This document shows positions 1-64,000 of a DNA stretch of 64,000 bases, piece by piece. The stretch's first letter is position 1; every line of letters starts with the position of its first letter. The DNA lies in the NCBI GenBank assembly GCA_001839685.1, contig MLAK01000134.1, positions 47,758 through 111,757 on the forward strand, in the 5' to 3' direction. The notes under the pieces were generated by a model. The model was not told the origin of the DNA and searched no databases. It worked only from the letters and a program-made list of their open reading frames with translations. The translations under genes and the position numbers were made by a program. The stretch is from Tritrichomonas foetus. Lineage: Eukaryota; Parabasalia; Tritrichomonadida; Tritrichomonadidae.

Positions 1-582
1 CGGCCAATTACCGTTGTAGCCGCCCCACATGTATATTTTATGATCGTGGAGCCCAACCAAAGGCGTTGATCGGGCTTCTGGAATATCGCCTGTTTGGTCG
101 ATCAAAACGACGCTTCCGGTATCGATATCTATTGCTTGGAGATCGTTTGAATACGAGTTGTTTATAAAGCCGCCGAAGAGAATGATTTTTCGATTATATA
201 AAACGCCACGACATCCATTTTTGGGATTCGCATTATGCAATTTGACCTCTTTCCATGTTAGACTGGTCAAATCTAACCTCCATAAATCACCTAAAGTTTC
301 ACCATTGTTAGCGGTTCCGTATCCAATATAAGAATATTGATTTTCTTCATCTGTGATTGTAAAATGACCTGTTCGAGCACGCGGTGATTTCATATTCGGT
401 AGGTAGACCGACCATTCTCCATGAAATGGCGGATTGAAAAGATTTTTCGGCTTCAATGGCGCATGTTCATCGAGAACTTCGGCGATGAGATGTTCGTCAC
501 TCATTAAGGAGTAGTTTACTGGCACGGCAACTTCGTTAACTGCAACTCCTGCATAGGCGGAATTGGAGAGGTCGGCGCCCAT
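1..582 (-). CDS. kelch-repeat protein, N-terminal 194 codons (runs off the left edge)
   Basis: An open frame runs from an ATG at 580-582 on the minus strand to the window edge, so only the N-terminus is present. The translation shows kelch-type beta-propeller blades: a blade with ILFGGF and D-L-x-x-I-D-I-D spacing, then a second with IYMWGGYNGNWP. An aromatic residue followed by Gly-Gly and a downstream Trp or Tyr is the kelch signature. About 50 residues without blades precede the propeller. Kelch propellers bind protein partners, so a scaffold or adaptor role is likely, but the partner cannot be guessed. The reading frame is noticeably more GC-rich than the spacer that follows, supporting real coding sequence. 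The missing C-terminus could hold another domain. Confidence 0.8.
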   Translation of the reverse strand, partial: MGADLSNSAYAGVAVNEVAVPVNYSLMSDEHLIAEVLDEHAPLKPKNLFNPPFHGEWSVYLPNMKSPRARTGHFTITDEENQYSYIGYGTANNGETLGDLWRLDLTSLTWKEVKLHNANPKNGCRGVLYNRKIILFGGFINNSYSNDLQAIDIDTGSVVLIDQTGDIPEARSTPLVGLHDHKIYMWGGYNGNWP

Positions 583-2236
583 TTATTAAATAAAATATTT
601 TTTTCTGTGTAACATTTCTGAGGAATTGTGAAGTGACATTGAAAGAATTTCAATAAGATATATCAAAAAGTTCATCTTGCTTTTAATATTTGAGAAGTAT
701 TGAATTTCGAATTTTGTTTAAAATTTAAAAATCAGATTTATCGTAGGATCATAAAGATAGTAATCATATTTTAAATAATTTTAAAAGATAAAAAATATAG
801 TAAATATTTTTAGTTGTAAATTGATATTGAGAATATTCTTTTAATACTCAGAAAAATAGAAATTAAACAAAATTTTATGATTGAATGATTTTAGAAATAT
901 TCTGAAAAAAATTAAAAAGGTTGAGTTGGTCTATATTATAACCGTTTTATTTAAGGTATAGTTTCACCATATTGATAAGAAACGATATTGAATCAATTGA
1001 ATGAATAAAATCCACCTCACCTACTAAATCATATATATATTCTGGTTTGCTTAAAATTATAAAACTTTAAATTAATATTACTTTTAACTATTATATTTTA
1101 GAAATGAAAAAATCTAATATAAATATTTTTATTCAATATTTAATGAGTTATTCATAAATTATAAATCTATCGTTTGAATTTTTTTTTCAGAAAATGAAAT
1201 TTCATTTAGATAGTTTTTAGAAGATATATTCTATTAATTCATGTGCAACTTATTTCACGATACAGGAATTGTCATCTAATTTCTATTGATTATTCATTCT
1301 ATTCTCAAATATCTGAAATATATAATCGAAAAAGTCAAGCATTTCTATATGATTTTTTGTTTATCCTTTCAAAAACATTTATTCAAAATATTTTTTTCTT
1401 TTGGTATTGGCTATCTCAATCTTCTTATCGCATTTCGTATATGAAACCAAAATATTGAATACAATACATTTTTATCAATCATGTGCAATAAAATTGGTTT
1501 CATTTATATGAAGTCAAATCAATTTCGTGTTTTTTGGCTGCTCGTTGATTGATTTGTATGTAACTGGATGAAAATTTTTAAATGTAATAATTCATGAAAA
1601 CAAGTCAAGAATAGTTATCGATGATTCTGTCTCCGATAAAACGAGAGTCTTCGAATTTAATTTGAAATATATTTTGATCAAACTTTTACTGAGCATATTT
1701 GGTCAAAAGCTCTTCATTAATGAATCAAAATCTTATATTGGCTTACACTACTTAAAATATAGGCTCATAAACCATATGTAAAATGAAAAAGAAATAAAAT
1801 TGAGTCAATATGCAAAAATTCTTCGAATTTCGAATAAAATGAAATTTTGTCAATAATTTCTTTAAAAATTAGGCACCATTTTAATCTCTAGCTTTTTCTT
1901 TTTATCATGTTCATTTTTAACTCTTCAAAATTTAGATTCATGATCAAATTTCTTTGGTATTAATTTAATTCTATCTTGATATCTTGAAAGCTTAGTTGAT
2001 ACTTATAGTAACTACTTTGAACATACTGCATATCTATTGTGACAATAATCGAGCGAAAAAACCATCAATTAACTATCTCAAATCTAATCTCGTGTTTTGC
2101 ACTCATTCGACATCACCCAAAATTCTTAACAGAGATGCTTATTTGAACATTCTTTTAGAATGAAATTCAAAAAGTATGAATAAAGGATAGTTATATAGTT
2201 GAAAATATTTTCTTTTAAGAAAAACAAAACTTTTTT
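583..2236. other. AT-rich spacer without convincing genes
   Basis: About 1.65 kb between the start of the kelch gene and the 3' end of the IFT88 gene. It is very AT-rich and broken by stops in all frames. A 71-codon frame at 1243-1458 starts in TTG and has no recognisable features. The only structure seen is an imperfect hairpin at 1618-1654 with 10-nt arms, 9 of 10 positions paired. No tRNA, rRNA or coding relic was recognised. Confidence 0.6.
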
Positions 2237-4402
2237 TTATAAGTCGATATCAATATCATCCATGTCGCCCCAAATATCATCTTTCCCATCACCTGCAACA
2301 GCAGTTGTAACATTATGACCTGTTTGGTTGACTTTGAGTGAAGGAGCATCAACTTTTTCTCGAGTGAAATTCATTGGATTATTTACAGTAGTTGATGTGA
2401 GTCCAAGTGGCTTTGATGCTAAATCTTCAGGTTCTGCTTCTTCATATTTTCTTTGTTGTTCCTCTTGTTGCATTTCTTGAATCCTCTCCAATAATTCTGC
2501 ATGCAATTGTTGATAATAATCAGCTTTAGCAGTTATTCCCATTTCTGTTGTTAATTTAATTAAATGTTCCAAACATTGCTTATTCATTGGATCCATTTGA
2601 ATTACACGTTCATATACATCTAATGCTTCCTGTTTACAGTCCATACTTCGATAGCACGATGCAACCATTAATGGATAACGTGGTTCTTTTGGTGCAAGTG
2701 CTGCAGCTCTCTGGAAGAAGTTTAGTGCATTATCATACATGTGATTATGCATGAAGTATGAACCTAACCAAGAAATAACTTCTATATCAGATGGACAATA
2801 TTTAAAGCTTTCTGAGTAACATTGGAATGCTTGTGTTTGATTGCCATCTCGATCCCACATTGATCCAAGGCGTCTCCAAACTGCAGGATCAGTTGGTAAG
2901 ATGTTAATTAATCTATGTAACCAATCAATGGCATTTGAAACCAATCCTATTTTATCATAACAATCACTTAATTCAAAGATAACTTCAGGACATTTTGGAA
3001 TAATTCTGTTTAATTTTTCTAATACTTGAATTGCTTCATCATAAGCTCCGATTAATTTGCTAACAAGACCAAGATTAAATAAAGCCTCAACACAATCTGC
3101 TTCAACACCGATTGCTTCCAAATATGAATCACGTGCTTCTTCTTCATGACCTTGTTGCATTAAACAGTTACCTTTATTAACGAGCGCTTGTGCATTATAT
3201 TTATCATGTTCTAAAGCAATATTTGCATACTTATCTGCATTATCATAATCTTGTTCAAGATAATATAAGAAAGAAAGATTGGTTGCAGCTAGAGCCATAA
3301 GTTGTGGGTCCTTCTTTCTTATTTGTCTGAGCATTTCAATTGCTTTATTAGCATTCTTATGATTCAAATATGCTAAAGAATAAGCAATTTCAAACTCACC
3401 AGCAGCTTCAGGATATTTAGATTTCTTTAATTGTTGAAAAACAAACTCATACATTTCTTGCCAATTGCTTACCCCAAATTCATTTTTGGTTGTTTTTGAG
3501 GCAACTAATCTAGATGCTAACATAACTAATCTCACTTGTTCTCTTCTTTCAATGTGAAGCTGATTACCTAAAATGTCAGATTCATTCATATCTGAAATTG
3601 AACTCAATGGTTTAACAGCAAGCATTCTTGTATAAGCTTCTTTTAATTCATCAACTGAAGATAAAACGGAATGACAGAGAACCAAATTATATCCTGTTTT
3701 AATTGAAGGACTTTGTCTCATTGCTGTTTCAAATGATGAGAGTGCTTTATGATAATCACCCATTTGTATTTGAGCAATTCCACAGTTCTGATTGAACCGT
3801 GCAATTAATGAATTTGTATCTGGCTTTAAGTGATTAATTCCCATTTCATAATTTTTAATCGCATCTTCAAATTTCTTCTGCTCCATGTTGATGTTTCCTA
3901 TTTCCAAGTATGCAATTTGCGGATGTGGAAATTCACGATCTTTTAAGAGTCGCTGATATCTAAGTAGAGCATCATCGTACATAGAGTTTGCTTTATAAGC
4001 ATTTGCTAATTGCATTAATACATTATATTTGACACTTTTGAAATCAACTTCTTCAATATTTTTCTGTGTGATAAAGTCTTGTAAACTCTTCATTTCTGTT
4101 TCAGCTTCTTTGGCCTTTGTGAGCGCTTGCTGTGGATTATCTTGGGAAATTAAATTTGATGATTCTTGAATTGCTTTGGAAATGTTCGTCTTAAATGCTT
4201 TGATTTTATTTTCGGGCGAGTCTTTGGTGTCTTTGATAAATTGTGAGAAGGAATCGGCGATATGTTCTAAAGGAGAAATAACTTTCTTTCCACCTGATGT
4301 TTGAAGACCTCCATTACTATATCCTGCACCTTTGCGTGATGATATTGGTCTCGAAGAAGTGGGTGGACGGCCTCTAGATGATGTCAAACGAGTTGAAGAC
4401 AT
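2237..4402 (-). CDS. IFT88: intraflagellar transport protein 88 (TPR protein, IFT-B complex)
   Basis: A 721-residue TPR-repeat protein. IFT88 is a core subunit of the IFT-B train that carries cargo along flagellar axonemes, consistent with a flagellated cell. The N-terminus is Ser/Arg/Pro-rich with an R-P-I-S-S...GAGYS stretch resembling the N-terminal motif of other IFT88 proteins. TPR units fill about residues 120-660. The block from about 370 to 640 matches the family's characteristic order: NLSFLYYLEQDYDNADKYA, then YNAQALVNKGNCL, EALFNLGLV, PTDPAVWRRLG, EVISWLGSYF and LMVASCYR. The last residues are acidic (DDIWGDMDDIDIDL), as expected for an IFT-B subunit tail. The length is close to the usual 750-830. 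It starts at ATG 4402. Other TPR proteins are possible but fit less well. Confidence 0.85.
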   Translation of the reverse strand: MSSTRLTSSRGRPPTSSRPISSRKGAGYSNGGLQTSGGKKVISPLEHIADSFSQFIKDTKDSPENKIKAFKTNISKAIQESSNLISQDNPQQALTKAKEAETEMKSLQDFITQKNIEEVDFKSVKYNVLMQLANAYKANSMYDDALLRYQRLLKDREFPHPQIAYLEIGNINMEQKKFEDAIKNYEMGINHLKPDTNSLIARFNQNCGIAQIQMGDYHKALSSFETAMRQSPSIKTGYNLVLCHSVLSSVDELKEAYTRMLAVKPLSSISDMNESDILGNQLHIERREQVRLVMLASRLVASKTTKNEFGVSNWQEMYEFVFQQLKKSKYPEAAGEFEIAYSLAYLNHKNANKAIEMLRQIRKKDPQLMALAATNLSFLYYLEQDYDNADKYANIALEHDKYNAQALVNKGNCLMQQGHEEEARDSYLEAIGVEADCVEALFNLGLVSKLIGAYDEAIQVLEKLNRIIPKCPEVIFELSDCYDKIGLVSNAIDWLHRLINILPTDPAVWRRLGSMWDRDGNQTQAFQCYSESFKYCPSDIEVISWLGSYFMHNHMYDNALNFFQRAAALAPKEPRYPLMVASCYRSMDCKQEALDVYERVIQMDPMNKQCLEHLIKLTTEMGITAKADYYQQLHAELLERIQEMQQEEQQRKYEEAEPEDLASKPLGLTSTTVNNPMNFTREKVDAPSLKVNQTGHNVTTAVAGDGKDDIWGDMDDIDIDL

Positions 4403-5983
4403 GAAATTTTCTTGAAGATAAAAATATTAAACGTATACAACGAGTTTTTGTGACCAACTTTTTCATAGTTTTTTTGGCCAGATTTGTCATTTTTTCTTTT
4501 TAACAGTCAGAAATGAAGATTCTGTTCATTCCATGATAACCAATTTTTAATTACAATTATCCAAATAAATCAAGCAGCATTTTAAATTGGAACAACACAA
4601 TGAAAATTTTAAAATGGAATATTATATGAAATATTTTTTAGCTGTACCAATTTGTTCCAAAAAGCAAAAGTTTTTTCTTTTTTCATCATTCCACATTTGT
4701 GTAAACTTTATTGTTTTATTAATAAATAAAGATAAAAACTTCCCATTCATTTTTCAAACAATAAATTATATAATCTGTGCACTTTCTCAAAGCATGTTTA
4801 GATTTTTCTGAATCTTACAAAATATTGGAACTTTACTTTCATGCTTTTAAAGTTATCTTCTTGAATTTATGAAGAAATACAAATAGAGAACAATATCTAT
4901 ATTTCCGTTCACTGCTTTTATTCATATATTACTTTACTTTTTGGAAATTTATTTTTTTGCTGAATTATTTCTAGATTTTTGTTCTCTCCATGTATCTTCC
5001 AAACAAACTTTAAAGTTTATTGAATATTCCAGTTTTATATAATTCGTATATTTAAAAATTGATCCAGCATATCAATATCAATATACACAATAAAATTACC
5101 TGATTTCTCGTTATTATCAAAACCTATTTTAAAATTTGATCTCATTGACTTTTAAATAATTGAATTAAATACTTAATTTTATAATATTATTATTTCTATT
5201 TAAGGTTCCATCTTGCGTCTCTACCATTATTTTTCAGAATCACAAAATAATACAGTTTCTTCATTGTTAAATGAATTGTTTTCATTTGGGAAAGACTTAC
5301 ACAAGAAAAAGTTGGGAAAGTACTTTACTTTGGAACAATTATCAATCCGTAATTTTCAATCTTGATTTATGTTATTATTATGCTATTATTATCATCAAAA
5401 TGATCAGCATTTTTCAACAATACATCATTGTGGGAATCAATTGCATCACAACTTGTTTTGTTCTTTTTGCATCTCTAATGTTGTTGATATTTCACAACTT
5501 CTGTTTTCTTTCTATGATTATCAATATATTTAATTGGATCAGATGCAGAAAGTATATGATTTCAATAATCTCTTTTTTGACTTTTCCTTTCCTTGATGTC
5601 AACTTTTTCAGAGAGAATCTCTCAACCTAATCACAAAGTGGCAACAAAAATACTGTATTCATTTTTTTTTTTTTTTTTTTTTTTTTCAGAACCATTTCAT
5701 AATTATAGATATGGAATAGAATCCGCATATCTACATGACCAAAAAACTAATAGATAATGCAAAATATGTAGATTAGTCATAAACTTTTTTCAAACAAAAA
5801 TTTGACATACTTTTCATTTTAAGAACTAATAGAGTTTTCAATTTGCAAAATCTCAAAGCAAATTTTTTCAGTCAACTTACGCAATGTTAGGATTATAAAG
5901 AAGAATGAAAATATATATCATATGTCAATTAGTTCTACAATTTCTTTTGTTGATTTCCCAATAAATCAAGAAAACTAGTCTGG

Positions 5984-6020
<37 letters not shown>

Positions 6021-6120
6021 AATAATCAAGCTTTATTATTTCATATGTTATATCAGACTAATAGTCTTAAATTTCCAAATGTTTGATTATTAAATAACAG
6101 GTTCATTATGTCTTAGTATC
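4403..6120. other. AT-rich spacer with homopolymer tracts
   Basis: About 1.7 kb of low-complexity AT-rich DNA 5' of IFT88. Frames at 4587-4811 and 5271-5630 encode Phe/Ile-rich peptides of the kind any AT-rich DNA yields, and I do not accept them as genes. It holds a 25-nt poly-T run (5662-5686) and a 33-nt poly-A run (5984-6016), described separately. Confidence 0.6.
5662..6016. repeat. segment bounded by poly-T and poly-A tracts
   Basis: A run of 25 T (5662-5686) and a run of 33 A (5984-6016) form complementary ends around about 300 bp. The flanks are also loosely complementary (CAG after the T run, CTGG before the A run). This could be a coincidence of slippage-prone tracts or a small non-autonomous repeat with homopolymer ends. 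No target duplication could be identified. Confidence 0.35.
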
Positions 6121-6585
6121 TTATGGGTCCCTCTTTGATTGTTTGAAAATTGATTGATTGAAGCAAAAAGATCTATCCTCGAAGAATTCATCATCAAAGG
6201 AATGATCGTTCCATTTTATTGAATCCAGTGAAAAATCATCAACTAATAGATCACTACTATCTAGATGTGGAGATTCAAATGAACTTTCACCAGTTATTAT
6301 GTCTTCAGTACCTAGATTATCTGCCTTTATTATTTCTTTGCTTTTCTCATATTCCTCAATTAATTTGGAAATAAAATTGCAAGAACCAATTTTACTTTTC
6401 ATACGATTGAGCTTATTTTTTAATATACGAGCTGTTTTTGATGTTTCTCTGGAAATTATGTCATTGATCCCATTTCCATCTCTATCTAACTTGTAGTCAA
6501 GTGCGTAGATTTTATTTGGATTGAAATAAACAAGGCGTGCAATATGTTTTTTGCTGTTCCAGTTTCGCTTACTGAGGTTGTTCAT
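6121..6585 (-). CDS. hypothetical protein, 154 residues
   Basis: An ATG-started frame (ATG at 6583-6585) encoding a hydrophilic protein. Residues 30-85 are rich in Lys and Arg with a helix-prone stretch (TARILKNKLNRMKSK). The C-terminal third is acidic and Ser/Asp/Phe-rich. It has no signal peptide, membrane segment or family motif that I recognise. A basic-then-acidic layout would suit a small nuclear or regulatory protein, but that is only a guess. The third-position bias and the charged composition differ from the surrounding noise, which favours a real gene, but it is short and isolated. Confidence 0.5.
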   Translation of the reverse strand: MNNLSKRNWNSKKHIARLVYFNPNKIYALDYKLDRDGNGINDIISRETSKTARILKNKLNRMKSKIGSCNFISKLIEEYEKSKEIIKADNLGTEDIITGESSFESPHLDSSDLLVDDFSLDSIKWNDHSFDDEFFEDRSFCFNQSIFKQSKRDP

Positions 6586-7298
6586 GAACTTTTCAAGAAT
6601 AGGTGTTTTTTAAACTGCCACTTAAAAGACAATTCAAAAATTTGTCTGAATTTCCTTTATTTTAATAAATTTACTATATTTTAATATGATTGAATTGAAA
6701 ATTTGTTCTTTAATTAAATACTCAATGTGAATCATGATTAATTTTGTATGAGACCAAAACAAAAACGTCATCATTCATTTTGATTGTGACTATATTCTTT
6801 ATCTATTTGCTTATTATTTATTTTTTATTTTTTTGACATAATATTTCTTTCTTTCATTTATTAAGGTTCTTTTTGTTGACATAATATTTCTATTAATGAC
6901 TGAAAGATAAAATTCTAAATAAATTTTTCACAAGAATTTTTACTTCTTTCAAAAAGTGGAAAGGTTGATTAATGATATTTTTTTTAACCACATAAAACAT
7001 GATTGCGATTGTATATTATAAAGGGCTATAATATCTAAAAAACTCAGAAGTTTGTGGATAATTTTTTAAAAAAATATAGTGGACATATGATATTATCCTC
7101 AAATTATGGATAATTATCTTATATACCAAGGTGTTTTCTTTTTTAAAAAAGTTTTGATTAAAGTCATTTCCATTGGAATGTATTTTCTATAAATAATCAT
7201 TATAGTTTTAAAAGTTGCAGAAATATTGGTCAATTCAGAGATTTTAAAATATGATGGTTAAACTTCTCTGAATAACATTTGTATTTTTGTTAATATGT
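6586..7298. other. AT-rich spacer
   Basis: No coding frame, RNA gene or clear repeat is visible between the small gene upstream and the Sel1 relic at 7299-7370. The same holds for 7371-7651. Confidence 0.5.
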
Positions 7299-7370
7299 AG
7301 AATAGCATCTTGACAACAACTTCGAGTTGATTCACGATTTTCATAAATTCCAAGACCTCTTTCTAAAAAT
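7299..7370 (-). pseudogene. relic of the 3' end of the neighbouring Sel1-repeat gene
   Basis: This 72-bp stretch repeats, with few changes, the last part of the gene at 7652-10552. It aligns first to about 7684-7707 and then to about 7740-7778, with roughly 30 bp of the parent missing between them. It reads on the minus strand as a degraded F-L-E-R-G-L-G-I...E-N-R-E...CQDAI Sel1 unit. It is therefore a leftover of a tandem duplication or gene conversion. Confidence 0.7.
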
Positions 7371-7651
7371 CAAAAATTATTTATAGTGAGTCACTAATAA
7401 AAACCTATTGTTGGCAAAACATAACATCGCTTCACCTAAGTGATGAAATAATCATTTGACATTGAGCCGTGAAAACATATTGGAATCAAATAACATTTAG
7501 CTAATCAGTAAAATACCATACAAACTCGAAAAGAATTCTATAAAATGAGCAACTAACAAATGTGACATAATTTTTATTTAAATTCAAAATAATATATCAA
7601 GATAATTCTGTGACATTTTTAGAAAAAGAAAAAGAAATAGCCAAAAAAAGT

Positions 7652-10552
7652 TTAAATAACTAAATGGAGTTCTTGAAGACGTTGAATAGCATCTTGACAA
7701 CCACCTTGGGCTGAAGCTCGATAATATAAAATAGCATCTTCACGATTTTCATTAATTCCAAGACCTCTTTCTAAAAAACGACCAACTGCATATTGTGATT
7801 GGGGCATATTTTGTTGTGCAGATGCTGAATAATACCTTAAAGCTTCTTGGAGTGATTTTGTTGTTCCTGCACCTAATTCTAAACATGCACCAAATGAATA
7901 TTGTGCGAATTGATTTCCAAGATCAGCAGACAGTTTATAATATTTTGCTGCTTCATTTATATTTTGAACAACACCAACTCCTTGTTGGTATGCTGCACCA
8001 AGTTCAAACATCGCTTGATTATTATTTAAACTTGCTGCTTTTTTGCAATAATGAATTGCCAACTGGAGATTTTTTTGTGTTCCACGCCCATCTTTCAGCA
8101 TTTGATAGAGCATTAAAGCAGATTCAACATGATTTCTATCAGCTGCATTCCTTAAATAGTATAATGAGTATTCTCCACTTTGTGGAACATGATTTCCATA
8201 AAAATACATTGTTCCTAATTCATGCATTGCCAAAATATCCCCATTATCAGCAGCCGACTTTATTAATTCTAATCCTTGCTTTTCATCAGTTCCATTATTT
8301 AACAATTTTCTCCCAAGTAGAAATTGCGATTCAGCAGATTGATTATCATTTTTTGTGGTATTTGAAGTAAAATTACTATTTAAATTATTATTAAAATTAC
8401 TATTATAATTACTTGAAAAATTACTATTGTAATTACTTGAAAAATTACTATTGTAATTACTATTGAAATTACTATTGTAATTACTAGTATAGCTTGGAGC
8501 AGCAATATTTAAATTAGGTCTTGGATTTGTGCTATATGCAGATGCAGAATTCATGTTCGCATTAGTGTGAAAAGCATTTAATGACAATGGTGCTGACGTT
8601 AGTAAAGGGTTTGTGTTGCTTGAAGTCATTGTCAATTCTGCATATTTTTGAACAGCTTCTGGGAGTTTCAAATCTGCTGCTTGTTTTATATAATTTAAGG
8701 CAATATCATGTTGGTTTTTTTCTAAATATTTTTGACCCATTAAAAATAAAGCTGCAGATACATTTGCTTGAGCTGCCATTGAAAGATATCTTGCGGCTTT
8801 TAAGTGTTTAACTTCAGTTCCAATTCCAGATTCTAAACATACAGCAAATCTATATAATGCCTCAGGATATCTCTTCTTTGCTGCAATTCGAAAATATTTG
8901 GCTGCAGCCTCTTCATTTTTAGGAAGCATTTGGCCATTTAAGTACTGCTCTCCAATTAAATAAGCTGCTTCAGGAATATTATGTTCATGAGCTGCTTTAT
9001 AAATCATATCAAATCCTTTTTCTGGTTTTCCTTGGAAAATGAATTTTCCATATTCAAGTAGACCTTCTCCAATATTTGCTTTTGCAGAATTATGTAATAA
9101 TTTTATAGCTTCATTTATTTTCACATTATTGCTTTCTTTTTTCCCTTCATTAAACATTTTTATTCCAACTTTATATTGCGCTTGTGGATTTCCTGAATCA
9201 GAAGCTTGTTTCAAATATTCTTCCTTTTCTTTCCCAGATACAATTTCACTCAACAAATAATATGAATCATTAACACCTGCTTTAGCTGCTCTTTGAAGAT
9301 ATCCTAATGCTAATTTGCTATCACATTGACAGCCAATACCAAGTCTTAAAACCCTTCCATGATGATATAATCCATTAGGGGCATCTAAACGAGAAGCTTT
9401 TTCATAGTATCTAAATGCTTCAGTTTTGTTTTGTCGAACACCTTTTCCTTGTTCTAGTAAATTACCAATTTTCCAAAACCCATCTCTATTTCCAATATTA
9501 GCTGCCATTTGATAATATTTTGCTGCATTTTCTAAATCTTCTTCTTCCAAATATAGATCACCACATCTTACCATTGCAGGACCTTCTCCTTTATCGGCTT
9601 TCTTTTGATATTCTTTTGCACGTTTATCAATGATTGAATATAAAATGTTTTTTGGGACGACAATTTTTTTGTATTTTTCAATGATTCGATTTGAGGCTTT
9701 AGGTAAATCCATTCCATCTTCCATTAGGAATTTTGTGATTTCTTCCATTGATGGCCTTAATTTTGGGACTTTTTGAAAACACAATAGAATAAATGACATT
9801 AATTTTTCTGGAATTTTACCATTATGAATTGGTGGACCTCTCTCAAGAACAGAGTTTCTAATGTTACGATTAAAAGGGTTTTCATTTGCTACTAATTTAT
9901 AAACAAAAACACCAAAGGAATAAACATCACTTTTTGAAGTTGGCTGTTGAGCTTCAAATTGCAATTCTGGTGCTTGAAATCTTAGATGAAAACTATGATT
10001 CAAATTGTGATTTGGAATGTTTCCAAACAATCCAAAATCAGAAAGTTGAATTTTTCCTTTATTGTTGACAAAAACTGATGAAAATGATAAGTTTCCATGT
10101 ACAATATTATTCTTATGTAATTCATTTAAAGCACATGCTAAACCAATAATTATTTTGAGTTGTGCTGTTTGGTCTAAATCGGGAGATCTGTTCAGTTGAA
10201 CCATATTTGTTGGATACCTAAAGAAAATTTGATTTGAAGTTGAGTGTGAATATTTTAATAAACAAGGATGATTTAAATGAGAAAAACTCTCTCCTAAAAT
10301 TGATGCACTATGAATGATTTCGTTTAAAGTGTATACTAAAAAGTCTTTTTTTGCTTGTTTGTCTCTAATCCATTGCTTCTTGGCTGTTGGCAGTGCGCGA
10401 AAAGTAGTCACTGTTTCCATCATAAAATCTTTATTCGAATTCATCACAATATTGAATGACTTTGAGAATTTTGATATTATTTCTTTCAAAATTCTACTTT
10501 CAATGAAAACATCAGAAAAAAATAGTGATCTTATTATCTCGTATTGATACAT
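7652..10552 (-). CDS. pseudokinase with Sel1-like repeats
   Basis: A 966-residue protein with a kinase-like domain at about residues 45-275. The rest is two blocks of Sel1-like repeats (about 318-640 and 745-960), separated by a Ser/Asn-rich linker (about 680-735) made of NYNSNF-type units. The first ATG is at 10550-10552; two preceding codons are TTG and GTG. The kinase fold keeps DFG (172-174), APE (194-196) and SDVYSFGV. However, the HRD motif is HGN (152-154), so the catalytic Asp is lost, and the segment where the VAIK lysine should be (LVYTLNE) has no Lys. It is most likely catalytically dead, acting as a scaffold whose alpha-solenoid Sel1 arms bind partners. Kinase-Sel1 fusions are a large family in trichomonads. 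The substrate or pathway is unknown. Confidence 0.85.
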   Translation of the reverse strand: MYQYEIIRSLFFSDVFIESRILKEIISKFSKSFNIVMNSNKDFMMETVTTFRALPTAKKQWIRDKQAKKDFLVYTLNEIIHSASILGESFSHLNHPCLLKYSHSTSNQIFFRYPTNMVQLNRSPDLDQTAQLKIIIGLACALNELHKNNIVHGNLSFSSVFVNNKGKIQLSDFGLFGNIPNHNLNHSFHLRFQAPELQFEAQQPTSKSDVYSFGVFVYKLVANENPFNRNIRNSVLERGPPIHNGKIPEKLMSFILLCFQKVPKLRPSMEEITKFLMEDGMDLPKASNRIIEKYKKIVVPKNILYSIIDKRAKEYQKKADKGEGPAMVRCGDLYLEEEDLENAAKYYQMAANIGNRDGFWKIGNLLEQGKGVRQNKTEAFRYYEKASRLDAPNGLYHHGRVLRLGIGCQCDSKLALGYLQRAAKAGVNDSYYLLSEIVSGKEKEEYLKQASDSGNPQAQYKVGIKMFNEGKKESNNVKINEAIKLLHNSAKANIGEGLLEYGKFIFQGKPEKGFDMIYKAAHEHNIPEAAYLIGEQYLNGQMLPKNEEAAAKYFRIAAKKRYPEALYRFAVCLESGIGTEVKHLKAARYLSMAAQANVSAALFLMGQKYLEKNQHDIALNYIKQAADLKLPEAVQKYAELTMTSSNTNPLLTSAPLSLNAFHTNANMNSASAYSTNPRPNLNIAAPSYTSNYNSNFNSNYNSNFSSNYNSNFSSNYNSNFNNNLNSNFTSNTTKNDNQSAESQFLLGRKLLNNGTDEKQGLELIKSAADNGDILAMHELGTMYFYGNHVPQSGEYSLYYLRNAADRNHVESALMLYQMLKDGRGTQKNLQLAIHYCKKAASLNNNQAMFELGAAYQQGVGVVQNINEAAKYYKLSADLGNQFAQYSFGACLELGAGTTKSLQEALRYYSASAQQNMPQSQYAVGRFLERGLGINENREDAILYYRASAQGGCQDAIQRLQELHLVI

Positions 10553-10762
10553 CACCAATTGATAAAACTATTTCAATATATATATGGTCTTATATATTCA
10601 ATTTGATAAATAAGATGACGATAATAAATATTGACAAATTGTTTCACCACTCAAACATAATTGGTGATGTGAAGTGGCAATTTGATTATTTATATGGTCT
10701 TGACAATAGAATTATAGAACCAAATAAGTACTGAAAAAATTATCTTCCTATTATTTTCTCGA
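10553..10762. promoter_or_regulatory. divergent intergenic region between pseudokinase and GH20 genes
   Basis: About 210 bp separate two divergent starts, so promoters for both must lie here. I see no TCATTA-type initiator adjacent to either ATG. The overlapping plus-strand frame 10525-10734 has no coding character and is not accepted. Confidence 0.5.
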
Positions 10763-12292
10763 ATGGAAAACGACATTCCCTCGATAATTCCGTTACCTGT
10801 TAATCTCAAAATAGATGAAGGATCATTTGTTCTTACAGATGATTTCACTATTTTCTTTGACGACCAAATTGAAAATATTGAGTTTATTCAAAAATTCATA
10901 GATGAGCATCTTTTAGTGTCTACTGGATTTCATTACAATAAATTGAATAAAAATGAATCACAAAATGCAACTTTTCAATTCATCAAAGATGAAAATTTAC
11001 AAAAAGAACACTATCATTTACAAATCACACAAACATCATTTCTATCAAAAGCATCAACTTACCATGGCCATTTTTATGCTCTTCAAACTTTTCTTCAGCT
11101 TCTTCCACCACAAGTTTTTTCTTCCAAACACATTCAAAATGTTGAATGGAAAGCGAAATGTGTTACAATTGATGATTATCCACGTTTTGCTTGGCGTGGA
11201 ATGCATTTAGATTGTTCACGTCATTTTACTTCACTTTCTGATATTAAAAAATACTTGGTTGGAATGTCAATTCACAAATTAAACGTTTTCCATTGGCATT
11301 TGACTGATGATCAAGGCTGGAGATTTGAAAGTAAGAAATATCCACTTTTGAATACAATTTCAAGTCAACGAATTGAAAAAGATGGTTCGAAATATGGACC
11401 TTTCCTTTATACAATATCTGATATGAAAGAAATTGTTAATTTTGCCAAAACTTTATGTATAACAGTTGTTCCTGAAATTGAAATGCCTGGACATTCTTGT
11501 GCAGTTTTAGCAGCTTATCCTGATTTAGGAGGTGACATTGGTAGACCATTTAATGTTGAAAATCGTTGGGGAATCTTCGAACCGACTTCTTGTTTAGGAA
11601 ATCCTGATACAATTCAGTTTTTCAAAGATATTCTACTTGAGGTATTTGAAATATTTGATAGTAAATTCGTTCATATTGGTGGTGATGAAGTTTTACCTGA
11701 ACATTGGATGAAATGTGAAAAATGTATCAAGAATATGGAATCTTTACAAATTCCCAAAAATGACTTTAAAAAATATCATGCTCATTTTTGTATCGAAATT
11801 GCCAAATTCATTAAAGAGAATGGTAGATTAATGATTGGATGGGATGAAATAATGAGTGAAGGTGAATTGCCAAATGATAATGCAATAATGGCATGGAATT
11901 CTGCAAAGACTGGAAAAATTGCTGCTGATAAAGGTTATCATGTTGTAATGACACCAATGGAATGTTTCTATTTTGATCATAAACAATTTTCAAATAATGA
12001 TCCTTATGAATATATTGGTGGAATGTCACCAATTGATGTAGTTTATGCTTTTAACCCAACATCTCAAATTGATAGCAAAGAAAAAATCCTTGGTTGTCAA
12101 GCAAATTGTTGGACAGAAAGAATGTATAGCTATCGAGATATTGAATGGCACGTTTATCCACGAATTTGTGCTCTTTGTGAAGTTGCCTGGAGTCCAAATG
12201 AACAGAAGAATTTTGAACAATTTTCTCAGAGACTAGAAAAAGTCCATTTAAAGCGCCTTGAGTTTCTTGAAATCAACTATGCTCATCAATAA
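10763..12292 (+). CDS. beta-N-acetylhexosaminidase, glycoside hydrolase family 20
   Basis: A 509-residue GH20 enzyme (EC 3.2.1.52) that removes terminal GlcNAc/GalNAc from glycans. Residues 1-140 form the non-catalytic N-terminal GH20 domain. The catalytic TIM barrel begins at WRGMHLDCSRHF. HKLNVFHWHLTDDQGWRFE and the catalytic pair Asp308-Glu309 in HIGGDE are clear; in this family the Asp assists the substrate's acetamido group and the Glu is the acid/base. Later barrel motifs include MIGWDE, MAWNS and CQANCWTE. It starts at ATG 10763. I see no N-terminal signal peptide (the protein begins MENDIPSIIPLP), so it may be cytosolic or leave by another route. In mucosal parasites such enzymes degrade host mucin glycans; that role is an inference here. 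Confidence 0.93.
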   Translation: MENDIPSIIPLPVNLKIDEGSFVLTDDFTIFFDDQIENIEFIQKFIDEHLLVSTGFHYNKLNKNESQNATFQFIKDENLQKEHYHLQITQTSFLSKASTYHGHFYALQTFLQLLPPQVFSSKHIQNVEWKAKCVTIDDYPRFAWRGMHLDCSRHFTSLSDIKKYLVGMSIHKLNVFHWHLTDDQGWRFESKKYPLLNTISSQRIEKDGSKYGPFLYTISDMKEIVNFAKTLCITVVPEIEMPGHSCAVLAAYPDLGGDIGRPFNVENRWGIFEPTSCLGNPDTIQFFKDILLEVFEIFDSKFVHIGGDEVLPEHWMKCEKCIKNMESLQIPKNDFKKYHAHFCIEIAKFIKENGRLMIGWDEIMSEGELPNDNAIMAWNSAKTGKIAADKGYHVVMTPMECFYFDHKQFSNNDPYEYIGGMSPIDVVYAFNPTSQIDSKEKILGCQANCWTERMYSYRDIEWHVYPRICALCEVAWSPNEQKNFEQFSQRLEKVHLKRLEFLEINYAHQ

Positions 12293-12953
12293 ATCAAATA
12301 ATAAATATTATCTTGACAATCAATGCAATTTTCACATCTTCTGTTAAACCAAATCGCTTCTTTAATTTTTAAACATTTTTCAATTCGATTTTTTGATTTT
12401 TGGATTGAAAAAAAGTAAAAGATTTCTAATATCATCTATCAATAACATTTTTGTATGAAAAATGAAATGCCAAAAGTGCATTCGTCTAAAAATAAAAGTA
12501 AAATGTGTTTGTTTGATTAGATATATCAACTGTTAAGTTGGGAAATATTAGTCGATAAAAATGAAAATAAATGATTTGGTCCGCAATGCAGATTTTCGTT
12601 CATTCAGTAGTTTAGATTAAGGCTCTTTTCAGTTGCCATAACCTTTTAAATTCTCATAAACGCCCATATATGCTTCTTTATATAAACACCCGATCTATAG
12701 TTAGAATAATATTCATGAACTTATATTAGTGTATTCATTGGGGTATATAAAAAATGAATTTATAAGAAAATTCATTCATTCATTGATATTAATCTTCGAT
12801 CATTTTCCGTAATACTAAAAAGGGGTCAGCATTACTGACTGATGTTTCTCGGTAATCATTAAGAGAGAAGGCCTTCTTGATCCTATAAATGAATAAAAAA
12901 TGAGAAAAATGCATATTAACTTTTTCAAAAGTTTCATGTTTGACACTTTTTTG
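12293..12953. other. spacer upstream of the first RCC1-kinase gene
   Basis: About 660 bp without a coding frame. The region 12822-12884 has unusual GC content and base-pairing and is listed separately. A TATATAAA-like stretch occurs near 12680. Confidence 0.5.
12822..12884 (+). other. possible structured RNA or regulatory element
   Basis: A 63-nt island, less AT-rich than its surroundings, can fold into a closed structure. 12822-12828 pairs with 12878-12884 over 7 positions (two G-U), 12831-12838 pairs with 12849-12856 over 8 positions (one G-U), and 12865-12876 contains the palindrome GAAGGCCTTC. The 7-bp outer stem recalls a tRNA acceptor, but it is too short and lacks the T-loop consensus, so it is not a tRNA. 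It ends about 70 nt before the predicted transcription start of the downstream gene, so it could be a promoter element instead. Confidence 0.3.
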
Positions 12954-12959
12954 TCATTA
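12954..12959 (+). promoter_or_regulatory. TCATTA initiator (Inr) of the first RCC1-kinase gene
   Basis: TCATTA matches the trichomonad initiator consensus TCAYTW. The expected start site is the A at 12956, giving a 12-nt leader before ATG 12968. This spacing is typical for these organisms and supports 12968 rather than the upstream TTG/GTG codons as the start. Confidence 0.6.
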
Positions 12960-12967
12960 ACTTGGTG

Positions 12968-15190
12968 ATGACAAATACAGACGGAAATTTCACCATTTTA
13001 TCGGCTGGAAATCCTACTAAAGGCCAACTGGGACGCGGTGGAAACAACAGTGTTCCATCTCCTGTGGCACTTCCAACTTCCCAAATTTCTTGTTTATCAA
13101 ATGGGAATATACATAGTGTTGTACTCTGTAAAGATGGGTCAGTCCTTTGGTGGGGGCAGAAAAATGGAAGTTTCAGCTTTGAAGAAGAAGATGCCGACAT
13201 TCCAACCAAAATTAAAGGACTTCCATTTATAATTGATGTTAAATGTGGCGATTATTTCACTCTCTTTCTTACAAAAGAAAAAAAAGTTCTTATTTCATCA
13301 TACTATGAAAAAAATCATTTCACTGGGATAAAAATTCCCGAACCAGCTGTTGCCCTGTTTGGTTATGAATATCCTTGGATCGTTGGTGAGAGTGGAGCAA
13401 TTTATTTTTATGAATATAATAATCAAAATTTCCACAATGTTGTCAAATTTGGCCCATATTCATTTGGTGTTCCAAAACAAATTGTTTCTACTTGGCATTC
13501 TGTTGTTTTAATAACTTCATCAGGTGAAGCATTAGGAATGTCCATGTCAAATCTTATTCCCAAAAATGATCATCCGATTTTCCAGATTGTTCCGAAAAAT
13601 GTGAAAGAATTTGTACCGATTAAAAGTCTTTGGGGTGTGAAAATCAGAAAGGTTGTTGGAAACGAACTTCATTATCTTGCCATTTCAGAAGACAATCAAG
13701 TCTTCAAGTGGGGAATAACAGGGATGTTTAGTAATTTCTACAAGAGTTATTTTACAGGTTTTAATATTCATAACATTTGTAGAGATGCTAAATTTATTGA
13801 CATTGCTACTGCAAAAAACCATTCTCTATGTGTAGACTCTTCAGGTCATGTTTGGGGCTTCGGAAATGGTGAATATGGACAAACACTGCTGAAAGATGAC
13901 ACTAGTTTTGTATCCAATTTAATTGAAAAAGCAGTTGCTGTTCATTGCGGATCCGATTTTTCACTTGTTGAAGTTGGAGAGTATGCCCTTCCAGAGGCTG
14001 GGTCACTGAATTTAGAATTAAATTCAAATCATAAGCCTCATAATTTCCAAGAAAACAATGAATTGGTTTCAAGAAATCCTATGAAATTTAATGATAATTT
14101 GAGAATTCATGATTCGTCTCAATTAAATAAAATTCGAGATTTAGAAGAAAAGCTTTTAAAATCAAAACAAAAAATATCATCACTTAAAGAAACAATTCGA
14201 TCCTTTTCTACAATTCAAAAGCAGTATGAAGAACTCAAAACAGAAAATGAATATAAAAATGTGGAGATTAGCGAACTTCATCAGCAAATTCAGAAACTTA
14301 CAAACGAAATACAAAGTCAAATTTCTACATCATCACCAAAAATTATGTCACAGAAAGAAATAGAAAGTTTCAATATTATTAAAACTATTGGAAGTGGATC
14401 ATCAGCCAATGTTGTCAAAGTTTCACAAGAACAATTTTATGCATTAAAAATTTTGAAACTGGAGAATATTGATGAAGAAGATAGTGAATCCGATAGTTAT
14501 CACAGTAATCAAAGTTATGATGGTGAAGAAGAAACAAATAAACAAAAGTTCAAAACAGAATTCGAAAAGCTTCAATATTTTATGAAAGAATATGAAATAA
14601 TATGTCAAATATCACATAAAAATATTATTAAAACGTATGGAATTTGTTATGGAAATGAAAAGAATCCACCATCAATTTTATTAGAATATTGTCCATTTAA
14701 TTTAAAGAAAAGAGTTAAAAAATTGAATGATGAAAATAGATACCAAATTATTTCTGAAATCATTGAAGGGATGTCATATATTCATGAAAGAGGATTAATT
14801 CATCGAGATTTAAAGCCAGAAAACATTTTACTTGATTCTGAAAATCATGTTAAAATTTGTGATTTTAGAATCTCAACATTATCAAGTGATACATCACATA
14901 CAGGTGGTATTGGGACTCTTGCATATATGTCGCCAGAACAATTAAATGGTGATAAACATTATACTAACAAAGTTGATGTTTATGCCTTTGGCATTATTCT
15001 TTATTTCATTTTGACCAATGGTTCAATTCCCAATATTTCTGTTGGTGATATTGTTAAAGGTAAACAAATTCATCTTCCAACACGGATTCCAGATTTTTAT
15101 CGACGCATGATTAAAAAATGTTTATCTTTTGCTCCAAAAGACCGACCAGATTTTTCTGAGCTTCACATATTGCTTTCATCATCGAAATAA
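12968..15190 (+). CDS. RCC1-repeat protein with C-terminal protein kinase domain (DFR variant)
   Basis: A 740-residue protein. Residues 1-345 are degenerate RCC1-type propeller repeats (LSAGNPTKGQLGRGG, VWGFGNGEYGQ). A coiled coil at about 385-450 follows (LEEKLLKSKQKISSLKETI). A Ser/Thr or TKL-like kinase domain occupies about 462-740. It has IGSGSSANVVKV as glycine-rich loop, YALKILK as VAIK, HRDLKPEN with H612-R613-D614, and YMSPEQ in place of APE. An acidic insertion lies after the VAIK motif. The DFG motif is DFR (632-634), a single-base change from GGA to AGA relative to its tandem paralogue, and may weaken or abolish Mg2+ positioning. Start 12968 is the first ATG. The propeller probably recruits a partner or substrate, and the pathway is unknown. 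Confidence 0.85.
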   Translation: MTNTDGNFTILSAGNPTKGQLGRGGNNSVPSPVALPTSQISCLSNGNIHSVVLCKDGSVLWWGQKNGSFSFEEEDADIPTKIKGLPFIIDVKCGDYFTLFLTKEKKVLISSYYEKNHFTGIKIPEPAVALFGYEYPWIVGESGAIYFYEYNNQNFHNVVKFGPYSFGVPKQIVSTWHSVVLITSSGEALGMSMSNLIPKNDHPIFQIVPKNVKEFVPIKSLWGVKIRKVVGNELHYLAISEDNQVFKWGITGMFSNFYKSYFTGFNIHNICRDAKFIDIATAKNHSLCVDSSGHVWGFGNGEYGQTLLKDDTSFVSNLIEKAVAVHCGSDFSLVEVGEYALPEAGSLNLELNSNHKPHNFQENNELVSRNPMKFNDNLRIHDSSQLNKIRDLEEKLLKSKQKISSLKETIRSFSTIQKQYEELKTENEYKNVEISELHQQIQKLTNEIQSQISTSSPKIMSQKEIESFNIIKTIGSGSSANVVKVSQEQFYALKILKLENIDEEDSESDSYHSNQSYDGEEETNKQKFKTEFEKLQYFMKEYEIICQISHKNIIKTYGICYGNEKNPPSILLEYCPFNLKKRVKKLNDENRYQIISEIIEGMSYIHERGLIHRDLKPENILLDSENHVKICDFRISTLSSDTSHTGGIGTLAYMSPEQLNGDKHYTNKVDVYAFGIILYFILTNGSIPNISVGDIVKGKQIHLPTRIPDFYRRMIKKCLSFAPKDRPDFSELHILLSSSK

Positions 15191-15386
15191 AATCAGATAC
15201 TCAGATCAAATTTGTTCGTATCTTCTTTCAATTTAAATAAAAAGTATTCTAAAATGCGTATTATAGGAACTTGATCAAAATTTTGTTCTTAGAAGAATAT
15301 TATTATCCTTAAACTTTTGAGAATAGATATAAATTCATTTTTTAAAGTTCACATATCATGATATTATATCCTTCGTTTGTTTTCAA

Positions 15387-15420
<34 letters not shown>

Positions 15421-15811
15421 TTGTTGTTGTTGTTGTTGTTGTTGGTTTGTTTTTGTAAATTTCTTACTTATATCTACTTTCCTTTACTATAGAAGTAAAC
15501 TTTTTAAAAATGAAATTATTGCTAGAAAGAATAAATATTGAGTTTCCAGAGTTTCTAAAAAAGATTTTGATTATCATTAGATTCTCATGTATTGAAAAAC
15601 AATTGCTATCTATTCTTCTTGAATATCCATTTTATTCATGTATAGATTACTTGATTAATTCATTAGGCATGTTCAAATTGATGATATTTCATTTCTCAAC
15701 TTCTACAACCAAAATATCCTTTACAAACATAGGTATATAATGATAATAGGAAATTGCTTTCATCTGATTGACCTTCTGAAAAAGTTCTATTGAAAAGTGG
15801 CAAAACAATTC
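15191..15811. other. spacer between the tandem RCC1-kinase genes
   Basis: About 620 bp of AT-rich DNA containing a T tract and a GTT microsatellite. A 76-codon ATG-started frame (15510-15740) encodes an Ile/Phe-rich peptide with no recognisable feature. I leave it unannotated, though a small membrane peptide cannot be excluded. Confidence 0.5.
15389..15443 (+). repeat. poly-T tract followed by (GTT)8 microsatellite
   Basis: 31 consecutive T (15389-15419) run directly into eight GTT units (15420-15443). This is a slippage-prone simple repeat and a likely length polymorphism. Confidence 0.9.
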
Positions 15812-18184
15812 ATGAGGAAAAGAGTGACACATAGAAAAATGAGCATTGTGTCGGCAGGATCAACCCGTACTGGGCAACTTGGGAGATTTGGTGACTGTTT
15901 AACCCCTTCTCCAATTAAAAATTTTGATCCTGAGAGTCTAGTCTGTATATCAGTTGGGTGGGATCATTGTGCTGCACTTTGCAAAGATGGAACGGTTTTT
16001 GGATGGGGAATAATGAAACGTATATCTTCTTATGAGGGTTTGGAAATACCAATGAAGCTAGTGGGCTTACCAAACATCATTGATTTAAAATGTGGTAATG
16101 AATTCACACTTTTTATGAATGATGAAAGGAAAGTTTTTATTACATCAGATCTTTATTATGAAAAGACAACGAACATTTCACTTTTAGAAGTTAAAATTGG
16201 TGAACGTGCAGTTGGGCTATTTGGCTTCGACGATCCATGGATTTTAGGAGAGAGTGGTTCAATTTTTTGGTGCAACTATTCTGATCAAACAATCAAATAT
16301 ATCAAAAAATTTGGCCCTTATCACTTTGGTTTACCAAAACAAATTTTATCAACATTAAACATATGCTTTTTGATTACATCGTCAGGTGAAGCTTATGGAA
16401 TGAATATGAAACAATTGAAACAGGACAGAAAATATTATAATCAGAATAATAATTATAATTATCATCTTGTAGATTGTGAAGATGATTTCAAACCAATTGA
16501 AGCTCTTCAAGGTGTGAAAATTCGGAAAGTTGCGGGTTGTTTCTCTGATTTCTTACTTCTTACTGAAGATAATCGATTGTTTTCCTCATCAACATTTCTT
16601 TTCGATAAATTTGGTAAAGGAATTGAATCGCCTGACGATGAATTTAACAAGTTTATATGTCCTTCAGTTTATAAAAACAAAACAATTATTGATATTGATA
16701 TGCAATATTCTCATAAAATCCTTATCGATTCAACTGGTCATGTCTGGGGTTTTGGGTATGGAGAATTTGGAGAAACTATGCTTGGAAAGAAAAGTTTTTT
16801 CTCAAAAAGATCCCCGAAATCGAAAAAGATCGAGGGGGCTATTGCAGCTCACTGTGGTCAAGATGTTACAATTGTAGAAGTTGGAGATGAACCACTTAAA
16901 ATCGCAGGAACTATTGAACTTCAGAAAAGACTGAAAGAATATTGTGTGTTACATTATCAGGGACAATCCAACCAAACAACAAAGCCAACCCAACCTAAAA
17001 TATCCCATGAAAAATTAACAAATAATGAAGTAAAAAGAACTGTTCAAGAAGAAAATCTTAATTCTAAAATTGAGCCTTTAAACAAATCTAGAACCCAAAA
17101 GATTAAAAAACCAAAAATATCGAAGAATTCAATCAATCAAGAAAAAATGAATAAAGTTGAAAAAACTCAAGAAAATCAGAATCAAAATCAAAAAATTTCT
17201 ATTAATGACAAAAAATACAAAACTAATGAAGTAAAAAGAACTGTTCAAGAAGAAAATCCTAATTCTAAAATTGAGCATTTAAACAAATCTAGAACACAAA
17301 AGATTAAAAAACCAAAAATATTGAAAAATTCAATCAATCAAGAAAAGATTATTGAAACAGAAAAAACTCAAGACAATCAACATCAAACCGTTTCTGTTGA
17401 TGAATTAACGACGAAAATTATGTCACAAGATGAAATTGATAATTTTCAAAGGATTAAAACAATTGGTAATGGTGGTTCTTCTGATGTTTATCAAGTTTCT
17501 AATGGAAATTGGTATGCTTTAAAAGTTCTCAAGATTCAAGAGCAAAGTGAACATGATTTTGATAAAGTTCGGAGATTTATGAATGAATATGAAATTATAT
17601 GTAATATTCAGCATCCAAATATCATAAAAACATATGGAATTTGTTATGGTGATCATGATCATCCTCCATCAATTTTACTTGAGTATTGTCCACATAATTT
17701 GAAGAATTGTATTCAAACTTTGACAAATAATGAAATAAAACAGATTATCATAGAAATTGCCGAAGCAATGTCTTACATTCATCATTGTGGATTAATTCAT
17801 CGAGATTTGAAACCAGAAAACATTTTACTTGATTCTGAAAAACATGTAAAAATTTGTGATTTTGGAATTTCAACTCTTGCTGAAGAACACACACATACAA
17901 TTCATATTGGTACGTTTGCATATATGTCGCCCGAACAGCATTGTGAGGATGAACATTATACCAATAAAGTTGATGTTTATGCTTTTGGTTTAATATTATT
18001 GTTTGTTTTAACGCATGGATCACCTCCAAAAATTTCCCTTATTGATGTAATTAAGGGAAAAAAAATTCATCTTCCTGCTTCAATTAATCAATTCTATCAA
18101 AAGATGATTCTTTCGTGTATTTCATTAGATCCAGATGATCGTCCTAATTTTTCAGAACTTGCAGAAACACTTAATTCTCATTAA
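15812..18184 (+). CDS. RCC1-repeat protein with C-terminal protein kinase domain (canonical paralogue)
   Basis: A 790-residue tandem paralogue of the gene at 12968-15190, with the same order. RCC1-like repeats cover about 12-370 (SAGSTRTGQLGRFG, VWGFGYGEFGE). A long Lys/Asn/Glu-rich linker covers about 390-530, and a kinase domain about 545-790. The kinase motifs are complete: IGNGGSSDVYQV, YALKVLK, HRDLKPEN (H663-R664-D665), DFG (683-685), YMSPEQ and DVYAFGLIL, so it should be active. The linker contains a 67-residue internal duplication that its neighbour lacks. The first ATG is at 15812; upstream in-frame codons lack an ATG. A second ATG at 15839 (MSIVSAG) aligns better with the paralogue's start. 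Substrates are unknown. Confidence 0.87.
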   Translation: MRKRVTHRKMSIVSAGSTRTGQLGRFGDCLTPSPIKNFDPESLVCISVGWDHCAALCKDGTVFGWGIMKRISSYEGLEIPMKLVGLPNIIDLKCGNEFTLFMNDERKVFITSDLYYEKTTNISLLEVKIGERAVGLFGFDDPWILGESGSIFWCNYSDQTIKYIKKFGPYHFGLPKQILSTLNICFLITSSGEAYGMNMKQLKQDRKYYNQNNNYNYHLVDCEDDFKPIEALQGVKIRKVAGCFSDFLLLTEDNRLFSSSTFLFDKFGKGIESPDDEFNKFICPSVYKNKTIIDIDMQYSHKILIDSTGHVWGFGYGEFGETMLGKKSFFSKRSPKSKKIEGAIAAHCGQDVTIVEVGDEPLKIAGTIELQKRLKEYCVLHYQGQSNQTTKPTQPKISHEKLTNNEVKRTVQEENLNSKIEPLNKSRTQKIKKPKISKNSINQEKMNKVEKTQENQNQNQKISINDKKYKTNEVKRTVQEENPNSKIEHLNKSRTQKIKKPKILKNSINQEKIIETEKTQDNQHQTVSVDELTTKIMSQDEIDNFQRIKTIGNGGSSDVYQVSNGNWYALKVLKIQEQSEHDFDKVRRFMNEYEIICNIQHPNIIKTYGICYGDHDHPPSILLEYCPHNLKNCIQTLTNNEIKQIIIEIAEAMSYIHHCGLIHRDLKPENILLDSEKHVKICDFGISTLAEEHTHTIHIGTFAYMSPEQHCEDEHYTNKVDVYAFGLILLFVLTHGSPPKISLIDVIKGKKIHLPASINQFYQKMILSCISLDPDDRPNFSELAETLNSH
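17022..17350 (+). repeat. internal tandem duplication in the kinase linker
   Basis: Two in-frame copies of about 125-130 bp begin near 17022 and 17223, with a period of 201 bp (67 codons). They encode the NEVKRTVQEEN...SKIE...LNKSRTQKIKKPKI...KNSINQEK segment with only a few substitutions. It is a recent coding duplication absent from the upstream paralogue. Confidence 0.85.
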
Positions 18185-18366
18185 TTATGTTTATTTCAAG
18201 ATTTATCAATTTATTTTCATATTAATAAAATGTTTTTTATATTCTCTTTTTCCTTTCTATTCCCTTTTTAATATTAATGAAATAAAAAAGCAAAAATGGT
18301 AATGATCTATTTATTTTCTTTTTCATATAAATTCTATATAAGAACTACAAAGTCAAAATTGTCATC

Positions 18367-19248
18367 TTAAAGTTTTTCTTCTTCTTTGTTCATATTTTTA
18401 TCATCCTTTTCGGTAGATTCGTTTTCTATTCCTTCATTTCCATTTTTTTCGAGTAAATTTACTTCATCACTCTTGCTTGTTGAAGTGCATACAGAAAATG
18501 TTAAGATTCCTATTTTTAATATTGTTGAAGCCATTAAAAAGCTTGAAAAGAACATAATATGCACACCATATTGAATATTTCCAACAATATCGATTATTTC
18601 TCCATTTTTCAACAAAGATAGTTGAGAAATTGTGACGTCTTGTTGTGTTAGTGTCTGATTCAATATATAGAAAATGTTTATTGGTACATATTCTGTAGCA
18701 AGTTCAAATGAATCAGATGAACGGTAATAAACAGGACTTGTAAAATTTGCGTGAATATCTTCACTTGATATTGGTTCTAAATATTTTGTTCCTTCAATCA
18801 TCACTGCTTTCAGTGGTTTTGTATTTCTGACAAAACTTTGTCCTTCATTATGAATTGCATGAAATACACAATACATTTCATTAGGTGGTGTTGTTATCAT
18901 AAAAAATGGATCGTTTGAAGTGATTCTATATTTACAATTTTCTTCAAAAGCATTAATCATAATAGTTAATCTTTCATTTGACCTTTGAGGTGAAATTTTG
19001 ACCATTCCAGTTTCGGTTCCCAAATCGATTCCAAAATTCGGATATCTAGAATAAAATCTCTCTTTATTCACTTTTATCTTGAGGTTTCTTGCACCCTGGA
19101 TCACAATAGATGAAAACCTTCGCGAAATGTTGAGAAAAATGTCGTCTCCATTTTTTCCATCGTAATAATCCAGCATCATCAAATCTTTGTCCTGTTGATG
19201 TATGTATTGAGTCATTTGGAAAGCTATCGTCAAGAGGATTTCCAGCAT
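18367..19248 (-). CDS. putative single-pass membrane protein
   Basis: A 293-residue protein starting at ATG 19248 with a short hydrophobic leader (MLEILLTIAFQM). A roughly 215-residue, probably beta-rich lumenal or extracellular part has N-glycosylation sequons (for example NFT and NQT). A hydrophobic segment at about 230-255 (YGVHIMFFSSFLMASTILKIGIL) follows, then a charged Glu/Lys/Asn cytoplasmic tail. The layout is that of type I surface or endomembrane proteins. I do not recognise the ectodomain. It converges with the upstream kinase gene, 182 bp away, and shares the single-pass plan with two other genes in this window without obvious sequence similarity. Confidence 0.65.
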   Translation of the reverse strand: MLEILLTIAFQMTQYIHQQDKDLMMLDYYDGKNGDDIFLNISRRFSSIVIQGARNLKIKVNKERFYSRYPNFGIDLGTETGMVKISPQRSNERLTIMINAFEENCKYRITSNDPFFMITTPPNEMYCVFHAIHNEGQSFVRNTKPLKAVMIEGTKYLEPISSEDIHANFTSPVYYRSSDSFELATEYVPINIFYILNQTLTQQDVTISQLSLLKNGEIIDIVGNIQYGVHIMFFSSFLMASTILKIGILTFSVCTSTSKSDEVNLLEKNGNEGIENESTEKDDKNMNKEEEKL

Positions 19249-19313
19249 GCTAATGTGTCGCCTATATAATAATAATGTGAGATGAGTTCATTTAACATTT
19301 TGATAGCAACTTT

Positions 19314-19371
19314 CAGATTGAATGCATTCAAACCTATATAATAATTTGCAGATTGAATGCATTCAAACCTA
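19314..19371. repeat. duplicated 23-bp motif with internal palindrome, upstream of the membrane-protein gene
   Basis: Two identical 23-bp copies (19314-19336 and 19349-19371) each contain the 14-bp palindrome TTGAATGCATTCAA. The adjacent CCTATATAATA string also occurs twice (19261 and 19333). They lie 65-125 bp upstream of the minus-strand ATG at 19248, a position suited to a paired regulatory site. Confidence 0.6.
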
Positions 19372-20118
19372 AAAAATCGTAGAAGTTTATGCCACCCATT
19401 CAAAACTAATAATTGTTTAATTGTTTTTGAATTTTTTCAAAAAATTTTACAACATTGAATTCATTTGAATGGAGCTGGGGTTTTTGAATGATTTGCCAAC
19501 TTTTGCAGAAGATAAAAAAATTGAAAAACAATTAAAATATTACAAATTAATGGGTGTAAAATAACCGCTTTCCGTTAATGGTTTCTCATAAATTGGGGCA
19601 ATTTTGTGAAGTGGTGGCTGTCCATAGTGATATCAATCATTTTTAAGGTCAATCCACTGAATTATTTTTTTTTTTAAAAAATATTATCGACGAATATTAT
19701 TTATGGAATGAATCATTGAAAATATTGATGCAAATATTTCTTATTTGCTTTTTATATTACGTTGATATTAATTTCAATGGGTTAGGGTGGCTTTTTTAAA
19801 AAATGGTTAATATTTATCAAAATAACTATGGAAAATGTAACCATGTTTTTGTCAATTATGGTTATTTTTAATAATGATATTTATAGTACAACTTAGCAAA
19901 ATAAATGTGATATTCACTTGTTGCACATTTGATTCACAATTTTGTTCATTTCTAAAATCAAAATTGTTGAAAAACTCAACTCAGAATCACATTTATGATT
20001 AAATTATTGTCATAGAGGACTTCTAGCAAGAGGAAAAAAGATTGGAATCTGATAATACATATCTATTCATAAGAGAAAATCATCAACTATCGAATGAAAT
20101 GTGAAATTTTATTATTAT

Positions 20119-20244
20119 CTACAGTAATTTGCCAATAAACTTGTTCTTTCTTCCAGATGTTGCGCTGTTGTTCTTAATCTTCTCTTGCTGAATATTTATC
20201 CCTTTAGGTCTTCCTATCTTGACAAGTGATGTAAAAAATTGCAT
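20119..20244 (-). CDS. candidate small basic ORF, 41 residues, or C-terminal coding relic
   Basis: An ATG-started minus-strand frame encodes a Lys/Arg-rich peptide beginning MQFFTSLVKIGRPKG and ending in a further basic cluster (GRKNK). Its codon use (AAG, GGA, GCA, ACA) is less AT-biased than the flanks, which is why it stands out. The GRPKG string recalls AT-hook-like or transposase linker motifs. It could be an independent small gene or the end of a decayed DNA-binding protein. No homology is known to me. Confidence 0.3.
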   Translation of the reverse strand: MQFFTSLVKIGRPKGINIQQEKIKNNSATSGRKNKFIGKLL

Positions 20245-20338
20245 ATAAAAGAAAAATGGTTACTTTTTTGAAACAAGCCTTAATATAATAATATTCAATT
20301 CAAATTTGGAAATTATCATTTTTTCCAATTTTTATAAA

Positions 20339-20403
20339 AATTACTTTAACGATATTTTGTAATAATAGCCATTATTTTGATTGAATAAATCGTTAAAGTA
20401 ATT
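20339..20403. repeat. inverted repeat with 15-bp perfect arms
   Basis: Arms AATTACTTTAACGAT (20339-20353) and its exact complement (20389-20403) flank a 35-nt loop. It could be a hairpin in a transcript, a terminator-like structure or a short mobile-element remnant. It lies about 230 bp past the 3' end of the minus-strand ankyrin-RhoGEF gene. Confidence 0.6.
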
Positions 20404-20629
20404 GGTAGAAAAATGCTTCGAAAAAATTCAAAAGATGAAAATATATTTTTTCTTTATTCATAAAAAAAAATAATAACAATGAAAAATAAAATAAATATAC
20501 TTTCTGCATTATGACTAAACTTGAAAAAAAAATTACTATCAAGTTTGGTCAATTCGGAATGTAAATTCTGAATTTTTGGCTTAACTTTTGGGCGAAATGC
20601 AGATACATAGAAATAAATATCGGTGTCTA

Positions 20630-23600
20630 TTAATCTAAAATATCTGATATAACATCAGTTTCCTGGCCTTCATTTCTTTTCAATGTTTGAAAATCGAAAT
20701 TAATCATTGGTAATGGTTTTGTAACATCTTGTGGGTTACTTTTTGTTTTTACAGCAACTTTCAAATCATTTAGTTTTTGCAAAATTTTTTCTTTTGCTTC
20801 AGTTTTAGTTTTACATGTTACATGGAACAAGTGAGAATGCACGCATTTTGTTTCCTCACCAACCCAAGATGCATAAACATGTTCATATCCACCAATACTT
20901 TCTTCATCACCTTCAGGAATCACGGAAAGTTTATCAACATCACTCCTCCAGCGATTTCGCTCAAACATTACATTTTTATCTTTTGTTATTACAATTTTTA
21001 AAAGCATACTACCAAAAGGTGTATAAATCATTATATTTTCTTGTCCATGTTCTCTTCCAAAATCCCAAAGAACTTCTGACGATTTACAAGAAAACTTTAA
21101 TTTAAATTTATCTGATGTTTTTTGAACACCAAATAAAATTGAATTTCTAAATAAGAAAATCGCAATTTTAGCTTTGCTCAGAAAACTCTCCAGTGAACTT
21201 CCAAAAACATTGTAACAAGTAACATCAAGATTTCCAATTCGTCTTTGAATGATTTTTAACCCCCATTCAGAGCTTTCAGCAATTGGATCATTTTTTTCTT
21301 CATTTTCAAATGGTCCACCAGGCTTTTTATAAACTTTTTTCTCAAATTGACCATGCGAATATAAAATATCATTGAGGGAAAATTGTGTCGGTGTATCATT
21401 TATTGTTGTTACCAGTTTCAAAACTTGAAGTTCTTTTTGGGACTCAACAATAAGTTTTCTTTCATTGCTTTGACGTCCAATATATGAAAATTTATTAAGT
21501 GCTTTTTGTAAAGGTACAAAATCTGGATGATCTTGTAAAGTGACTTTAATCACTGCTTTAATTAAATCAGTATACCTTGTAAATAGTTGAGTTGGAACAA
21601 TAATTGCGTCATCAACAGTCTGGACACCAATACCAATGGGTAATTTCAGGAAACTTTCTTCAAAATGTTCTTTTAATATTTCCATAGCTTCTCCATAATC
21701 TTGTCCCATTCCAAGAATTGGAAGAAAGGCATCTGAAAAATAATTCAAAAAGTTTCCGATCTCAGAATTAGGTTTTAAGTTGAAAAAGATGATACCAAGT
21801 CTTTCAACGAATGCAAATAATAAGCGATGCATGAAAAACATTTCAGAAATGTAGAGTTCAATTTTTGGATATTTCAAAATTTCGTCATTATTTTTGACTT
21901 GATTTAAAACTGCCATAATTATTTCTTTTGAATTCTTTTGATTATTATAAAGTTCTTCAATAGAACCTGCTCTTCTTTCGGGAAGTTTTACAAGTGCTGC
22001 AATTTCATCCATCTTGAAATCTTCGGCAAGTTGCATTGTTCCAGGAGAAACACAAAAAGAAGCTCCACTCGAAATTAATATCTTTGATATTTCAATACTA
22101 CCAACAATAATTGCATGATGAAGTGGTCGAAGGGGTTCATTGTAGCCTTCTGTTGGATTCAAATCTTGAATTGATGGATCTGCACCACTCTCAAGCATTT
22201 TTTCAACAATTTTTTGAGAAATTGATGGATTATCTGGAAACATTTTCACAGCAAGTGTTAAAAGAGGGATTCCTTCTTTTCCATAAATGTTTAATGAATA
22301 ATTTTCATTGATTAAACTTTCAATATCCTCCATTGTAAGTTTATTAGAATGATCAAAAATGGGTAATTGTACTAATTTAGAAATTTCCTTGGCACAACTT
22401 GTTTCATTTTTCTTTGAAGCAATTTGTAAAGGTGTTTTTTGATCTGAATCCATCTGATTTATTAATTCTTCAGTTATTTCTTCGGGAATTGTGTTAATTA
22501 ACACTTCAACAGCATGAGAATTATTATGCTCAGCACAAATATGGAAAATATTTTGTTTTTTGTTATTTAAAGCTTTCAAATCAGCTTTTGCATCCATCAA
22601 AATTTGCAAATTTGTTTCGAAATCTTTATCATTTCCGAAATGGTGTAAATCACTATGTTTGTTTGGATTATTGGATATTTTATGCATGAGATAGTGCAGT
22701 GGCGTATCTCCGTTGTTATTTGACGTATTTGGGGAAATTTCAAACAGTGATAAACCATCTTGAATAGCGCAAGTATTATTTAAGGCGCAAGCACGATGAA
22801 GAAAAGTGCTTTGCATTGAATCGCGCGCATCTTTGATGGTTTCATTATATTTAATTAATAATTTCCTAGTTTCATTAGTTTTATGACTTGCAGTATCATG
22901 AATTAAAGGTCGGCCTGCATGATTGATTTCTGGATTTGCTCCTGCAAGTAAAAATGATTCAACAATTGGAAGTTCATCAACAACAGCACTGACAAAACAA
23001 ATTTCATCAGATTCATCAAAATTATTATTTTTTTGAACGTTCATTGTACTTTGTAAATAGCTAAGATCACCTGGTGCTATATGAATTTCGCCCACACTAT
23101 TGGATAGGAGTCCTTTTTTATCTAAGATTTGTGCTTGTGTTTGGGTTAAATTTCGTGATAAATTATTTTTTGATGAACTAGAATTGGTCTTAAATTTTAA
23201 TATAACATCACAAAGTTGATACATTTTTTGATCGAAAGCTTCACGAAGAATTGTTTTATCATTTTCTGTTGGAATATTTAAAGGAAAATCAAAATTGAGA
23301 AGAATTTCTGCAATTGCTGCAGCTTTTGAATCATCCAATCTCAATAAGTAAGCAATAATATGATTCACACTTGTATCAAGTGATGGTTTAAATTCTGATA
23401 AAAGTGTTTTCAGACAATTTACAGAACCATTTGCTACACAACAGGTCATTAATGAACGACCATTTTTATCTAAAACAGAAAAATTCGGCTGTTTCTTTAA
23501 AATGAATTTTTTGAGTGCCTCTTCATTATTTCGTAAACATGCATAATGATAAGCAGTCATTGACATTAATTCAGATTTCAAAGTTGGATCAGCCCCTTTA

Positions 23601-24661
23601 TTCAAAAGTTCATCAATTATTGCTAAGGATTCAGGTGATTTATTTTTTATTGCAAGAATTAAAGGTGTCTTTCCAAATGAGTCAACAACATCAATTTTTC
23701 CTTTAAATTGCTTAACAAAATTCAAATTTGACTCTTTAACAGCTCTATGAAGGTCAGAAAGTCCAAATGAACGACCAGTTTGTTGCCATTGTTGAGATTT
23801 TACAATTAAATCGTTTATCATTGGCGGTACTGCTTTTTTATTGTATTGAGCATTCATTGAAAATAATATTTCAGTTATCTCTGATGAATTTGACATTTCG
23901 ATTGGATATTTTTCAACTTTATCGATTTTTGCTTTCAAATTTACATCGGCTTTATGTTGAACTAGTATTCTAAGATAATCCGGTAAATCTGCAAATATCA
24001 CATGGTGAATTAAAGCAAATCCTTCATCATCAACTGCATTGATTTTACTATTTTGGGAGTTTGAATTAGAAGTAAAAGAAAAATTCAATAAACTTGATGT
24101 GTTAGAATTTGATGAATAATTTGATGAGTAATTTGATAAACTTGATAAATTTGAAATCAATACTGAAAAAGTTTCCTTAGATTTATTTTCGATACATATC
24201 TGGCCAATTCTGATTGAATTTGCTGCAATAAACTGTTTCGCATGAAAGCTCTTTAAAATTTCGGTTAAGCCTTGTGGATAGTTAATTTGACAGCATAATT
24301 GAATAGGGTTATTTCCATGCTCATCTTCAACTGTTGGAGATGCGCAGTTTTCAATGAGTGATTTAATAGCATTTAAGTTTCGATTTAAAACTGAAATGTG
24401 AAGTGCTGTTTGAAGATGAGAATCTGTGCCGTCCAAATAAACAAATCCCTTTAAAACTATTTCCCAGTGAATGAAGTCACTTTTTGCGGCAAGAACATGC
24501 AAAATCGTGCGTTTCTGATCATCGATTAAATAATCCAATCCAAATGTTCTCAAATAGACACTTTCAAGCTGCTGGTGGAGTTGCTGGGAATGCTGTGAGT
24601 CGGCATTCAAACACATTTCTAAAATCGTTGCATGATTTGCTTCTGTAAAGTTTGAACGCAT
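20630..24661 (-). CDS. ankyrin-repeat Rho guanine nucleotide exchange factor (ANK-DH-PH)
   Basis: A 1,343-residue protein starting at ATG 24661. Residues 1-890 hold many ankyrin repeats (TALHISVLNRNLNAIKSLIENCASP, TPLHYLM, TPLQIASKKNE, RPLHHAIIVGSIEISKILISSGA) with a Ser/Asn-rich insertion near 185. Residues about 895-1090 have the helical pattern of a Dbl-homology domain, including PTQLFTRYTDLIKAVIKVTLQDHPDF and a following NERKLIVESQKELQVLKLVTTI. The next ~160 residues are beta-rich, as in the PH domain that normally follows DH. DH-PH proteins load GTP onto Rho/Rac GTPases to control actin. An ankyrin array fused in front would direct it to partners or membranes. The ankyrin part is certain; the DH-PH call rests on pattern recognition. 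Confidence 0.78.
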   Translation of the reverse strand: MRSNFTEANHATILEMCLNADSQHSQQLHQQLESVYLRTFGLDYLIDDQKRTILHVLAAKSDFIHWEIVLKGFVYLDGTDSHLQTALHISVLNRNLNAIKSLIENCASPTVEDEHGNNPIQLCCQINYPQGLTEILKSFHAKQFIAANSIRIGQICIENKSKETFSVLISNLSSLSNYSSNYSSNSNTSSLLNFSFTSNSNSQNSKINAVDDEGFALIHHVIFADLPDYLRILVQHKADVNLKAKIDKVEKYPIEMSNSSEITEILFSMNAQYNKKAVPPMINDLIVKSQQWQQTGRSFGLSDLHRAVKESNLNFVKQFKGKIDVVDSFGKTPLILAIKNKSPESLAIIDELLNKGADPTLKSELMSMTAYHYACLRNNEEALKKFILKKQPNFSVLDKNGRSLMTCCVANGSVNCLKTLLSEFKPSLDTSVNHIIAYLLRLDDSKAAAIAEILLNFDFPLNIPTENDKTILREAFDQKMYQLCDVILKFKTNSSSSKNNLSRNLTQTQAQILDKKGLLSNSVGEIHIAPGDLSYLQSTMNVQKNNNFDESDEICFVSAVVDELPIVESFLLAGANPEINHAGRPLIHDTASHKTNETRKLLIKYNETIKDARDSMQSTFLHRACALNNTCAIQDGLSLFEISPNTSNNNGDTPLHYLMHKISNNPNKHSDLHHFGNDKDFETNLQILMDAKADLKALNNKKQNIFHICAEHNNSHAVEVLINTIPEEITEELINQMDSDQKTPLQIASKKNETSCAKEISKLVQLPIFDHSNKLTMEDIESLINENYSLNIYGKEGIPLLTLAVKMFPDNPSISQKIVEKMLESGADPSIQDLNPTEGYNEPLRPLHHAIIVGSIEISKILISSGASFCVSPGTMQLAEDFKMDEIAALVKLPERRAGSIEELYNNQKNSKEIIMAVLNQVKNNDEILKYPKIELYISEMFFMHRLLFAFVERLGIIFFNLKPNSEIGNFLNYFSDAFLPILGMGQDYGEAMEILKEHFEESFLKLPIGIGVQTVDDAIIVPTQLFTRYTDLIKAVIKVTLQDHPDFVPLQKALNKFSYIGRQSNERKLIVESQKELQVLKLVTTINDTPTQFSLNDILYSHGQFEKKVYKKPGGPFENEEKNDPIAESSEWGLKIIQRRIGNLDVTCYNVFGSSLESFLSKAKIAIFLFRNSILFGVQKTSDKFKLKFSCKSSEVLWDFGREHGQENIMIYTPFGSMLLKIVITKDKNVMFERNRWRSDVDKLSVIPEGDEESIGGYEHVYASWVGEETKCVHSHLFHVTCKTKTEAKEKILQKLNDLKVAVKTKSNPQDVTKPLPMINFDFQTLKRNEGQETDVISDILD

Positions 24662-25046
24662 TTTTTAATTTTATTTTATTTTCTGAATGTACGATAGAAA
24701 CTTTTTAAGCTGATATCTGGTTAAGGTCATAGAAATGTAGTTATTTGACCCTAATAGAACAAATATTTTCGGTTTAGCATCATCTCACATGAATAATTTG
24801 ACATGAACAATTTTACATGAATAATCTCATATTTTCTGACAGAGATATTCATTTTTCATGATGGAAAGAAGAAAAAGATATTTTCCAAAAGCAAACAATT
24901 CAAATTACTACTTAATTGACAAAATTTAGTCGAATCTTTCAGGTATGGTTGAAAATTGGAGGTATATAAAAACTATAATATTTTCAAATAATCCAATAAA
25001 TAAAAGTTTATAATGATTACGAATTTACAATAAGATAATATCAAAT
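24662..25046. other. AT-rich spacer with short direct repeats
   Basis: 385 bp between the kinesin 3' end and the ankyrin-RhoGEF start. ACATGAATAAT-like units recur three times at about 24788-24830, separated by roughly 20 bp. No gene is visible. Confidence 0.5.
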
Positions 25047-27476
25047 TTATCTCTTGCCATTTTGAGTTAGCATACGAGAACGAAGGAGGATTGATGTTGT
25101 TTCTTCTGATAGATTCATATTATTGGCTGCAACACGTTGAGATAATTGATCCATCAATGAGCGGTAAGGTGGAGCTCCACCCTTTGAAAATCCAGATGAC
25201 AAACCGTTTCCTGATCTTTCTGCAAGTGGTCTTCGTGCATCAATTTGTTCTGCTTCAGCGAATTTCTGTCTAAGGATCCTACTCAAATCTTCTTGACGTG
25301 AAATTCTACTGACTGGTTGGTCACTATTATGATTGGCATAATCTTGACTATTAATATTACTGCTCAAATTGTTCATGTTATTGTTATTCAGGTTATTACT
25401 TAGGCTGCTATTGTTATTTTGTTGAGAATTACGAATACGACTCATGTCTGTTATTGAAACTCTGTTTTCAAGAACTCTTCGAGCAGAAACTGGTTGTTGT
25501 TGCTGCTGTTGATGTTGAGGAGCAAAGCTTATCTGTGGTTTTGGATTCTGTTGTTGTTGAGCTTGAATGTTGCAATGTTTAATTGAATCAAAATCAGTAT
25601 CATCTAAAATTGAGATCAGAGCATCATCTTTATTAGGATCAATATTTTCTGATCTGATTTCCATTTTAGATTCAATTACGTTTTCGCGCTTAGGTTCAGT
25701 TAAATCAACAATTTCAATATCGTATTTATGTGAGTATGTAGATGGTTGAATATGTAAAGGTGGAATTTGAATTAATGGTTCAACATCTTCTTGTTTACTT
25801 TCACAAGGTAATTGAACTGGATCTGGCTTTGCTGTCATGATTGAAGAAAAGACTGTTGTTTCTTGTTGTGAAACAGATGAAATAGTTGATGCTGCTATAG
25901 TTGAATTAGATGAAGCTGATGATTTAGTTTGTTGTTTTTGAGATAAACAACGAATAACATTTTGTTGAAGAGTAATTTGTTTATCAGCCAATTCTAATTG
26001 ACCAACTAATGCCAAATTTTCAAGCTCCAAAGTTTTAAGTCTTTGTTCAAGATCAATTGCTTTAGATGAAGTTGTTGGTTTCCTTCTCAAACATTCTGTT
26101 GTAAAAGCGGCAATTTTAAGTGACAATTTTCTTCTGATATCTGAATTTGTCATTCTTTGTAATGCTAAAATTTGTTGTTTGACATCATTTCCTGGCATAT
26201 TGCTAACTTCTCTGTTAATTAATTGAGAGATTTCCCTCTTTTCTTTATTGAATGGCTCTTCAAGAGCTTTAGCAAAGGCATCAGCTTGTGAATTGTTTCC
26301 ACCTTGACTTTGTAGTTGTTGAATTTGTGCACGTAATTCAGCAATAATTTTAGGATATTGCGAAACTTGTGCTTTAACATTAAGTGTGTTTCTTGTAACA
26401 TTAGTTCTAATGTTTTTAGTCTTATTTGCATACTGTAGAGTACTGTAAGTATCATCATATGTCATGTAGGATGGTGAAACGCAACTGAGACAAACTGTTT
26501 TACAATTTCCACCGAGTGAATCTTTCAATAATCTTGTTAATTTTGATTGTCTGAATGGAATGAAAGAATTTTGTGTGCATAAAGCATTGATACAATTCGA
26601 AAGTGCCAATAAAGAACAATTAATTTTTGCACTTTCCTTTAATCTAATGCCAGTATTTGAAGTTGCACGTTCACTTCCAGCTAAATCAATCAAGCTTAAT
26701 TTTCCGATTGGATGATTTGACTGAATGTCTGGCATGTCTTCACAATTTTCCACTTCAATCTGACAGACTGCGTGTGAACGTGAAGAAACAGGATTGGATT
26801 CAGTTTGTGCTTGTGTTCTCCGATTATTTCCAATTGAAATTAATTGAAGCACTTCATCAGTATTAGTCGGATAACAATGGCTGAGTCCTGTCACGACGAT
26901 GCCTTTTTCAGCATCTTCTACAATTTTTAGCTCTTTTGAAGAATCATCTGGATTTAAAAGATCGCGAATCTGCTCATTATAAATTTCGAGATATGATAGC
27001 CTCAGTTTTGCCTTTCTTCCCATTTGGTCGAGTGCTGAATATATATATTGAACTGCGCGTGACATTAAACCTGGATTTTCAGGTGTTCCTGCCATTGAAA
27101 ATGTTTTCCCTGATCCGGTTGCACCATATGCAAAAACAGTGCAGTTGAAACCGTCTAAGAGACCTCCACGTTCTGAAAAAACTGTGTTTTTAACTTCTTC
27201 GAAAACGTCATCTTGTGTACATTCTGGAGATAAAACTTTGTCGAATCCAAAATGAAGATTTTTTGCTCTGGCTTGTGAAGATTGCATAAACTTTCCATTC
27301 CTGACACGTTCTCCAGGTGGGTCGAAAATTAAAACACGATCATCGAGGACATGAATAACGTTTCCTTGCTGTGAAGAGATTTCTCGTTGATTTGGAGGAC
27401 GGACACGAACAACAACATTAATCCTCGTTCCAACATCTCTGGTTTTAACTGGAGCTGATTGTATCCTTGCTGACAT
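25047..27476 (-). CDS. kinesin-8 (KIF18/Kip3-like) motor protein
   Basis: An 809-residue protein with an N-terminal motor domain (about 18-370). Motor motifs are complete: P-loop GATGSGKT at 118-125, switch I NPVSSRSH at 228-235, switch II DLAGSE at 264-269. The neck region NKTKNIRTNVTRNTLNV followed by QYPKIIAELRAQI is the signature of kinesin-8, plus-end-directed motors that shorten microtubules and control spindle or flagellar length. A short coiled coil (about 380-400 and 475-515) and a long low-complexity Gln/Asn/Ser-rich tail follow, ending in basic residues. The start is ATG 27476. Family-level assignment as kinesin is certain; subfamily is likely. Confidence 0.9.
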   Translation of the reverse strand: MSARIQSAPVKTRDVGTRINVVVRVRPPNQREISSQQGNVIHVLDDRVLIFDPPGERVRNGKFMQSSQARAKNLHFGFDKVLSPECTQDDVFEEVKNTVFSERGGLLDGFNCTVFAYGATGSGKTFSMAGTPENPGLMSRAVQYIYSALDQMGRKAKLRLSYLEIYNEQIRDLLNPDDSSKELKIVEDAEKGIVVTGLSHCYPTNTDEVLQLISIGNNRRTQAQTESNPVSSRSHAVCQIEVENCEDMPDIQSNHPIGKLSLIDLAGSERATSNTGIRLKESAKINCSLLALSNCINALCTQNSFIPFRQSKLTRLLKDSLGGNCKTVCLSCVSPSYMTYDDTYSTLQYANKTKNIRTNVTRNTLNVKAQVSQYPKIIAELRAQIQQLQSQGGNNSQADAFAKALEEPFNKEKREISQLINREVSNMPGNDVKQQILALQRMTNSDIRRKLSLKIAAFTTECLRRKPTTSSKAIDLEQRLKTLELENLALVGQLELADKQITLQQNVIRCLSQKQQTKSSASSNSTIAASTISSVSQQETTVFSSIMTAKPDPVQLPCESKQEDVEPLIQIPPLHIQPSTYSHKYDIEIVDLTEPKRENVIESKMEIRSENIDPNKDDALISILDDTDFDSIKHCNIQAQQQQNPKPQISFAPQHQQQQQQPVSARRVLENRVSITDMSRIRNSQQNNNSSLSNNLNNNNMNNLSSNINSQDYANHNSDQPVSRISRQEDLSRILRQKFAEAEQIDARRPLAERSGNGLSSGFSKGGAPPYRSLMDQLSQRVAANNMNLSEETTSILLRSRMLTQNGKR

Positions 27477-27862
27477 TTCGATTTTGGAGTTTTATTTTTA
27501 AACGCATGGAATTTTCAAAAAGTTGGTAGATATTTTTACTAAACGTACAGATTTTTATTCTCAAAAGATTCTCAGATAAAAAATAAAAAAAAAAAAAAAG
27601 AATGAGAGATAATTCAAACCAGTGGTCCTAATTACAATTAACATCCATTTATCTTGAGGCAAAAAAAAAAAAAGATTACATTTTATAATAGTATTTATGA
27701 TTCAGTATTTATTTAAAGAAATTAATTCTTGATATACAAAACGTGAATTTATTGGTATAATCATATTAATGAAGTTAATTAACAAAATGTTATAATTTCT
27801 TTCAAATATTTCTATATTTTTATATATGCCAGATTTGACAAGATCATAATTGGAATTCTTCA
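27477..27862. other. divergent promoter spacer with A tracts
   Basis: Lies between the kinesin start (minus) and the small gene at 27871 (plus). It contains two poly-A runs (about 27583-27599 and 27661-27673) and no coding frame. The minus-strand frame 27702-27902 overlaps the plus gene's start and has no coding features. Confidence 0.5.
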
Positions 27863-27868
27863 TCATTA
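27863..27868 (+). promoter_or_regulatory. TCATTA initiator of the small gene at 27871
   Basis: A perfect TCATTA with predicted start at A27865, giving a 6-nt leader before ATG 27871. It supports this ATG over the upstream TTG and supports the gene being real. Confidence 0.6.
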
Positions 27869-27870
27869 AA

Positions 27871-28395
27871 ATGACTTCCCTGTATTTATTTCGAACATTC
27901 AATGGTCTCTATTTTGAGAGAGAGTTTGATAGAGAAAATACTACAATAGAAATGGCAGAAAATGAACTCAAAAAAATCAACGGTTTATTAGATGTGAAAG
28001 TTTTTCCCATTTTAGATGAGAATTCAAAAAAAAATATTAATTTTAATGTAAAAAAAGAAGACAAACTTTCTCTCTTTAAAACTTTTAGATTTTTATTAAA
28101 ATGCAGATTTTCGCGGAATTCACCAATGTTTTTTGAATATGAATCTGCAAAAAGATTTTTATTTTTGGAAGCGATTATTATTAGTGATGATGCACGTTTT
28201 ATGAATTCACCACAACCAAGAAAACAAATTCCAAAAGAAAAATTGAAAGAAATGATTAAAATCAAAAGTTTTTTGGATGAAAATCCAGAACTTTTTGAAC
28301 AAGTGATAGACACTGTACAAAATATGAATAATGATGAATTTAAAATATTAACAGAAAATAAAGACAGACTTAAAGCTTTGTTTGAAAATTTATAA
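27871..28395 (+). CDS. hypothetical protein, 174 residues
   Basis: Starts at ATG 27871, six bases after a TCATTA initiator. The protein is hydrophilic and mostly helical, with no signal peptide or membrane segment. It begins MTSLYLFRTFNGLYF and ends in a helical NMNNDEFKILTENKDRLKALFENL. A proline-containing loop (SPQPRKQIPKEKLKE) separates an alpha/beta-like first half from the helical C-terminus. I recognise no family. It converges with the disrupted surface-protein gene, 260 bp from its 3' end. Confidence 0.6.
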   Translation: MTSLYLFRTFNGLYFEREFDRENTTIEMAENELKKINGLLDVKVFPILDENSKKNINFNVKKEDKLSLFKTFRFLLKCRFSRNSPMFFEYESAKRFLFLEAIIISDDARFMNSPQPRKQIPKEKLKEMIKIKSFLDENPELFEQVIDTVQNMNNDEFKILTENKDRLKALFENL

Positions 28396-28655
28396 AATAA
28401 TAAAATTGTTTTTTATGATCACAAAATTTATTTTCTTTTCTTATTTCACTTGCTAGTTTGATGAATGAATTCAGAATTATCAAAAATAATAATAAAAACA
28501 GTCCACGATTTGAATTTTTATTGGTTTCTTCTATGAATGAAAATAAATAAAACGTGATATTATCAAGGTTTTTGATAATCTTTTAGTAAAAATTAACTTC
28601 ATGAATCATAAAAGAAAAATACTAAAAATAGCAACTCCTGGATTTAAAAAAGTGT

Positions 28656-29393
28656 TTATTTTTTACAACAACTCAACCTGACTATTGCAATTACAAAGAA
28701 GCTTATTATCATGAGTCCAGCAATCACAGAACCAACAATAATCATATTGGTAAACATAGATTTTGAAATGATTATAACTTCCTGTACTGTTTCATTATTT
28801 TGAAGATATAAATATGACCCCCCTCCTCTACAAGCCATTTTAATCTTTCTGTCTTTGATATAGCTTGGTTCTAAATTAAGGAATATGTTGGTTAAAAGAT
28901 CATTTCTGTTTTTCATACCAAATAGGCATCCTTTGCATAAAAAATTCAAAATATCATCATGTATTTTTAAATCATGTTTGAACGTAATGTTATTTATATT
29001 TATTAAGCTCTTCTTTCCTTCGATCTCTGGTAGTAAATAACTATCATATCTGCTATAACCATCTTTTCCAATAAAAGTAGAATCGATTGTAATATTGGAT
29101 ATACGATAATATGTGCCTATCAGCGTATATTTATGAGAAATTAACCTTGGAAGAAAAACCAAGTTATTAATAAGAATTTCTTCTCTTAAATTAATTTCAT
29201 ATGGTTCACTTCCATAGATATTAAAATAATCTAACGTAAATTTATTAATTTGTAAACTTTGTGAAGGGGAAATGTAAGCACCACCAACAACAACAACATT
29301 TTCAATTCTAATTACACCGATTATTTCCAAACTAGAATCAATAATTTTTAAATCTTGGATATTGATAGGAGTACTTGAATTAAGAATTGCCAT
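28656..29393 (-). CDS. C-terminal fragment of a surface protein split by a transposon
   Basis: A 245-codon frame from the first ATG after the transposon. The frame is open back to the insertion site (29451), so the original gene ran through without a break. It ends in a membrane anchor (MFTNMIIVGSVIAGLMIISFFVIAIVRL, about residues 210-240) and a very short Cys/Lys tail (SCCKK). The ectodomain part has N-glycosylation sequons. It is continuous with the N-terminal fragment at 31454-33409; without the element the two would encode about 913 residues. The fragment has no promoter of its own that I can see and is probably not expressed alone. Confidence 0.75.
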   Translation of the reverse strand: MAILNSSTPINIQDLKIIDSSLEIIGVIRIENVVVVGGAYISPSQSLQINKFTLDYFNIYGSEPYEINLREEILINNLVFLPRLISHKYTLIGTYYRISNITIDSTFIGKDGYSRYDSYLLPEIEGKKSLININNITFKHDLKIHDDILNFLCKGCLFGMKNRNDLLTNIFLNLEPSYIKDRKIKMACRGGGSYLYLQNNETVQEVIIISKSMFTNMIIVGSVIAGLMIISFFVIAIVRLSCCKK

Positions 29394-29453
29394 TTTTTTA
29401 AAGCGTCTATTATCGAATGTAATAGGAACAGGAATTATTCCATTATCAATATA

Positions 29454-29495
29454 CAGTCATTAATAAAAGTATGTCCCACTAATAAAAGTGTGTCC
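29454..29495 (+). repeat. left terminal inverted repeat of the transposon
   Basis: 42 bp beginning CAGTCATTAATAAAAG and exactly complementary to the right end. It contains the tandem units TAATAAAAGTATGTCCCAC and TAATAAAAGTGTGTCC, the second cut off by the TIR boundary. They differ at one position. Confidence 0.93.
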
Positions 29496-29940
29496 CACCT
29501 CTAAATAAATAGACTTTTTTTACTTTTTAATTTCCTTATTTCTCCAATATATAGAGACTTTTTTATGATCGAATTTGTGCATACATGATTATTACCATCT
29601 CTACTATAAGTTGAAATGNTAATNAATCGAAAATAAAAATTCTTATTCAGATATCTAAAATCTGCAATATTTTATAAAATTCCTTGGATTTTCAAATTGC
29701 TACTNTCAAACATCATAATTGTATAATTACTCAATAATTCTTATTTAATTTGCTCAATATATAGAATCCAATCAGATGTTCCTGATTATTTGTGTCATTC
29801 ATTTCACTTCATTATTTTTGTTTCATTTATATGACAAGAACAAATGAAAGAAACATAAACTAATATATCTCAAACACTTNTACATAGCANCTATTTCACA
29901 TCAAAAAGAACAAAGATAGAATTAATAAATGAATTACTTT

Positions 29941-31369
29941 TTATTTACTTATTTTTGGGATTTTTGGTTTGGGATGATATTTTATCCATTTTGACTTCAG
30001 TGGCTTCTTTTTTTTTCTGATTTCTAGCCTCTTTTTCAGTTCTTCTTCAAAATNNTGTTTGTTGATGAATCCAAATTGGGTTGTTCGAGTAAGGTTGGTT
30101 GAATTTTTTGAATTTTCTGATTTAGTCAATATTTCTTGAATAGTACACGATTTGGTAAATTCATTTTCATCAATTATTGCAGTATATGGTTCATTGCTAG
30201 TATTAGGCTTTATTCCAGCCTTTGAAAAAGCCTTTCTATTGGTATTTCCGGTGGTAGCCTGTTCGAAAGCTTGTATTAACTTGTTTATTTGGTCAGCTTG
30301 TGAATTTTTTATAAATTCAGTTCTGATTGTTTTTTTTCGTCTCTTCACAATCCCAAAAGTAACTAAATCCAACATTTGAAACAAACCTGTTGAGTTACTT
30401 GGGAAAGTAATTAGTTTAATCAAATTTTCACCAAGTAATTTTTTGATAGAATCTGTTGTATGTGATGAACAATTATCTGAAAACATAACAGCAGGACTAT
30501 CAAGATTTCCAATGCTTGTTCTTGACTCTTGAACATGTTTTAATACACTTAATTTCAACCATTCTATAATAAGATCTTCATTAACAAAGCCAGTTGATGA
30601 GCTTCGAAGCATTACATCCTCATCTTTTCTTAATCCAGATGATATCACATCTGATTGAATTCTAGTTCGATGATCGATGATCATGGGCATAANGTTTGAT
30701 TGAATAATGGATTGATTGTCCTTTCATATCAGCAGGGACAAGCACATCTTTTGATTTTGATTCGTGTCGTTCTGAAGAACCCATTTCGTCAAAATTATAT
30801 ATTAGGTCCATATAAATTCCAGCAACTTCTGCTTTCAGTATATTAATATATTCATGAATATTATCCGGACTTATTGATAAACGTGCACCATCTTGTGGTA
30901 TTGCAGTTGCTGGAATCACTTCACTTTGATACCTTTTTAAGAAATTTGTCATCCAACCATATGACAAAGCAACTTGAAAGTTTTCAAGAATAAAATCAAG
31001 CACTTCACATTGAGACAATGGCGTTGATGCAATTGCATTAGATTTGATAAATTCGAGGACTTGTTTTTCTTGAATGTCAGTTAGTGATTTTGGTCTTCCA
31101 TCATTTTTGTGGCTTTTTCTTGCTTGCTCGAGACTTCGTGTCAAAATTCTCCTGGATATCCCGAAGAGTAACTGCACATTTTTTTTGGTTGTAATTATAT
31201 CGTCAAATTCTGAAAAGATCTCATAAACTTTGGCAATTTGTGAATATCGATATTGACAGCTTGAAAGCTCTGAACTTCGTTTTAATGAAATATAAAGGCG
31301 CTGTCCAAATAATGTTTGTGCACGGTTAATCAATTCTTCAAACAGAANCNGAGTGNCTGCTTTCTTCAT
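29941..31369 (-). CDS. transposase with DDE_1-type (pogo/Tigger) catalytic domain
   Basis: Reads as two overlapping frames (31369 to 30662 and 30690 to 29941). The only obstacle is an ambiguous base at 30693; ignoring it gives one frame of about 475 residues. The ATG is at 31367-31369. The N-terminal 150 residues are basic and helical, with a GRPKSLTD linker after a helix-turn-helix-like segment, as in CENP-B/pogo DNA-binding domains. The catalytic acids fit the DDE_1 pattern: Asp194 in YNFDEMG, Asp298 in FSDNCSSH, and Asp334 in QMLDLVTFGIVKR, 35 residues after the second. The C-terminus is Lys-rich, suiting nuclear import. The enzyme cuts and re-inserts the element at TA sites. If the indel is real, this copy is inactive. 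Confidence 0.85.
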
Positions 31370-31421
31370 TGAGAAAATCTGGAAATAAAAATGAAAAAAT
31401 CTAAACGTACGAAAAAAGCCA

Positions 31422-31463
31422 GGACACACTTTTATTAGTGGGACATACTTTTATTAATGACTG
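31422..31463 (-). repeat. right terminal inverted repeat of the transposon
   Basis: Exact reverse complement of 29454-29495 over 42 bp. Identity stops immediately inside (CACC on the left, TGGC on the right), which defines the repeat length. It is followed by the TA target duplicate at 31464-31465. Confidence 0.93.
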
Positions 31464-33409
31464 TATAGTGCCTGAATGGATAGGTTTTGAATTTGTTGAC
31501 ATTCGAAATATTGCATAAAGCCATTAAAAATTAGAGTAATATTAGAATTTTCAGAATCAAATTTTGGTAAATTTTGATATATCTTAGTAATATTATCATC
31601 AAAAGTAGAAATGTTCTTAAAATGAATAGGATTATTATTAGGGTTGATTGTAAAATTAATATGATCAGTATCATGTGGAACATTAAATTCTTTACCTTCG
31701 GTAATGTACCTAAAAGAAGAACTTGATCCGGTAATTTCTATATCATTTTTGAGTCTAATGACATAACTGTCTGCTAAGACATATTTTTCAAGTTCATCTA
31801 GCATTGAAAAAGATATTTCAAAGACTTTTGCATGCGTACTCTCTCCATACACGCGAGCTTCTACAATGAGAGTAATTTTATTACAACTACAATTTGATTG
31901 AATATTCAAAATACAATTATTGATTTCAATTTCTTTTAAATATTCTTGATCATAGCTTATATTCAGACTATAGTTTCTCAAAATTCCATAATCATGAACA
32001 TCTTTAATAGTGAATATTCGATAATTCTTTGGAATGGTAAATATTATGTTTCCAGAGATGTTAGCATTCGTTAATCTAATATTTGCAACTGACAATTCGT
32101 CAACATCAGGAGTGATTGTGATATTATTCAGTGTTAACAAATTGAGATTGTAGTCGGTCTCAAAATGAACATTAATATGATGGTTACTTCCCCTAATCTC
32201 ACATTTTTCTTGATCCTTTATCACGAATTTGAAATTATCTCCTAAATCTACAGTTGGAGACAAAGAGAGGAAAGAAACATCATCCATTTCCCCTTCTATT
32301 ATTGTTACATTATCATAAGATATTATTGACTGACCATTATATTTAACGTTAATAGACCGTAATTCTTTTGATGTAACATTTCCGAAAAAATATGTGTCAT
32401 TACCAGATATATTTACATCATCACCAAGATAGCAACTACCCATTAAACTATCAAACAAAGTGCATGAACTTATATTATAAAAACTGTTACGATATGTTGC
32501 TATTGTAATTTGTTCATCCATATCTTGGCCAACAATATAACTAGTTTGTTTATTTTTATTATAAACTAGGACTTTTTTGTTAAACGTTGAATTAAAGGAG
32601 CTTAAATTATGACAATTGATTATATAATCTTGATATCCATCAATAGTGGAATTAATTAATGTTAAATTACCAACTGTCTCACAATCATTAAAATACACAC
32701 TAATATTGGAAAAAGTAGCGCTTCTATTAACGGGTGGCATATTAGAGATGTGTAATTTGAAGGCATCATCAGTCATTGATTCAACATATAATGAAGAAAG
32801 ATAAAAATTTTTCTTTGGAAAGAAAATTAGAGTCTCATTTGCCTCATGAAAGTTTGTGTATATTTTCATATGGGCACCCTTATCTCTGGATGTACTGAAT
32901 TTATAATTAATATAATCAAAATTGTTTTCATCACAACTATCCCATATATCTGTCAAACAAATTCTTATTGTTTGGATAGCTTTTTGTGATTTATTTTTCT
33001 CCTGGTAATTGGAGTGATTCGCTTGAAATGGAAAATGATAGGAACTATCAAATAATGTGACCGAGTTGACAATGACATTAGCATCTTGATATTTTTCGAG
33101 TATTGGTGTTCCATGAATTACAAGATTGTTTAAAGCACAATCGTTTTCAAAGTAGATGTGAGTGGACCCTTTGATTATTATTTTCGATGATATTATCTCG
33201 GATGAGCATTTGAAATGTAGACTGTTAGTATGGCTATTCACTTCAATTGTTTTCACATTTGGATCATTTTCGAGTAAAATATGTTCTTCAGTGGGACACT
33301 TAATAATATAGTCAATTTCAGGGTCGTTGGCTTTGATTCTTGTTGGAATGTCACTAGAGGAGCACTGATGAAAGACTCTCTCTAAAATAAGAAAAGACAC
33401 GAAAATCAT
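31454..33409 (-). CDS. N-terminal fragment of a large surface protein split by a transposon
   Basis: The frame starts at ATG 33409 with a hydrophobic leader (MIFVSFLILERVFHQ) and reads 648 native codons before entering the transposon, where it ends after the codons for Y-S-H in the terminal repeat. The sequence is Asn/Ile/Ser/Thr-rich with very many N-x-S/T sequons and repeating strand-like stretches (for example LNNITITPDVDELSVANIRLTNANISG), suggesting a beta-helical, glycosylated ectodomain. The membrane anchor is in the downstream fragment at 28656-29393. I cannot name the family; an adhesion or coat function is plausible for such trichomonad surface proteins. As it stands it would be secreted or degraded, lacking its anchor. 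Confidence 0.75.
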   Translation of the reverse strand: MIFVSFLILERVFHQCSSSDIPTRIKANDPEIDYIIKCPTEEHILLENDPNVKTIEVNSHTNSLHFKCSSEIISSKIIIKGSTHIYFENDCALNNLVIHGTPILEKYQDANVIVNSVTLFDSSYHFPFQANHSNYQEKNKSQKAIQTIRICLTDIWDSCDENNFDYINYKFSTSRDKGAHMKIYTNFHEANETLIFFPKKNFYLSSLYVESMTDDAFKLHISNMPPVNRSATFSNISVYFNDCETVGNLTLINSTIDGYQDYIINCHNLSSFNSTFNKKVLVYNKNKQTSYIVGQDMDEQITIATYRNSFYNISSCTLFDSLMGSCYLGDDVNISGNDTYFFGNVTSKELRSINVKYNGQSIISYDNVTIIEGEMDDVSFLSLSPTVDLGDNFKFVIKDQEKCEIRGSNHHINVHFETDYNLNLLTLNNITITPDVDELSVANIRLTNANISGNIIFTIPKNYRIFTIKDVHDYGILRNYSLNISYDQEYLKEIEINNCILNIQSNCSCNKITLIVEARVYGESTHAKVFEISFSMLDELEKYVLADSYVIRLKNDIEITGSSSSFRYITEGKEFNVPHDTDHINFTINPNNNPIHFKNISTFDDNITKIYQNLPKFDSENSNITLIFNGFMQYFECQQIQNLSIQALYSH

Positions 33410-33605
33410 TGTACAATGGCTCGAGATTTCTGAATAAAATAATATGTATTGATTTTCGAATATTTCTCAATATTTTGAATGAATTGAAAGTTTTGAATAT
33501 TTCAATAGATTCAATATTATTCAAAAATTCACTTTATTGAAAAATTCAATAGTAATTCAATAAAAATTCAATTAAAAATATTTATTGATAAACAAATATA
33601 AATAT
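33410..33605. promoter_or_regulatory. divergent spacer between two membrane-protein genes
   Basis: 196 bp between opposing starts. It is dominated by repeated ATTCAATA/TTGAATAT words on both strands (33460-33570), which could be binding sites or simply compositional. Confidence 0.4.
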
Positions 33606-34286
33606 ATGCTGCTCTTGACACTTCTTTCGATTAAGATTCCAAATATCAATAACAATTCATTCCCATTAATCCTTTTTTTTGACCCGCTCGACAAAATTGA
33701 ATTTTCAGCCCCACCGGGTATTGCAATAATTGGAGGCTGGCCGGATAAACTCGAAGTCAATATCGAAATCTTAAACAAGAATGGAAGGTCAGTCAATTAC
33801 GGACCATTCACAAACACGGACGGAGTTTTTGGTGCAGCAAATCCGACAAACGAGATGATATTTCAATTTTACAACAATGGAGTCGAAAGAAGCACAGTCG
33901 CGATTAATTGGGGACAAAATATCTCAGATTTCGATTATCAATCATTCGAAGGATATAGTGTTGAAGAGTTTGACGAACAATTTTACAAAGATATTAATTT
34001 ATTGGAAGAGCCAATTCTGTATTCGAGCATGAAAAGCTCGTTTTCCTGGTACCTTTTCGTGATGTTCGAAACTATAATGGGTTTACTCGTGCTGATTATC
34101 TTTTGCATTGATTGTTACTGTTGCCAAAGGTGTTGCCACACTAAAAATGAGTCAGACAAGAGAGATGAACATTACGGCGATCCTCCATCCCCGAACTATG
34201 GTGAGATAGGGGGATACGCGTCACCTAATCAGGTATCTGATGAAGATTCTGATGAAATGCCTATCGCAGACCCTCATATTGTTTAA
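33606..34286 (+). CDS. putative type I membrane protein with Cys-rich juxtamembrane segment
   Basis: A 226-residue protein starting at ATG 33606; upstream in-frame codons begin only in TTG. A short hydrophobic leader (MLLLTLLSI) precedes a compact 130-residue beta-rich lumenal domain. One membrane span at about 145-170 (SWYLFVMFETIMGLLVLIIFCID) follows. The tail opens with a Cys cluster (CYCCQRCC), likely palmitoylated or metal-binding, and ends acidic. The size and order (leader, small beta domain, single span, short tail) recall p24/emp24 cargo receptors, but the tail lacks a KKxx-type signal, so this is only an alternative. GC content is higher than in its neighbours. Confidence 0.65.
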   Translation: MLLLTLLSIKIPNINNNSFPLILFFDPLDKIEFSAPPGIAIIGGWPDKLEVNIEILNKNGRSVNYGPFTNTDGVFGAANPTNEMIFQFYNNGVERSTVAINWGQNISDFDYQSFEGYSVEEFDEQFYKDINLLEEPILYSSMKSSFSWYLFVMFETIMGLLVLIIFCIDCYCCQRCCHTKNESDKRDEHYGDPPSPNYGEIGGYASPNQVSDEDSDEMPIADPHIV

Positions 34287-34902
34287 TTTAAAAATGAATT
34301 CATTGATTATTAAACTAACACCAAAATTATTAATTTATAAATTATTGTTCTTCATACCATGAGAAAGATGAAAATATCGAATAAAAATTTTGAATTTTAT
34401 CTTTTGGGGATTTTATTCTCTCACAAAACATTGATGCATCAGTTAATTCAATATTTTACATAATTATTATAAAGTAAAATGAAATATAGCTTTATCTCTC
34501 AATAGTCTTCTACATCTAGAGCTAGTTAGTTTATATACATCTGTTTGTATACATCTGTTTGTATACATCTGATGCATCAAATAATTTTGAATTCACTTGA
34601 ATATAAATTCAATATTTGAGAGCATCTCAATTTCTTCAGAATCTCTATCTAAAGGAAAAAACTCGAAAAGTCACTTATTATCATTGCCTTTCGATCTCAT
34701 AAGATTATATACATTCTTATTAGTATTTATAACTGAGTAAAATAGAATTTTCATTATTGGGAGTATATATATATATAGAATAAAAACTTCATTTGTATAT
34801 TATAATTTGAATGCATTGAATTTTGTGAATATATTGAACCACTTCAAAAAATTGAATTGATTCAATTTTAGAATAACCAATTGATCATCTATTTAAATCA
34901 CA
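34287..34902. other. AT-rich spacer with short tandem repeats
   Basis: 616 bp without coding frames. A 14-bp unit, TATACATCTGTTTG, is repeated about 2.7 times at 34534-34572, and a (TA)n run lies at about 34765-34777. Promoter sequences for the gene at 34903 must lie here, but no TCATTA initiator abuts the ATG. Confidence 0.55.
34534..34572 (+). repeat. 14-bp tandem repeat, about 2.7 copies
   Basis: TATACATCTGTTTG occurs twice in full and once truncated after TATACATCTG, at an exact 14-bp period. Confidence 0.8.
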
Positions 34903-36255
34903 ATGAGTAGCTTTCTCACAGTTTTAAAAGAAATTTTTAGTTTTGGTTTGTCAGCAGGCTCTCTTTTTGGTGAAGTTTTGAACTTGATCCGTATTTTCCA
35001 GCGTGTCAGTGCCACTCGATCATTCAAAATGAAATTTTCCGGAGACACAATAGAATTGTTCACTTGGGCTACAAATCTCATCAAAATGGTTGTTAACAAG
35101 TATTTACCACAAGAACGGCTGTCAGATTTCGAATTATTCAGCGTTTATTCATTCGGATTTGTTTTATTCGAACTGGCCTTCATTTGCACTCTCACCATCG
35201 GAGTCATATTAATTTTTTTCCTATTTCCAATCCAGATCGTATGTGCGTTATTTGGTGTCGGGCTTGGATATATTGGAATCAACAAAAAAAATTCTTTAAT
35301 TTATGGAATCATTGGTGGAATCTTGTTTTTTGTATTTGTTTTTCCACTGTATTGTTTTGTTAATAGAAATACTTTTGAAGAAGGTCCTTCAAAAATCACC
35401 AGGATTCAGATTTTCGGTGCAACTTGTTACTCTCCTGTCGTTTTTTATGCAGTATTGTTTCCAATTATCACATTAAAACCAACAATAGGCCAATTTGTTA
35501 CCTTTTTTTTTGCGGCAATTGGTGGTTTATCTTTTATTTTAAACTTTGTTGCTATTTGTGTTGGTGAATTCAAAGTAATTACATATTTGATTATTTTAAT
35601 TACTTGTGTCAATTCACTTTTACTCGTTCCAGGGTGTGAATCTTTCATTACTGTTATTGAATCACCAATTGGTCCAAGATGGCCAATTATAGCATTTTTT
35701 TCTGTGTTTGGTATACTTTTCCCTATTATTGTGTCATATGTTCAAATTAAATCAAAAAGAATAGCAGATAAATATCGAAGTCGCACTTTAAATTATTTCG
35801 AAGTTGCTGATACGATGCATAAAGTTATTTATGCCATTGTTGCTGCTTATGACTATCCATGGGTGTGTTTAGGAATTGAATGCGCCTGGCTGATTGCTGT
35901 TTTGATTTTAAGACCTTTTTCAGGAGTTGGTGATAATGTGTTAATGGCTGGAGAAGCAATTGTAATGATTATTTCCAATTTAGTGACTGGAATATACGAT
36001 AAAAATGGAAAACTCTTTTCTTTTGCTGTATGCGTGACATTATTGGTGTTGGCTTGTCTTCCTGTTGTTATTGCTGCTTATTGTTTCTTTATTTTTGATA
36101 TTGGTGGTGAGAAGGATGAAGATATACCAAGCGAGGATTTAAAGAAGGGAACACATTTATATAAGTTTTTTTCGTTTATTACAATTCCGATAGCATATTT
36201 ATTATATGGTGCCAATGCTCCTTTCATTTATCAAAGATTGTATGCCAAAATGTAG
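34903..36255 (+). CDS. multi-pass membrane protein of unknown function
   Basis: A 450-residue protein starting at ATG 34903. After a roughly 75-residue amphipathic N-terminus it has about 10 hydrophobic segments (for example ELAFICTLTIGVILIFFLFPIQIVCALFGVGLGYIG, SLIYGIIGGILFFVFVFPLYCFV, AVCVTLLVLACLPVVIAAYCFFIF) with charged loops between them (KSKRIADKYRSRTLNYFEVADTMH). The last span is near the C-terminus (ITIPIAYLLYGANAPFIYQRL). A transporter or channel role is possible, but no signature motif is recognised. A decayed copy lies immediately downstream, so this is a member of a locally duplicated family. Confidence 0.75.
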   Translation: MSSFLTVLKEIFSFGLSAGSLFGEVLNLIRIFQRVSATRSFKMKFSGDTIELFTWATNLIKMVVNKYLPQERLSDFELFSVYSFGFVLFELAFICTLTIGVILIFFLFPIQIVCALFGVGLGYIGINKKNSLIYGIIGGILFFVFVFPLYCFVNRNTFEEGPSKITRIQIFGATCYSPVVFYAVLFPIITLKPTIGQFVTFFFAAIGGLSFILNFVAICVGEFKVITYLIILITCVNSLLLVPGCESFITVIESPIGPRWPIIAFFSVFGILFPIIVSYVQIKSKRIADKYRSRTLNYFEVADTMHKVIYAIVAAYDYPWVCLGIECAWLIAVLILRPFSGVGDNVLMAGEAIVMIISNLVTGIYDKNGKLFSFAVCVTLLVLACLPVVIAAYCFFIFDIGGEKDEDIPSEDLKKGTHLYKFFSFITIPIAYLLYGANAPFIYQRLYAKM

Positions 36256-36499
36256 CCTCGTGATTGTTGCAAGGATGGTAACTTCCTATTTATAAAAGTA
36301 AACCCTAATTATGATTCGAATTATATATATTTTTTTGTAATCGATATTACATGGGATCATTATTTATAATTGTCGATATATATTCCAGGTCTAATACAAT
36401 ACGATTCGGGGAGTGGAGGGGGTGAGAAATATTGATTTGTTTGTTTGCGAAAATCTTCGAATACTCTCGACAACGATTTATTCTTCACTTGTTTTTACT

Positions 36500-37215
36500 T
36501 CAGTAATTACTGGTTTTAAAATGATCATGTGCTTATTGTTGTTTCTCTTTTAGTAGGAATTATCGGTGTTCAGTAATTGCTAAATTTATAATCATTTACA
36601 TATTTTACAGTGAATTCCCTTTTACTTATTCCTTATTGTGAATCTTTTGTTTTAGTGATTGAATCACATATTGGACTGCAATGCAAATTGTTTCATTTTA
36701 ACTGAATTTCCCCGATTGTTTTATCATTAGTTCAAGTAATTTTGGGTGGATCAGTGATTAATAAATACCGAATTAGATATTTGATTTTCATAAAATAGCA
36801 TATATCTATATTTCTGCTTGCTTTCCATGGATTTATTTTGGAATTGAGATGATTGAGCTGTAGTTGTTTTTATTTTTAGACCATGCGAAGGTGTTGGTGA
36901 TAATTGCTGCGGAATCAATCGTTTTGATGTTGAGTTATTTAGTTCAAGGAATATATGGAAAAAATGGAAACCACCTCTTTCATGTTAGTGTTTGCATTTT
37001 TAATTTAGACTTGTCTTCCTGTTGCGATTGATGCTTATTGTTTCCATATTTTGCTTAATGGTAAAAAGAATTAAGAAGAAGGTGAAATTATACCTTTGAA
37101 GACATTTATAACAATTTCAATGATAGTCCTTCCCCTTGCATTCCTGATGAATGGAATAAATGCTGCCTTCATTTATGATAGATTACATTCAAAATATACA
37201 TTTATTAATGATTAG
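36500..37215 (+). pseudogene. decayed tandem copy of the multi-pass membrane gene
   Basis: Collinear with about 35480-36255 of the gene just upstream. Matching blocks include TGTGAATCTTT with a following ATTGAATCAC (36638-36668 versus 35634-35666), GGTGTTGGTGATAA (about 36890), GGAATATATGGAAAAAATGG (about 36950; the parent has GATAAAAATGG), and CTTGTCTTCCTGTTG (about 37011). The copy ends in a stop at the position matching the parent's end. Many frameshifts and stops break it, and the 5' half of the gene is absent. The spacers on either side (36256-36499 and 37216-37482) show nothing further. Confidence 0.8.
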
Positions 37216-37482
37216 AATTAATTTTAAGATGAATAATACATATATTTATGGTGCTTTAACTAACTTTCTATAAGAAAGTTTCGAATTGTATTTGAGTTGG
37301 GGAAAATCATAATATAACACAAGAATGTTTGGTCTTGATATTATGGATTTTTTATAAAATCATCTCAAACTGATCCGAAAATGAAACTGTTTCTTTTGTG
37401 AGGTAAAAAAAAGCGAATTTAAGATTTACATGTTTTAATAACAAATATAAAAACAGTATAATATTATATAATTAATATATAT

Positions 37483-40400
37483 TTATGGTGCCACTGGTTT
37501 TTTAATAGTTCCATAACCAATATTGGCATAAGGACTTCTAGCTGTTAATGAAGTATTTCTTCTTTTTTGAGTTGCATAACTAGTTCTTGCTGATGAGGCT
37601 GAATTTAGGGCAAATAATTCTTTTGTTGAATCCAATTTTATTTTTGGAATCATTCCTATTTGTTTTTCGAGCTCAGAAATCTTTTGTTTTAATTCAAAAT
37701 TCTCTTGGATATATTTTCTATTTTCTTCAATTATTTGTTTTAACATTTTTTCGTTGTCTTTTGTAACTTTTTTAATTATGTTTGGGTTGGCATTATCTTC
37801 TTCATCTTTTCTCATTTTTATAGCTTCGAATTGCCTTTGTTGAGAAATCTTTTTAATTCGTGACATTTCTTCCATCGGCTCCATGATTTCCAATATTAAC
37901 TCATTTTCAAAATCTTCACTTTCTCTTAATAAAATGTCAAGCTCAGCTTGTTTTTCTTCAATCTTCTTTAAAAGTTGATTCACACCAACATTGGGACCTT
38001 TTTGATAAATACCAATTTTCTTTAATATTTCATCAGATGATCTTAAATTCATTTCTTTCCAATGCGACAATTTAGTAGTAACTGCTTTTATGTTTTCTAA
38101 TTCACTTCTTAAATTTTCAATTTCAACTTCAGCTTTTGTTAAATTTCGACAACCTTCTTCAAGTTCCTGATTCAATTCACGTGATTGTTCTTCAAAAAGT
38201 CGATGATTTTTCCAAAGAATCATTGATGCTTCTTTCTTTTCATCAGCAACTTTTGAAATAGCTTTTTTGAAATGTAATGAAGTGCCAATTCTAAATAAAC
38301 ATCGAACAATTCTTTCTTTTAAAATGTCTTTTCGTAAATTATTGATCTCATTTTGAAAATTTATGAGTTTTTCATCAGTTTCAAATCGATTCGCTTTCAA
38401 TTCTGGTTCATTTTTACTTTTGTCTTTTAAAATTGCTAATAAAAGTTGTGAGCGTTGAAAAGAAACAGAAGAAATATGTTTTTTCGGAACAAAATTATTA
38501 AAAGTATGATCATCAGAATCTGAATTGTCTTGAGAATTAGATTGTTGAAAATCAAATTGCATGGTTTGTGATTTAACCATCATCTTTTTCCTTCGAATTC
38601 TTTTTCTACTCTCTAATTTCAATGAAGAATTGGATTTTTGCATTGAAAGTTTATTTGCATCATGATGATGATGTGAACTACCTGTGGAATGTTGTCTTGG
38701 AGCAGTGGCTTCGGTTTTTGGTGATTTTGGTTGATGAACTAATTTCATTGATGACAAATCTATATTTGGAATTTCTTTATTCCTTTTCTTTTCTTCTTCT
38801 TTCATGTTTTCTTCTTCAAAGTGCCATTGTTCTTCTTGCCTTTTAAAAATTTCTTGTTGAATTTTTTCATCACGCTTAATTTCTTCTAATTCCTTTTCAG
38901 ACTCTTTACTTATTTGAAGTGATTGTTGGGCGAATTCGTGATTTGGTTTTAATAATTCTTCTAAATCTGGCGCTATTTTCTTTTGTTTTTCAATCACGGA
39001 TTCAAATTTACCATGATATTGGTCATGTACAACTGGAAATTGATCAAGAACTTTTTGTTGTTCAATTTTTATTTTCATAAGTTGTTCCTCATATTCTTTT
39101 CGAATTTCTTCTTCAATTTCTTTATCATTAGACAAATGTTCATGTATAATGGTTTTTTCTAAATCTTTAAGATTTGTTAAAGTCAAATATTGATCAGAAA
39201 TTTTAACACTCAATTCAAAATTGAGACGGTGATTATATCTTTCTATAATTAATCTAACAATTCGATTTACAAAAATATCTTGTTCATTCAAAGTGAATGT
39301 AATATCTCTCATATTTTTGACATAGCATTTCCATGTATTTAAAACGTGTGTTTTTGAACAATCACACAAACCACTTAGCATTTTTGATAAGGGAATAAAT
39401 TTGGAAATCAAATCATTTACGTTTCCAATATTGTTTAGACTTTCAGGATTGTTTTGATCGACATTTGAACTTTGTTTTTTAAGGATTTCAGTGAGCATTA
39501 AAATAATACGACATCTAGCATAACGAACTTCTTGTTCGAATTGTCTGTTGGCATCTTCAGGGTTTGGATTATAAGGAATTTTTTCTGACGTTGTATTAAA
39601 TTTCTTTTTAATATAACATTCTGGTTTTAAAGGAGAATGTGGATTCAGAAATTCATCCAATTCTTGTTCAATTTTTTGAATTTCATGCAAATATTCTTCT
39701 TTTTGTTTTTTAATAATAAATCCTTTAATATGATGAATTGAACTCTGATAAATCAAATCCAAATTTTTGTATTCACTGCTTTTCTTTTCTTCTTCAGGTA
39801 CGTCATTCATGATTGGAGAAACAATATTATTTATATAAACTGGCCAATTATCTCTAAAATTCCTTCTGGTTATTTTTTCAACAATATTCATTGAATTTAT
39901 TACTTTGAAATGTATTTGGTCGTATAAATTCAAATAAACAAATTTTAGCATTTCAACTTTTAATGTTTTATTGATGATGTCAATTTTTAATGGAATATTT
40001 GTTTCATTTTGTTGGTATTTCTCGTTATCTGTTGAATTTATTGAATACTCTATTATTTCATCAACTCTATGATTAACTTCATTCATTTTTATAATGAGTT
40101 CAGATTTCATTTTATCTGAATAAATATAACTAAAATTATTTAAGTAATGAGAAACATATTTTTCAAATAAAGAAAAGAAATATTTTTGATTGTCTTTTGA
40201 ATTAGGAACATAATTAATAGATTTCCAAAATACTTGGATTTCTTTATCTTCAATATATGATAAATTCAAAGGACGGGCGCTTCCTGTAAATTTTGAAGCT
40301 TTTTTGGTTTGGAAAACAGTTTGTAATAATTGTAAAGTTGATAAAAGTAATTTACTTGTTTGGTATTCTTCACAGTTCTTATAAATCTCACTAATTTGAT

Positions 40401-43400
40401 CAGGGGGCATATCTTTATATGTTGATGCCGTCATTTTTGCGAAAAATGTTGAATCCCAAAGAAGTTCATGATGATATAATTGCTCAAAAACTTTTTCATT
40501 ATTATGTGATAAAATTGAAAAAAATCGAACATGACTGATCAATTTAAGGCGTAGTAAAACCAATTCATTTAATTTATCGAAATTAAAATGAGGTGATTCA
40601 AAATCAACTGCAGTTTGCAAACATTGTGAAATGTTCGGGATAGCAAAATAATCAAGTGAATTCTTATTTACTATTATTTCACGATTAAAGAAAAATAAAT
40701 CTGTTTGCTGGAAATCAAATAAAATATTTCTTTCTAAATTTGTCAAGATAGCTAATTCTAATCGATTTAAATAAATTTTACAATGATTAAATAAGGTTTG
40801 TGGATTAGAAAAATCTTCAATTTCAGAAATGTCGTAAAATATTGAAGAAAAATCTTGATTTATTAAATCATTAACTTTAATAAAAAGTACATTTGCGGCA
40901 ATTTCAAGAATTTTTGAAGTATCTGACTTCTCATGATGAATATTTTCTGTTTTTGTAATAAAAAAGTTATTATCTGGTGCAGAAATATTAAAAAAGAAAG
41001 AAGAATAGTAATTGTCGCTTCTAAAATTATTATATTGAATTGCTATTTTTAACATGGTATTATATCTTTTTTGAGAATTATAAATATCAAATAACTTTTG
41101 GAAATTATTGCTATTTGGGAAACATAACTCGGCAATTTTGTCATAATCTAAAAAATTAAATGAATTTTTATGAAATTTGATGTCAATTTGAGAACCAACT
41201 GAATAACGCATTTCATCTATTTGTCTGACGAAAATAGGAATTAATAAATTGGTTTTCATAACTTCTTTTCGAATTTTTGTTGCAATCTTTAAAAATTTGG
41301 ACAAATTGTTCGAAAAATATGACAGTAAAAATTGCTTATTAACTTGATTGTTTTTTTCTTTCTCGGAAAATTCGTTTACAGAATTTTTGATGAAATTTTT
41401 AATAAATAAAGGATCATCAAGTAATTGACAATTAATTAAACTGATTATATCATCTGAAACTGGCATATTAAAATGCAGCAAAGTAAAATCATTGCCAAAT
41501 ATTGACAAAGTTGGAAATTGGGTGATTTCTTCATATAATTGAGTCCAAACAGCATTTTCAATATATAAAGAGCATTCATTGTATTTAATAGACATTGTTG
41601 AGCAGATTTCATTCACAATTTGTGGACAGATTGTTAAAAAGTCCAATAATTTTTCAATAATTGGGAAAACTTCAAAGAAAGAAGTGTTAAAATCACCAAA
41701 AAGTTGATGAGAATAAATTGAACCAAAAAGAAAAGGCTCAAAATGAACTCCATAAAATTCTTTTAATTGTCTTTCATTCATAATTTGAATATTTAGTAAA
41801 AGGGACATAATCTTTCCTATTAAATGCAATGTTTCTATTTGAACATTAAATTTATCAAAAAATGAATATTTTTGAAATAGCATATCTGGTTTTCGATTGA
41901 TGATTTTTTGAGCAATATCAATAATTTTATGTAGATTTCTATGTTTTGAAATTTCAAGCAAAACTTTCAAGATTCTATTCTTTGCCTTCGTAAATCTTAA
42001 ATGTAAATCTAAACAAGTCTCGATTAATGAATCATAGTCAATACTTTTTTCACAATTATTTACAACAGCTGATGCAAAAACTTTAATTTGTTCAATAATT
42101 AATGACAAATATTTATTTTCTTCCCTTTCAGGATCATTTTCACTTTCAAACAATTTTTTCTGTTCAATTTTTTCATTGAGTTGAGTGTTGAAAATATTTA
42201 TTTTGATTAAATTGGAGAGCTTGATAAGTTTTTTAGTGGATTTTTCTAATTTCAATAAAAGTTGTTTATTTCGACAAAAACGTAAATTCACTAAAGCTTG
42301 AATCTGTTCAGAAGGAACTGATTTATTATGCATACTATTGAAAATATCAACCATATATTTACTTGAAGGTGAAAGAATGTTTTCAAAAGCTTCATCAACA
42401 AAATCATGAATTATTGAATGATTCATCATAAAAGCTCGATTGATACAATCAATTGTATTAGTTTCATTGTATTCAATTTTTAATTTTTGGAAAGAAAAGT
42501 TGAGTCTCTGGTATTCATTGTAAACTTTTTCGCAATTATAAATAAAATGTTGTCCATCATGTTTATTTAAATCGTATTTTATATTTAATATTGAAGAAAT
42601 ACGATTCAATTCTTTCTTCATGAATTCTTTCGAATTATCAAAAAGAGGGATTGAGTTTGGTAAATTTTGAATATTTTCAATGAGTTTATTGGAAGCAATA
42701 CTTAGTATTTCTCTTCGTCTAATTAAAGAAAAACTTTTAAAGATTGTCAAAAAGTGATTAATTAAGAATTCTTTCTTGTTTTTTAAAATTTCTAACAAAA
42801 TGTAATTCAGAAAAATGAAAAAAGGAGGATTTTCACAAATTCCATTCTCAAGAATTATTTGGGATGAAACACAGAAATGGCGAAAAGATGAATATGATTC
42901 GAAATATTTGGAAAGTGACGATAAATTATTCATAGAAAATTCTAAATTTGAATTTTCGAGTTTTTGTTTTTTTGTGATTTGAAATTTCATTTGGTCTGCC
43001 ATTTCTGTTTGTTTTTTATAAAATTTATTGATAATTTTATACCAATTTTGAATGTCTGGTGATAAAAAAGATGAAGAACAAGATGAAGAAAAACTCGAAC
43101 AAAAATCATAATTTTTAAATAATCGATTTTTGTATTCTTCCGCGAGAAAAGTAATTTTTTGGATATCCAATCCAGGTGAAAATTCGGTAAATTGACTTAA
43201 AAAAGTTTCTTGCTCTAAAATATGATCGCCATTTAAATTAATTTGATGATTGAATTCGGCAGTAAATTCGTTTGAATTTTGATTTAAAGGAACATCAGAA
43301 ATATGACTGTTTGATAAGGAATTTGATTGTTGTTCATTTTGATGCAGATTTTCAAATTCTTCCATTTTTAATTGGAATTTCCTAACGTATATTATAGAAA

Positions 43401-43410
43401 TTGAAAACAT
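37483..43410 (-). CDS. very large protein with C-terminal coiled coils, unknown
   Basis: A 1,975-residue protein, the longest in the window. The first ATG is 43410; Met16 (43365, MEEFENLHQNEQQ) is an equally good start, since the 15 residues before it look like translated leader. Residues about 130-1350 form a long, mostly helical region without low complexity (for example YKNRLFKNYDFC, RLKLISHVRFFSILSHNNEKVF). Residues about 1450-1560 are highly charged. Heptad-rich coiled coils fill about 1680-1920 (ELNQELEEGCRNLTKAEVEIENLRSELENI, ENFELKQKISELEKQIG). The C-terminal 50 residues are basic and Ser/Thr-rich. Size and layout suggest a flagellar, centrosomal or cytoskeletal scaffold, perhaps of the CCDC162 type, but I cannot confirm a family. 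Confidence 0.7.
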   Translation of the reverse strand: MFSISIIYVRKFQLKMEEFENLHQNEQQSNSLSNSHISDVPLNQNSNEFTAEFNHQINLNGDHILEQETFLSQFTEFSPGLDIQKITFLAEEYKNRLFKNYDFCSSFSSSCSSSFLSPDIQNWYKIINKFYKKQTEMADQMKFQITKKQKLENSNLEFSMNNLSSLSKYFESYSSFRHFCVSSQIILENGICENPPFFIFLNYILLEILKNKKEFLINHFLTIFKSFSLIRRREILSIASNKLIENIQNLPNSIPLFDNSKEFMKKELNRISSILNIKYDLNKHDGQHFIYNCEKVYNEYQRLNFSFQKLKIEYNETNTIDCINRAFMMNHSIIHDFVDEAFENILSPSSKYMVDIFNSMHNKSVPSEQIQALVNLRFCRNKQLLLKLEKSTKKLIKLSNLIKINIFNTQLNEKIEQKKLFESENDPEREENKYLSLIIEQIKVFASAVVNNCEKSIDYDSLIETCLDLHLRFTKAKNRILKVLLEISKHRNLHKIIDIAQKIINRKPDMLFQKYSFFDKFNVQIETLHLIGKIMSLLLNIQIMNERQLKEFYGVHFEPFLFGSIYSHQLFGDFNTSFFEVFPIIEKLLDFLTICPQIVNEICSTMSIKYNECSLYIENAVWTQLYEEITQFPTLSIFGNDFTLLHFNMPVSDDIISLINCQLLDDPLFIKNFIKNSVNEFSEKEKNNQVNKQFLLSYFSNNLSKFLKIATKIRKEVMKTNLLIPIFVRQIDEMRYSVGSQIDIKFHKNSFNFLDYDKIAELCFPNSNNFQKLFDIYNSQKRYNTMLKIAIQYNNFRSDNYYSSFFFNISAPDNNFFITKTENIHHEKSDTSKILEIAANVLFIKVNDLINQDFSSIFYDISEIEDFSNPQTLFNHCKIYLNRLELAILTNLERNILFDFQQTDLFFFNREIIVNKNSLDYFAIPNISQCLQTAVDFESPHFNFDKLNELVLLRLKLISHVRFFSILSHNNEKVFEQLYHHELLWDSTFFAKMTASTYKDMPPDQISEIYKNCEEYQTSKLLLSTLQLLQTVFQTKKASKFTGSARPLNLSYIEDKEIQVFWKSINYVPNSKDNQKYFFSLFEKYVSHYLNNFSYIYSDKMKSELIIKMNEVNHRVDEIIEYSINSTDNEKYQQNETNIPLKIDIINKTLKVEMLKFVYLNLYDQIHFKVINSMNIVEKITRRNFRDNWPVYINNIVSPIMNDVPEEEKKSSEYKNLDLIYQSSIHHIKGFIIKKQKEEYLHEIQKIEQELDEFLNPHSPLKPECYIKKKFNTTSEKIPYNPNPEDANRQFEQEVRYARCRIILMLTEILKKQSSNVDQNNPESLNNIGNVNDLISKFIPLSKMLSGLCDCSKTHVLNTWKCYVKNMRDITFTLNEQDIFVNRIVRLIIERYNHRLNFELSVKISDQYLTLTNLKDLEKTIIHEHLSNDKEIEEEIRKEYEEQLMKIKIEQQKVLDQFPVVHDQYHGKFESVIEKQKKIAPDLEELLKPNHEFAQQSLQISKESEKELEEIKRDEKIQQEIFKRQEEQWHFEEENMKEEEKKRNKEIPNIDLSSMKLVHQPKSPKTEATAPRQHSTGSSHHHHDANKLSMQKSNSSLKLESRKRIRRKKMMVKSQTMQFDFQQSNSQDNSDSDDHTFNNFVPKKHISSVSFQRSQLLLAILKDKSKNEPELKANRFETDEKLINFQNEINNLRKDILKERIVRCLFRIGTSLHFKKAISKVADEKKEASMILWKNHRLFEEQSRELNQELEEGCRNLTKAEVEIENLRSELENIKAVTTKLSHWKEMNLRSSDEILKKIGIYQKGPNVGVNQLLKKIEEKQAELDILLRESEDFENELILEIMEPMEEMSRIKKISQQRQFEAIKMRKDEEDNANPNIIKKVTKDNEKMLKQIIEENRKYIQENFELKQKISELEKQIGMIPKIKLDSTKELFALNSASSARTSYATQKRRNTSLTARSPYANIGYGTIKKPVAP

Positions 43411-43782
43411 ATTTTCAATATATTCTCAAAATTAAATAATGTTGAATATTTTGAATAGTGGCATATATTACATTATAAATAAAGAATATGGCAGACACAT
43501 TTTTCACTAAAAAAAATGGCATATATCATTTTCCACAATTGGATTTTATATTTCGATCCATCATGATGAATCACTTTTTCAAGAAAGAAGAAGGGAAAAA
43601 AATAGATTATTGAAAAAATATTAGATAATGAATTCCTTCATACAATATCAGATGCCAAAATCGAATGATCTAATTCATGATAATTGATTATGAAATTTAT
43701 TTAAAGAAGTAAACAATTGAGAATAATAAAAGAAGATTCACAAAAAAAAATTTTTTTTGTTTCCTTTCTCACGAAGTTTAAG
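43411..43782. other. AT-rich spacer
   Basis: About 370 bp of AT-rich DNA upstream of the coiled-coil gene, with no coding frame recognised. A GC-richer island begins at its right end and is listed separately. Confidence 0.5.
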
Positions 43783-43839
43783 GCTCGCTAGGGCCAGTAA
43801 AAATCACCTAATCTCAGTCACTCCACTGGCAGGGCAAGC
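43783..43839. other. GC-rich hairpin-forming island upstream of the Sel1 pseudogene
   Basis: A patch of nearly 60% GC in DNA that is otherwise about 25-30% GC. GCCAGT (43793-43798) pairs exactly with ACTGGC (43825-43830). Outside it, GCTCGC (43783-43788) pairs with GCAAGC (43834-43839) at five of six positions. The loop is 26 nt. It could be the end of a small mobile element, a structured RNA or a shared leader of the Sel1 family. It is not a tRNA, and no snRNA landmark was seen. Confidence 0.4.
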
Positions 43840-43854
43840 TGCGAAAGACTGGAC

Positions 43855-45475
43855 AATGAATGTTTATCTGGAACTTTGTATTTTGAAGGAAAAATTGTAC
43901 AACATGATTATGAAAAAGCACTTTATTATTTAAAATTAGCTGTCAAGCAAAGAAATTCTACTGCTTTGTATTTTTTGGGATCACTTTACATTGAATACAA
44001 GAAAGATTTGCATAAAGGAATTCAATGTTTTGAACTTTCTGCGAATATGAAAAATTCTTATGCTCAATATGCTTTAAGAGTGATATAACAAAGGACAAAT
44101 AATTCCAAAAAACCTTAATAAAGCATATTATTATTTAGAAGAGTCTGCCAATCAAAATTAATCTTGATGGTTTATATAACTTATAATCAAAAATTGTTTT
44201 TTTACTCCAAATTATATCGAAAAAGGTCTTTATTATATTAACATAGCAGCCGAACAAAATCATCCCAAAGCACTGTGTCATATAGGAATAGATTTTATCA
44301 AGGTACTTTTGGCAAATTTGATTATTACAAAGGATTGAAGTATTTTGAACAAGCTTCTGAATTCGATAATTCAAAATCTATTTTTTATCTATCTAATATT
44401 TATCTGAAGAATCATATTAATACTCTACAAAATCCAAAAAAAAACCATTAGATACCTTGAAAAAGCAGTAGAATTAAATAATTCTGATGCTCAAAAATAT
44501 TTAGGGAAACTTTATATTGATGATGAAATTGTTCCTTTTGATTATGATAAAGGAATCAAATACTTAGATATGTTCGCTGATCATCCTTCAGATTTAAGTC
44601 ATATTTATTTTACAGCACTTCTGCATATTGGAAGAGCTTTTATCACTGATGAAATGTGTCAACTCTTAATTGAATCATTTGAGTTCGAACAAGATCAAAT
44701 GAATCGAAATAATAGATTAATAATCTCTTCCAAAATAAATGTAACAAATGCTTTGAAATATTTTATTCATCTTCTTATGGCCAAAGAAAAGAGAAAAGTT
44801 TATTATTTTCTTGGAATTATTTATTATTTAGCTCATTTCAATATGGATTTGGCAAAAAATAATTTTTTGTATTCGGCCAATATGAATTTCAAAATTGCTT
44901 TAAATAATATTGGACTTATGTATTTAGTTCATGATATAAATACAGAAAAAGCTCTTTATTATTTGAGCCAAGCAAGTTTAAGAAAATTCCCTATTTCTTT
45001 ATGTATTCTCGGATATTTACATGAAAAAAATGGTGAATATGATCAAGCAATTTCTTGTTACATTGAAGCCTCAACAAATGACAAAAATGATATTCTTTAG
45101 TCTTTGGAAATTTTCTATAAATGTAGCAACAAAAGTTATTCTATTCGTAATTCATTTGAAGCTTTTAAAATATTTTCATAGTAAAAATGATCAAGGAGAA
45201 ATCAAGATATATAAAAAGAAAATAATGAATTTTTATGACACTTCAGATTTTTATTTATTAGTACTGACTTATATGAGCAGTTTTTTATGATTTTATCAAA
45301 TGATAATCTGGAAAATTATACGAAAAATCTTGAAGAAGTAATCAAAATATCAACTGAAATAGTTTCGAAGCCCCCTTATCAATTTTGTTTTGGATTTTTA
45401 TCAGAAACAATTATTTCGAATAAAGAAGATCTCACCATTCCAATATCCAAAGAATTTTATGATGGATATCTATGA
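43855..45475 (+). pseudogene. Sel1-like repeat pseudogene with multiple frameshifts
   Basis: Sel1-type units are visible in all three plus frames, in order. 43858-44088 encodes GTLYFEGKIVQHDYEKALYY and LGSLYIEYKKDLHKGIQCF. About 44095-44560 has further units broken by stops and indels (for example a run of A at about 44439). 44570-45100 encodes a 176-codon stretch including LGYLHEKNGEYDQAISCY. 45101-45475 continues in shifted frames. No ATG begins the first block; its frame opens only with TTG. No kinase-like domain is present upstream, unlike the intact Sel1 gene at 7652-10552. This is a decayed family member lacking its 5' part. Confidence 0.8.
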
Positions 45476-46188
45476 AATTGATCAAAATTATATATTGTTT
45501 ATTAAGCTAATTTTTGCTTAAATCATTTAATATATTTCTTTCGATGGAATAATGTACTATCTTAATGAAAAACCATGAATAAATGATGTTGAAAAAAAGT
45601 TCTTTTAACGTCCAAAGAATTTTTTGATCTAGTACAAAGAATTTCATGAATGACTTTTGATCAGAATTCATTTTCAGAACTATTCAGAAACAAATTCATG
45701 AATTCGAAATTTGAACATTAAATATTTTAAAGACACATCCATCCACACATTTGGAAAACTTCCCATCATTACTGGTATAGTCGTTGTTGTCGTAGTTGTG
45801 TTGATGACACAAAACGGAATAAGTAATTATCCTTTGTTAAGTAAATCAATTCATGAAATTTAGTTTATGAAAACTTTCGATATTTTACTGAAACATATTT
45901 CTGAATATTTTATTTTGGTCTTTATTGGTTTATTGTTATAGATATAGTAGATAGAAAATATTACCCAATTAGTTAATGTTGATATATCATGAAAAAAATC
46001 ATCAGAAAAATAAAAAAATGATGATGTGTGATACATAAACACTTTATATAAATATGTTTGCCTGCTTTTCTATTGACAATAGAACTGACAAACATAAATC
46101 ATGATTATTTATTTTGCGTCTAGTTTAAAGTCTAGCATCGCAAATTTTGTTGGCGAGGATTTTCGAAAGCTTTGAAAGTATAGACAAA
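45476..46188. other. spacer containing an orphan transmembrane-tail relic
   Basis: Apart from the relic at 45702-45863, this ~710-bp stretch is AT-rich without coding frames or RNA genes. The minus-strand frame 45860-46042 has no features. Confidence 0.5.
45702..45863 (+). pseudogene. C-terminal relic of a single-pass membrane protein
   Basis: A 53-codon open frame between stops encodes THTFGKLPIITGI followed by seven Val and LM, then a short polar tail ending at TAG 45861-45863. A Val-rich span near a C-terminus is typical of trichomonad surface proteins such as the BspA-like family. The poly-Val codons are mixed (GTC, GTT, GTA, GTG), so this is not a simple repeat. No ATG or upstream domain remains, so I read it as the tail of a lost gene. 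Confidence 0.55.
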
Positions 46189-48240
46189 TCATGAAAATTG
46201 AGATGAACGCCTGTTACTTCCTAAAATTGGTGTGAGTCTTTTTGGTACTATTTCGTCAAAATTCTTCATTTTCACATTCATATTATTATTTGCTGCTGCT
46301 CGTGTTACATCATTTGCAAATACTGGATTATTTTCACCATTTATCATTCCCATGTTATTTGAAGAGTTGTTCATGAAAAGCTCGTACGAGCTTTCTTCCT
46401 CACTTGATATATCGGTGATATTGCTCGAAGTGCTACTCCAATCGATGATGCTTAGTGTACTGTTCATATAATTCATGTTGATTGTATTCAGAGCATCAAA
46501 GCTATTCCTTTGTTCCATCAGCAAACTATGGTTAAAACTGTTCATGAAATTGCTATTACTAATGCTATTACTGTTCATATTATTATTGTTATTGTTAATA
46601 TTATCGTTATTATTAATATTATCGTTATTATTATTAATGTTATTGTTGTTGTTGTTAATATTATTGTTGTTAATATAATTGTTGTTGTTGTTAATATAAT
46701 TGTTGTTGTTGTTAATATTATTGTTGTTAATATAATTGTTGTTGTTGTTGTTGTTGCCAGGATTATCATTAGGGGCATTGGTGGATGAGTTCAGAGGAGA
46801 AACATTGGAAAAGCTTATCACATGAGGACTATGGATATCTGATTTTGTGTTTGGAAATGATGAGCGAAATCTGTCTACGATATTACCAAACTCGAAGGGC
46901 TGTTGGATCGGATCGGAATCGTTGCTTGGTTTTGGAGCATATGGCGCGTTTATGAAAGACAGTCTTCTTTGAATATTCATAGCAACATTGGCAAATGAGT
47001 ATCCTTTTGGACACACTTCAGCTGAAAGTTCGACAATTTCTCCTTTCTTTTCTGGAATTTCTGGAACCGGTGGTAAATCGCGGGCTAAATCATCGGCTTT
47101 TGCTATAAGTGGGCATTCAAGGATATCTTTGATTCCATATCGTTTCGATTGATCGACTGTAAGCATTCCTGAAATTAATTTGACGATTTCTGGGTCGGTA
47201 TTTGGTGGAAATTCGAGCTCGTGTGATTTAATATAGGAAACAATTTCATAGAGGTTGTCTCCAGAGAAAGGAAGCTTCATAAAAAGAAGCTGATAAAGAG
47301 TGACTCCGAGTGACCAAATATCTTCCTTTTCATAACCGCAAGCAAATTCACCATCATTTTCACCTTTCGAATTTGCATCAAAATTTTCGTCGTCTTCTTT
47401 ACTATTGTCTTCATCTTCTTCAGAAAAGGAGTATGAGTCGTCATCAAGACATTCAGGAGCTTGGAAAGCTGGCGATCCGACAACCATTGCTGCGCTTTGA
47501 AAACTATGACCGATTCCAAAATCCGCCAATATTGCTCGTCCGTCTTCGTCAACAAGAATATTCCACGGTTTAACATCTTGGTGAACAAATCCGCTATTGT
47601 GTAAATACTTCAATGCCTTTGCAACTTGCTTCATTATCGAAAATATCGAATTTTGCGATAATTGTTGACCTCTTTCCACAAATGCTCCAAGACATCCTTT
47701 TTTGGCATATTCGAGAACGAGAAAAGCATAGTGTTTCTGGTTGAAAAGTAAAACTTGATATAATTTCAAAATATTTGGATGGTCAAAAAGCTCCATTAAT
47801 CGAATTTCTCTTTCGAGCTGGGCAATTCCAGACGTTGTTCGACAAAGGTCCTTTAGTTTTATTCGTTTCACGGCGTATTTTTTTTCATTGTTGTTTGAAT
47901 CAACACCCAAATAAACCTTTGAAAAAGATCCACTGCCCAATTTTCCACTCAAAATTAATTCGTTTACTTTCTTAACTTTTGGCTCTTGATCACCATCGAT
48001 GAGCTTCTCTTCGGCTTCTGTTAAGACTTTGACGAGTGATAAAAGTGCTTTGGGTTTACTTGGTTCTGAGTGGGGACCGCCCTCATGAAGCGAAGATGAA
48101 TTCGAATTTCCAAATATTTCATCAGTTGTGAACGACTCAAAAGATTGATGTGAATGAAGATGAGATGAAGAAGAACATAAGATTGTGGGGAGCGACTGGC
48201 GTTGACCGGAAAATGCTAAATTCGTTGCAGGCGTTGTCAT
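46189..48240 (-). CDS. Ser/Thr protein kinase, CAMKK-like, with Asn-rich tail
   Basis: A 683-residue kinase starting at ATG 48240; the preceding TTG is not used. The domain spans about 95-385: LGSGSFSKVYLG loop, YAVKRIKL lysine, HQDVKPWNIL (HRD replaced by H220-Q-D, catalytic Asp kept), DFG at 240-242, and VGSPAFQAPE. The VHxDxKPxNIL, ADFGIG and VGSPAFxAPE pattern resembles CaMKK/ELM1/LKB1-activating kinases. A roughly 35-residue acidic insertion after APE precedes DIWSLGVTLYQLLF. The N-terminal 90 residues are Ser/His-rich. The C-terminal third includes a long Asn run (about 495-560) encoded by AAT/AAC trinucleotides (46575-46755). It should be active. An upstream activator of AMPK/CaMK-type kinases is the likely class; the actual substrate is unknown. 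Confidence 0.87.
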   Translation of the reverse strand: MTTPATNLAFSGQRQSLPTILCSSSSHLHSHQSFESFTTDEIFGNSNSSSLHEGGPHSEPSKPKALLSLVKVLTEAEEKLIDGDQEPKVKKVNELILSGKLGSGSFSKVYLGVDSNNNEKKYAVKRIKLKDLCRTTSGIAQLEREIRLMELFDHPNILKLYQVLLFNQKHYAFLVLEYAKKGCLGAFVERGQQLSQNSIFSIMKQVAKALKYLHNSGFVHQDVKPWNILVDEDGRAILADFGIGHSFQSAAMVVGSPAFQAPECLDDDSYSFSEEDEDNSKEDDENFDANSKGENDGEFACGYEKEDIWSLGVTLYQLLFMKLPFSGDNLYEIVSYIKSHELEFPPNTDPEIVKLISGMLTVDQSKRYGIKDILECPLIAKADDLARDLPPVPEIPEKKGEIVELSAEVCPKGYSFANVAMNIQRRLSFINAPYAPKPSNDSDPIQQPFEFGNIVDRFRSSFPNTKSDIHSPHVISFSNVSPLNSSTNAPNDNPGNNNNNNNYINNNNINNNNNYINNNNNYINNNNINNNNNNINNNNDNINNNDNINNNNNNMNSNSISNSNFMNSFNHSLLMEQRNSFDALNTINMNYMNSTLSIIDWSSTSSNITDISSEEESSYELFMNNSSNNMGMINGENNPVFANDVTRAAANNNMNVKMKNFDEIVPKRLTPILGSNRRSSQFS

Positions 48241-48853
48241 CAATGCTTCTATTTTATACTATTTTTATATCATTCAATTTTTGAATTAAATTGAATATTC
48301 AATCGCGATTTTGGACTTCTCACAAAAATGAGACCATTTCAATTTAATGCACTGATTCAATTCAATTTTTTCCAAAATTTTTATATTCAAATTTGATTTA
48401 GGAATACTTTACGCGAAAAAATCATGGTTTTTTTTCGAGTATTATTTATTCCTTGAATAATTAGTTATATATATAATACTTCTTTATTCTGATAATTTCA
48501 TTGTTTTACTAGAATAAATGATATTAGAATATGTAAATACAAAATGATATTTTATAAAATTTGTGTAAATTTATCAGAAATTGATATTCTGAAGAAACTT
48601 TTCAATAAATCCTACGTTTATTTCAATCTTACCAAACAAATAAAAATTTGATGTATTGGAAAAAACATAGGATTAATTTATTTGATTAAATAAACTCATT
48701 TATGATGTCAAAAATGATAAAATGAAACAATAAATATCTTATTTCATAAATATTGAATATCATTGATAAATTGAAATCTTCTCAAAAATTCACAACATTT
48801 TGATTCGGACGTTAAGTTTTTTTTCTGTAAATTTTCACTGAAAAAATAATTAC

Positions 48854-48860
48854 CCCATAA
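48854..48860 (+). promoter_or_regulatory. CCCATAA box
   Basis: CCCATAA matches the element I recall as shared upstream of trichomonad spliceosomal snRNA genes. It precedes a stretch with U5-like structural features by only a few bases. The only other copy I noticed (minus strand, 6121-6127) is the end of a coding sequence. Confidence 0.4.
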
Positions 48861-48861
48861 T

Positions 48862-48975
48862 TGAAAGTGCAACCAGTTGACTGTGAACTCTTTTCGTTAA
48901 TTTGTCCTTTTATTTGACCTAAAATGTTCACGGCGCTCTTTTCTGGTGTTTACTTAGTGAACTTCACTGAGAACT
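48862..48975 (+). ncRNA. candidate U5-like spliceosomal snRNA
   Basis: Downstream of a CCCATAA box. GTGAAC (48883-48888) pairs exactly with GTTCAC (48926-48931). Inside, GTC/GAC closes a loop carrying CCTTTTAT (48906-48913), one base from the universally conserved U5 loop 1 (CCUUUUAC). An outer ACCAG/CTGGT pairing is possible. A U-rich Sm-like stretch (CTCTTTTCTGG, about 48936-48946) follows. The 3' end is a 7-bp hairpin (CTTAGTG 48953-48959, loop AACTT, CACTGAG 48965-48971). U5 sits in the tri-snRNP and aligns exons. The Sm site is not canonical and overlaps the outer pairing, and both ends are estimates, so this remains a candidate. Confidence 0.4.
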
Positions 48976-49748
48976 AAATTTGAAATCACCTATTTAATAA
49001 TATTCTTTTCCTTGAAAATAGATTTTAGAGAATTTGACACTTTGTAAAAACCTGATCGTATGAAATTTTCTGTTTGTTATTTTTGTATAGTTCAGAAAAA
49101 CAGGAAAGAAAAAAATGAAAATATATCGATTAAAAATCATTTAATATCTTAAAAATTCTTTTAAAATATATAAAATTCTCTAATAAAGAATAAAAACCAA
49201 GAAGATACCTATATTAATGTTTTAAAATAGAGATAATAGCGTTCTATGATATAAATTCTCAGAAAATTTGAGAATAATTTTCTTTTCAAATAATAATTAA
49301 AATTGAGATGCTAATTGACCAATGTTCTGCTAAATATTGTCAAGGAATGGAATGAATTGGTTCTACGATAAAGTGTATAATATTATCTCTGAAATTGTTA
49401 GTTTTCGATTTAAGCTTTTTTGGAATAAGGACAAACCTTTTTGAAATTGGAGTGGCAAAAATCTATTTAAAAAATTGATAAAACAAGGGTTCCTATGAAT
49501 TATTAAGATGATATTGAGATGAATTAAACAATATTAATTAAATATTGTGAAAAAATAGATTAATTCAAAATTTTACTAATCAAAGAATAATTTTCAATTT
49601 TATAATAAGAATATGACATCTAATGATAAAATTAATAATTTATAACAATTTTTCTATAAATTAAGAGAATTTGGGATCGTCGCAAGCTTAGTTCAATTTG
49701 ATATTGACATGTTATGTGAAATCTTATGTTTTTTATTTCAATATTAAT

Positions 49749-51992
49749 ATGGTCAATAAAATGATTAGATGGATTTTCTATCGTTATCTGAAATTTATAT
49801 ATTTGATGGATTTTCTTCCACAAGAGATTCTCAATGACGCAACTCAAGTCATTGACCTCCAATCCTCTCTCCTAAATCTCACAGCTGACAATATTGATTC
49901 CGTTATTTCCAAGCTCGCCAATTCACCTTACGTAAAATCACATCTCTCAAATTTCCTTCAAAATGTTTTTGTTGCGGCAGAATATCGACCGTTTTCAGTT
50001 CACCTTCTTGTAAGACTTTGCTCAGACATAGAAAATGTCAAACCACTCCTTTTGCAATCCTTATCAAATCCGGCTATTCTTAATATCGAACAAATGTACT
50101 TTTTATCGGTGTGTCGAGACTCAGGAATAATAACGAATGATGAAGTTAACGACTGTGTTCGTGGAAAGAAAGTCAACACTGACCTATTCAAGTCCTGCTT
50201 CTTTAATAATTACAAAAAGCAACATCAAAAGAATTATGACAATAAGGACGATAGAAAAGACGATAGCTCAATTGATAGTGAACATATAGAAATGATTCCA
50301 TTGGAAGGCGAAAGTATCGAACAAGCAATCAGGAATGATTCAGTCGATGAAATTAAAGCTTGTTTTAATGAAAACGAAAACTATCAAGCAGATTATCGAA
50401 TAGTTCCTTCAATTCAATTTGGTTGTCACTTTTTGAGGAATCAGCCAACTCTTATTCAATATGCTGCTTTCTGCGGCTCAGTGAATGCATTTAAATATCT
50501 TCTTGAAATTGGAGCTAACATCGATCTGAAAGATTTAAATGGTCGAAATCTCGCAGCTTTTGCAATGGCAGGTGGCAACAAAGAAATAATTTCCATATTG
50601 AAAGACAAAAAAGTTGACTTTATGGGTTCAATGAAATTCGCTGTTCGTTTTCGAAGAAATGAATTATTTGAATTTATTGAAGATGATCCGATTCCACTTT
50701 TGCATCACTGCACAGCTTCCAACAATATTGCATTGATCTTAAAATGCTTAGAAAAGTACTCAAGTCAATCTCGATCGATCTTACAATCATGCTTAAATCA
50801 ACCTGATCAACTCAACTCAAATACACCGATTCAAGTTGCTGCTGAATTTAATGCACTTGATGCTCTCAACATCTACTTAAATTGTAATCTTGTAAACATT
50901 AATAGTAAGAACAAAGAAGGCCAAACAGCATTACATATTGCAGCATCAAAAGATTACCATGCATTTGTGAAAAATTTATTGTCACATGAAATGATTCAAC
51001 AACGATTAACAGATAGCAAAGGAAGAATGGCACTTCATGTTGCAGCAGAAAACGGACATATCGATATTGTTCGTTTGTTCCTTGAAAGTGGAGGAGTCAC
51101 TGTTAACTCGAGAACTGATTATGGAGCAACACCTCTTCACATGTCAGTATCCACAGGTAATGTTGAAATGGCCGAATATTTACTTACTGTTGATAATGTT
51201 GATGCAGAAGCAACCACTCTTACCGACGAAACTCCAATTCATTTCGCTTCTCAAAACGGCCAAACTGAAACAGTTGAACTTTTACTGAATCATGGAGTCA
51301 ATCCGAATGTCTCTGATAAAGATGGATGGACACCACTCCATTATGCTACTCAGAAAAACTATCTCGATACAATTGATGTCCTTTTAGTCTGCGAAAAAAC
51401 AAATGTTAATGCAAAGAATCGAACTGGATGGACTCCTCTTCATCTTGCGGCAAAAATGGGAAACTTAGAAATCGTAAACAAACTTTTAGCCACCAAAAAA
51501 ATTGATATTAATCAAAGTGATAATGATGGATGGGCTGCTCTTCACTTTGCTGCTAAAAATGGAGATGCTAATGTTGTTCAATCCATCCTAGAGTATGAAC
51601 AACCTTTAACTGTTTCATCAACTTCTAATAATGATGGCAATAAGAATTCTGGCGAGTTTGTGAAGGTGAATGTAAATCAGCCGGATAAGGCTGGTTGGAC
51701 GCCCCTCCATGATGCCGTTAAATATCAAAATCATGAAGTTGTTCAACTTCTCCTTAAATGTGATGATATTGATGTGAATGCACGAACATCATCACAATGG
51801 GTTCCACTTCATATCGCCTATCTTAATCATGACCAGAAAACAAAAGATATGCTTGAAGCTATGCCAAATGTAATCAAGGACGCAAAAGACAGCGAAGGAC
51901 GAACACCTGAAGATTTAGGTAGAATTCCAGTTTTTGGTAGTGAAGGAAATGAAGGTGATGCACCAACAATGGTTTATTTCAATGGATGCTGA
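49749..51992 (+). CDS. ankyrin-repeat protein
   Basis: A 747-residue protein from the first ATG, 49749. The third ATG, 49806 (MDFLPQEILND), is the more natural start, because the 19 residues before it are basic and aromatic, as translated leader would be. An N-terminal helical region of about 190 residues precedes about 12 ankyrin repeats (for example TALHIAASKDYHAFVKNLLS, MALHVAAENGHIDIVRLFLESGG, WTPLHLAAKMGNLEIVNKLLATKKIDIN). The repeats near the C-terminus are almost consensus, so this array is intact and stable. There is no catalytic domain or membrane segment. Such proteins belong to the largest trichomonad families and act as interaction scaffolds; partners are unknown. Confidence 0.85.
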   Translation: MVNKMIRWIFYRYLKFIYLMDFLPQEILNDATQVIDLQSSLLNLTADNIDSVISKLANSPYVKSHLSNFLQNVFVAAEYRPFSVHLLVRLCSDIENVKPLLLQSLSNPAILNIEQMYFLSVCRDSGIITNDEVNDCVRGKKVNTDLFKSCFFNNYKKQHQKNYDNKDDRKDDSSIDSEHIEMIPLEGESIEQAIRNDSVDEIKACFNENENYQADYRIVPSIQFGCHFLRNQPTLIQYAAFCGSVNAFKYLLEIGANIDLKDLNGRNLAAFAMAGGNKEIISILKDKKVDFMGSMKFAVRFRRNELFEFIEDDPIPLLHHCTASNNIALILKCLEKYSSQSRSILQSCLNQPDQLNSNTPIQVAAEFNALDALNIYLNCNLVNINSKNKEGQTALHIAASKDYHAFVKNLLSHEMIQQRLTDSKGRMALHVAAENGHIDIVRLFLESGGVTVNSRTDYGATPLHMSVSTGNVEMAEYLLTVDNVDAEATTLTDETPIHFASQNGQTETVELLLNHGVNPNVSDKDGWTPLHYATQKNYLDTIDVLLVCEKTNVNAKNRTGWTPLHLAAKMGNLEIVNKLLATKKIDINQSDNDGWAALHFAAKNGDANVVQSILEYEQPLTVSSTSNNDGNKNSGEFVKVNVNQPDKAGWTPLHDAVKYQNHEVVQLLLKCDDIDVNARTSSQWVPLHIAYLNHDQKTKDMLEAMPNVIKDAKDSEGRTPEDLGRIPVFGSEGNEGDAPTMVYFNGC

Positions 51993-52409
51993 AGATTCAC
52001 ACTTTCTTTATCTGTTTTCTTCATGTCTTTCACCCAAAAAAATGTACCAAAGAAGGATGAATAAAAAGAATAGATAGATTTACTTTTATAACAATCTTTA
52101 AATATTTATCATCTACATGAAGATATATTCCCTTTTATGAATTCCATTATTTATTTAAAGTCTCTTACTTTATTTAGATATTTCTTGGAGAAAAAAAAAT
52201 TTCGAAAGGTTTAATTGTTGATTTGTGGTTACATTTAATCATGGTCAAATATTTCCTGAAATTAAATTGGTCATTTTATAATAATCTTGGTCAATTTTTG
52301 AAAGAAAAATTGCCAATTGAAATTTGAATTTAGTCATAAAAAATTTGAGAAAGAACGATGGAGTTTCAAAGAATGTGACATCATCAAAAAGAATCATAAA
52401 TCATCAAAA
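51993..52409. other. spacer between ankyrin genes
   Basis: 417 bp of AT-rich DNA with no gene recognised. The in-frame TTG at 52317 upstream of the next gene has no ATG before 52410. Confidence 0.5.
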
Positions 52410-54485
52410 ATGGAAGAAATCGATGAATATGCTGCATTGGATTTTGAAATCGTGATTAATGGGCGATCATTTAAAACAAATAAAATCATGATGATGGAGA
52501 AAAGCCAATTCATTTTCGACAATTTGCTTGTGAATGAACATGTTCAACAAATTTTTGTTGAAATTGAAGAATTAAATAAATTTACAATTAAATACGGTTC
52601 AGATTATGAATATTTGAAATATTACTTTGAAAATGGTTTCGTTGATATTTCAACATTAAATAACGAACTTTTTTATCATTTTGCAACTTTTTTTGAAATT
52701 GATTCATTACTTCGCCAGATCGAAATATATAATACTAACTATGAAATTATTTCAACAAATCAAGAAATACATCTTGAAACACAAATTATTTCTTTATTAC
52801 TTAAATTGAATGAAGATAATTTTGATGAAACTTCAGAGCAAATTCTAATGATTCTTTTGACTACTTCAACTTCATCTTCATCTTCAACATCTTCTTCAAC
52901 ATCAATAATTGAACCTGAAAATTTACCAAATTCAAAAATTATTGACGATTCTTTATTATCTCGTTTCATTTATCATGCTTGTAAGATTCGACCTTTTCAA
53001 ATACCTATTTTGATAAAATTATTACAATTTCTCACACAACATTTTTCAGACATTTGCAATAAATTTATGAAATTAATAAAAAGTAATGATTTTAAGAAAG
53101 CAAATTGTTTCATCATTCGAGAATTATTTGATAGAAAAATGATTTCAAAAGAAGGAATAAAGAAGAAATTTGAATTTAATAAACTATTTCTAGCAGAAAT
53201 ATTTCCTGGCCGTTTTCGGAATGAAACTGATTTATCTCTTCATAATATAAATTCTGATCCATTATTTGAAATATTGATGAAAGATAATATCGATGAATTT
53301 CAAGAAATTTCGAAAGTTTTAGATTTTGATTTTGCAAAATCAATTAAAAACAATAAATACAATAAATTTAATATACTATCAAATTCAACAGAAATTAAGT
53401 ATTTGAATGTTTGTTGTTATTTCGATTCAGTGAAATGTTTTAAATATTTAATAAATAATCATCAAAAAATAACAGAAGAAGATTTCTTATATGCAATTTT
53501 TGGTGGATCAATTAATATTATTCATTTGATTGAAAATTATCATCATCAATTAAAGATAAAATTTATCCACCTTGAAAGATCTATTAAATTTCACAGAAAT
53601 GATATTTTTGAATGGTTATTTGAGAAATATATTGAACAAAATCATCAACTAAATAACAATTCACGAATATATCAATATAAGCAAACAATAAATCGATTAA
53701 TAAATTCATTATTAAATGAATCAATTAAGAATTATAATATAGAAATTATGATTTATTTACTATCAAAAAATTCATCTTTCAATCAAATCATTGAAGAAGC
53801 ATCAAAAACATTAAATTATCCATTATTAGAAATATCATTATATTTTAAATATAATGATTGGTTAACTGATTTTCGAAATTTAAAAATATCAAAAATTATT
53901 AAACAGATTATTCTTGATCAAAAGAATGAAATTTTTCGAAAGATAATTCGACTTCCTTATATTCGAAATCAATCAGATACATTTACAAAATTATATTTCT
54001 TTACAATTGAACAAAATAATCTTGATATCATTCGATTATTTCATGAAATAGAATATTTTAATATTAACTTCCATGAGAATGGTTCATCACCTTTGACATT
54101 ATCAATTAAGAAAAATAGATATCGAATTTTTAGTGAAATCTTAAGACATCCTCATATTAATGTGAATAATCAAGAATACGGAGATTATCCTATTTGTGTT
54201 GCTTGTGAACTAGAAAGGGAATGGCACGTGAAAGAATTATTAAAAATACCAACAATTAATGTAAATATCACAACAAATTATGGACATATACCAATTAATA
54301 TTGCAGTTAAAAAAAATAACTTGAATATCATAAAAATGTTATGTGAAAATAAACATATCAATTTCAATTTTGAAAAATACAATCCTATTCATAAAGCAAT
54401 TGAAAAAAATAATTTAGAAATCGTACAATATTTTTTATCACTTCCAGAATTTTATATTGATTTAAATAATTTAAAAGTTGAATAA
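52410..54485 (+). CDS. BTB-like/ankyrin protein, probably truncated by a frameshift
   Basis: 691 residues from the first ATG, 52410. Residues about 10-115 resemble a degenerate BTB-like fold (ALDFEIVINGRSFKTNKIMMMEKSQF, then YLKYYFENGFVDISTLNNELFYHFATFFEI). A Thr/Ser run interrupts at about 150-170. From about 290 degenerate ankyrin units appear (LNVCCYFDSVKCFKYLINNH), becoming clearer toward the end (PIHKAIEKNNLEIVQYFLSLPEF). The frame stops in the middle of an ankyrin array, and more ankyrin units follow in other frames (54497-55314), so the gene has lost its natural end. It may be a pseudogene. BTB-ankyrin combinations usually bridge partners, and in some eukaryotes recruit cullin ligases. 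Confidence 0.65.
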   Translation: MEEIDEYAALDFEIVINGRSFKTNKIMMMEKSQFIFDNLLVNEHVQQIFVEIEELNKFTIKYGSDYEYLKYYFENGFVDISTLNNELFYHFATFFEIDSLLRQIEIYNTNYEIISTNQEIHLETQIISLLLKLNEDNFDETSEQILMILLTTSTSSSSSTSSSTSIIEPENLPNSKIIDDSLLSRFIYHACKIRPFQIPILIKLLQFLTQHFSDICNKFMKLIKSNDFKKANCFIIRELFDRKMISKEGIKKKFEFNKLFLAEIFPGRFRNETDLSLHNINSDPLFEILMKDNIDEFQEISKVLDFDFAKSIKNNKYNKFNILSNSTEIKYLNVCCYFDSVKCFKYLINNHQKITEEDFLYAIFGGSINIIHLIENYHHQLKIKFIHLERSIKFHRNDIFEWLFEKYIEQNHQLNNNSRIYQYKQTINRLINSLLNESIKNYNIEIMIYLLSKNSSFNQIIEEASKTLNYPLLEISLYFKYNDWLTDFRNLKISKIIKQIILDQKNEIFRKIIRLPYIRNQSDTFTKLYFFTIEQNNLDIIRLFHEIEYFNINFHENGSSPLTLSIKKNRYRIFSEILRHPHINVNNQEYGDYPICVACELEREWHVKELLKIPTINVNITTNYGHIPINIAVKKNNLNIIKMLCENKHINFNFEKYNPIHKAIEKNNLEIVQYFLSLPEFYIDLNNLKVE

Positions 54486-54496
54486 TTATTTTATAA

Positions 54497-55314
54497 TATG
54501 TTCCAGAGGATATCCAAAATTCGACAAGTAATGATATCATCGAAATCATGATTAAACATGAAAAATTTCGATATCACGATTCCAATATTTTTGATATTCA
54601 TGAAGGAATTCTATGTCGAGCATGCTATCTAGGTAAATATAAATTATATAAAAAAATGATTAATCTTCTTGGATATGAAAGATTGAATTGTAAAAACAAA
54701 AATATAAAAAACTATCTGAGAAATATTTTCTCAGATGCATGTTATGGTGAAAATGATGATATAATCAGTGACATTCTACAAAATGCCGATATAGATGTTA
54801 ATTTTAGTTTGTATCACAATCATCCAGTATTTCAAGCATTTGATCAAAGATTATGGATTGTTCTTGAACATCCTAAAATCAACATAAATATCAAATATTG
54901 TGATGGTCAAACAATATTACATTGTGCAACATGGCGTTGCAGCCAAAGCGATCTAACACGATTGATTAAAATCCCAAATATCGATATTAATGCACAAGAT
55001 CACAAAATTACCACTTATTTTCAAGGAGATACACCTCTTCATTTAGCATGCAAGAATACGTATGAAACAGCTGTTCCTATACTGTTAGAACATCCAGATA
55101 TTGATATCTTTATTAAAAACAATACTGTTTATATTATTTAATTAATAATAAATCACCACTCCAAATTGCATGCAAAAAATACAAATATTATCAACAAAAA
55201 TGCAATGATCCACACTTTCAACACCTGCTCAAAAAGTATGGTCAAATTGTTAGGGCATTTCTTAAACATAAAGATGTTATTAAAAACGTGGATAAATTGA
55301 AAAGTTCATTTTAA
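54497..55314 (+). pseudogene. frameshifted continuation of the upstream ankyrin gene
   Basis: Two further ankyrin segments follow in successive frames. 54497-55141 (YVPEDIQNSTSNDIIEIMIKH ... TPLHLACKNTYETAVPILLEH) carries an internal ATG at 54548. 55144-55314 (NNKSPLQIACKKY ... LLKKYGQIVRAFLKHKDV) follows. Together with the upstream ORF they would form one continuous protein of about 960 residues, so at least two frame breaks have occurred. No intron signals (GTATGT ... ACTAACACACAG) explain the breaks. The 54548-55141 piece alone could give 197 residues, but a separate gene is less likely. Confidence 0.65.
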
Positions 55315-55676
55315 TCAATTCATGAACGATTCCACCAGAATTTCATAAAGAGATTCCGAAAGAAATCTCCACAGAAATCTGAAAATCAGAATATCTTGCA
55401 TCATAATTCCAGATGAACTATATTAAACACCACGAGCAAAATAGAAGCCAAGCCTCAAACATCTCCCAGAATTATGTATTGTAAACTTTTTCGCCATCAA
55501 TAAAGGGAACATATCAAAACACATCACAAGCCATGGAAACTGCTTTGTGAGAATGAAATACACAATATTGTTCATCAATCTACTCGATATTTCAAGAACG
55601 ATATGAGGCAAAGAATCTAGCAACACATTAAAGTATCATTGAACATATACTCATCAATATTGAAGGGAACAAAACA
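55315..55676 (-). pseudogene. minus-strand coding relic, unknown family
   Basis: In one frame, starting immediately beside the ankyrin relic's stop and read from the right, the minus strand encodes CFVPFNIDEYMFNDTLM. After a frame shift near 55629 it continues LLDSLPHIVLEISSRLMNN ... LLMAKKFTIHNSGRCLRLGFYFARGV. After one in-frame TAA (55423-55425) it continues ILIFRFLWRFLSESLYEILVESFMN and ends at TGA 55315-55317. GC content is above the flanks. This looks like about 120 codons of a decayed gene with one stop and one frameshift. No family is recognised. Confidence 0.4.
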
Positions 55677-56125
55677 TTTAATTCAGATCTCATTCAATTA
55701 AATTAGTTTTTCCTTGATAGTAAATTGCTTATTATATATTCCATCTCATTTAACATATATAATAGAATACATATAACTTATTTCATGATTATTCTACAAA
55801 AACATTCTTATCAAAAAGATAATTATGAATATATTGAAATAAATTTTTAACAAGTTGATATAAATTGATCCTTAGCATGCATGCATTCTATTTTTGCAAT
55901 TTGAAAAAATAAAAAACTTTTTTTTTCAAGCATTGCTGGTTAAAAGTTGAGACTGTCAAGTTAACATAGATTTTCACAAAAATTTACGTTAAAACAGAAA
56001 TATGATCTGAAATATTTTACTTACAATTTCGCCTTCACAAACGGTTTATGGCTAACACATCCAAATAACCAAGGCGAAATATTAAGGTGAAATCATCAAA
56101 TATTCAAATAAACGGCCTACAGAAT
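55677..56125. other. AT-rich spacer
   Basis: Roughly 450 bp with no coding frame or RNA gene seen. The right end provides the promoter of the BTB-like gene. Confidence 0.5.
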
Positions 56126-56131
56126 TCATTA
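56126..56131 (+). promoter_or_regulatory. TCATTA initiator of the BTB-like coiled-coil gene
   Basis: A perfect TCATTA. The predicted transcription start at A56128 gives an 8-nt leader before ATG 56136. Confidence 0.6.
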
Positions 56132-56135
56132 AAAA

Positions 56136-57701
56136 ATGGGAAGAAACTCCAACAGGCAGCTCCCTGAAGACTTCTCTCTATGGTGCAACGAGAAAAACCA
56201 CAAATTCAAAGCCGATACGTTTGCCAAGGTGTCCAAAAAATGTGCCGCCCTCGTCAAAGCAATGGATTATCAAGGGACAATCAACCACCCCGTGAGCGAA
56301 GAAACGTTTACTGCCTTTGCAAATGCATGTCAATTACGACCATTTAAAGTTACACTTACGAATGCTTTCGAATTACTCGAATTAGCTGAAGAGTGGGGAA
56401 TTCCATCTCTCGAAACTTTTGTAAACAACTACATTAAGCAGAAAGGCTTGAGAGTGATTGACGAAAATGATTATTTAGGATCCCTCATCACAAAATATTC
56501 TTTACCGGAAGGTCAGGACTACAGTCAAGAAATAGCTGGAATCGCGCGAACGTTTAACGAGTATTTGCGAGACGAGAGACTGTCTCAGGTTCACCCTGAG
56601 CACCTCTTCAAAATTTTGATGCAAGCAGAGCACAGAAAAATCAATCAAAATTTATTGATTGATTTTGTCATGAAACTTTTTGAGAAGGAGCCTGAAAAAG
56701 CTGTTCCACTTTGTTTGAGAATCGATTTCGATCGTTTAACCAATGAACAAGTAGAATCGATTTTCCAGACAAGAGAGATCCATGAACAAGCCATGGGCTA
56801 TTTCATTGCCGAAGCAATGAGTTTAGTACGAGATAAACAACAAGAAGACCTCGCCAAAACCGAACAGAATTATATTAAGGAAATCCAAGAAATCAGAGAA
56901 TACATAGTCAAACACCGCGCTGTTGCTCTTGCAAAGGTTCACGATGAATTTGAAGCCGAAGTCGCCAAGTTAAATGAAGTAATTGAAAAACAACAAAATA
57001 TAATCGACGATTTAACAGAAATCCGAAATAATCAGCGTGATGAATTCGATCAAATACAGAATAACTTTATCGATACGACGAAAAAGTTCGAGCGCGAAAT
57101 AGAACGAATTACAGAAATCACAGATCGACGAATGGCCAACGACGAAGAAAGAAGGGCCAAAATCAGAGCGATTATTGACGAAAATATCCAGCCAGTCACG
57201 GAAATGCTCGAAGATCGACTCGCCGAAATATCAGGTAATGATAAGCATCGCCGAAATTTGATGGAGAAAGGTGCTCGTGAAAGGCGCGACATGTTTCTTC
57301 AATTCCACGACGACCAAAGGGCAGCTTTGAATCGAATCACAAACGAGATATCTCATATCCATGAACAGATTAACGAGACGAGGGCCACAATGGCAGCCAA
57401 AATCATATCCGACCAATTAAGACCTGATGGCTTCCTCAGAAATATTGAAAGGAGGTTCCTCTCAATCGTCAAAAACGATAACGAAAATTTGTGGGACCTC
57501 GACTGTGAAAAAGTGAAAAATGCAGACGCCTTACTGAAGAAGCTCGAATCAAGTGTGTCTCAATCATGCCCGATAAAGGTTCATCTAGCTTTAAAGCAGT
57601 CAACAGATGCCATTCAAAGATTGGCTGATCTTTTCACAGGAAACAGTCAAAACAAAACAGTAATGCAGTCAAACGAACAACAACAGATTAACCCCCAGTA
57701 A
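56136..57701 (+). CDS. BTB-like domain protein with long coiled coil
   Basis: A 521-residue protein starting at ATG 56136 behind a TCATTA initiator. Residues about 10-105 form a BTB/POZ-like domain (DFSLWCNEKNHKFKADTFAKVSKKCAALV ... VTLTNAFELLELAEEWGIPSLETFVNNYI). Residues 110-220 look like the helical BACK-type region that often follows (EHLFKILMQAEHRKINQNLLIDFVMKLF). Heptad-rich coiled coil runs from about 230 to 420, rich in Glu, Arg and Ile. The C-terminus has another helical segment and a Gln/Asn tail. It probably oligomerises and serves as a scaffold or adaptor. Codon use is more GC-rich than in the adjacent ankyrin genes, suggesting stronger expression or a different age. Confidence 0.78.
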   Translation: MGRNSNRQLPEDFSLWCNEKNHKFKADTFAKVSKKCAALVKAMDYQGTINHPVSEETFTAFANACQLRPFKVTLTNAFELLELAEEWGIPSLETFVNNYIKQKGLRVIDENDYLGSLITKYSLPEGQDYSQEIAGIARTFNEYLRDERLSQVHPEHLFKILMQAEHRKINQNLLIDFVMKLFEKEPEKAVPLCLRIDFDRLTNEQVESIFQTREIHEQAMGYFIAEAMSLVRDKQQEDLAKTEQNYIKEIQEIREYIVKHRAVALAKVHDEFEAEVAKLNEVIEKQQNIIDDLTEIRNNQRDEFDQIQNNFIDTTKKFEREIERITEITDRRMANDEERRAKIRAIIDENIQPVTEMLEDRLAEISGNDKHRRNLMEKGARERRDMFLQFHDDQRAALNRITNEISHIHEQINETRATMAAKIISDQLRPDGFLRNIERRFLSIVKNDNENLWDLDCEKVKNADALLKKLESSVSQSCPIKVHLALKQSTDAIQRLADLFTGNSQNKTVMQSNEQQQINPQ

Positions 57702-58296
57702 AGTTAAGTGAATTTGAATGAATATTTGGTCGCAATTGTTGATGTAATGAAGAAACAGAATTTTAGATAATAAAAGTTTAAGTGAATTAACTATGAACTA
57801 TTGATTTTCGTTTATAAACTATTTATACCTCTGCTGTATCTCTGTATTGCAGTATTTCAAATTCACACGAATAATTCACCAACCTTTGGTAATCTTTTTC
57901 AAGTATAGTTGCATTACAGAAGTATCAACTCATGGATTCTTTAGTCCATTTCAATTTCATATCCATTTCTTTTTGACAACAAAATTTTTGATCAATTTTT
58001 GGGAATTTTTTAACGAAATATTCCGTTTATGATGGAAATGTGGTGAGGAAAAAACAGTTTTAATTACTGTTCCTAGTTTATTATTTTCCAGTGAAGTTTC
58101 ACAGACAAAATGATTTTGGATCGAAAACTTTATGCGGATAAATGAAAAAGATTAAAGTAAATCAACAATCAAGTGATTTTGGGATCTCAGCTCTTTTTTG
58201 CACTACTATTCATTCAAAAAATAATCATAAAAAAAATATAAAAGGATAAATGTGAGTTGTTGAATTTGCTGATATAAAGAACGTTTACTCAAACCT
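57702..58296. other. spacer between convergent genes
   Basis: About 595 bp between the BTB-like gene and the eS30 3' end. A small hairpin (AACAGT ... ACTGTT) occurs at about 58055-58075. No gene or RNA was recognised. Confidence 0.5.
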
Positions 58297-58485
58297 TTAT
58301 TGTGATTGTGAGTTTGGTCCGACCTTGCGTTTGGCGTCTGGGTTGACGGCGAGGAATCTCTTGTTGTATAACTTCCTTATTCTAGCACGTCCGCGGACTG
58401 GCTTTGGCTTTTCCATCTTTTCAACCTTTGGTGTGTTGCTGCGGACTTTACCGGCTTGGGCGAGGGATCCGTGAACTTTACCCAT
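58297..58485 (-). CDS. RPS30: 40S ribosomal protein eS30
   Basis: A complete 62-residue protein. [21 protein letters not shown], the [13 protein letters not shown] block and the basic C-terminus ending near GPNSQ match eS30 (the ribosomal half of FAU). It binds 18S rRNA near the decoding centre of the small subunit. There is no N-terminal ubiquitin-like fusion, unlike animals; most protists also encode the unfused form. It starts at ATG 58485. Codon use is clearly less AT-rich than in the neighbours (CGT, GCC, CCG), as expected for a highly expressed gene. Confidence 0.95.
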
Positions 58486-58916
58486 TCTTTTTTAAAAGGT
58501 TGGACCAGATTAAATTGAATACTTTATTTCTCATTTTCTTTCATTTTTAACGATATCTTACTTTTTGTGTAAAAAAAAATTTAACGAAACGTCGCCAATC
58601 TTCGAATCATCATCTCCTATTTTTAGACAATTTATTTAATTTAATCTACCAAAATAACTATAAATAAGCAAATTTTTAATGAAAAAAATCTATATAAACC
58701 AAGATAAAAGGGAAAGAATTTAGAATAAGTTGAATAACTTTTTCATCATATATTTAGCCACTTAGTACGACCATATAATTTAAGAAATTATAAATTATAA
58801 CCATATTATTTTCATGTTTTTGAAAAAACAATTTGACCTTTCATAGCCAAAGATATTCGCACATATATTGACCTATCTTAAAGAATTGAAAAATATCCGT
58901 TTGATTTTTAAATGGA
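58486..58916. promoter_or_regulatory. divergent spacer between eS30 and the CCDC180-like gene
   Basis: 431 bp with both promoters. Upstream of eS30, the minus strand has CCAACCTTTTAAAA close to the ATG. On the plus side an out-of-frame ATG GAA TGA (58912-58920) overlaps the start codon at 58917. No TCATTA initiator is adjacent to either gene. Confidence 0.4.
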
Positions 58917-61900
58917 ATGAATGAGACAGCGAATCTTCCTGCCTCACCTCAAGTCGCTCATTCTGAAGTTCGTGGCGCACTAAGGGGTTATCAAGAACGC
59001 CTCACAGAGAAATACAATTCAATTTTATATAAACTCGAAGCAACAGCAAATTCGATCTCTTCAGAAACGAGCGATTTCATTCTCGAGCAAATTCGTGAAT
59101 TCTTTTCACTTAAAAATGAAATTTCTGAAACCAGAGAAAATTTAATTCAGAGTTTGAGCAATACAAATGAAGAATTTTTCGCCATCAAAGAAAAAATAGA
59201 AAACGATGGAAATTTGTTAATCAATAAAGCAATAGAACTCAGAAATATTTGTATTGAACGATACGACGCTTCATTTCTCTCATTACAGCCATTCATTGAT
59301 GAAGCATTTGATGAATGCAAAGACTTTCGAATGCAACTTCCAGACCCACTTATTGAAAAGTTGCCTTTTTTAGTGAAAAGATTGAATAGGAAATACCTTT
59401 CAAATAAGAAGGTTTTGTTAGAAAAACTCTTTTTGAATGAATTTGAATCGAGAGAAAGCTTAGAAATTGCTATTCAAAAAGTTTCAGAAGGTCAAGATGC
59501 TTGGAGAAATCACCTTGTTGATACTTTAAATAATGATGCAAAAGTTCAACTCGATTATCATTATCCAATCGATTTTGAAACAATTTACGAAGATTTTGCA
59601 CGCGATGAACAAAAGTTTATTTTATGTTTTAAGAAGAACTTCGATAACTTCCAAACGATAGCTCCGCCTGAGAAATTCAAGCCAGAAGATTTAACTGAAT
59701 GGAAAAATGAAGTCGATGAAATTTTAGAACTCCACCAAAACTTCGTAAATCAATTCAAAACGAAAATCGAAGCAAAAATTCATGAACGAGAAGAGAAAAA
59801 TGTGAAAATTATTGAAAATATTCAAGAAAGATTAAAAGAATGGAAAACTGAAGAAGAAATTGAAGAATTAATCGCATGGTTAAAGCCAATTAAAGAATTG
59901 ACAACTAAAGTTAACACAGAATTCGTTAAGCGCTTAAATAAGTATTGGAATAATCGAACAGATTCATTGAAAAAGATATTTGATCATATTAGTGAGTTCA
60001 TTTCAAATATTATGAATAGTTATTATGGTTTTAATATTTCCGTTGATGAAGATAAAGAAAAATGCAAAGAAACAATAGATGAATTCGATAAAGAAATGCA
60101 ACAAAAAGTAACAGAACTGGAAGAAAAAGTGGCAAGTCAAGTTGAAACAATTAATAATGCAGTTAATGAAAAAGAAATTGAAAATTTAATCGAAAGTGTA
60201 AAATCTAACTTAACTGCAATTGAAGACCAATATCGAGAATTTTACACAAAATCAATTGCTGCACTCGATGAACGTCCTGGAATCGTGAATTCATTTTTCG
60301 AAACACGTGAAAAAGAACTTCTTGAATTAATGAAATTAAGTAAAACAGTTATTGAAAGTAATACATCAAATAAAGGAACAGCCAAAAATTCTGCTACAAA
60401 TAAAAAGGATCGAAGACCAACAAGACAAAAAGAAAAGAAAGTCAATACAGATGGTTTTTCATTTAATATTGGTGATAATTCAAAGTTTGAAGAAACTGAA
60501 ATCCTTGAATTGATTCCTGAAACACCTGAATATGAAGATACTCTTGATGATGACGAAGATGACACATATTTAAACACAAAATCAACTTCACGAATGAGTA
60601 AAAATTCAAGAATGAGTAAAATTTCATCGGCTAGAGGGAAATCACCACCACGAGGAAGATCACCACCGAAGAAACCACCGCCTAAAAAAACGCCAGCTAA
60701 AAAACCACCACCAAAGAAAGGAGCTCCAGGAAAGAAAGGTGGAGCTGGTAAGAAAGGACAAGCCCCTGAACCAGAAGAATTGGAAATGCCGGAACTTAAA
60801 TTATTTGAAATGGTTCCACAAATTAATCATAAGCCTGCAATTGCAATTTACATTCCACAAAATTCAGAAATTAGCGATTTCGTTAATCCATTAAGACAGG
60901 CAATTTTTGCACAACTTCACGGATTTTATACTCATGCTTCCCAAGATGCAGAATACACCGAATTACGTCAACAACTCGTTGAGCAATTAAATGAACGTTT
61001 ACGAGTTCATGCACCACGTGCGGGATCTATGGATCTGAATGTTGGTCAAGCAAGATTATCACAACTCGATAAAACGAAAAGGGATATCGAATTACATTTC
61101 AGACAAACTGTTCTTAATTTCAATACTGAATATAAACTTGTTACAAAACATCTTGATGATCGAAATGATAAAATTAAAGGTGACTGCGAGAAATTAAAAC
61201 GATTTATTGAATTATTGAACGAACAAAAACAATCCAAAGGATTTAATCAACTTCAAGCTCAATTAAAATTAGAAGAAAAGAAATTTAATTCGAATTATGA
61301 ACAATTTAATGAAATAACAGATAAAGAAATAAATACAATGATGACGAATTATAATAATGTTAATGAACGATTTAACAGTACAATTTCCACATTTTCAAAT
61401 GAAGAAAAGGAGTATTGTCAAAATATGACGAATAAAATGAATAGTCAAGTAAATGAGCTCTTTAATCAATTAAATGCAAAGGTAACTGAAATTCGAAAAG
61501 AAATTGAAAATCAACGTGATTCAATTGATGCCGAATTTGAAGAGCTTTTACCAATTCATAAAAGCGATGTTGTTTTCATTGAATCCTTAAGACAAGCTTT
61601 AAATTCTGCACGTGTTAAATATGACTCTCTTAAATATAAAAATAAGCAAAGTGATAATGAAGTAACACATGCAATAGAAATATTGAAAAATGCAATCACT
61701 GACGAAGTAAATAATTCACCTGAAAATGCAATAAATAGGCAATTTGAAGCCCTTGATCTTGTAAGATTATTGATTGTTAAACGGTCGAAATATTTAGGCA
61801 TTTTGAAGTCAAAAATTTCTGCTGAACCTATTTTAGTTAATATTGATTTCTCTATTAAATTTGAAAATGATGATCAGCCTAACTCAAAGAAGAAATTAAC

Positions 61901-63077
61901 AAGGAAAAACTCCAAAAATAGAAAATCCGTAAAAGTAACACCAACTGATTCTTCTGATTCAATGATTGACTTTGATGTAACTCTTCATAGTCAAATTGCG
62001 CAGATTGGAAACGATCTTCTTGATGAAGTGAACAGCCATGCAAATCCATATTACCGTGATTTAAAGAAAAGAACGCTTGGAATTACACGAAAAGAAGAAA
62101 TTTGTGAAGATTTGAAATCCTGCCAAGCGAAAATTAAAGAAGAATGGAATAAAATCACTGAAGATTCCAAAGAAATTATTGCACAATCATCTGAAAAAGT
62201 AACACATCAAATGAATGAATCTGTGAGAGTTGCACGTGATACAATTTCTATAATTTATCAAAATGTATCGAAGCATTTTAATGATACTGCAATTGAATAT
62301 CGAAAAGACATTCAAGAATCTTTTGAAAAAGAATTAGAAGACTTGTCACAGAAACTAAATCAATTGAAACTAAGGTTAGTTCCATCTTTATCTGATGCAA
62401 ATCGTGATCAAGACTTTAAAGATTTAATGAAAGAAGAAATTGATCGTGAAATAGAAGAAAAGAAAGCAATTGATTCATTTATTGACACAGTTATGGATTC
62501 TGAAAATATAATGATGAAAAGCTTCTTGATTCATTTACCAACAATTACGAGATATTGTCTACAAATGTTTGATTCATTTGTGATGACAGAAGATCTCGAA
62601 AAATGTAAAATGGTTCAAGCTGAACGTGTTTCAATGAAGCAAATGCTCATGAATATGAAAAGAAAAGAAGGTGATGCGCCATTTAGTGAAAACAGACCTG
62701 CTTTTCGAATGAGGAAATGGCCACAATTGAATGCTTGTATGCCTTCAATGGATTTCATGACAGCCGTTCAAAATCCAAGAATTAGTGATAACTTTTCTCG
62801 AAAGACAAAAAAGGCTTATGGTGCAAAAAAGACAATCGAGCCAGCAGCATGTATTGAAAAATTGATCCAATTGGAGAGTTTGGATACTGGATTAAGTCGT
62901 GGTGCAATTGTTGAACAAGAGAAATGTTATGAATTATATGAAGCTGAGCTATCTGAAAGAATTGAAACTTGCAGAGCTATTGTTGATGAATATAAAGCAA
63001 AAGCTGCTGAATTGAACCAGAATTGGAGGCAATGTTCACTCAAACTCAAACCAAATTATATTTTTGAACCTGTATAA
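58917..63077 (+). CDS. large coiled-coil protein, CCDC180-like
   Basis: A 1,386-residue protein starting at ATG 58917. A long helical N-terminal half (about 10-500) is followed by a basic Pro/Lys/Gly linker (about 575-630, KSPPRGRSPPKKPPPKK). A second coiled-coil block covers about 650-1200. The C-terminal region is conserved-looking and less repetitive (FLIHLPTITRYCLQMFDSF, FRMRKWPQLNACMPSMDF, NWRQCSLKLKPNYIF). A helical N-terminal domain, a central linker and a distinct C-terminal domain resemble CCDC180 (DUF4455/DUF4456), a protein of ciliated cells, so a flagellar or axonemal structural role is inferred. The family call is tentative; the coiled-coil nature is clear. Confidence 0.6.
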   Translation: MNETANLPASPQVAHSEVRGALRGYQERLTEKYNSILYKLEATANSISSETSDFILEQIREFFSLKNEISETRENLIQSLSNTNEEFFAIKEKIENDGNLLINKAIELRNICIERYDASFLSLQPFIDEAFDECKDFRMQLPDPLIEKLPFLVKRLNRKYLSNKKVLLEKLFLNEFESRESLEIAIQKVSEGQDAWRNHLVDTLNNDAKVQLDYHYPIDFETIYEDFARDEQKFILCFKKNFDNFQTIAPPEKFKPEDLTEWKNEVDEILELHQNFVNQFKTKIEAKIHEREEKNVKIIENIQERLKEWKTEEEIEELIAWLKPIKELTTKVNTEFVKRLNKYWNNRTDSLKKIFDHISEFISNIMNSYYGFNISVDEDKEKCKETIDEFDKEMQQKVTELEEKVASQVETINNAVNEKEIENLIESVKSNLTAIEDQYREFYTKSIAALDERPGIVNSFFETREKELLELMKLSKTVIESNTSNKGTAKNSATNKKDRRPTRQKEKKVNTDGFSFNIGDNSKFEETEILELIPETPEYEDTLDDDEDDTYLNTKSTSRMSKNSRMSKISSARGKSPPRGRSPPKKPPPKKTPAKKPPPKKGAPGKKGGAGKKGQAPEPEELEMPELKLFEMVPQINHKPAIAIYIPQNSEISDFVNPLRQAIFAQLHGFYTHASQDAEYTELRQQLVEQLNERLRVHAPRAGSMDLNVGQARLSQLDKTKRDIELHFRQTVLNFNTEYKLVTKHLDDRNDKIKGDCEKLKRFIELLNEQKQSKGFNQLQAQLKLEEKKFNSNYEQFNEITDKEINTMMTNYNNVNERFNSTISTFSNEEKEYCQNMTNKMNSQVNELFNQLNAKVTEIRKEIENQRDSIDAEFEELLPIHKSDVVFIESLRQALNSARVKYDSLKYKNKQSDNEVTHAIEILKNAITDEVNNSPENAINRQFEALDLVRLLIVKRSKYLGILKSKISAEPILVNIDFSIKFENDDQPNSKKKLTRKNSKNRKSVKVTPTDSSDSMIDFDVTLHSQIAQIGNDLLDEVNSHANPYYRDLKKRTLGITRKEEICEDLKSCQAKIKEEWNKITEDSKEIIAQSSEKVTHQMNESVRVARDTISIIYQNVSKHFNDTAIEYRKDIQESFEKELEDLSQKLNQLKLRLVPSLSDANRDQDFKDLMKEEIDREIEEKKAIDSFIDTVMDSENIMMKSFLIHLPTITRYCLQMFDSFVMTEDLEKCKMVQAERVSMKQMLMNMKRKEGDAPFSENRPAFRMRKWPQLNACMPSMDFMTAVQNPRISDNFSRKTKKAYGAKKTIEPAACIEKLIQLESLDTGLSRGAIVEQEKCYELYEAELSERIETCRAIVDEYKAKAAELNQNWRQCSLKLKPNYIFEPV

Positions 63078-63507
63078 ATTGTTATTTTACATGAAATTTG
63101 TTTTCTTTATTTGTTTCTTCATGTCTTTGTTTGTTTTTTCATGTCTTTGTTTGTTTTTTCATGTCTTTATTTGTTTTTTTCATTTCTTTGTTTGTTTTTT
63201 CATTTCTTTGATATGAAATATAATGTAGTTATTTTTCTATCATTTTAATCATACTGTGTTGTATAATAATCATGACTATACATATTATATCCTAAATAAT
63301 AGAATCAGATTGCAAATTTGACTTTCAGCCAGATATCTATAGAAATAGATATTAGTTTAATACAAATTCAATGATATCATTTACCGATACATTCAATAAT
63401 TAGCGATACATTCAATCATTTCTGTTGCCAGAATTTCTGAAGTTGATTATTTCGTCATTTTCTATGTGAACAAAAAAAATAGCTTATCAAAAAGTTCACA
63501 TTTATAA
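63078..63507. other. AT-rich spacer with a tandem repeat
   Basis: 430 bp between the CCDC180-like and cytochrome b5-like genes. The left third is the 20-bp tandem repeat described separately; the remainder is AT-rich without features. Confidence 0.6.
63101..63212 (+). repeat. about 20-bp tandem repeat, roughly five copies
   Basis: The unit TTTGTTTGTTTTTTCATGTC recurs about five times with drift (CATGTC becomes CATTTC in the later copies). It lies about 25 bp past the stop codon of the CCDC180-like gene and would be in its 3' UTR or just beyond. Confidence 0.8.
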
Positions 63508-63792
63508 ATGGCGAATCGACAAATCAACTGGTTCAAGAACCTAGACCCGCTTCCGTGGCGAGGCGACATCACAAAAGAGGAAATGGCCAAACATAATACG
63601 CGCGATGACTGCTGGTGCTCTTTCAAGGGCTACGTTTACGATTGCACACCATATCTCGACGTCCATCCCGGCGGGCCGATCACAATCATGGATTTTGCAG
63701 GCGACGACATGACGGAGGGCTTCATGGAGAGGCACAAGTGGGTTTCGCCGACGCTTTTCGAGAAATTGAAGATCGGAAAGCTTGTTCAGTGA
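63508..63792 (+). CDS. cytochrome b5-like heme-binding domain protein
   Basis: A 94-residue protein starting at ATG 63508, essentially a single cytochrome b5 domain (TKEEMAKHNTRDDCWCSFKGYVYDCTPYLDVHPGG ... FMERHKW). The two axial heme ligands are His53 in HPGG and His76 in ERHKW. There is no C-terminal membrane anchor, so it is a soluble form. Cytochrome b5 shuttles electrons to desaturases and other reductases. In trichomonads, which lack a complete heme pathway, its role is uncertain, and imported heme is required. Its GC content is much above the surroundings, so lateral acquisition or strong codon selection is possible. Confidence 0.9.
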   Translation: MANRQINWFKNLDPLPWRGDITKEEMAKHNTRDDCWCSFKGYVYDCTPYLDVHPGGPITIMDFAGDDMTEGFMERHKWVSPTLFEKLKIGKLVQ

Positions 63793-63904
63793 AACTCCAT
63801 ATTTTATCTCTCGAATACTAGGTTCCTATTGCCTTTTAGTAAAAAGTGGAATATTATCGAAAAAATCCTTGAATTTCGTTTTTTTGGTTACTGCTGATGA
63901 ACCT

Positions 63905-64000
63905 TTTTGTGGAATGAATTCTTTTATGGAATGAATTCTTTTGTGGAATGAATTCTTTTGTGGAATGAATTCTTTTGTGGAATGAATTCATTCCACAAAA
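63905..64000. repeat. 17-bp tandem array ending in a 28-bp perfect palindrome
   Basis: Five exact-period copies of TTTTGTGGAATGAATTC (the second has an A for G change) occupy 63905-63989. The last copy continues into its own reverse complement, so 63973-64000 is a perfect 28-bp palindrome at the window's edge. The array may continue outside, in inverted orientation. Confidence 0.95.

What the first reader, a model, noticed from the sequence alone, without database searches (positions are those of the whole stretch)
28656..33409. Frame-neutral, apparently recent transposon insertion in a large surface-protein gene
Removing 29454-31463 together with one TA copy joins the two minus-strand frames as ...Q-A-L-Y-I-D-N-G-I-I-P-V-P..., giving one open frame of about 913 residues from leader peptide to membrane anchor. 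Neither half has accumulated stops, and the terminal repeats are identical. The insertion is therefore young, perhaps polymorphic between strains, and has turned an anchored surface protein into a truncated, secreted form. That could be a natural on/off switch for surface display if excision is precise.
Basis: seen in the sequence. Interest (0 to 1): 0.85.

Follow-up and report, generated by a model that had tools for sequence, protein, structure and literature searches.

The report
Young transposon inside parasite membrane-protein gene
In the genome of the cattle and cat parasite Tritrichomonas foetus, a recently spread "cut-and-paste" transposon sits inside a gene for a membrane-anchored, probably surface-exposed protein and probably leaves only a shortened, unanchored form; this is a clear case of a known kind of event, and nothing shows that it is an on/off switch.

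Summary
A DNA transposon (29454-31463; 42-bp perfect terminal repeats; TA duplication) splits a minus-strand gene; frame arithmetic gives 913 aa for the uninterrupted gene. A paralogue without the insert (G000:C358, 1954 aa) aligns with both halves, with 10 residues between the two matches on either protein. The genome is Tritrichomonas foetus strain K. The element is a DD35D pogo-type transposon; the 17 full copies found differ by 6 substitutions in all, so the burst looks recent. The assembly was gap-filled, which may inflate identity: all 11 Ns of the window and a 53-bp shortfall lie inside this copy, so its "broken" transposase is doubtful.

"Frame-neutral" is automatic for any insertion with a target duplication. 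Hits in genes (3 of 17 insertions, 4 of the 17 not judgeable) are no more frequent than the TATATA target predicts (12 of 56 sites in ORFs). Polymorphism between isolates is likely by analogy with Tvmar1 but was not testable here. A switch by precise excision has no support. A modest extra: the terminal repeats carry TAATAAA twice and supply the stop plus a trichomonad-type poly(A) signal.

The parts
31454..33409 (-). 5' part of the split membrane-protein gene (651-aa ORF; host sequence down to 31464, last residues and stop from the terminal repeat)
   Evidence: matches the G000:C358 paralogue, 37% identity over residues 491-641, E 6e-29
33362..33409 (-). hydrophobic leader (about residues 1-16), also at the paralogue's N-terminus; weak
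   Evidence: 11-residue hydropathy maximum 1.98 (paralogue 2.09), but no 19-residue window reaches 1.6; 6 of the first 19 residues the same
28656..29453 (-). 3' part of the same gene: frame open from the element border, 265 codons; ORF with Met 28656-29393 (245 aa)
   Evidence: 29% identity to the paralogue's C-terminus, E 5e-28
28677..28745 (-). predicted membrane span near the C-terminus (about residues 217-239 of the 245-aa ORF)
   Evidence: 19-residue hydropathy up to 2.75; aligned with the same feature of the paralogue
29454..31463 (-). pogo-type DNA transposon copy (transposase on the minus strand, same direction as the host gene); 2010 bp with 11 N, commonest form 2063 bp
29454..29495 (+). 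left terminal inverted repeat, 42 bp, holding two 19-bp direct repeats (29458-29476, 29477-29495)
31422..31463 (-). right terminal inverted repeat, 42 bp (19-bp repeats 31422-31440, 31441-31459); read in the host gene's direction it gives stop TAA followed by TAAA
29452..29453 (.). target-site duplication TA, left copy
   Evidence: TA on both sides in 17 of 17 full copies
31464..31465 (.). target-site duplication TA, right copy
30662..31369 (-). transposase, N-terminal part (235-aa ORF from ATG)
   Evidence: residues 1-226 of the 493-aa transposase, 98%
29941..30690 (-). transposase, C-terminal part (249 aa) with DDE_1 domain
   Evidence: (PF03184, E 1.5e-7), 26: residues 243-493, 98%
30693..30693 (.). 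N beside a 53-54-bp shortfall relative to the other copies, probably a gap-filling scar

Best explanation
A recently amplified, TATATA-targeting pogo-type (DD35D) DNA transposon of Tritrichomonas foetus strain K inserted, with the usual TA duplication, into one of two related genes for large type I membrane proteins. A transcript from the gene's own promoter runs into the terminal repeat, which at once supplies a stop codon (TAA) and, right after it, TAAA, the trichomonad poly(A) signal. The expected product is the leader plus ectodomain, about 648 host residues, without the anchor; the 3' part with the membrane span has lost leader and promoter and is probably dead. Shown: anatomy, family traits, frame, paralogue. 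Inferred: that the gene is transcribed, processing at TAAA, secretion, surface location, and presence/absence variation between isolates. There is no evidence for a switch.
For: Terminal repeats and TA duplication; 17 full copies found, 7 of 17 identical to the majority and 6 substitutions in all; 493-aa transposase open in 12 of 17 copies, DDE_1 E 4e-10, 35 residues between the last two catalytic Asp candidates; TA on both sides in 17 of 17 and TATATA in 15 of 17; paralogue alignment with 10 residues between the two matches on either protein and abutting matches in the reverse search; two other copies sit in open frames in the same way, L049 (ubiquitin-like domains) and L036 (WD40); TAAA overlaps the stop codon in 9 of 17 chosen window ORFs against 1.6% of random non-genic positions; host identity.
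Against: The assembly was built from short reads and gap-filled (PMC5399258), so near-identity of copies may be inflated, and the interior of this copy (11 N, 53 bp short) is probably a composite; six of the 17 copies also differ by indels. No RNA or protein data were available. The leader is weak (charged residues 10-11, no 19-residue hydropathy peak). The paralogue is only 29-37% identical and covers residues 491-641 of the 5' part in the local alignment, with 8 residues of gaps shortly after the junction. No second isolate could be searched. The kinesin search listed no T. foetus name in its best 120.
Confidence: 0.85

Rival explanations
1. Reversible switch: precise excision in part of the population restores the anchored protein, so insertion and excision toggle surface display.
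For: Transposase open in 12 of 17 copies and nearly identical copies suggest recent activity; the frame would be kept if exactly one TA remains; Passer footprints range from 0 to 4 bp, so 0-bp events exist (PMC9976928, passages).
Against: No empty allele found in the assembly (besides the paralogue, one locus per half); footprints that are not multiples of three break the frame; re-insertion at one TATATA site would have to be frequent; in-gene hits are not enriched (3 of 17 insertions, or 3 of 13 with readable flanks; 12 of 56 TATATA sites in ORFs).
Confidence: 0.04
2. Assembly artefact: two unrelated contigs joined through a repeated element.
For: Gap-filled assembly; all 11 Ns of the window are inside the element and one adjoins a 53-bp shortfall; other copies lie at contig ends.
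Against: Both flanks match one paralogue in order, with equal spacing across the junction and one reading frame; TA on both sides as in the 16 other full copies.
Confidence: 0.03
3. The two ORFs are independent, expressed genes and the insertion is harmless.
For: Both ORFs begin with ATG and have no internal stop.
Against: The 3' ORF starts inside a stretch that is continuous in the paralogue, has no leader, and its frame stays open upstream to the element border.
Confidence: 0.04

Closest known systems
pogo superfamily, Fot-like (or Passer-like) elements as defined in PMC7386202 (passages seen)
   [quoted passage not shown] Fot-like elements are reported there from one Excavata species
   [quoted passage not shown] only E 0.054 for a piece); 6-bp TATATA target; placement in a tree not tested, so Fot-like against Passer is open
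Tvmar1 of Trichomonas vaginalis (Tc1/mariner; PMC4021607, passages and section 6 seen)
   Same: Recently amplified cut-and-paste element in a trichomonad, with insertions close to genes
   Different: Different superfamily; Tvmar1 has population data (19 loci, 94 isolates), this element has none here
T. foetus TRFO_37559 and its copies (sister subfamily, 63% identity)
   Same: Same genome, intact 495-aa transposase, long terminal repeats beginning CAGTCA with TGTCCCACT-like units
   Different: Different subfamily; its terminal repeat (L058, compared by eye) does not carry the doubled TAATAAA

Membership tests
pogo superfamily (Fot-like) | DDE_1 (PF03184) transposase, 300-977 aa | tested here: met
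   E 4.1e-10, 40 bits against cut-off 22; 493 aa
pogo superfamily (Fot-like) | DD35D spacing | tested here: met
   35 residues between the second and third Asp candidates; the Asp residues were assigned by motif from recall of the family, not by a structure
pogo superfamily (Fot-like) | TA (or TAA/TAAA) target duplication | tested here: met
   TA in 17 of 17; a 4-bp TATA duplication does not fit L041 and L042
pogo superfamily (Fot-like) | terminal repeats of 40-60 bp, element 1.2-5.2 kb | tested here: met
   42 bp in the window copy; 2063 bp in 11 of 17
pogo superfamily (Fot-like) | N-terminal HTH_psq and/or HTH_Tnp_Tc5 | tested here: inconclusive
   none up to E 0.1 in the full protein; HTH_Tnp_Tc5 E 0.054 in the N-terminal piece
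pogo superfamily (Fot-like) | groups with Fot-like transposases in a tree | not tested
   no reference set was fetched; one fungal relative at 22%
Tc1/mariner proper | DD34E/DD34D catalytic triad (recalled) | tested here: not met
   spacing 35; the only Pfam match is DDE_1
Phase-variable surface switch | both alleles present in one population, with precise reversal | not testable with these tools
   one assembly only; no empty allele found in it

The most novel reading that the evidence does not exclude
The terminal repeats are built as portable gene terminators: each 19-bp sub-repeat carries TAATAAA (stop plus trichomonad poly(A) signal), and two of them 19 bp apart close two of the three frames within 29 bp, from either side. 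Insertion would then convert host genes into clean, stable, truncated messages (here an anchored protein into a secreted one), and occasional 0-bp excision would reverse it.
Probability: 0.06. Interest if true: 0.7.

Novelty: new member of a known kind. Interest (0 to 1): 0.3.

Why it matters
It gives a concrete, checkable site where a recent transposon may change a probable surface protein of a veterinary parasite between isolates, and it describes a young pogo-type family in T. foetus with intact transposases and a well-defined target. It is also a caution: in the strain K assembly the inside of repeated elements appears gap-filled, so 'broken' or 'identical' copies should not be taken at face value.

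Tried and rejected
Targeting of genes: rejected. Three of 17 insertions lie in open spans of 300 codons or more; for 4 of the 17 (L039, L043, L047: one flank is N; L045: contig end) this could not be judged, so 3 of 13. Of 56 TATATA sites in the window (overlapping occurrences counted, element left out) 12 lie in ORFs, while the ORF mask covers 69% of the window, counting 28656-33409 whole. A first null with ATAT sites (738 sites, 62% in open spans of 200 codons or more) is too loose, because the target is TATATA in 15 of 17.

Horizontal transfer: the 99.8% match of a second subfamily to a T. foetus protein first looked like transfer between species; rejected, since that protein is encoded letter for letter on contig C793, whose length equals that reported for it, so the host itself is T. 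foetus. Against this, the kinesin search listed neither a T. foetus name nor the query itself among its best 120; I take this as a gap of that database.

A 4-bp TATA duplication: rejected (L041, L042; frame arithmetic). Pfam identity of the membrane protein: none (nothing above cut-off; the paralogue's match to PF01930, E 6e-4 and below cut-off, is taken as chance). Homologues in other organisms: the 5' half found only the window's own protein (that search sees only proteins of 0.55-1.75 times its length that share short words, so the 1954-aa paralogue was out of its reach; the 3' half was not searched there). A search of papers for 'Trichomonas', 'transposon insertion', 'surface protein' and 'polymorphi' gave 2 unrelated papers; one for T. 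foetus and insertion polymorphism listed 8 of 625 papers holding two of three terms, of which I saw the T. vaginalis Tvmar1 paper as the relevant one.

Terminal-repeat terminator as a conserved function: weak, because the sister subfamily's repeat does not keep the doubled TAATAAA; this comparison was made by eye.

The count of TAAA at stops used 17 ORFs that I chose; of the 26 ORFs of 150 aa or more, 5 others (one cut by the window's start, four of 154-197 aa) and the transposase and split-gene ORFs were left out.

Full report
What was checked. The window belongs to a 63.7-Mb assembly of 1064 contigs (G000, contig C101:47758-111757). A transposase protein found by homology, named TRFO_37559 [Tritrichomonas foetus] with a longest contig of 30291 bases, is encoded letter for letter in G000 contig C793, whose length is 30291. 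The genome is therefore taken to be the T. foetus strain K draft (AllPaths-LG with Illumina reads, gap closure with GapFiller using Illumina and 454 reads; 68.5 Mb assembled of an estimated 161 Mb; PMC5399258, part 1 of 2 seen, which holds the main text). The strain follows from recall that TRFO_ tags belong to that project. The kinesin search did not list a T. foetus protein among its best 120, which I take as a gap in that database; it does not outweigh the exact match.

The element. It runs from 29454 to 31463, with 42-bp perfect inverted repeats, each holding two 19-bp direct repeats, and TA on both sides. A DNA search of the own genome with its first 467 bases found 17 copies covering the full query, plus pieces at contig ends (the tool calls such counts lower bounds). 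Of these 17, 11 are 2063 bp long and the rest 2010-2064; 17 of 17 have TA on both sides. Seven of 17 do not differ from the majority; the 17 hold 6 base substitutions in all, and six copies have indels. The 493-aa transposase is open in 12 of 17, has the DDE_1 domain (E 4e-10) and 35 residues between its last two Asp candidates. A sister subfamily at 63% identity has 8 full-length frames without stops and with the same or nearly the same score; three of these that were compared are 99.8-100% identical. More distant relatives at 21-30% are also present.

The copy in the window. All 11 Ns of the window lie inside it. Several of these positions are where other copies vary or also show N (alignment columns 167, 602-603, 1949, 1951, 1957), and one N adjoins a shortfall of 53-54 bp; two other copies (L044, L046) show N close to missing bases too. 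This is what gap filling with reads from several copies would give. The split of the transposase into two ORFs here is therefore doubtful, and near-identity among copies may be inflated.

The split gene. The 5' part (31454-33409) and the 3' part (open from 28656 to the element border 29453) are in one frame if 2012 bases are discounted, giving 913 aa. Neither half has a Pfam match above cut-off, and a protein search with the 5' half found only itself (limited to proteins of similar length). In the own genome each half matches one other place, an uninterrupted 1985-codon frame in contig C358, 1954 aa from its first Met. Aligned separately, residues 491-641 of the 5' half match paralogue positions 1553-1705, and the 3' part from its fourth residue matches 1716-1983; 10 residues lie between on the paralogue and 7 + 3 = 10 in the window, although 8 residues of gaps follow within the next 30. 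In the reverse search the two matches abut. This makes a chimeric junction unlikely and independently favours a 2-bp duplication. Both proteins start with a hydrophobic leader, weak in the window's protein, and end with a strong membrane span. The reverse search found only these two family members in the assembly.

Is it special that a gene was hit? The target is TATATA in 15 of 17 insertions. Three of 17 insertions lie in long open frames: this one (931 codons), L049 (369 codons, ubiquitin-like domains) and L036 (401 codons or more, WD40). Four of the 17 could not be judged because a flank is N or ends, so 3 of 13, or 23%. In the window, 12 of 56 TATATA sites, or 21%, lie in ORFs. There is no sign of targeting. 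Restoring the frame by removing the element plus one TA is a property of every such insertion.

What the insertion does. Read from either side, the terminal repeat gives a stop after 10, 29, or 51-63 nt, depending on phase. In this gene the stop is TAA followed at once by TAAA. In this window TAAA overlaps the stop codon in 9 of 17 chosen ORFs against 1.6% of random non-genic positions, in line with the UAAA poly(A) signal reported for T. vaginalis (as cited in PMC6413133, passages). It is therefore likely, but not shown, that transcripts end inside the repeat and that a leader-bearing, anchorless protein is made.

Polymorphism and switching. In T. vaginalis, 14 of 19 tested Tvmar1 insertions were present in fewer than 25% of isolates, in a panel of 94 (PMC4021607, section 6); by analogy this site may well be polymorphic. 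No other isolate could be searched here. The pogo-type element Passer leaves footprints of 0-4 bp (PMC9976928, passages), so frame-restoring excision can happen but need not be the rule. No empty allele was found in the assembly, which covers less than half of the estimated genome and would not show a minority allele.

Verdict. A real, probably young insertion of a pogo-type family member into a gene for a probable surface protein of T. foetus; ordinary in kind. The switch is a conjecture.

Noticed in passing
17 chosen window ORFs, stop codons: TAAA overlaps the stop codon in 9 of 17 ORFs (background 1.6%), so T. foetus seems to share the stop-overlapping poly(A) signal of T. vaginalis.
   Followed up: partly
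L058 (G000:C101:5300-9000), L064 (C793:19900-24200): A sister pogo-type subfamily (63% identity) with 8 full-length open transposase frames, one on the same contig as the window; C793 holds two neighbouring frames.
   Followed up: partly
L049 (G000:C493:28530-32630) and L036 (G000:C956:4780-8880): The same element sits in a gene with ubiquitin-like domains and in a WD40-repeat gene, each in one frame across the site.
   Followed up: partly
L054:3534-4661: An actin gene beside the paralogue reads with several X residues (Ns in the DNA), again suggesting that Ns mark multi-copy sequence in this assembly.
   Followed up: no
window 7652-10552, 12968-15190, 15812-18184: Protein kinases joined to Sel1 repeats or to RCC1 repeats, the latter two side by side.
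   Followed up: no
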